From a virus: a DNA stretch of 22,225 nt. The stretch covers positions 1 through 22,225 of IMG/VR virus record IMGVR_UViG_3300044958_000491; one strand, written 5' to 3'. This document shows positions 1 through 22,225 of this stretch, piece by piece. Under the pieces are notes generated by a model, which worked only from the letters and a program-made list of their open reading frames with translations, was not told the DNA's origin and ran no database searches. The translations under genes and the position numbers were made by a program. How positions within the stretch are numbered: position 1 is the first letter of the stretch; the number at the start of each line of letters is the position of its first letter.

Positions 1-38
1 GAAAAAGGCCCATCATTTATTTTTACTATAATTTCCAT
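1..38 (-). CDS. Start of an unidentified gene (cut by window edge)
   Basis: An ATG at 38-36 is preceded by AGGAGA at 49-44, a strong ribosome binding site that overlaps the stop codon of the upstream beta-helix gene. The frame stays open to the window edge and encodes MEIIVKINDGPF. The tight stop/SD overlap is typical of this operon, so the start is credible, but only 12 residues are visible and the product cannot be named. Confidence 0.6.
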   Translation of the reverse strand, partial: MEIIVKINDGPF

Positions 39-46
39 CTTATCTC

Positions 47-1444
47 CTAGTCTAAAAACATCATAAAGGCCGGTGAGCCAGCGTCTGAAACACTCGCTTG
101 ATCTGCCCCCATATCCCAAGTGACGCCAGTGGCGTCCCTATCAACACCATCTATATCTATGTTAACTTCATTTGTAGTCCCTAAGTCAACTCCCGCTTCT
201 AGACATACCGAACCTGTATCTAAATGCAAGTCCTCTGAACCAGCGACAGTCGAGACAAAATCTATCTCAGCCAAGCTTTTATCTATTAGAGAGCCTGTTC
301 CACTGGCATCATATGCAGTTGCTGACGTATCGTCTGACAGGTTGTAAGCCTCATTGAAAGTTCCACTACCCCCATTAGCAGGTCCATGCTCATAAGCTCT
401 TTCTCCATTTGATGCTGCGGAGACCAGTCCTGCGACTATATTGTTTTTGACATTTGCTGTAGAACCACTAATACGACCAGCTCTAATTCCAATAGCTACT
501 TTAGTACTACCGGCAGATTGTACGTTATATACGGTATTGTTATATACATTTATAATCCCAGCCCATGCATCTACAAGTATACCAGCGGCATTATCGTTGC
601 TAGTTTCGATTATGCTATAAATGATATTGTTTAGAATCGATAGGGTATCACCAGAACCAGAAGTTCCGGTGAGGGCATGAATGAGAAAAGGGCCAGTACC
701 GCCCGGATTTCCACCCTTATCATGTAAAAGATTGTTTCTTATGATATTGTCATCATTAGTTCCACGTAATACAACCGCCTTGTTAGTGTTTTGAGCGTCT
801 AGACTGCCCAAGTCTATTTCAATCCACTCCATAATAAAATTATCTATATTAACATCTATAATTGCATTATTATGTCCTGATCCGGCGGTTGGCCTTATAA
901 CAACTCCGCTTCCAGCAGTTCCGTCATGTCTATCGTCAGAGTTCACAGTTAGCTTAACAGACGCTAAACTTTGCTTATTGTCGAAGTAAACTCTTGAGTC
1001 TGTAAAGGCAGAGTCTGCATAACACTCTCCAACAACGTCATCACTAGTTCCCCAGTATGCCGGAGAAGAGTCGTCAATCATTGCCTCAAAAAGAGTGATT
1101 GTAGAAAAGGCTCTTTTAAAAACCATAGGAGCCTGAGTTGGGCTACCACTACTACCGCCACCAGTATAAAGACCAAGAGGAGAGTTGTCTCCTTTGCCTC
1201 CTGTGTCGGTTAAATACTTTAAGGTTATATTCGCTCCGCTGATAGCCGTGACAAGAAAGGTATAGTCAGAAGCACCCCCTCCTCCTGCATCTTCAGTGTC
1301 CATAAACCCAATGTCGCCAACAGATATGCCGCTTGGAGTGGTACCAAAGGTGATAACGTAAGAGGGGCCACCACCGGAAGATCCCGCAGGGGTTTCTGTG
1401 TCTATGCTTTGATTTGATCCTATACTTACTGTTGTAGTAGCCAT
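47..1444 (-). CDS. Beta-helix tail spike/fibre-associated protein
   Basis: This 465-residue protein has a low-complexity Gly/Ser/Thr N-terminus (about 1-105). A middle region (about 190-350) is rich in Asn/Ile/Val rungs such as IIRNNLL, ILNNIIY and VYNNTVYNV, the pattern of a right-handed parallel beta-helix. The C-terminal part resembles the end of secreted beta-helix proteins, with LHLDTGSVCLEAG followed by DIDGVDRDATG and WDMGAD. No catalytic residues could be assigned, so it may be a receptor-binding spike or a glycan-degrading depolymerase. The start ATG shares one base with the stop of the 1462-residue fibre gene (TAATG), so the two are probably translationally coupled and assembled together. 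It is expected at the virion surface. The fold call is by sequence pattern only; the exact role is inference. Confidence 0.7.
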   Translation of the reverse strand: MATTTVSIGSNQSIDTETPAGSSGGGPSYVITFGTTPSGISVGDIGFMDTEDAGGGGASDYTFLVTAISGANITLKYLTDTGGKGDNSPLGLYTGGGSSGSPTQAPMVFKRAFSTITLFEAMIDDSSPAYWGTSDDVVGECYADSAFTDSRVYFDNKQSLASVKLTVNSDDRHDGTAGSGVVIRPTAGSGHNNAIIDVNIDNFIMEWIEIDLGSLDAQNTNKAVVLRGTNDDNIIRNNLLHDKGGNPGGTGPFLIHALTGTSGSGDTLSILNNIIYSIIETSNDNAAGILVDAWAGIINVYNNTVYNVQSAGSTKVAIGIRAGRISGSTANVKNNIVAGLVSAASNGERAYEHGPANGGSGTFNEAYNLSDDTSATAYDASGTGSLIDKSLAEIDFVSTVAGSEDLHLDTGSVCLEAGVDLGTTNEVNIDIDGVDRDATGVTWDMGADQASVSDAGSPAFMMFLD

Positions 1445-4400
1445 TATATATTTTGCCCTATTACAAATCCGTCATAAGTGTCTGTGGCAGTACATAAAAA
1501 TCCAAAAACATCTGTTTTGCTGCCGGTCGCAGTTATGGTTGGGGCAGAACCGGCCCAACTAATTCCACTAAAGAAGTTGAGTGCTCTACTGCCCGTGCCA
1601 TCTTGTGTTACTCTAATAATAAATCTTTGTCCGACCGTTTCGTTTTCGACTGTCAGTGTTGTGGTTGCCCTGTTAAGAGTTAAGGTATGAAGGTTTGCTA
1701 GATTTACATTAATTTCAACACTATCTGCCTCAGTAAGGTCGTTGAGGGCTGGCTTTGTGGCTTTAGAAAATGTAACAGCACCAGTAGAAGCGATAGAAAT
1801 AGCATCGGTGTCAGAAGCAGAGCCAATATTTCCACCATCGGCAACAACCACGCTTGTTAGGGTTCCTACTGATGTAATCGCTGATTGAGCAGCTTGTGTG
1901 ACAGTAAGAGCAGTACCGCTTGCGTTACCCGTAACGTTACCTGTCAATGGCCCACTAAAACCAGCAGCCGTAAGAAGCCCACTGCTTGGGTTATATGTTA
2001 ATCCCGTATCGGTCTCAGCACCTTGAGTTCCCGTTGCTCCGTCTACAAAGAGCGGATAAACGGTCTCATTGGTAGTATTGTTAGCGGTAACCGTAATACT
2101 GGTTGCCTCTGTGGCGGTGGCGGCGTTTCCAGTACAGCTACCCGAACTGCCGGAGGCATTTCCGGTTAAAGCTCCAACGAATGTAGTTGCCGTAACAGTG
2201 CTGGAGTTTGGGTTATAGGTAAATGCTCCCGTATCATCAAGTAGTGCGTTACTCTCGTCGTGGAACGTTACTGGAAAAGCGGTGTCTGCTGTTGAGTCTG
2301 TTACCGTAACCAATCCAACTGTTAGACTCGCTGCGGTTCCGCTTGCGTTGGTAGCGACTAATGCTGATGGCGTACCTAGTGCTGGTGTAACTAAAGTAGG
2401 GCTATTGGCAAACACCAATGCTCCGCTACCCGTCTCGTCTGATATTACCCCTGCTAACTGAGCGGATGTTGTGGCGGCCATAACTGAAAGGTTATTGGTA
2501 GTATAAACGCCATTTGTTACTGTAGCAGCGTTGCCTGTACAGCTACCAGAGCTACCGGAAGCATCGCCCGTCAAAGCCCCGATGAAACCAGTTGCAGTGA
2601 TCTTTCCGGTAGAAGGATTATAAGTCAGCGTACCATCGGATTCCAGACCCAAATTACCGCCGTCTATATCGCCGCCTGCGGCAAAGATAATTGCGTTATC
2701 TTCAGCTGTGCTTTCGTTGTCTGTAATCGTAACAGTGGTGGCTACCGTGGCGGTGGCAGCGTTACCTGTACAACTACCCGAACTGCCAGAAACTGTCGTT
2801 TGATCGCCAGTATTGTTTCCCGAAATGCTAGCGTCGGAAAGCGCTGTGCTTAACTGAGCCACGGTAAACGAACCTAGAACAGCAGCATTGCCGGTAGACG
2901 TAATATGCCCTGTTAGATTGGCGTTTGTCGTTACTGTAGCAGCGTTACCTGTACAGCTACCAGAGCTACCGGAAGCATCGCCCGTCAAAGCTCCGATAAA
3001 CCCAGTCGCGGTAATCTTTCCGGTAGAGGGGTTATAGGTCAGTGTCCCATCGGACTCCAGACCCAAATTGCCGCCGTCTATGTCGCCGCCTGCGGCAAAG
3101 ATAATTGCGTTATCTTCAGCTGTGCTTTCGTTGTCTGTAATCGTAACAGTGGTGGCTACCGTGGCGGTTCCAGCGGTTAAGCTCGCAGCAGTTCCGCTTG
3201 CGTTAGTGGCAACCAGCGCCGAGGGTGTCCCTAGCGCGGGTGTTACCAGCGTTGGGCTAGTAGCAAATACTAATGCTCCGCTACCCGTCTCATCTGATAT
3301 TACTCCCGCTAGCTGAGCAGATGTTGTAGCAGCCATGACCGAAAGATTGTTAGTAGTATAAACTCCGTTTGTTACCGTAGCAGAGTTACCCGTACAGCTA
3401 CCAGAACTACCTGATGCGTCACCTGTAACGTTTCCCGTAAGAGGCCCAGAAAATCCGGTTGCCGCTAAAACCCCTGTGTTGGAATTAAACGTTAGATTAG
3501 TACCTGACTTCGGCCCTAAGTCTCCAGTTGCGGCAGTAACGAACAACGGAAAACATGTTGTGTCGGTAGATTCATCAGCCACGGTAATTGCGGTGGGAGT
3601 ACCACCTCCGCTAACGGTCTGCCAGCTACATGTACCGTCTCCATCTTCCCGAAGAAATTTGGAGCCACCAACTTCTCCGGTAGACTTAACTTCGGTGCCT
3701 TCGATATCAATATAAGTACCATCAATTGCAGTTCCCTGCCATACGCCCGCTCCAATAGTTCCAACGGTAGTAACATTTGCTAACGTTGTAATAGATGCTT
3801 GCGTCCCGCCAGTAACGGTGGCAGCAGTCCCACTAGCATTACCCGTAACGTTGCCTGTAAGAGGACCAGCAAACCCTGTTGCCGTTAAAACACCCGTATT
3901 GGAATTAAATGTTAGATTACTACCTGACTTCGGCCCCAAATCGCCGGTTGCAGCAGTAACGAAAAGAGGATAACATGACGTATCAGTAGATTCATCAGCC
4001 ACGGTTACTGCTGTAGCAGTTCCGCCACCAACAGAAGCCCAAACTGGATTGGCGCTAGTACCTTGTGTCTTTAAATAATGCCCTGATGTTCCCGCCCCAA
4101 GCCTAGCCCAGTCAGTACCAGTATAGTACATAATGTCACCCTGAGCATCCGACCCCAAAGCGATCATTGTTCCATCAACAGAGTTAGCTTGTATTGCAGA
4201 TGTCCCGGTTACATTTCCACTTCCGTCAAAACTAGCAGAAGTCCATACGACATCACCTGTCATGCCGATTGTTCTAGAGCTGGCCAACGCCGTAGCGGTA
4301 GCCGCGTTACCCGTACAACTACCCGAACTGCCAGAAACGTTACCCGTAACGTTACCCGTCAAGGCACCAGCAAAGAGCGTAGATGTAAGAAGACCACTGC

Positions 4401-5832
4401 TTGGGTTATATGTTAATCCCGTATCGGTCTCAGCACCCTGAGATCCCGTCGCCCCGTCTACAAAGAGTGGATAAACGGTTTCATCGGCAGTATTATTGGC
4501 GTTGACCGTAATGCTGGTTGCGTCTGTTGCCAACGTGGCGGTAGCAGCGTTACCCGTACAACTACCAGAGCTACCAGAAACTGTCGTTTGGTCACCAGTA
4601 TTGTTTCCCGAAATGCTAGCATCGGACAGTGCTGTACTTAGCTGAGCCACGGTAAATGAACCCAGAATAGCAGCGTTGCCTGTCGATGTAATATGGCCCG
4701 TTAGATTGGCATTTGTTGTTACCGTATCGGCATTACCCGTTAAAGCTCCAGCAAAGATTGTGGCGGTTACAGTTCCTGTACTTGGATTGTAATGTAAATC
4801 TCCGTCAGATTCCAAACCAAGATTGCCACCGTCTAGATCTCCACCAGCAGTGAAAATAATAGCGTTATTTTCGTTTGTGCTTTCGTTATCTGTAATAGTA
4901 ACAGTTGTTGCGACAGTAGCTGTTCCGGCGGTTAAACTAGCAGCAGTTCCGCTTGCATTGGTAGCGACTAGTGCTGAAGGCGTCCCTAGAGCAGGTGTTA
5001 CCAGTGTCGGGCTATTGGCGAATACTAATGCCCCGCTGCCCGTTTCGTCCGATATTACTCCCGCTAATTCAGAAGAAGTTGTAGCAGCCAATACGCTAAT
5101 TTTGCTGGTAGTGTAGACTCCATTTGTTACCGTGTCGGCATTGCCCGTAACATCGCCAGTTATATCGCCCGCAAAGAGTGTAGACGTAAGAAGCCCACTA
5201 CTTGGGTTATACGTTAATCCCGTGTCAGTCTCAGCGCCCTGAGTTCCCGTTGCTCCGTCTACAAAGAGCGGATAAACGGTCTCATCGGCAGTATTGTTAG
5301 CACTAACCGTAATGCTGGTTGCTAGTGTGGAGGTTCCAGCAGTTAAACTCGCAGCGGTTCCGGTTGCGTTAGTAGCAACTAATGCCGAAGGTGTTCCTAA
5401 GGCTGGAGTTACCAACGTAGGACTTGTAGCAAACACCACTGAGCCACTACCTGTTTCATCTGATATCACTCCTGCCAACTGAGCGGATGTAGTAGCTGCC
5501 ATTACCGAAAGGTTATCGGCAGTATTTACGGATTTTCCGGCGGGATAACTACAAAAGACAGTGTGTGTTCCGCTACTTAGGGTTATTTGACTATCACTAT
5601 TGGTACTAGCAAGCACGGTCGTCCTAGCCAAGGTAGTTCCCGACAAGGTATACGTCCCAATACCGACCTCCCAGCCGGTACCATTAGCGTCTTCGATAAC
5701 ATAATAGGTTGTGTTACCGTCACCAATAGCAGAAAAAGCCTGATAACCAGTCGCAGCCCCAGCGAGAGTTACCGTCCCGGTTCCGGTGGTTGTAGTAGTT
5801 TCTTTTACTCTATCTTTAAGTACTAAAGCCAT
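1444..5832 (-). CDS. Large repeat-containing tail fibre protein
   Basis: This 1462-residue protein begins [19 protein letters not shown], an N-terminal domain I recognise from fibres of many marine and environmental phages. It ends with a C-terminal domain (about 1365-1462) containing [31 protein letters not shown] and a terminal GQNI, also typical of such fibres. The body consists of shuffled Thr/Ala/Gly-rich modules: four copies of [12 protein letters not shown]...[17 protein letters not shown], seven of [10 protein letters not shown], two of [12 protein letters not shown], and several of [13 protein letters not shown]. The expected role is host adsorption as a trimeric fibre shaft. AAGGAG lies 8 bases before the ATG. 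A conserved Cys in each SGSCTGN module is unusual for a fibre shaft. Codon choice differs strongly between modules of identical protein sequence. The fibre assignment is secure; receptor and symmetry are unknown. Confidence 0.88.
2516..3168 (-). repeat. Long direct repeat inside the fibre gene (2 x 239 bp)
   Basis: Positions 2516-2754 and 2930-3168 are near-identical with no indel, offset by 414 bp (138 codons). They encode the same stretch, including [16 protein letters not shown] and [18 protein letters not shown], followed by [10 protein letters not shown]. The base differences that I can see are synonymous. More diverged copies of the neighbouring [12 protein letters not shown] module lie at about 2325-2490, 3175-3345, 4935-5105 and 5336-5510. 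The coding repeats imply module duplication within the fibre shaft. Confidence 0.85.
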
Positions 5833-5852
5833 TGCCTATGCTCCTTATAAAA

Positions 5853-6266
5853 TTAAGCAAAGGTAATATCAAAATCACCCGCCGAAACGATAAACTGGTC
5901 TGTATTCTCAACAAATTTAGAAGCCGTCAATGATCCATAAAGTAAAACATTTCCGGTGCTAGCTGCATCTGCTATAAAAATACCTGACACATGACCCCAC
6001 TCGCTGGTCGCGGCAGGAAACGTTATAGAGTTTTCATTGTCTGTAAGACCGTTAGTAGAGCCTGCACTCCAGTATGAATCTCCGCGAATACTACCAACCC
6101 TAGCATAAGAACCTCCAGATAATTCATGGGTGAGGGTTCCAGCCTCAAGTTGAGCTGCATCATACTTACCTACTAACCCCACATAAACGTCTGGCTGGCT
6201 ATAAGACGTACCCCTTAAGAGGTGATCTATAAGCTTATTTTCCAAATAGTTTGACATTGCAGTCAT
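5853..6266 (-). CDS. Gp80-like phage tail fibre protein
   Basis: This 137-residue protein begins with SNYLENKLIDHLLRG, then has PDVYVGLV, ELSGGSYARV, ITFPAATSEWGHVSGIFIAD, and ends VSAGDFDITFA. That succession (DHLLRG; VYVGL; GGSYAR; WG.V...GIFDA; LLYG.L; AGD.DIT) is the signature I know from a widespread small family of phage fibre or base-plate-associated proteins (Gp80-like). AGGAG sits 8 bases before the ATG at 6266, which favours this start over the second Met three codons later. It lies just upstream of the large fibre gene and probably forms part of the same tail-tip assembly. The family is recognised from memory; no database was consulted. Confidence 0.75.
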   Translation of the reverse strand: MTAMSNYLENKLIDHLLRGTSYSQPDVYVGLVGKYDAAQLEAGTLTHELSGGSYARVGSIRGDSYWSAGSTNGLTDNENSITFPAATSEWGHVSGIFIADAASTGNVLLYGSLTASKFVENTDQFIVSAGDFDITFA

Positions 6267-6296
6267 GACATATACTCCTGTAATAATATGTATAAA

Positions 6297-7064
6297 TTAT
6301 AGTGTGATAATTCCCGCGACAACCTTGTCTACATTCAAGTTGTCTATGTAGGGCCTTTCAAGTGTTGGCTTTCTTCCGTCTAGTGTAATATCTTTATTTC
6401 TTACATCATCAATATTAATCCCCAAGTCTTGAGCCAAATCCCAGTAAGGAACTTGCCACTGTCTCTTGGCGACCATATCTGCCCCACTGATAGCTGACGA
6501 TTGTCTATCACTGGCTGTGTCATTGGAAACTTCTGTAACTGTATTATTTCTAAAGCCCGATGAATTTAATATCAACAGATGTTTTTTCTCTATCTCTGTA
6601 AATGGCCAATTACTATTTTCGGACTTTAGATTGTCTGAGTGAGCTTCTATATCGTCCCACATGGCATCTATATCTAACTCTCTCGAATCTCCATACCAAA
6701 TTTCTGACCCAGAAGATCCAAATACCTTGTGCTTAGGGCTTTTTAATCTGTTTTTAAGGAATTCCGAAACGTCTATACTTTCTGCCCCAAGAATTTCTTC
6801 CCCTAGTGTTGATAGGTTTATTTTCTTCACTGTGTCAGTTCCGGTACGCTCAAATCTATACAAAGACGCTCTTTCTAGATACTTCATCAGCAGTGAATCA
6901 TTAACTCTCAATCCTGTAACATCGTCAATAGGAAAGTTGTTTACATTGCATATTACCTGAGCATTAGTTAAATATATACGCTCATAAGAGAACGCCTGCA
7001 CGATATCCCCATCTTTATATGAGGTGTCTCCTTCTACGCTGTTTGTTTTTATTAGCAGTTCCAT
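6297..7064 (-). CDS. Hypothetical protein, probable virion or tail component
   Basis: I do not recognise this 255-residue protein. It is soluble-looking and rather acidic, with no signal peptide or membrane segment. Visible features are an N-terminal mixed alpha/beta stretch (1-80), a run GDSRELDIDAMWDDIEAHSD, and a C-terminal stretch with QVPYWDLAQDLGINIDD. It is the first gene after the terminator that follows the major capsid gene, and a TATAAATA late-type promoter lies 36 bases before its ATG. GAGG lies upstream of the start. Its position between capsid and fibre genes suggests a structural or tail-assembly role, but this is context only. Confidence 0.7.
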   Translation of the reverse strand: MELLIKTNSVEGDTSYKDGDIVQAFSYERIYLTNAQVICNVNNFPIDDVTGLRVNDSLLMKYLERASLYRFERTGTDTVKKINLSTLGEEILGAESIDVSEFLKNRLKSPKHKVFGSSGSEIWYGDSRELDIDAMWDDIEAHSDNLKSENSNWPFTEIEKKHLLILNSSGFRNNTVTEVSNDTASDRQSSAISGADMVAKRQWQVPYWDLAQDLGINIDDVRNKDITLDGRKPTLERPYIDNLNVDKVVAGIITL

Positions 7065-7100
7065 ACCTTACCTCTAAGTTTATATTAAAGCTCGTTCAAC

Positions 7101-7108
7101 TATTTATA
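7101..7108 (-). promoter_or_regulatory. T4-type late promoter (TATAAATA)
   Basis: The minus strand reads TATAAATA here, exactly the consensus -10-like element that T4 gp55 recognises without a -35 box. It lies between an intrinsic terminator (7121-7159) and the ATG at 7064, just where a new promoter is needed. The window also encodes a gp55-like sigma factor at 17778-18281. An A/T octamer like this is expected about once per strand in 22 kb by chance, so placement is the main support. Confidence 0.6.
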
Positions 7109-7120
7109 CACAAAAAGTAC

Positions 7121-7159
7121 AAAAAAACCGCCCCATTGTTGCCAACAGGACGGTTCTTT
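7121..7159 (-). terminator. Intrinsic terminator after the major capsid gene
   Basis: On the minus strand, AACCGTCC pairs with GGGCGGTT (one internal mismatch) around a loop that can itself fold (TTGGCAACAA). Seven T residues follow immediately (7127-7121). It lies 23-60 bases after the stop of the major capsid gene and is the clearest rho-independent terminator in the window. Confidence 0.88.
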
Positions 7160-7181
7160 AAACTCAGGTAAAGTACCTAAA

Positions 7182-8186
7182 TTAGAATGAGCCAGCGAGA
7201 ACTCTTCTATTATCTAGTACACCAAAGCCGATTTCAGCCCAACCGTAATACCCTTGGCGTTGATGTCGGTGAAGAGCTTCGTCTTCATAAACTTCAACTG
7301 CCTTTTTAACAGGCATTACAAAACTATCGCTACTTGCTTGGTCAAGACCAATGATAAGCTCGACGTCTGTGCTAGCCAACGAACCACCAAGATCACTCGT
7401 GAAGTAATTTTGATATTCTTGACCGTCACCAAACTCGAACAAGTCGTGCAAGTTAACACCGAAGAGTCTCGTTAAAGGAGCTCCGTCGTCAGCTGCCTGA
7501 TAGATTTCACGTCGTGAAACTTCGTCAAGCTGATCGACACCCCAGTTACGGATATCTTCAATAGCTTCTGGCGACAGGTACATGTCGGTAAGACGACCGT
7601 TAGCTGTTACGCTATTACCGCCACCATTACGTCTCATAACTGTCTTCATGAGCGAAACGATACGTTTGGTGAATTGACCAACCGCAGCATCTGCATCATA
7701 AACCAAAATATTTCTATCAACAGAAGCAGCGAGCAATGTATGCCAACCGTCGTCGTTGATTTTCTTAACAAAAGATGCTTCCAAAACTTGCATTGCGCGA
7801 GCAATAACGTTCCAGTTAGCCTCACGAGCATATTTAAGCAAGAAATCAATCGAGCTAGTAATGCCGTAAGTGTTAACCATTACGTAATCGCCTTCGACGC
7901 TACGTTCTGGAATACGACCGTGACCCGGATTGGTATAAGCGACATGTTCGCTTTCCGTACCCGGAGCAAGAAGGTCGAGTGGGAATTCAGGGGTTGCACC
8001 CGGTTCAAGTGGCATAGCTTCATAAATTGAAGTTACGACATCGCCGAACAAAACTCCTTTACGTAGTGGCGTTTCCAGAGCTTTTGCGATTTCTCGCTGA
8101 GCTTCGATAGCCACTGCTTTATCTGAACTACCGGATTGTTTTAGCAATGCGATGAATTCATCAGAAGGACGTTCTTTCATATTCAT
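7182..8186 (-). CDS. Major capsid protein
   Basis: This 334-residue protein follows the portal, protease-scaffold and decoration genes in the canonical head-gene order. It has an N-terminal helical segment (1-45), a long alpha/beta body, and motifs usual for HK97-fold capsid proteins: PEFPLDLLAPG, a long helix with WNVIARAMQVLEASFVKKI, and RNGGGNSVTANGRLTDMYLS before EAIEDIRNW. AGGAG is placed 9 bases before the ATG at 8186, while the second Met two codons later would have a poorer spacing, so 8186 is chosen. A strong intrinsic terminator follows the gene. The hexamer/pentamer shell role is inferred from gene order and pattern; the HK97 fold was not verified structurally. Confidence 0.82.
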   Translation of the reverse strand: MNMKERPSDEFIALLKQSGSSDKAVAIEAQREIAKALETPLRKGVLFGDVVTSIYEAMPLEPGATPEFPLDLLAPGTESEHVAYTNPGHGRIPERSVEGDYVMVNTYGITSSIDFLLKYAREANWNVIARAMQVLEASFVKKINDDGWHTLLAASVDRNILVYDADAAVGQFTKRIVSLMKTVMRRNGGGNSVTANGRLTDMYLSPEAIEDIRNWGVDQLDEVSRREIYQAADDGAPLTRLFGVNLHDLFEFGDGQEYQNYFTSDLGGSLASTDVELIIGLDQASSDSFVMPVKKAVEVYEDEALHRHQRQGYYGWAEIGFGVLDNRRVLAGSF

Positions 8187-8213
8187 ATTATTATTCTCCT
8201 TTATGGGGCTAAG

Positions 8214-8702
8214 TTAGGCACTAGGTGCTATTTGGTTAGGAAGGTTAATTTCTACCTTGGCGTAGTTATCTTGATCCATAGAGGACAAGAATACTCCAAC
8301 CTGCAAATTACCAGTCTGGTCAGGCAGGCCGCCACTGTTAGCGATATTGCCACCATGGGTTACAAAGGCACGCTGACCAGCGGTTGGTGCTGTCGCACAG
8401 GAAAGATTGCTAGTAACAACATAGCCTTTACGAAGAATGGTAACTTTACCACCCTTTTGCACTTCATCCTTATGTTGGTTAATATGCTGACGAGTAAGGT
8501 CAAGGTTGACCATATCGTTTAGCAAAATACCAAGAGGTTGCGTGCCAGATGCAGTTGTATATGTGGCCAAGGCTGCGCCCTGATCCATAGCTGCACCACT
8601 ACCACCAGCACTGAGAGAAACAATCCCTCCTCTAGTAGCAGTCTCATTCATGAAGAAACTAATGTCAGTTTGAACTTCATTTCTATCTGATTTAAGAGCC
8701 AT
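8214..8702 (-). CDS. Probable head decoration (capsid cement) protein
   Basis: This 162-residue, Gly/Ala-rich, predicted beta protein lies immediately before the major capsid gene and after the scaffold, the usual place for a decoration protein. The sequence GIVSLSAGGSGAAMDQG, then QPLGILLNDM, GKVTILRKGYVV and LQVGVFLS, fits the small beta-barrel cement proteins that stabilise capsids after expansion. AAGGAG precedes the ATG by 8-9 bases. The assignment rests mainly on size, composition and position; a minor capsid protein is the main alternative. Confidence 0.62.
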   Translation of the reverse strand: MALKSDRNEVQTDISFFMNETATRGGIVSLSAGGSGAAMDQGAALATYTTASGTQPLGILLNDMVNLDLTRQHINQHKDEVQKGGKVTILRKGYVVTSNLSCATAPTAGQRAFVTHGGNIANSGGLPDQTGNLQVGVFLSSMDQDNYAKVEINLPNQIAPSA

Positions 8703-8720
8703 TATCTATTCTCCTTTTAA

Positions 8721-9422
8721 TTATTTCTTAAGATTAGCCGTTGATTTAAGTAAAGAACCGAACCAATCGCTAGCTGTCGAGCGAAGTTCAACCGATGGGT
8801 CGTCTTCGTCAATAGCTTCAGCCATTGCAATGTTCTCTTCCACTTCTACTTCTTCGAGATCTTCAGCAGATGCTTCGGACTCGTCAACCTCTTCTTCGAG
8901 AAGTTCGACTTCAGCTCTCTTTTTCTTCATCATAGCTGGGGCGTCCTTCTTATCTTCGTCTTTATCTTCGTCTTTCTTGTCTTTGTCTTTGTTGAGCCAA
9001 GGTGGCATTTTTGCAACAATAAACTCGAAAGTCTCTTGATCAAGATCTTCAAACTTAGCAATAGCCTCGTCCAGCTCTTCGCCTTCAAGACCAGCTTCGG
9101 TTAAAGCAGCAATTCTCTTTTCGAGAGCGGCGGCTTTTTCAATTTCGGCTACTTTAGCAATAGCTTCTTCTTTGGCGGCTTCAGCTGAAGCCAATGATAC
9201 CTCAAGTTCTTCCACTCTAGTTAGAGCTTCTGTGACTTGAGACTCAAGAGAGGCAGCAGCCTCGTCTTTAGCAGAAATAGTTTCTTCAAACGTTTGCAAT
9301 TGAGATTCAATCGCTTCAGTCTTCTGAGTTTCCATCTCCTGCTTCATAGTTTCGTTAGTTAGACGTGCTTCGGCCAACTCAGCCTTTAGCTCATCCAACT
9401 GTTTCTGTAAAACATCGGACAT
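8721..9422 (-). CDS. Nested scaffold protein (internal in-frame start)
   Basis: An ATG at 9422-9420 lies in frame inside the protease-scaffold gene and is preceded by AAAGGAGA with a 5-base spacer, as good as the sites of the true genes here. The product would be the 233-residue C-terminal part (MSDVLQKQLDELKAELAEAR onward), all coiled coil plus acidic tail and no protease domain. The precedent is lambda C/Nu3, where the scaffold is made from an internal start of the protease gene. This yields many scaffold copies per protease-scaffold fusion. The SD and start are seen; expression is inferred. Confidence 0.65.
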   Translation of the reverse strand: MSDVLQKQLDELKAELAEARLTNETMKQEMETQKTEAIESQLQTFEETISAKDEAAASLESQVTEALTRVEELEVSLASAEAAKEEAIAKVAEIEKAAALEKRIAALTEAGLEGEELDEAIAKFEDLDQETFEFIVAKMPPWLNKDKDKKDEDKDEDKKDAPAMMKKKRAEVELLEEEVDESEASAEDLEEVEVEENIAMAEAIDEDDPSVELRSTASDWFGSLLKSTANLKK

Positions 9423-10226
9423 TTTAGTCTCCTTTATTGATGAAACAGTAATAAATTTACTTTTACATTCACTAAAACTTTGACTATCATTTAAAATGAT
9501 ACTTCGAGGATTAGCAGGTTTAGAAACCAAGCCCTTGCCAGAGAAAGATATATTTCTTAATAATCTACCCACTTCATAACCCTCATACTTTCCTGTTCCT
9601 CCGTAAGCGCGAAGATGCTTCGACAAAAACGCAGAAGCCTCTTCTCTCGCAACAACTTTGGTCTCACCTTGAGAATTTCTCAAAGCGTAATCAAAATTTG
9701 GGAACAAACATTCCATGGATACGAACCATCGGTTTCCTTCCTCAATCTCTTCTATAATATTAGCCATACGTACTTGGAGATCCATGTCACTCCAAGACTT
9801 ATAGAGCACGGCGTTTGTGATAATATTAAAGTCCTCAGGAGAACCGGCTTGACTCCAGTCAACAGTTCCATCTAAAGACTTACCACCAAAATCAACCACA
9901 TAGTTTCCTGTAATGTGACCAATAATGTCTTTTTCGTCGTGCATGTAATTAAATTGTTTGTCTTCGGGAGTTGAGCGTGCTGACCACATTTCTTGGGGGT
10001 CAAAAACATCATCGTTTTTATTCCAGCCGCTACTCACGAGAACAGAACTAAGGTAATAAAGATCAAATTGCTTATCTTCTTTATCGGTAAGGCCTGCATG
10101 AGATAAGGCTATAGCCTTTTCTTCATCGGTTATTTCCAGATCTATAGGAGAACAATACGCAATCGTACAGTTATTTTCTACTAGATCTTGGATACCGTCT
10201 TTTATTTCTTGTGCATATGCTTTCAT
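8721..10226 (-). CDS. Prohead protease fused to scaffold domain
   Basis: This is a 501-residue two-part protein. Residues 1-250 look like a phage prohead serine protease of the herpesvirus-assemblin fold. YMHDEKDIIGHI supplies a candidate catalytic His96 and the family's IG motif, and RWFVSMECLF supplies candidate Ser170. Residues 269-501 are a long, highly charged coiled coil (heptads rich in Glu, Ala, Leu), then an acidic Lys/Asp/Glu tract with KDKDKKDEDKDEDKK, ending in a short basic tail. This is the composition of an internal scaffold core. Such proteases cleave the scaffold and capsid N-termini during maturation. GAGGAG lies 7-8 bases before the ATG. A second start inside the gene (9422) would give the scaffold alone. 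Confidence 0.75.
   Translation of the reverse strand: MKAYAQEIKDGIQDLVENNCTIAYCSPIDLEITDEEKAIALSHAGLTDKEDKQFDLYYLSSVLVSSGWNKNDDVFDPQEMWSARSTPEDKQFNYMHDEKDIIGHITGNYVVDFGGKSLDGTVDWSQAGSPEDFNIITNAVLYKSWSDMDLQVRMANIIEEIEEGNRWFVSMECLFPNFDYALRNSQGETKVVAREEASAFLSKHLRAYGGTGKYEGYEVGRLLRNISFSGKGLVSKPANPRSIILNDSQSFSECKSKFITVSSIKETKMSDVLQKQLDELKAELAEARLTNETMKQEMETQKTEAIESQLQTFEETISAKDEAAASLESQVTEALTRVEELEVSLASAEAAKEEAIAKVAEIEKAAALEKRIAALTEAGLEGEELDEAIAKFEDLDQETFEFIVAKMPPWLNKDKDKKDEDKDEDKKDAPAMMKKKRAEVELLEEEVDESEASAEDLEEVEVEENIAMAEAIDEDDPSVELRSTASDWFGSLLKSTANLKK
9428..9435 (-). promoter_or_regulatory. Internal ribosome binding site for the scaffold
   Basis: The minus strand reads AAAGGAGA, five bases before the ATG at 9422. 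In the long frame these bases encode the linker IKET, which joins the protease and coiled-coil domains. Confidence 0.65.
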
Positions 10227-10252
10227 GTGAATCTCCTCAAGAGGTAATACAC

Positions 10253-10277
10253 AAAAAATACAGTTTGACTATTTTTT
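10253..10277. repeat. A/T inverted repeat at the portal/protease junction
   Basis: AAAAAATA (10253-10260) and TATTTTTT (10270-10277) form an 8-bp perfect inverted repeat around a 9-base loop, touching the portal stop codon. It could act as a weak or partial terminator in either direction, but the stem has no G/C pairs. Confidence 0.35.
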
Positions 10278-12379
10278 TAGCTAAAACTAGCAAAAGTAGA
10301 GGCGTATATATAACGCATTTCATCAACACTAGGTTTTCTGTTCTGTGTTTGTGAAAAGTCGGCAATAGAGATTTCTATCTCGCTCTTAAAATCATCTGAT
10401 GGTTTTGTATCAGAATCAATGATAGCCTTTATTACATCCGCATCAATATCCATATATGGCTTGACGCCGGTTAAGATACAGAGCTTGAGATATTCTAGCT
10501 GGTCAAACTCTGATTTTGTTAAGCTTCGGGCGTTCTTCTTTTTGAAGTGCGCTAGAGCCATAGGCATAACTAACTCAGAAATATCTTTCTGCGCTTCATA
10601 AGCCCATAGCGTGGTAGACACATCGCCCTTACTACGAGGTAGAACTCGCTTTTCTTTTCTCTTCTGTTGGTCTCTAGAGTTATTAGGTCTGCCACCCTTT
10701 GGGTCGGGAGATGCAGGATTTGTGTCCTTTACTACTGGTTTCGGGGCATCATCAACCTCTATTTTATTTATCTGGTCAATTTCAGATGTGGGAAGACCTA
10801 AATTCTCAAGATATATGTCATTATCCAAAACGTCTTTGGTAAGCGCAATCTTGGCGATGTCTTCTTTGTGTTGTGGATTATGGTATGGTCCCGCCTTCTT
10901 GGGTGCAAGTGCATCCTTAACTCTAGCCCTCTCTTCTCTACGTACTCTAATTTTCTCGATGGCTGGTAACTCTCTAAATCTTTCAAGAAGTGTTTCGTGA
11001 GATATAATGTCTCTATCTGCTAACTGAACCAGTAATTGTTTCTGTGCTGCTTCGTCTGATAATATAATTGAGTCGAAGTGAAGCTCTGCGGGGAATCTAA
11101 AACCCATAGCTTTCTGGACAAGTTTAATTTCATGCTGCCAAAAACCCTTTAGTATCTCTCGCCCATATTCTAGTCTTTCTACCAAGGTTTTTAGACTGAC
11201 AAAGTTATTAGTATATCCACCACCAGATGCCGCGCCGGTTAAGGTTGGGGGGATTCCAAGACCCGCATATACACTTGTCAATACTGGTTGGTATTTTTCT
11301 GAGCCTAAAAATTTATATACCTGTGTGCTACTTTCTTTAAAGTCAATCTCAGGACCCCACACTAAATCCATAGTTCCGCCGCCAACATTACTAGCAAGGA
11401 TATCTCTGAGCTTATTAATAGCTGCTTTGGTTGGTATAATCTTATGGTCTAAATCACCAATTCTCCACAATCTAACATTAGATATAGCACCGTCAAGAGC
11501 TGCTAGGTCTGCGAGCTTCATTTTTTCTAGCATAATAATGTCGTCAAGGATCGCATAAATCATTGGGTTTGCCCAAAGGTTCCAATCATCTTTTTTGTAA
11601 TGGAACATTCTAACTTTGTCTTTATCTAGAGGGATTTCTCTTTCACCCTGCGCAAACCTTTTCATCATCGAGGTAGGTAGGTTTGGTCGCTTTCCGCTAC
11701 CAGACATCATCAAAGAATTCATTGTTGTCTTTGACACCTTTAGTACATATTCAATATCTCCGGTAAACATCGACGCATCAACATTTTTAACATCGACAGC
11801 CAAAGGGTTGAGAAAATCATACTTCCAAGGAATCTCTCTCTTGGTAACATCTATATCTTCAATCTTCATGTCTGCGGCAGCAGTACTTCTCTTGAGTTCA
11901 GATTCTTTTTTCTTGCTTATTCTAGCGGTATTTCTCTTTACCGTAACGTTTCCGCATCTGTAAAGATAATTTAAGAATCTCTCTGATCTATCTAAGCCAC
12001 CAATTTGCTCGAACCATTTTCTATAGAATCTTTCAATTGTTTTATTTGGGTGAACAAGAGTGATCCCCTGAGACGCAAAGTCTCCCATCAAATCGATAAC
12101 ATTTCTGATAATGCCAACCTTATCATATGCCTGCATGCACATCTTTATAATACGCTTTTGTTTTGTTGGAACAGCCTCACCGGGACGAAAGGCAGTATAA
12201 CTACCCTTGTGGAAACTAGGACGAACTGAGCGAGAAGGTTCAATATCTAAGAACGTTCTATTGTCGTAAGCAAAGGACTTTTGTATTCCATCATAAGCAT
12301 GAACCGTATCGGCAGATGCTTCATAGGCCTTGCTACGCTCTTGGTCATTTCCCCATGTTAAATAAAGATCGTCTGGCAT
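10277..12379 (-). CDS. Portal protein
   Basis: This 700-residue protein is the probable dodecameric DNA gate at the capsid vertex. It follows the large terminase directly and precedes the protease-scaffold, as in most tailed phages. Visible features are a helical segment (about 75-110) with CMQAYDKVGIIRNVIDLM, a region with DKDKVRMFHYKKDDW, and a crown/clip-like stretch with VYAGLGIPPTLTG, GGGYTNNFVSLKTLVERLEY. The last reads like other phage portals. The C-terminal 180 residues are charged (KGGRPNNSRDQQKRKEKR) and longer than the core family, possibly an internal tail domain. AAGGA lies 10 bases before the ATG, in the loop of a small hairpin (12383-12401). Confidence 0.85.
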   Translation of the reverse strand: MPDDLYLTWGNDQERSKAYEASADTVHAYDGIQKSFAYDNRTFLDIEPSRSVRPSFHKGSYTAFRPGEAVPTKQKRIIKMCMQAYDKVGIIRNVIDLMGDFASQGITLVHPNKTIERFYRKWFEQIGGLDRSERFLNYLYRCGNVTVKRNTARISKKKESELKRSTAAADMKIEDIDVTKREIPWKYDFLNPLAVDVKNVDASMFTGDIEYVLKVSKTTMNSLMMSGSGKRPNLPTSMMKRFAQGEREIPLDKDKVRMFHYKKDDWNLWANPMIYAILDDIIMLEKMKLADLAALDGAISNVRLWRIGDLDHKIIPTKAAINKLRDILASNVGGGTMDLVWGPEIDFKESSTQVYKFLGSEKYQPVLTSVYAGLGIPPTLTGAASGGGYTNNFVSLKTLVERLEYGREILKGFWQHEIKLVQKAMGFRFPAELHFDSIILSDEAAQKQLLVQLADRDIISHETLLERFRELPAIEKIRVRREERARVKDALAPKKAGPYHNPQHKEDIAKIALTKDVLDNDIYLENLGLPTSEIDQINKIEVDDAPKPVVKDTNPASPDPKGGRPNNSRDQQKRKEKRVLPRSKGDVSTTLWAYEAQKDISELVMPMALAHFKKKNARSLTKSEFDQLEYLKLCILTGVKPYMDIDADVIKAIIDSDTKPSDDFKSEIEISIADFSQTQNRKPSVDEMRYIYASTFASFS

Positions 12380-12382
12380 TTG

Positions 12383-12401
12383 TATTGTTCCTTAAACAAT
12401 A
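12383..12401 (-). promoter_or_regulatory. RNA hairpin holding the portal SD in its loop
   Basis: The minus strand has TATTGTT, then TAAGG, then AACAATA: a perfect 7-bp stem with a 5-base loop that is the core of the portal ribosome binding site. The ATG is 3 bases after the stem. This geometry could allow translational control, by a protein or by melting. Confidence 0.5.
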
Positions 12402-12438
12402 GTATTGATAATTCTATTACATTTAGATATACACAGTA

Positions 12439-14439
12439 TTAATATATATCGCCCATATTTTCTGTAAACCATGCAGGGCCTTGATACAAGGGGCCGTCGT
12501 CCTTGTTGTTATCGTTCTTATCTGCCGACCTTTCGGCAAAACCACCATAATGATCATAAGTCCGTACTGTTCTCTCTACGAACATCTGTCTAGCAGACAT
12601 ATTGGCCATAATTAAAGAAGAGTAACGGTCTTTTCTTAGTCTTCTTTTCCTGCCTGCCGCTACCTTTACTTCAGGGGTATCCCACTTTTCTCTACCCAGT
12701 CCTGTTTGTGTCATTATGATCATAGATAGCTCATTCTTAAGCTCCTCTATCTCCATAACACAGTCCTCTAACGTATCATACACTCTTCCGTGTATTCCGT
12801 CATCTTCAGCAGAAAGACCGAGACTCACGGCGTCGAAGTCTGGAAACAAAACGAGCTTATCTTCAAAGTCTTTTCTGAGCCCATGATTAGCCTCTGCGAG
12901 CCAATCGTATTTTGCGAACTGACACATCCGCAATATGTGTAATCCGGGTTCGTCATCTGTGTCTTTGGGCTTATCGTAATCTATGACTGGCCATATCTTG
13001 ACCTCGCCCTCCTGAACCTTATCTTTGTCGTGCAGAGCTTCCATGACGGCTATACCACCACCCTGAGCATCAAGAGCTATTTCCACACAAGGGAATACCC
13101 TCATAAGGTTTCTAATCTTTCTAGCACAGTACGAATAAAAATCATCCTCCTCAACAAGATGAGACTTGAGCTTCTCTCTATGTTGGCTCCTGTTTGTGGT
13201 CCAGCAATGAACAATACGTCTATGGTCTTTGTTTACCTCTAATACAACAATGCTAAAATTATCAACTTCTGATGCAGGGTCAACGCCAAATATATACTGT
13301 TTGTTTGGATCTCCCTTTAGTTGTGATTCAAAATTAATATCCTCGCCGTTTATTTTTATACTGTTGTCTAGAGAAGCGATACATCCCTCAATTAAAGACC
13401 TTTTAAAGAAGCCCTGACTATCTGTAGTAAAACATGCCCCATACTCCATCTGGAATATACCGGAGTGAATTGTCGCTCTTGCTCTTGCTACCTGACCCTC
13501 ATCCATAAAGCCTGCGGGAATAGTTGTTACGGGCATACGAATTACAGAATATTCTTCCCAAGCAAAATCCTCTGGAGCATCATCTCCAAAGATCTCCCTG
13601 AGTTTAGCTTTATCGCCCTGACTATTTATGATATCCCTATACCTCTTCCAATATTCGGCAAAGTGATTGAAATCATAGTAAGCGGTACCGGACAAAATAA
13701 TCTGGTTTGATTTATCTTCAGCTAGTCCTGTCTCTTCTTCTTTATATTCTACCCCAAGCTCAATTGCCTTTTTCTGTCTGGCTTTGGCTTTAACTTTCTC
13801 TATAGGAGAAGACGCCACAGCAGCAAAACCAGCAACAACATTTTCAAAAATCTCTCGGGGAATAGACGCAAATTCATCTGCAATGATATCGTTCGCACGC
13901 TGACCACGAATCTTACTTCCATCGCCTAGAGGTAAACAGGTTATAGTACTATCTCCAATATGCATAACACATCGGTCAACGTCCCTTCTAGGACCACTAT
14001 TAGAGCCGCACAGATCCCTCAGGACGGGCGCGTTCTTCCAAATGGTGTCCATATACTCAAATAGAACTTTAGACTGCCTAAAGGCCGCACCGACGACAAT
14101 GATTTTTCGTCTAGGCATAAATAGAGCTCTTAGCAAGGGATACACAGAGAGTAGGAATGATTTACCCATACCACGACTACCGATAAGCATTGGGAATTTC
14201 TTGTTCCATACTTCTTGGAGTATGAGAGATTGAAAAGGAGATAGCTCAATATTAAGAACATACTTACAAACAAAAGAGAAGTACTCTGGTCTCATCATGA
14301 GCCATGCTGTTCTCTCCAGCATCCTTTCTGGGTCGCCATCATAAAAAAGAAAATCCATAGGGTTGAATAAATCTTCTTCTCTTAGATCTACGCCCAGCCA
14401 AGCATCCTCTATAGTCTTTATTATATTTTTTTCGCTCAT
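12439..14439 (-). CDS. terL: Terminase large subunit
   Basis: This 666-residue packaging motor has an N-terminal ATPase and a C-terminal nuclease. The Walker A-like motif is GSRGMGKS (87-94) and the Walker B motif is IIADE (185-189), followed by the region with the coupling motif. The nuclease domain has FGVDPAS with Asp387, and ALDAQGGG with Asp457, typical metal ligands of the RNase H-like fold. The ATG overlaps the ClpP-like gene stop by four bases (ATGA), with only weak SD, so coupling is likely. It hydrolyses ATP to drive genome into the prohead through the portal encoded next, and cuts concatemers. The C-terminal 110 residues are basic then Gly/Asp-rich. The identification is secure by motifs. 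Confidence 0.95.
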   Translation of the reverse strand: MSEKNIIKTIEDAWLGVDLREEDLFNPMDFLFYDGDPERMLERTAWLMMRPEYFSFVCKYVLNIELSPFQSLILQEVWNKKFPMLIGSRGMGKSFLLSVYPLLRALFMPRRKIIVVGAAFRQSKVLFEYMDTIWKNAPVLRDLCGSNSGPRRDVDRCVMHIGDSTITCLPLGDGSKIRGQRANDIIADEFASIPREIFENVVAGFAAVASSPIEKVKAKARQKKAIELGVEYKEEETGLAEDKSNQIILSGTAYYDFNHFAEYWKRYRDIINSQGDKAKLREIFGDDAPEDFAWEEYSVIRMPVTTIPAGFMDEGQVARARATIHSGIFQMEYGACFTTDSQGFFKRSLIEGCIASLDNSIKINGEDINFESQLKGDPNKQYIFGVDPASEVDNFSIVVLEVNKDHRRIVHCWTTNRSQHREKLKSHLVEEDDFYSYCARKIRNLMRVFPCVEIALDAQGGGIAVMEALHDKDKVQEGEVKIWPVIDYDKPKDTDDEPGLHILRMCQFAKYDWLAEANHGLRKDFEDKLVLFPDFDAVSLGLSAEDDGIHGRVYDTLEDCVMEIEELKNELSMIIMTQTGLGREKWDTPEVKVAAGRKRRLRKDRYSSLIMANMSARQMFVERTVRTYDHYGGFAERSADKNDNNKDDGPLYQGPAWFTENMGDIY

Positions 14440-15089
14440 AATTTCTTTAGGATGGCCCCGACAGAGCTACTCTGATTTTTGCCAATTAAAACATCAGCGA
14501 ACCCATACTCTACTGCCTGCTCTCCGCTGAGTATCCAGTCTTCTTTTACATTCAGTCTACGCTTAAGTATAGCTTTGATCTCTTCGGGTTTCTTACCCTT
14601 AAAAGCCGAGCCCTTCTTGCAGCACTTGGTATATATATCATACATTGCATTTTTACTACGTTTAAGAGCCTCTGCATTGGATATGAACTGTTTTGTCGTT
14701 CCGCTAAGCTCACAAGCCCCTTCGTGAATAACCCACTCACAATTGGCGTGTGTCGCCCTAACGCCTTTCCCAAATACAGCCTGTGGGATTATGCTACCCA
14801 TCGAAGATGCAGAGCCATAGCAAATAAACAAAAACTTGCACCTGCTGGTTATAATTGCGTCATAGATAGCTAACCCGGCGCTCTGATCTCCACCCACATT
14901 GTATTGGTGTATAATAACTGGGTCAGAACCTAAGGATTCAAGCATTACTAGGTTTTTGATAAATGTTACCGCGTCTTTAGAGGACAGACCATCATCATCT
15001 GCTGGAGAAAGGAATATTTCTCGCGTACTAGACAAAACCCCATAGTCATGCCAATTTGATAGCGCTGAATAATTAGTAGGTCTACTCAT
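14436..15089 (-). CDS. ClpP-like (S14) serine protease, Asp position changed
   Basis: This 217-residue protein has the ClpP fold motifs: YNVGGDQSAGLAIYDAI (oxyanion region), YGSASSMGSI with nucleophile Ser96, WVIHEGA with His122, and LSGEQAVEYGFAD near the C-terminus. Aligning the last motif by eye with bacterial ClpP places Asn180 where the catalytic Asp normally stands. ClpP-family proteins in phages often act in prohead maturation, but this window also has a separate prohead protease. Its role here is therefore open: head processing, a structural barrel, or host-directed proteolysis. It overlaps the ERCC4 nuclease gene by 8 bases and the terminase by 4. The family is secure; activity is not. 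Confidence 0.85.
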   Translation of the reverse strand: MSRPTNYSALSNWHDYGVLSSTREIFLSPADDDGLSSKDAVTFIKNLVMLESLGSDPVIIHQYNVGGDQSAGLAIYDAIITSRCKFLFICYGSASSMGSIIPQAVFGKGVRATHANCEWVIHEGACELSGTTKQFISNAEALKRSKNAMYDIYTKCCKKGSAFKGKKPEEIKAILKRRLNVKEDWILSGEQAVEYGFADVLIGKNQSSSVGAILKKL

Positions 15090-15600
15090 GAAACATCTCG
15101 TTTAATCTCTTAAAAATACTACTAGCGACATAAAATCCGTTCGTCTTATCTCCACAGAACAAAATATGAACTCCGTTCCATATCTGGTATTCCATAAGAG
15201 CTTTTAATAGATACTTCCCTGTAACTTTTCTCTCTGCTATTTTACTTTGCGTAAATTCAGGTCTTGCTTTCTTCATTTCCTCAGAAAAGATAGAATTCGG
15301 ATAATTAACTAAATCGTCCAAAGTAAACTCACAGATAATGAACTTAAAGGGAAACTCCCTCATTCTTTTCATCTCTTCTCCGAAAGCCTTTTTCTTTTTA
15401 CCTAAGTTGGTGGCTATTTCTTCCACGCTAAACTTTCGCTCCATACATACCATTTCTTCAAAGCCCTTGAGCGTGTAGTCGCCCGTCTTAAGCGTTTCGA
15501 CACGCATGCCGTCACATCGGTCGGATTTATTAAAAATCCAGCCACGCTGCTCTCTGGTGTCCTTAATGACCGTATAGTTGGGTATCTTCTTCTTAACCAT
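15082..15600 (-). CDS. ERCC4-type (XPF/Mus81 fold) nuclease
   Basis: This 172-residue protein carries the ERCC4 nuclease core: IKDTREQRGW (Asp14), TGDYTLKG (Asp41), VCMERK with Glu54-Arg55-Lys56. These match the GDX(n)ERKX3D type metal centre, although the residue three after ERK is not Asp (FSVEEI). Later LFCGDKTNGF fits the core's final strand. ERCC4-type phage nucleases are thought to cut branched or flap DNA. The position between HNH and terminase genes suggests it may trim branched concatemers before packaging, but this is inference. It overlaps the HNH gene by 8 bases, its start lying in the last HNH codons. GGGG 9 bases upstream is a weak SD. Confidence 0.82.
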   Translation of the reverse strand: MVKKKIPNYTVIKDTREQRGWIFNKSDRCDGMRVETLKTGDYTLKGFEEMVCMERKFSVEEIATNLGKKKKAFGEEMKRMREFPFKFIICEFTLDDLVNYPNSIFSEEMKKARPEFTQSKIAERKVTGKYLLKALMEYQIWNGVHILFCGDKTNGFYVASSIFKRLNEMFHE

Positions 15601-15859
15601 CTATTAACCCCAATAAATAATATTCGTAGTGTTCCTCTTTGCCTGTAACTTCTTTGTGGCAATTATAGCAAAGGGATATTCCGTTGCTTACTTCGTATCT
15701 TAACGAAGACGCACTAGCCCATTTTCTAATATGGTGTACGTACAACTTTTTGCGTCTGCCCTTAACGCCTTTGGATTTGCACATCTTGCAAGTAAACTTA
15801 TCTCTCTTCAGAACATCAGTCCTGAACTTCTTGTAACTTGGGTCTGAGTAGTTCCTCAT
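15593..15859 (-). CDS. Small HNH endonuclease
   Basis: This 88-residue stand-alone HNH domain has zinc Cys pairs C24-x2-C27 and C64-x2-C67, the catalytic YVHHI (His42-His43), Asn59 in VSNG and His68 after the second pair. This is the compact form that in HK97-like phages works with the terminase during cos cleavage, but also occurs in homing elements. Its location two genes from terL supports a packaging role. The start lies 44 bases inside the upstream dehydratase gene, preceded by TGGAGA at good spacing, so the overlap is probably real. Confidence 0.85.
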   Translation of the reverse strand: MRNYSDPSYKKFRTDVLKRDKFTCKMCKSKGVKGRRKKLYVHHIRKWASASSLRYEVSNGISLCYNCHKEVTGKEEHYEYYLLGLIDG

Positions 15860-16982
15860 CTAAATCTCCATCAATCATGTTGTGTACTAATTGTTCAAAC
15901 GAAATTTCAGGCTCCCATCCAAGTTGGTTCTTTGCTTTATCTGGAATACCTAATAGATAATCAACCTCTGCTGGTCTAAAGAACTCTGGATCAATAAATA
16001 CGAAATCTTCCCAGTTACTTATTCCAGCTCTCTCAAAAGCGATATCTAGGAAATCTCTAACGCTATGGGTCTTTCCTGTCGCCACAACATAGTCTTCGGG
16101 AATATCTTCTTGTAGCATAAGCCACATAGCCCGCACATAATCTTTCGCGTGACCCCAATCTCTCTGTGCGTCTAAATTTCCAAGTCTGAGCTTAGGAAAA
16201 CGGGGAGTTGCCATCGCCTCCATAAACTGTCGTTCTCTCGGCATACTAATATTTTCTTCCCCAATAGTGAATCTACAGCCATACGGTATTTCGGTGGAAT
16301 TATTTTTCTCCCAAGCTAAGAATCTAGCTATCCATTTAGTAATCTTCCTAGTTACGAAGTTTTCTCCTCGTCGCTCACTCTCATGATTAAACAATATACC
16401 ACAACACCCAAATATCTCATAACTATCTCTATAGTTTCTTACGAGGTGATGCGCGGCCAGTTTAGCGATGGCGTAAGGTGACTGAGGAATAAAAGGTGTG
16501 TTTTCATCTTGATATTTTATTGTAGAGCCAACCCCAAGGAGAGTATCCCCCACACTTGGTTCAGTTTCGGAGACTGAGTAATTTTTACCAAACATTTCAC
16601 TCGAAGACGCTTGATAAAACTTAATTTGTTCCCTTCTAGAACACGCTCTGATCGCTTCTAAGATGTTTAAACAGCCAGCACCAGTTACATCCCAAGTTAG
16701 TGTCGGTTGCTTAAATGAGGTACCTACGTGTGACTGAGCCGCAAGATTATATACTTCATCGGGCTCATGTTTATTAATAATGTCTGCAACACAAAATCCG
16801 TCGGTAATATCTCCCTCGACGAGTAAGAAGTTGCGATGCTTTAATTGCTCGCCGATTCTCTCCGTCGTATCCACACTACTACGTCTAGCGACTCCTACTA
16901 CCTTATATTTTTTAGAAAGTAGCAAGTCGGCTAAATAACTGCCGTCTTGGCCTGTCACTCCGAAAATGATTGCAGTCTTCAT
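15816..16982 (-). CDS. gmd: GDP-mannose 4,6-dehydratase
   Basis: This 388-residue extended short-chain dehydrogenase should convert GDP-mannose to GDP-4-keto-6-deoxymannose, the precursor of GDP-fucose, rhamnose and perosamine. The NAD(P)-binding GVTGQDGSYL (G8, G11, G14) starts the protein. NLAAQSHVG, SSSEMFG (Ser127 replaces the usual Thr; Glu129 kept), YAIAK (Tyr170, Lys174), ILFNHESERRGENFVTRKI, LGNLDAQRDWGHAKDYV and the FRPAEVDYLLG nucleotide site are all clear. Compared with E. coli Gmd it has about 20 extra residues before YxxxK and about 35 before LGNLD. AAAGGAGG precedes the ATG at the end of the upstream gene. Sugar metabolism amid packaging genes is unusual: it may alter host surface glycans or glycosylate virions. 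Confidence 0.93.
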   Translation of the reverse strand: MKTAIIFGVTGQDGSYLADLLLSKKYKVVGVARRSSVDTTERIGEQLKHRNFLLVEGDITDGFCVADIINKHEPDEVYNLAAQSHVGTSFKQPTLTWDVTGAGCLNILEAIRACSRREQIKFYQASSSEMFGKNYSVSETEPSVGDTLLGVGSTIKYQDENTPFIPQSPYAIAKLAAHHLVRNYRDSYEIFGCCGILFNHESERRGENFVTRKITKWIARFLAWEKNNSTEIPYGCRFTIGEENISMPRERQFMEAMATPRFPKLRLGNLDAQRDWGHAKDYVRAMWLMLQEDIPEDYVVATGKTHSVRDFLDIAFERAGISNWEDFVFIDPEFFRPAEVDYLLGIPDKAKNQLGWEPEISFEQLVHNMIDGDLDEELLRPKLQEVQD

Positions 16983-16983
16983 A

Positions 16984-17781
16984 TTATTTTCCTCCTTTAG
17001 TGGTTTCTGCGGACAGAAATGGTTGATCTATCTGTCCATCCTCAAATGTAATGTACTGTGATAAACGCTCTTTCTCAGCTTCGGTTGCCAATCGCATTTT
17101 TTCCATTTCCATTCCTATCTGACTTCTGAAAGTAGGATCTGATGATATCTGTTTCACCAGCGATGCAAACGTTAGCTTAGAGTCTTCGATTTGTTTAATA
17201 CGCTGCTCTCTCGTTCCCTTAAGATCCTTGAGCATTATTGCTTTGCGTGTCTGGAGATCTTTATAATCCTTAGATAGCGTCTCATGCGCCGCCCTAGCCA
17301 TAGATACTTGGCGCTCTAGTGACGAGATGTAGTCACGGTCTTGATCCGCAGTATCTTGTTCCTTCTCTACCTGAATTAGGAGCTGCGTCGCTTCGATGTC
17401 TGTCAGGTTTTCGTTTTGGCTCGTTAAGATGCGATTCATTAGAATTTCGAGCTTGATAGTATCCACGATTTGGATTTCTTCTGTGTGAAACACGTCGTCC
17501 TTAAACTGTGCCCACATCTTTTTAAAGTGGAACTGAAACAAGTCCAATTCTGACTCAGAGAACTGCTTTAATAGTTCGCTCCAGTAAGGCTTCTGTCTGA
17601 GTTCTCGATGAGCCTCGACTTCCTTTTTCTGTTTCGCTGAGAACCCTACATTATCTTCGATCCACGTAGTTATAGATGAAGCACTACGATCAAGATGATC
17701 GGCTATGGCCTCTGGAGAAAGAGCCTCGCAATTTTGCTCGATATATTGGGTCTCTTCTACTGAAAAACGCCCTCGCTTCAT
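16984..17781 (-). CDS. Probable small terminase subunit (HTH plus coiled coil)
   Basis: This 265-residue protein has an N-terminal helix-turn-helix (about 5-45, RGRFSVEETQYIEQN then LSPEAIADHLDRSASSITTW), followed by long helices and coiled coil (about 120-225, with DYISSLERQVSMARAAHETL). DNA-binding HTH plus oligomerising coiled coil, encoded upstream of terL, is the plan of terminase small subunits that recognise the packaging site. It is larger than typical TerS and separated from terL by four genes, so a regulator is the alternative. Its ATG overlaps the sigma-like gene stop by four bases (ATGA), and it ends two bases before gmd. Confidence 0.55.
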   Translation of the reverse strand: MKRGRFSVEETQYIEQNCEALSPEAIADHLDRSASSITTWIEDNVGFSAKQKKEVEAHRELRQKPYWSELLKQFSESELDLFQFHFKKMWAQFKDDVFHTEEIQIVDTIKLEILMNRILTSQNENLTDIEATQLLIQVEKEQDTADQDRDYISSLERQVSMARAAHETLSKDYKDLQTRKAIMLKDLKGTREQRIKQIEDSKLTFASLVKQISSDPTFRSQIGMEMEKMRLATEAEKERLSQYITFEDGQIDQPFLSAETTKGGK

Positions 17782-18281
17782 TCGCCTTCAATTATCTCCC
17801 TGATTACTGCCTCTATCTCTGCTTTCCTATTTTTGGATATTGAGACTCCGGCGCACAATCTTAAATAGTCCGACCTCATACCTGATGGCATATTCCTCTT
17901 AACTAACTCCATAATTTCGGAATTAGATATTTTGGACAATAAGTCTTCCTCTTCACGAGCTATGCTGAAATTTTCTAAGTTAGCTGGCTCTAGAAGGTTC
18001 TTTTTCCTCTTCTGTACCTTCTCCGCCTTGCCTTCGTCCTGACGAAAGTAGTTATCTCTTTTAAAGTTCTTTAATCTATTCGCCATGTGGACAAATAGGA
18101 AATTCTCCAAAGGTTTACTCTCGTCATATCTTTCAAGCGCCTCCATACCTATAATAAAAGCTTCCTGCTTTATATCTTCAGTAGTATAGAATGCGAACGT
18201 GAATTTGTTGGACAGTCTTTCGCTAACCTTAGTAATTATATCAACAACTTCTTGCTCTGACATATTACTAGGTATTTTCAA
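17778..18281 (-). CDS. Late sigma factor, T4 gp55-like
   Basis: This 167-residue protein resembles sigma region 2 in the reduced form of T4 gp55: LSNKFTFAFYTTEDIKQEAFIIGMEALERYD pairs by eye with gp55's SKRFNF.GYT..WKQEMI.DGIEA....FDE, followed by FLFVHMANRLKNFKRDN. There is no region 4. Such factors direct host RNA polymerase to TATAAATA late promoters, one of which is at 7101-7108. The longest frame starts at TTG 18281 with AGGGGG 9 bases upstream; an ATG at 18263 has no SD at useful spacing. TTG directly follows the upstream stop (TAGTTG), so coupling is plausible. The C-terminus lacks an obvious sliding-clamp-binding motif. Assignment is by pattern; a remote sigma of another family is possible. 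Confidence 0.72.
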   Translation of the reverse strand: MKIPSNMSEQEVVDIITKVSERLSNKFTFAFYTTEDIKQEAFIIGMEALERYDESKPLENFLFVHMANRLKNFKRDNYFRQDEGKAEKVQKRKKNLLEPANLENFSIAREEEDLLSKISNSEIMELVKRNMPSGMRSDYLRLCAGVSISKNRKAEIEAVIREIIEGE

Positions 18282-18572
18282 CTACTGAGGCCCCCTCGTG
18301 CGTACTGGAGGATCATCAGAGTCTGGTTCCTGAGCCGCAGCCTCTTCTCCGCACCCAGCTTCACAATCAGGCTCACAATCAGGCTCACAAGCTTCTTCAG
18401 CTTCTTCAACTACCGAGATTTCAACAGAAAGCTCTTCGATAATCGCCGCCGCTTCTTCTACAGAGGGGTCTTCGACTTCCAATTCGCCCGCTACTGCATC
18501 TTCTAGCTCTTCAGAGGCTTTGGCTACGAATTCAGAATCAATTTCTTTTGGTTGGTCTTTGTTACTTGGCAT
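18282..18572 (-). CDS. Small acidic protein with CxxxC repeat
   Basis: This 96-residue protein is strongly acidic with no hydrophobic segment. It has a Glu-rich helix-like body (17-60) and then four Cys at regular x3 spacing: C62, C66, C70, C74 in CEPDCEPDCEAGC. The repeat is encoded by tandem 12-base units near 18361-18388. The C-terminus is Pro/Asp-rich. GGAG lies 6 bases before the ATG. It is the first gene of the leftward operon and abuts the late sigma gene. I do not recognise it; metal binding or an RNA-polymerase or sigma partner are possibilities only. Confidence 0.7.
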   Translation of the reverse strand: MPSNKDQPKEIDSEFVAKASEELEDAVAGELEVEDPSVEEAAAIIEELSVEISVVEEAEEACEPDCEPDCEAGCGEEAAAQEPDSDDPPVRTRGPQ

Positions 18573-18608
18573 GGGAACTCCATTTTATCTGTGTTAAAAT
18601 TGTCACAA

Positions 18609-18692
18609 CTGTATACAACATTGTAGGTGTTTTGTAAAGAAATATACACATAAAATAAGTCTTTTTACAAAAACCTACGAAAATAGGTACAG
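18609..18692. repeat. Large divergent inverted repeat, possible operator/switch
   Basis: The reverse complement of 18609-18639 and the forward sequence 18661-18692 align: both read CTTT(TT)ACAAAA, then (C)ACCTAC, and end TACAG, with a variable middle. The centre (18640-18660) is A/T-rich. Each arm carries a TTTACA -35-like box pointing outward; the leftward arm has a TATACA -10, while the rightward arm has only a poor counterpart (GTACAG). The right arm also holds ACCTA-6-TAGGT. It separates the leftward and rightward gene blocks. Confidence 0.6.
18610..18638 (-). promoter_or_regulatory. Candidate leftward sigma70-like promoter
   Basis: The minus strand has TTTACA at 18638-18633, a 17-base spacer, and TATACA at 18615-18610, 38 bases before the ATG of the acidic protein. 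Each box matches the consensus in four or five of six positions. It lies in the left arm of the inverted repeat and would drive the sigma/TerS/gmd operon. Confidence 0.55.
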
Positions 18693-18729
18693 ATATTTAA
18701 AATTAGGGCCTAAATGGGTCTGTAAATAT
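18693..18729. repeat. Nested palindrome upstream of the rightward genes
   Basis: ATATTTA (18693-18699) and TAAATAT (18723-18729) are inverted, and between them TTAGG-G-CCTAA (18703-18713) is a second inverted repeat. Together with the adjoining larger repeat this fills the gap between 18573 and 18800. A regulator or replication-protein site is possible; no function is shown. Confidence 0.4.
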
Positions 18730-18800
18730 TAGCATGAAAAAGTAAGGGGCGATTTTAGTAGTGGAGTTTAATATAATTATTAACCATATGGGAATAAATA

Positions 18801-18980
18801 ATGAGTATGAATCCCTATAGACCTCCTAGTTATGACTCTGAAGATTATAAGACACTAGACCTGTCAAAATTTATAGTTGGGTGCGCGATTTTTGCAATTG
18901 TAGCCATGATATTTATATCTCACCCATTGTTTGTGGCTATGGTGGATGCTGTGCGTGATATCCCAAGACTAAAGCTCTAA
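18801..18980 (+). CDS. Small single-pass membrane protein
   Basis: A 59-residue frame starts MSMNPYRPPSYDSEDYKTLD. It has one clear hydrophobic segment (about 24-40, FIVGCAIFAIVAMIFI) and a short charged tail ending RLKL. It is the first rightward gene after the divergent region. A weak purine stretch (GGGA) precedes the ATG, and TATAAT at 18772-18777 lacks a good -35 partner, so expression signals are poorer than for the genes to the right. A holin-like or other inner-membrane role cannot be decided. The Tyr/Pro/Asp-rich N-terminus is presumably cytoplasmic. Confidence 0.55.
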   Translation: MSMNPYRPPSYDSEDYKTLDLSKFIVGCAIFAIVAMIFISHPLFVAMVDAVRDIPRLKL

Positions 18981-19047
18981 ATCTGCATCAAGTGGGGGCG
19001 AATCAGGGGCCAGTCGAGAAGGATTAGCTAATACATTGATATATTTT

Positions 19048-19134
19048 ATGTTACTTTTCGTTTACACCACCACGGGGCAAACACAAACAGGCAGCTACTT
19101 TTCTGATGAACAAACAACTACCCTGACCTACTAG
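19048..19134 (+). CDS. Possible 28-residue peptide
   Basis: ATG at 19048 opens MLLFVYTTTGQTQTG and SYFSDEQTTTLTY, stopping inside GC element 1. An in-frame TTG at 19036 would add four hydrophobic residues and is 12 bases after AAGGA. The hydrophobic start and polar tail look peptide-like, but with so short a frame chance is a real alternative. The rest of 18981-19126 shows nothing else recognisable. Confidence 0.28.
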   Translation: MLLFVYTTTGQTQTGSYFSDEQTTTLTY

Positions 19135-19185
19135 GGCGGCGGCCGACGGGGGCGTCTCACCCCCTAACGGAGGGGGAAAAAAGTA
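19127..19185 (+). repeat. GC-rich hairpin element, copy 1
   Basis: It begins CCTACTAGG, has a GC-rich middle, then CTCACCCCCTAACGGAGGGGG (hairpin CCCCC/GGGGG) followed by A-rich sequence. It aligns with the copies at 20148 and 21289. The last G (19176) is 45 bp before the -35 box at 19221. There is no T-run directly after the stem, so it is not a standard intrinsic terminator, although seven T lie 16 bases further on. Confidence 0.7.
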
Positions 19186-19220
19186 TTTTGGGTTTTTTTC
19201 AAATAAAGTTAAGTTTACCC

Positions 19221-19249
19221 TTGACAAATGCCGATAATAATAGTATACT
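19221..19249 (+). promoter_or_regulatory. Rightward promoter P1 (class I)
   Basis: TTGACA, a 17-bp spacer containing GCCGATA, and TATACT. GTTAAG starts 13 bp before the -35 box and ATAAGAAGTTAA follows in the leader. It serves the 68-residue gene at 19290. Confidence 0.85.
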
Positions 19250-19289
19250 TAAGACATAAGAAGTTAACAACGAACAAAGGAAAAAGACA

Positions 19290-19496
19290 ATGACAGTATT
19301 AAAATCAGGATTCAAAGTACTAAGAGAATTTAGAGGCAACGGTGTTTATCGACGGTACTTAGTCGAACATCAAATAATGGGTAACTATGCCGTTCACATG
19401 TCGCATAAGGAATTAACAATAGGCGATAGAATGAATACTATCGTTCCCGAAGAAGTAAGTAAAAGTAAATACTATTTGATAAAACTATACAAATAA
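19290..19496 (+). CDS. Hypothetical small phage protein
   Basis: This 68-residue basic protein (TVLKSGFKVLREF, VEHQIMGNYAVHM, SKSKYYLIKLYK) has no membrane segment and no motif I recognise. AAAGGA lies 8 bases before the ATG, and promoter P1 lies 41 bases before. The stop TAA is part of the AAATAAAGTTAAG motif that precedes promoter P2, an identical 13-mer to that before P1. As part of the promoter-per-gene array, it is probably an early host-takeover or accessory protein; this is context only. Confidence 0.68.
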   Translation: MTVLKSGFKVLREFRGNGVYRRYLVEHQIMGNYAVHMSHKELTIGDRMNTIVPEEVSKSKYYLIKLYK

Positions 19497-19510
19497 AGTT
19501 AAGATTGCTC

Positions 19511-19539
19511 TTGACAAAAGACGATATATACTATATAAT
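19511..19539 (+). promoter_or_regulatory. Rightward promoter P2 (class I)
   Basis: TTGACA, 17-bp spacer with GACGATATATA, perfect TATAAT. GTTAAG again starts 13 bp upstream of the -35 box. The predicted start falls at or next to an ATG (19546) in the leader ATGACAAACAAC. Confidence 0.88.
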
Positions 19540-19584
19540 ACAAGCATGACAAACAACGATACAAACAACAAAGGAAACAACGAT

Positions 19585-19797
19585 ATGATTAATGCAACAC
19601 ACAACGTAAGAGTTATCAAGCACATCGACGGTAGCTATAATACATACGCTAACTTTACTACAGTAAAAGAAGCGTTGGGCTACATGAGACGATTAGACTT
19701 TGTTAATGATAGTTGGTATATCATTGATGCTAACGATAACCGTTTACGATTGAACGATCAAAATAAACTAGAAGTATTTAATAGTTTAATTGGTTAA
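19585..19797 (+). CDS. Hypothetical small phage protein
   Basis: This 70-residue soluble protein (INATHNVRVIKHIDGSYNTY, SWYIIDANDNRLRLND) resembles small phage domains with two or more short beta strands, but I do not recognise it. The longer frame from ATG 19546 would begin at the predicted transcription start of P2, so I prefer ATG 19585, which has AAGGA 9 bases upstream. Leaderless use of 19546 (13 extra residues) cannot be excluded. The gene is flanked by P2 and P3. Confidence 0.68.
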   Translation: MINATHNVRVIKHIDGSYNTYANFTTVKEALGYMRRLDFVNDSWYIIDANDNRLRLNDQNKLEVFNSLIG

Positions 19798-19812
19798 TGT
19801 TAAAGATTACCC

Positions 19813-19841
19813 TTGACAATAGCCGATATATATAATATAAT
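19813..19841 (+). promoter_or_regulatory. Rightward promoter P3 (class I)
   Basis: TTGACA, 17-bp spacer with GCCGATATATATAA, TATAAT. GTTAAAG lies 14 bp upstream. The leader begins ATGACAAACAACAAC, as at P2. Confidence 0.88.
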
Positions 19842-19883
19842 AAGAGCATGACAAACAACAACATTCCAACGAAAGGGAATACA

Positions 19884-20141
19884 ATGAGAGTTTCAGAATT
19901 AGAGTTTACTACCGAAATGCGCGAAAATGTTTGGCGCGGTCATAGTGTCGAAACCAAGACAGACGCTTGTCGTATGATTGGCAATGAGCGACACGCTCAA
20001 AACTACATCGAAGAATTCGGTGATGTTGAAATCGTTCACGCTGGACGTGGCAATCACTGGGAAGTTCCTGCTTTCAAGGCAGAGCTTGCTGAGTACAGTA
20101 AACTAAAACAGGCTTACTGCGACCAATACGGGAGTAACTAA
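19884..20141 (+). CDS. Hypothetical small phage protein
   Basis: This 85-residue charged protein (MRVSELEFTTEMREN, then NYIEEFGDVEIVHAGRG and EVPAFKAELAEYSK) has no clear family match. AAAGGGA is 6-8 bases before ATG 19884. The upstream in-frame ATG at 19848 coincides with the predicted P3 start site and would add 12 residues lacking an SD. The stop is 6 bases before GC element 2, which closes this three-gene set (19290-20141). Confidence 0.7.
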   Translation: MRVSELEFTTEMRENVWRGHSVETKTDACRMIGNERHAQNYIEEFGDVEIVHAGRGNHWEVPAFKAELAEYSKLKQAYCDQYGSN

Positions 20142-20147
20142 CGGAAG

Positions 20148-20208
20148 CCCCACTAATGGGGGGCAAGGGGCCCCGGCCTCTCACCCCCTACGAGGGGGGG
20201 TAAAAATA
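20148..20208 (+). repeat. GC-rich hairpin element, copy 2
   Basis: CCCCACTAATGGGG can form a first small hairpin, GGGGCCCC follows, then ACCCCCTACGAGGGGGG forms the main stem, ending with TAAAAATA. The last G (20200) is 44 bp before the -35 box at 20244. It lies directly after a stop codon, so it is transcribed as a 3' end or bounds the promoter behind it. The gap 20142-20310 holds only this element, P4 and a leader. Confidence 0.75.
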
Positions 20209-20243
20209 CTTTGCATTATTCTGAGAAAATACTAATGTTAAGC

Positions 20244-20272
20244 TTGACATGTGCCGATATATATAGTATACT
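20244..20272 (+). promoter_or_regulatory. Rightward promoter P4 (class I)
   Basis: TTGACA, 17-bp spacer with GCCGATATATATAG, TATACT. The leader has ATAAGAAGTTAAG. GTTAAG also starts 7 bp before the -35 box. Confidence 0.85.
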
Positions 20273-20310
20273 TAATATATAAGAAGTTAAGCAATTGAAA
20301 GGGCTTTGAT

Positions 20311-20430
20311 ATGATTAGAGATTTAATAAACGAGTTTGGTTATGCGGCTACTGTAGTAGGTGGCTTAATTGTAGGCTTTGCTGTTATGTGGTGGGTAAAA
20401 GAAATTGGCGATTTTCTTATAAATAACTAA
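20311..20430 (+). CDS. Tiny single-pass membrane protein
   Basis: This 39-residue frame starts MIRDLINEFGYAA, has a hydrophobic segment (about 11-27: YAATVVGGLIVGFAVMW) and ends KEIGDFLINN. It has its own promoter P4, a good SD (GAAAGGG, 7 bases before the ATG) and its own following promoter, so it behaves like the other genes of the array. It could be a membrane-acting peptide (for example superinfection or lysis control), but size and one helix do not define a role. Confidence 0.62.
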   Translation: MIRDLINEFGYAATVVGGLIVGFAVMWWVKEIGDFLINN

Positions 20431-20439
20431 TGATTACTA

Positions 20440-20468
20440 TTGACAAATGCCGATACTTAGTATATAAT
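20440..20468 (+). promoter_or_regulatory. Rightward promoter P5 (class I)
   Basis: TTGACA begins 10 bases after the preceding stop; the 17-bp spacer has GCCGATACTTAGTA, then TATAAT. The leader contains ATAAGAAGTTAAG. No GTTAAG is seen upstream. Confidence 0.86.
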
Positions 20469-20509
20469 ACAAGCATAAGAAGTTAAGACATTAAACGAAA
20501 GAGAATACA

Positions 20510-20827
20510 ATGAAGACAACTGAAACAAACATCTTAAACGTAGTATACAACAGTCATCGTATCTTGATTGATAAGATAACTGAATACGATTACAATGGCG
20601 ATATGGCTACAGCTAAGAAGATATGCACTGTAGTGCGCTATGATACTCGTGAGGGTATAGAGATTGGCACGCCAATGATATTCAACGTATCACCCTATGA
20701 GTCATTAGTAGATATGCATACTATGGCGCGCGTGTGGATTGCTTGCGGCTGTCCTAGTGATGGCGATGCCAACGGTATACCACGTAAGTGGACTAAAGAA
20801 GACCTACACGCATTGGTAGCAGGCTAA
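20510..20827 (+). CDS. Hypothetical phage protein
   Basis: This 105-residue protein begins MKTTETNILNVVYNSHRILI. It has an acidic stretch (EYDYNGDMATAKK), a beta-looking middle (CTVVRYDTREGIEIG) and a Cys-containing VWIACGCPSDGD. No family is recognised. AAAGAG precedes the ATG by 6-7 bases after promoter P5. The next gene follows in 31 bases without a new promoter, so the two form a small operon. Its composition differs from the late genes only in small size. Confidence 0.7.
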   Translation: MKTTETNILNVVYNSHRILIDKITEYDYNGDMATAKKICTVVRYDTREGIEIGTPMIFNVSPYESLVDMHTMARVWIACGCPSDGDANGIPRKWTKEDLHALVAG

Positions 20828-20858
20828 TACAGTATCTATAAAGAAAGAGAATACTATA

Positions 20859-21209
20859 ATGAGAAAAGAAACTAATCCAGTAATCAAATGTGCCGATGGT
20901 TTTACTGTGTCTGTACAGGCACGAGATGGTGCATACTGTACGCCACGCGAAGATTATCCACCTACGCCATACACTCACGTAGAGTGTGGCTTTCCGTCAT
21001 CTACGCCTACTACTAAAGAGCTGCGAGAGTATGCGGAACTATACGATGAGCCTTACAACTACTGCGGAACCGTTTACCCATACGTGCCGATTGCCGTAGT
21101 ACAGGCAGAGCTTGACGCGCATGGTGGTATAGCTGATGGCTGCATGCCGTCCAACGAACCAACCAACGAAGCTCTTACTGACAGCTACTTCAATGGCTGG
21201 CTTGAGTAA
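20859..21209 (+). CDS. Hypothetical phage protein
   Basis: This 116-residue protein (KETNPVIKCADGFTVSVQAR, then YPPTPYTHVECGFPSSTPTT) has five Cys and many Pro/Tyr; an acidic helix follows (PTTKELREYAELYDEPYN). It ends EALTDSYFNGWLE. No family is recognised. AAAGAGAA lies 7-8 bases before the ATG. It is second in the P5 operon, and the non-coding stretch after it (21210-21455) holds GC element copies and promoter P6. Confidence 0.7.
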   Translation: MRKETNPVIKCADGFTVSVQARDGAYCTPREDYPPTPYTHVECGFPSSTPTTKELREYAELYDEPYNYCGTVYPYVPIAVVQAELDAHGGIADGCMPSNEPTNEALTDSYFNGWLE

Positions 21210-21259
21210 GCTTGTCATAGCTAACCCAGTCCCGCTATGCAGGAGGATGCCCAGTACAT

Positions 21260-21277
21260 CCACTTATGGGGGGCCGC
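21260..21277 (+). repeat. Partial GC element
   Basis: CCACTTATGGGGGGCCGC resembles the start of elements 2 and 3 (CCACTAATGGGGGG) and lies 29 bp before copy 3, so part of the element is tandemly duplicated. Confidence 0.5.
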
Positions 21278-21288
21278 GTGCTGACTGA

Positions 21289-21347
21289 CCCAATAATGGG
21301 GGGTAGGCGCCCCGGCCGCGAGCCCCCCACGAGGGGGGGTAAAAATA
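21289..21347 (+). repeat. GC-rich hairpin element, copy 3
   Basis: CCCAATAATGGGGGG, then GCGCCCCGGCCGCG, then CCCCCCACGAGGGGGGG and TAAAAATA. The last G (21339) is 44 bp before the -35 box at 21383. It follows the 116-residue gene by about 80 bases. The three copies share length and spacing more than they share exact sequence. Confidence 0.75.
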
Positions 21348-21382
21348 GTTGGTATTATTTCTAAAAAATAACGCATTTGGAC

Positions 21383-21411
21383 TAGACAAGCTAAAGAATT
21401 TCTGTTATAAT
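21383..21411 (+). promoter_or_regulatory. Rightward promoter P6 (class II, extended -10)
   Basis: TAGACA, 17-bp spacer ending AATTTCTGT, then TATAAT with the extended TGnTATAAT form. The class I spacer motif is missing, but GACGATATAA occurs just after the -10 box. It drives the 67-residue gene. Confidence 0.75.
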
Positions 21412-21455
21412 GACGATATAAGTAATAGAGAATTAAGTTATTAAGGAAAAATAAA

Positions 21456-21659
21456 ATGGCAAACGCAGGACGAAAAATGATAAGCGGAGTTAATACTAGG
21501 GTAACTATAAAGAGCGTTAAGCTTGACCCAAATAGTAAGGCTTACAAAAAAGTCATAGCAGACTCGAAGGGTGTTCTTAACGGCAGCCCTGATATATATC
21601 AGGATACCACCAAAATAATGAATACTAAGCTTGCTAGAAAACTCGGATATATTAAGTAA
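21456..21659 (+). CDS. Small basic protein
   Basis: This 67-residue Lys/Arg-rich protein (MANAGRKMISGVNTRVTIK, then KVIADSKGVLNGSPDIYQD and KIMNTKLARKLGYIK) is likely nucleic-acid binding by charge, with no recognised domain. AAGGA lies 8 bases before the ATG. It is the only gene in the array behind a class II promoter with a -35 mismatch, suggesting different timing. Confidence 0.68.
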   Translation: MANAGRKMISGVNTRVTIKSVKLDPNSKAYKKVIADSKGVLNGSPDIYQDTTKIMNTKLARKLGYIK

Positions 21660-21687
21660 AAAAGTCAAGAAAAAGTTAAGATTAGGC

Positions 21688-21716
21688 TTGACAAATGCCG
21701 ATATATATTATATAAT
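21688..21716 (+). promoter_or_regulatory. Rightward promoter P7 (class I)
   Basis: TTGACA, 17-bp spacer with GCCGATATATATTA, TATAAT. GTTAAG starts 13 bp before the -35 box. The leader reads ATAAGAAATTAAG. Confidence 0.88.
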
Positions 21717-21758
21717 AGCAGTATAAGAAATTAAGACAGTTCAACGAAAGGGACTAAA

Positions 21759-21938
21759 ATGATTAAAGGAACTAAAACAGTTACAACTAACGGATTTACA
21801 TTTGCATACATACCAAGTATGAGGATGTTAAATGTCACTAGCCCAACAGGTGGAATAGAAATATACCACCAAAAAAGCGAGGAAAAAGCCAACGAAATAG
21901 TTGGAGATATTTTAGAAAAACATCGCAATAGGGCTTGA
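21759..21938 (+). CDS. Small hypothetical protein
   Basis: This 59-residue frame starts MIKGTKTVTTNGFTFAYIPS and ends ANEIVGDILEKHRNRA. It has two beta-like stretches, TSPTGGIEIYHQ, and a C-terminal helix, resembling a compact alpha/beta domain. No family is recognised. AAAGGGA lies 5 bases before the ATG, behind P7. The TGA stop (21936-21938) lies inside the -35 box of the next promoter, showing how tightly the array is packed. Confidence 0.66.
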   Translation: MIKGTKTVTTNGFTFAYIPSMRMLNVTSPTGGIEIYHQKSEEKANEIVGDILEKHRNRA

Positions 21939-21963
21939 CAAATCCGGCAATTTATGTTATAAT
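21935..21963 (+). promoter_or_regulatory. Rightward promoter P8 (class II, extended -10)
   Basis: TTGACA, 17-bp spacer ending AATTTATGT, then TATAAT (TGTTATAAT). Sequence up to the -10 resembles P6 rather than the GCCGATA class. The leader begins ATAACAAACAACAAC. Nothing credible is encoded immediately downstream. Confidence 0.82.
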
Positions 21964-21969
21964 GTAGAC

Positions 21970-22225
21970 ATAACAAACAACAACGACCTGAGCCTTTAAC
22001 CAAGAAACGAACCTAATCCAATGCAGAACTAAAACGGTAGCCTTAACAGGCGGTAGAGTCGAAACCCGTGACATGATAGAAACCTGAAGCTTAACAGGAT
22101 AACAATAGCACGTCAAGCTTAAGAGCGTAAACAATAGCAGGTCAACGGTTAAGACCATAACAATACCGCAACCGCACAATGGCACGACAAGGAGAAATTA
22201 GATAGCTCTTTTGTTAGTCTAAAAC
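21970..22225 (+). ncRNA. Candidate non-coding RNA or long leader (3' end open)
   Basis: After P8 there is no ORF longer than a few codons on the plus strand before the window edge. Small hairpins with TTAA-type loops recur: GCCT-TAAC-AGGC near 22040, CCTG-AAGCTTAA-CAGG near 22084, GCT-TAAG-AGC near 22117 and GGT-TAAG-ACC near 22147. Two imperfect tandem units lie at 22100-22127 and 22128-22157. AAGGAG at 22189-22194 has no ATG within the window. It may be a stand-alone RNA or a long 5' UTR of a gene starting beyond 22225. Confidence 0.35.
22100..22157 (+). repeat. Imperfect tandem repeat with covarying hairpins
   Basis: Units 22100-22127 and 22128-22157 share ACAATAGCA, GTCAA and TTAAGA. Each ends in a short stem around TAAG, GCT/AGC in the first and GGT/ACC in the second, so one base pair changes on both sides. 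Confidence 0.5.

Follow-up and report, generated by a model that had tools for sequence, protein, structure and literature searches.

A flagellar-type two-box element in the sigma70 promoter array of an uncultured ocean phage

The window analysed here, a stretch of 22,225 nucleotides at positions 1 to 22,225 of the IMG/VR record IMGVR_UViG_3300044958_000491, carries near its end an array of tiny genes with strong sigma70-type promoters, six of eight of which share the motif G[C/A]CGATA at the same position of the spacer. The early genes of phages are commonly taken to be transcribed with the housekeeping sigma and no other, and the locus raises the question of what such a motif does between a -35 and a -10 box. 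The answer that we favour, with a probability of roughly 0.6, is that these are composite promoters, which would be readable both by the housekeeping holoenzyme and by a holoenzyme of the FliA/WhiG class, a reading built on the sequence comparisons set out below.

The array and its two-box element

A scan of positions 19000-22225 for TTGACA-N17-TATAAT at 11 or more of 12 matches returned eight sites on the + strand and none on the - strand, and the same scan of Markov-1 shuffles gave a mean of 0.034 sites and a maximum of one. All eight lie on one strand within 3.2 kb, at the positions given by an earlier sequence-only reading, and their spacers, for which 16-18 bp is the sigma70-type range, are uniformly 17 bp. 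That reading placed every promoter before a tiny gene, which holds for seven of the eight and fails for the one at 21935, after which no ORF of at least 30 aa begins before the fragment ends; it was right in that the genes do look like a co-regulated cassette array. The tiny proteins have weak family matches or none, and Rfam and tRNA scans found nothing.

On the + strand GCCGATA occurs solely at 19230, 19822, 20253, 20449 and 21697, with GACGATA at 19520, and GCCGATA always lies 3 bp past TTGACA in the stretch; GTTAAG starts 13 bp ahead of the -35 box at 19208, 19498 and 21675, as had been claimed. The two motifs belong together in a rigid two-box element, TAAAG[A/T]TT...GCCGATA[A/T], with a pitch of 20-21 bp (an octamer gap of N12/13), which can sit in other registers; GTTAAG corresponds to its upstream box, T[A/C/T]AAG, and GCCGATA to its downstream box. 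The features are as follows.

19209..19249, + strand: candidate composite promoter 1, register I, before the ORF 19290-19496 (68 aa); box 1 TTAAGTTT 19209-19216, TTGACA 19221-19226, box 2 GCCGATAA 19230-19237, TATACT 19244-19249
19499..19539, + strand: candidate composite promoter 2, register I, before the ORF 19546 or 19585-19797; box 1 TTAAGATT 19499-19506, TTGACA 19511-19516, box 2 GACGATAT 19520-19527, TATAAT 19534-19539
19801..19841, + strand: candidate composite promoter 3, register I, before the ORF 19848 or 19884-20141; box 1 TAAAGATT 19801-19808, TTGACA 19813-19818, box 2 GCCGATAT 19822-19829, TATAAT 19836-19841
20233..20272, + strand: candidate composite promoter 4, before the 39-aa ORF at 20311; degenerate box 1 TAATG 20233-20237 (one mismatch on direct reading), TTGACA 20244-20249, box 2 GCCGATAT 20253-20260, TATACT 20267-20272
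20428..20468, + strand: candidate composite promoter 5, before the ORF 20510-20827 (105 aa); degenerate box 1 TAATG 20428-20432, TTGACA 20440-20445, box 2 GCCGATAC 20449-20456, TATAAT 20463-20468
21383..21419, + strand: candidate composite promoter 6, register II, before the ORF 21456-21659; TAGACA 21383-21388, box 1 TAAAGAAT 21392-21399 (in the spacer), TATAAT 21406-21411, box 2 GACGATAT 21412-21419
21676..21716, + strand: candidate composite promoter 7, register I, before the 59-aa ORF at 21759; box 1 TTAAGATT 21676-21683, TTGACA 21688-21693, box 2 GCCGATAT 21697-21704, TATAAT 21711-21716
21935..21963, + strand: plain sigma70 promoter with TG preceding the -10 box and both boxes absent

No separate promoter precedes the ORF 20859-21209, which is probably served by promoter 5 as well. 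At 21383 the spacer is free of GCCGATA and both boxes are found 20 bp farther downstream (TAAAG at 21392, GACGATA at 21412), an arrangement also conserved in the related locus L092. These downstream boxes had earlier been overlooked.

Constancy and turnover of the unit among relatives

Spacing measured from T[ACT]AAG to G[ACT]CGATA gave 132 sites at a pitch of 20 bp and 288 at 21 bp (420 in total), with at most 12 at any other pitch, and two-box elements numbered 410 against 4 in a reversed control. The unit moves independently of the hexamers: relative to TTGACA, box 1 shifts from -14 to -7 and box 2 from +7 to +13 at constant pitch, and outside the main class the two positions are correlated with r = 0.86 (permutation p < 1e-4). 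An unbiased sample of 80 loci, picked by the terminase gene alone, has G[C/A]CGATA in the spacer of 45 of 121 strong sigma70 promoters (0.2 expected), and the boxes co-occur there with an odds ratio of 23 (p = 3e-11). The GCCGATA pattern has at least 120 matches in IMG/VR and a control heptamer of the same composition has 8; this arrangement of boxes and hexamers recurs across hundreds of ocean phage promoters.

Free drift of the spacer motif in related phages had been named as an outcome that would refute the regulatory reading, and the orthologous promoters give a mixed answer: some have lost the element, but in these the two boxes disappear jointly with TTGACA and the -10 box retained, or they return in the other register. 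At promoter 2, L092 keeps both boxes and L206, L058, L011 and L244 have neither; at promoter 3 the two have been lost jointly in L092 and L206; at promoter 5 the relative L044 has both in perfect form. Such loss, as read from the orthologues, is turnover of a unit rather than free drift of a spacer. The proposal that the spacer motif is selected, and implies a factor besides sigma70, stands, and its placement as a single operator between the -35 and -10 boxes does not.

Searches of the phage collection with the DNA, the portal-like protein and the region-2 sigma described below, which has no detectable relative there, turned up no isolated relative, and a terminase search gave matches of 26-30% only. 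Matches of Enterocloster phages to the promoter region proved to be generic sigma70 promoters from which the boxes are absent; among bacterial genomes with the full pattern, most have no upstream box and are probably chance hits; and the matches that do have it, in SAR202, Micavibrio, Flavobacteriales and ALOHA gammaproteobacterial MAGs, look like phage contigs within those MAGs and point to no consistent host. The idea of a host FliA was also followed in Chloroflexota, where no enrichment of the element was seen among the 60 genomes sampled.

Flagellar likeness and the competing explanations

The E. coli sigma28 consensus is TAAAGTTT-n11-GCCGATAA (PMC2859248), it is common to WhiG (PMC8325347), and E. 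coli FliA sites include TAAAGATT...GTCGATAA (PMC4183435). Seeded with AAG/CGAT only, the phage consensus was recovered as T (95+%), A/C/T, AAG, [A/T], T for the first box and G (93%), C>A>T, CGAT, A (93%), [A/T] for the second, which reproduces the -35 octamer TAAAGTTT and the -10 octamer GCCGATAA in the same order and orientation and with the same tolerated variants. The gap differs, being 12 or 13 bp in the window's family, which exceeds the E. coli optimum of 11 by 1-2 bp, and the canonical pitch of 19 does not rise above background there. Because the 11-bp gap is missing from this family, we say that the array elements may work like an E. coli-type FliA promoter rather than that they are one. 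The 11-bp gap does occur in phages G108, G105, G110 and G114: the 30-kb contig G108 has 13 elements with the canonical N11 gap and no accompanying sigma70 promoter, 11 of them within 4.6 kb and one per small ORF, other phage contigs likewise have boxes at canonical spacing as stand-alone elements directly ahead of genes, and G114 has a fused set at pitch 19. Judged by its boxes, their order and strict co-orientation, and their stand-alone use elsewhere, the element is better read as a second, flagellar-class promoter than as an ordinary operator.

Under the composite explanation, each array promoter would be two overlapping, co-oriented promoters, namely a strong sigma70-type TTGACA-N17-TATAAT for the host housekeeping holoenzyme and a FliA/WhiG-class promoter, TAAAG[A/T]TT-N12/13-GCCGATA[A/T]. 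In the main register the flagellar-type -35 box would directly precede TTGACA, with the -10 box of the same promoter inside the sigma70 spacer, and in the second register both would lie about 20 bp farther downstream. The mRNA made by either holoenzyme would retain the ribosome-binding site, and each tiny gene could therefore be expressed by two polymerase forms competing for the same DNA. We infer that a sigma factor reads the two-box unit, that both component promoters fire and that the array genes are early.

The main rival, which we consider unlikely though worth weighing, is a directional, bipartite operator through which a phage- or host-encoded regulator would shut off or boost early sigma70 promoters, the flagellar likeness being coincidental or derived. 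Nearly all elements in the window's family do overlap a sigma70 promoter (stand-alone ones are nearly absent, with one candidate at L009:1672, after a tRNA), an occluding repressor could tolerate the observed registers (9-16 and -6), and some promoters drop the element and retain the sigma70 core. A classical phage operator, however, is a symmetric or single site of free orientation, whereas these boxes are asymmetric and co-oriented with the sigma70 promoter in 301:0 cases overall and 43:0 in the unbiased sample. The operator must also accommodate the match of both boxes, in order, to the flagellar consensus, the 1-bp flex in pitch that promoters have, the few elements wholly upstream of the -35 box (register about +37), where occlusion would fail, and the boxes that stand alone before genes in other phages.

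A duplication history for the promoter cassettes, with the motif inherited and not selected, is strongly disfavoured and has very little probability in our estimate: small-gene arrays often grow in this way, and leaders and promoter cores do resemble each other within each phage, but the unit turns over at orthologous sites and is found in several registers and in different lineages with diverging flanks. Slimmer still is the chance that the unit is intrinsic to sigma70 promoters, as an UP element plus a spacer favourable to the housekeeping polymerase, for although box 1 of the main register lies at the UP-element position (about -47) in A+T-rich upstream DNA, the sliding at constant pitch refutes this reading in its simple form, register II lies partly downstream of the -10 box, and many equally strong promoters have no such unit.

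Candidate sigma factors and comparison with known systems

If the composite reading holds, the second sigma could come from the host, as a member of the FliA class, or be the small sigma with regions 2 and 4 that most large relatives encode. The window encodes a different protein.

17778..18281, - strand: sigma-70 region-2-only protein of 167 aa, gp55-like by architecture and transcribed divergently from the array

Only region 2 matches in this protein (Pfam Sigma70_r2 at E = 7e-5, which falls slightly short of the curated cut-off; NCBIfam sigma70-ECF at 2e-5), and its neighbourhood recurs in most relatives. It is disfavoured as the reader of the boxes, since the motif at structural genes is another one, the late-promoter-like TGTGTATA, which lies about 40-120 bp upstream of many of them. 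The small two-region sigma, 156-160 aa long in G001 and G002, is present in 10 of the 12 array-bearing contigs of at least 95 kb, and its AlphaFold model has a sigma fold with Foldseek matches too weak for a subclass. G004, which has the small sigma and no two-box array, and the large, array-bearing G019 and G023, in which no small sigma was detected, argue against a simple one-to-one link with the array. We advance only tentatively, as an unlikely extension, that a large and widespread group of uncultured ocean phages may have its own FliA/WhiG-derived two-domain sigma, with spacing 1-2 bp wider, and a whole early region rewritten as interleaved host-sigma70 and phage-sigma promoters; control of host-read early genes could in that case shift to the phage with their promoters unchanged, and the sigma might be a late product packaged in the virion.

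Should the main reading be true, flagellar-class promoters woven into the array, together with the canonical stand-alone ones, would tie phage expression to the motility or developmental state of the host or, alternatively, would reveal a phage takeover of the flagellar regulatory class. TAAAG-N15/16-GCCGATA around TTGACA may also serve as a sequence handle for early host-takeover arrays in uncultured ocean phages. No published account of such arrays, or of phage early arrays with a flagellar-type element, was found in the literature searched.

Several known systems share part of this organization. In lytic phages, the early arrays of T4 and the host-takeover arrays of SPO1 likewise place small genes of unknown function behind numerous strong promoters for the housekeeping sigma; they are not known to carry a flagellar-type element, which sets the present array apart. 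The candidate late system of the window, with its region-2-only sigma and TGTGTATA before structural genes, resembles that of the T4 gp55-type late sigma and is separate from the array. The stoperators of mycobacteriophage L5 are also asymmetric, oriented and able to overlap a -35 box, but are single 13-bp sites scattered genome-wide, whereas the present elements are two-box and tied to promoters. Flagellar promoters share both octamers with the array, whose boxes differ in being embedded in a sigma70 promoter ahead of tiny genes of no known function. A further parallel is offered by the overlapping dual-sigma promoters of bacteria, such as the sigma70 plus FliA promoters of flagellar class II operons, in which two holoenzymes read one gene; the bacterial case is a pair at one operon, whereas the phage design is repeated, with interleaved boxes, over an array of genes.

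The promoter array and its surroundings

The window, 22,225 bases of a virus record, has its late genes on the minus strand and its tiny-gene array on the plus strand, and carries the following features:

minus strand: late genes for terminase, a probable portal, a ClpP-like protease and a long repetitive protein
7112, 12435 and 18650, minus strand: TTTTGTGTATA-like motif
17778-18281, minus strand: sigma factor with region 2 only, divergent from the array
19137-19180, 20146-20205 and 21268-21345: G+C-rich double-hairpin module 5' of three promoters, ending in CCCCCNACGAGGGGGGTAAAAATA or similar

The late region also encodes, at 15816-16982 (minus strand), a protein that we take, by eye, to resemble GDP-mannose 4,6-dehydratase. 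Eight promoters proposed from the sequence alone were confirmed at 19000-22225 (3.2 kb, plus strand), with at least 11/12 matches and spacers all of exactly 17 bp, where Markov shuffles of the region gave a mean of 0.03 such promoters and a maximum of one. The sequence-only reading was equally right that G[C/A]CGATA occupies an identical spacer position in six promoters and that GTTAAG starts 13 bp 5' of TTGACA, the latter at three of these six; its placing of the promoters before tiny genes stands for seven of the eight (small ORFs without known families) and fails for promoter 21935, 3' of which (21964-22225) there is no plus-strand ORF of at least 30 aa. This last stretch, possibly a non-coding RNA or a long leader, holds repeated units (AAGCTTAA..AACAATAGCA.GTC), portions of which are also found in loci L075 and L069. 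The double-hairpin module recurs in relatives, in several about 37 bp 5' of the -35 hexamer; it lacks a U-tract and is no classical terminator.

The divergent placing of the region-2-only sigma recurs in most relatives. The TTTTGTGTATA-like motif, conserved about 40-120 bp 5' of many structural genes in the window and in phage contigs G001-G003, is likely a late promoter distinct from those of the array, and since structural genes carry it, the region-2-only sigma probably serves late genes.

Two boxes that behave as one unit

The spacer motif does not arise by chance: TTGACANNNGCCGATAN7TATAMT has at least 120 matches in IMG/VR against 8 stretches for a control heptamer of the same composition, and among 80 loci picked by terminase similarity alone, G[C/A]CGATA lies in the spacer of 45 of 121 strong promoters, with 0.2 expected. 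Alignment of the motif-bearing promoters revealed a further conserved box, T[A/C/T]AAG[A/T]TT, 5' of TTGACA (box 1, the spacer motif being box 2). Offsets from TTGACA vary (box 1, -14 to -7; box 2, +7 to +13) and the inter-box distance is constant, the two positions being correlated (r = 0.86 with the seeded class removed, permutation p < 1e-4). Over all loci gathered, the pitch from box 1 to box 2 is 20 at 132 sites and 21 at 288, with at most 12 at every other pitch, and two-box elements number 410 against 4 in a reversed control. In the unbiased terminase-selected loci, presence of one box goes with presence of the other (odds ratio 23, p = 3e-11). Without exception the element points the same way as the sigma70 promoter (43:0 there, 301:0 in all loci). 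These sequences share phylogeny, so that the counts are not independent; the main bias is countered by the loci selected on terminase alone and by comparing orthologous promoters.

The start of the sigma70 -10 is most commonly 14 bp after box 2, and at many promoters it falls 9-16 bp after. In a separate class, to which the apparently motif-free promoter 21383 belongs, it starts 6 bp before box 2, with box 1 within the spacer and box 2 abutting the 3' end of TATAAT; a few elements lie entirely 5' of the -35 (register about +37). At orthologous promoters both boxes are gained or lost jointly, with TTGACA and the -10 retained: the ortholog of 19511 has both in L092 and none in L206, L058, L011 and L244, that of 19813 lacks both in L092 and L206, and that of 19221 in L206 has the element in the other register. 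Among -35 variants other than TTGACA at two-box promoters of several relatives, TTGACT (40) and TTGCAA (25) outnumber all others.

The same boxes in other phages

When IMG/VR was scanned for two-box elements without sigma70 constraints, the matches listed included N11 (pitch 19) and N12 elements in other phages, most of them standing alone (60 of 66 and 33 of 45), and 24 of 30 N13 elements contain a sigma70-type -35 (TTGAC or TTGCAA). The 30-kb contig L429/G108 has 13 stand-alone elements, every one at pitch 19, of which 11 fall within 4.6 kb (458-5100), one before each small ORF, a layout that matches the window's array; G105 and G110 have smaller sets of stand-alone TAAAGTTT-N11-GCCGATAA elements, and G115 also carries a set. 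L431/G114, which encodes DNA polymerase and SbcC-like genes, bears an independent set of fused sigma70/flagellar-type promoters, at 10 sites and with the canonical pitch of 19; no region-4 sigma was detected in its 129.5 kb. Two contigs of G007 (C7 and C9), binned in the SAR202 MAG OSU_TB57, are probably phage contigs of the window's group, and C13 is so less clearly; they make SAR202 a possible host, as a lead and not as proof. Among open-licence full texts we found no published description of such promoter arrays.

Candidate readers and the flagellar consensus

Seeding with AAG and CGAT alone recovers TAAAG[A/T]TT and GCCGATA[A/T]. The E. coli flagellar sigma consensus is TAAAGTTT-n11-GCCGATAA (PMC2859248), and WhiG has the same specificity (PMC8325347); by sequence, the two boxes match this consensus. 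The simplest account, to which we give a probability of about three in five, is that the array promoters are composites of a sigma70-type and a FliA/WhiG-class promoter: sigma70 holoenzyme would read TTGACA/TATAAT and a FliA/WhiG-class holoenzyme the two boxes, either would yield a translatable mRNA of the same gene, and simultaneous binding by both would be excluded. What the analysis shows is that the boxes behave as a unit, match the consensus, keep one orientation and stand alone in other phages; that both promoters initiate, we infer.

For such composites, the cautious choice of reader is a FliA-class sigma of the host, because early genes initially need host factors; phages in which no region-4 sigma was detected, such as G114, favour it as well. 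Another candidate is a phage-encoded small sigma (155-220 aa, regions 2 and 4), present in 10 of 12 array-bearing contigs of at least 95 kb. Among proteins of solved structure, WhiG is the closest to it in sequence (E = 2e-4 with a single sequence, 3e-7 with a profile); for that of G001, FliA_WhiG is the top subfamily match behind a general ECF model. In contrast to this co-occurrence, the relative G004 (L348-L355) has the small sigma, yet most of its array promoters are without the two boxes, and aaaatcgcTTGACA is repeated at several of them instead. The recognition helix of the small sigma differs among lineages having identical boxes. The gap between the boxes, 12-13 bp in the window's phage group as against 11 in the E. 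coli flagellar consensus, argues for a divergent reader.
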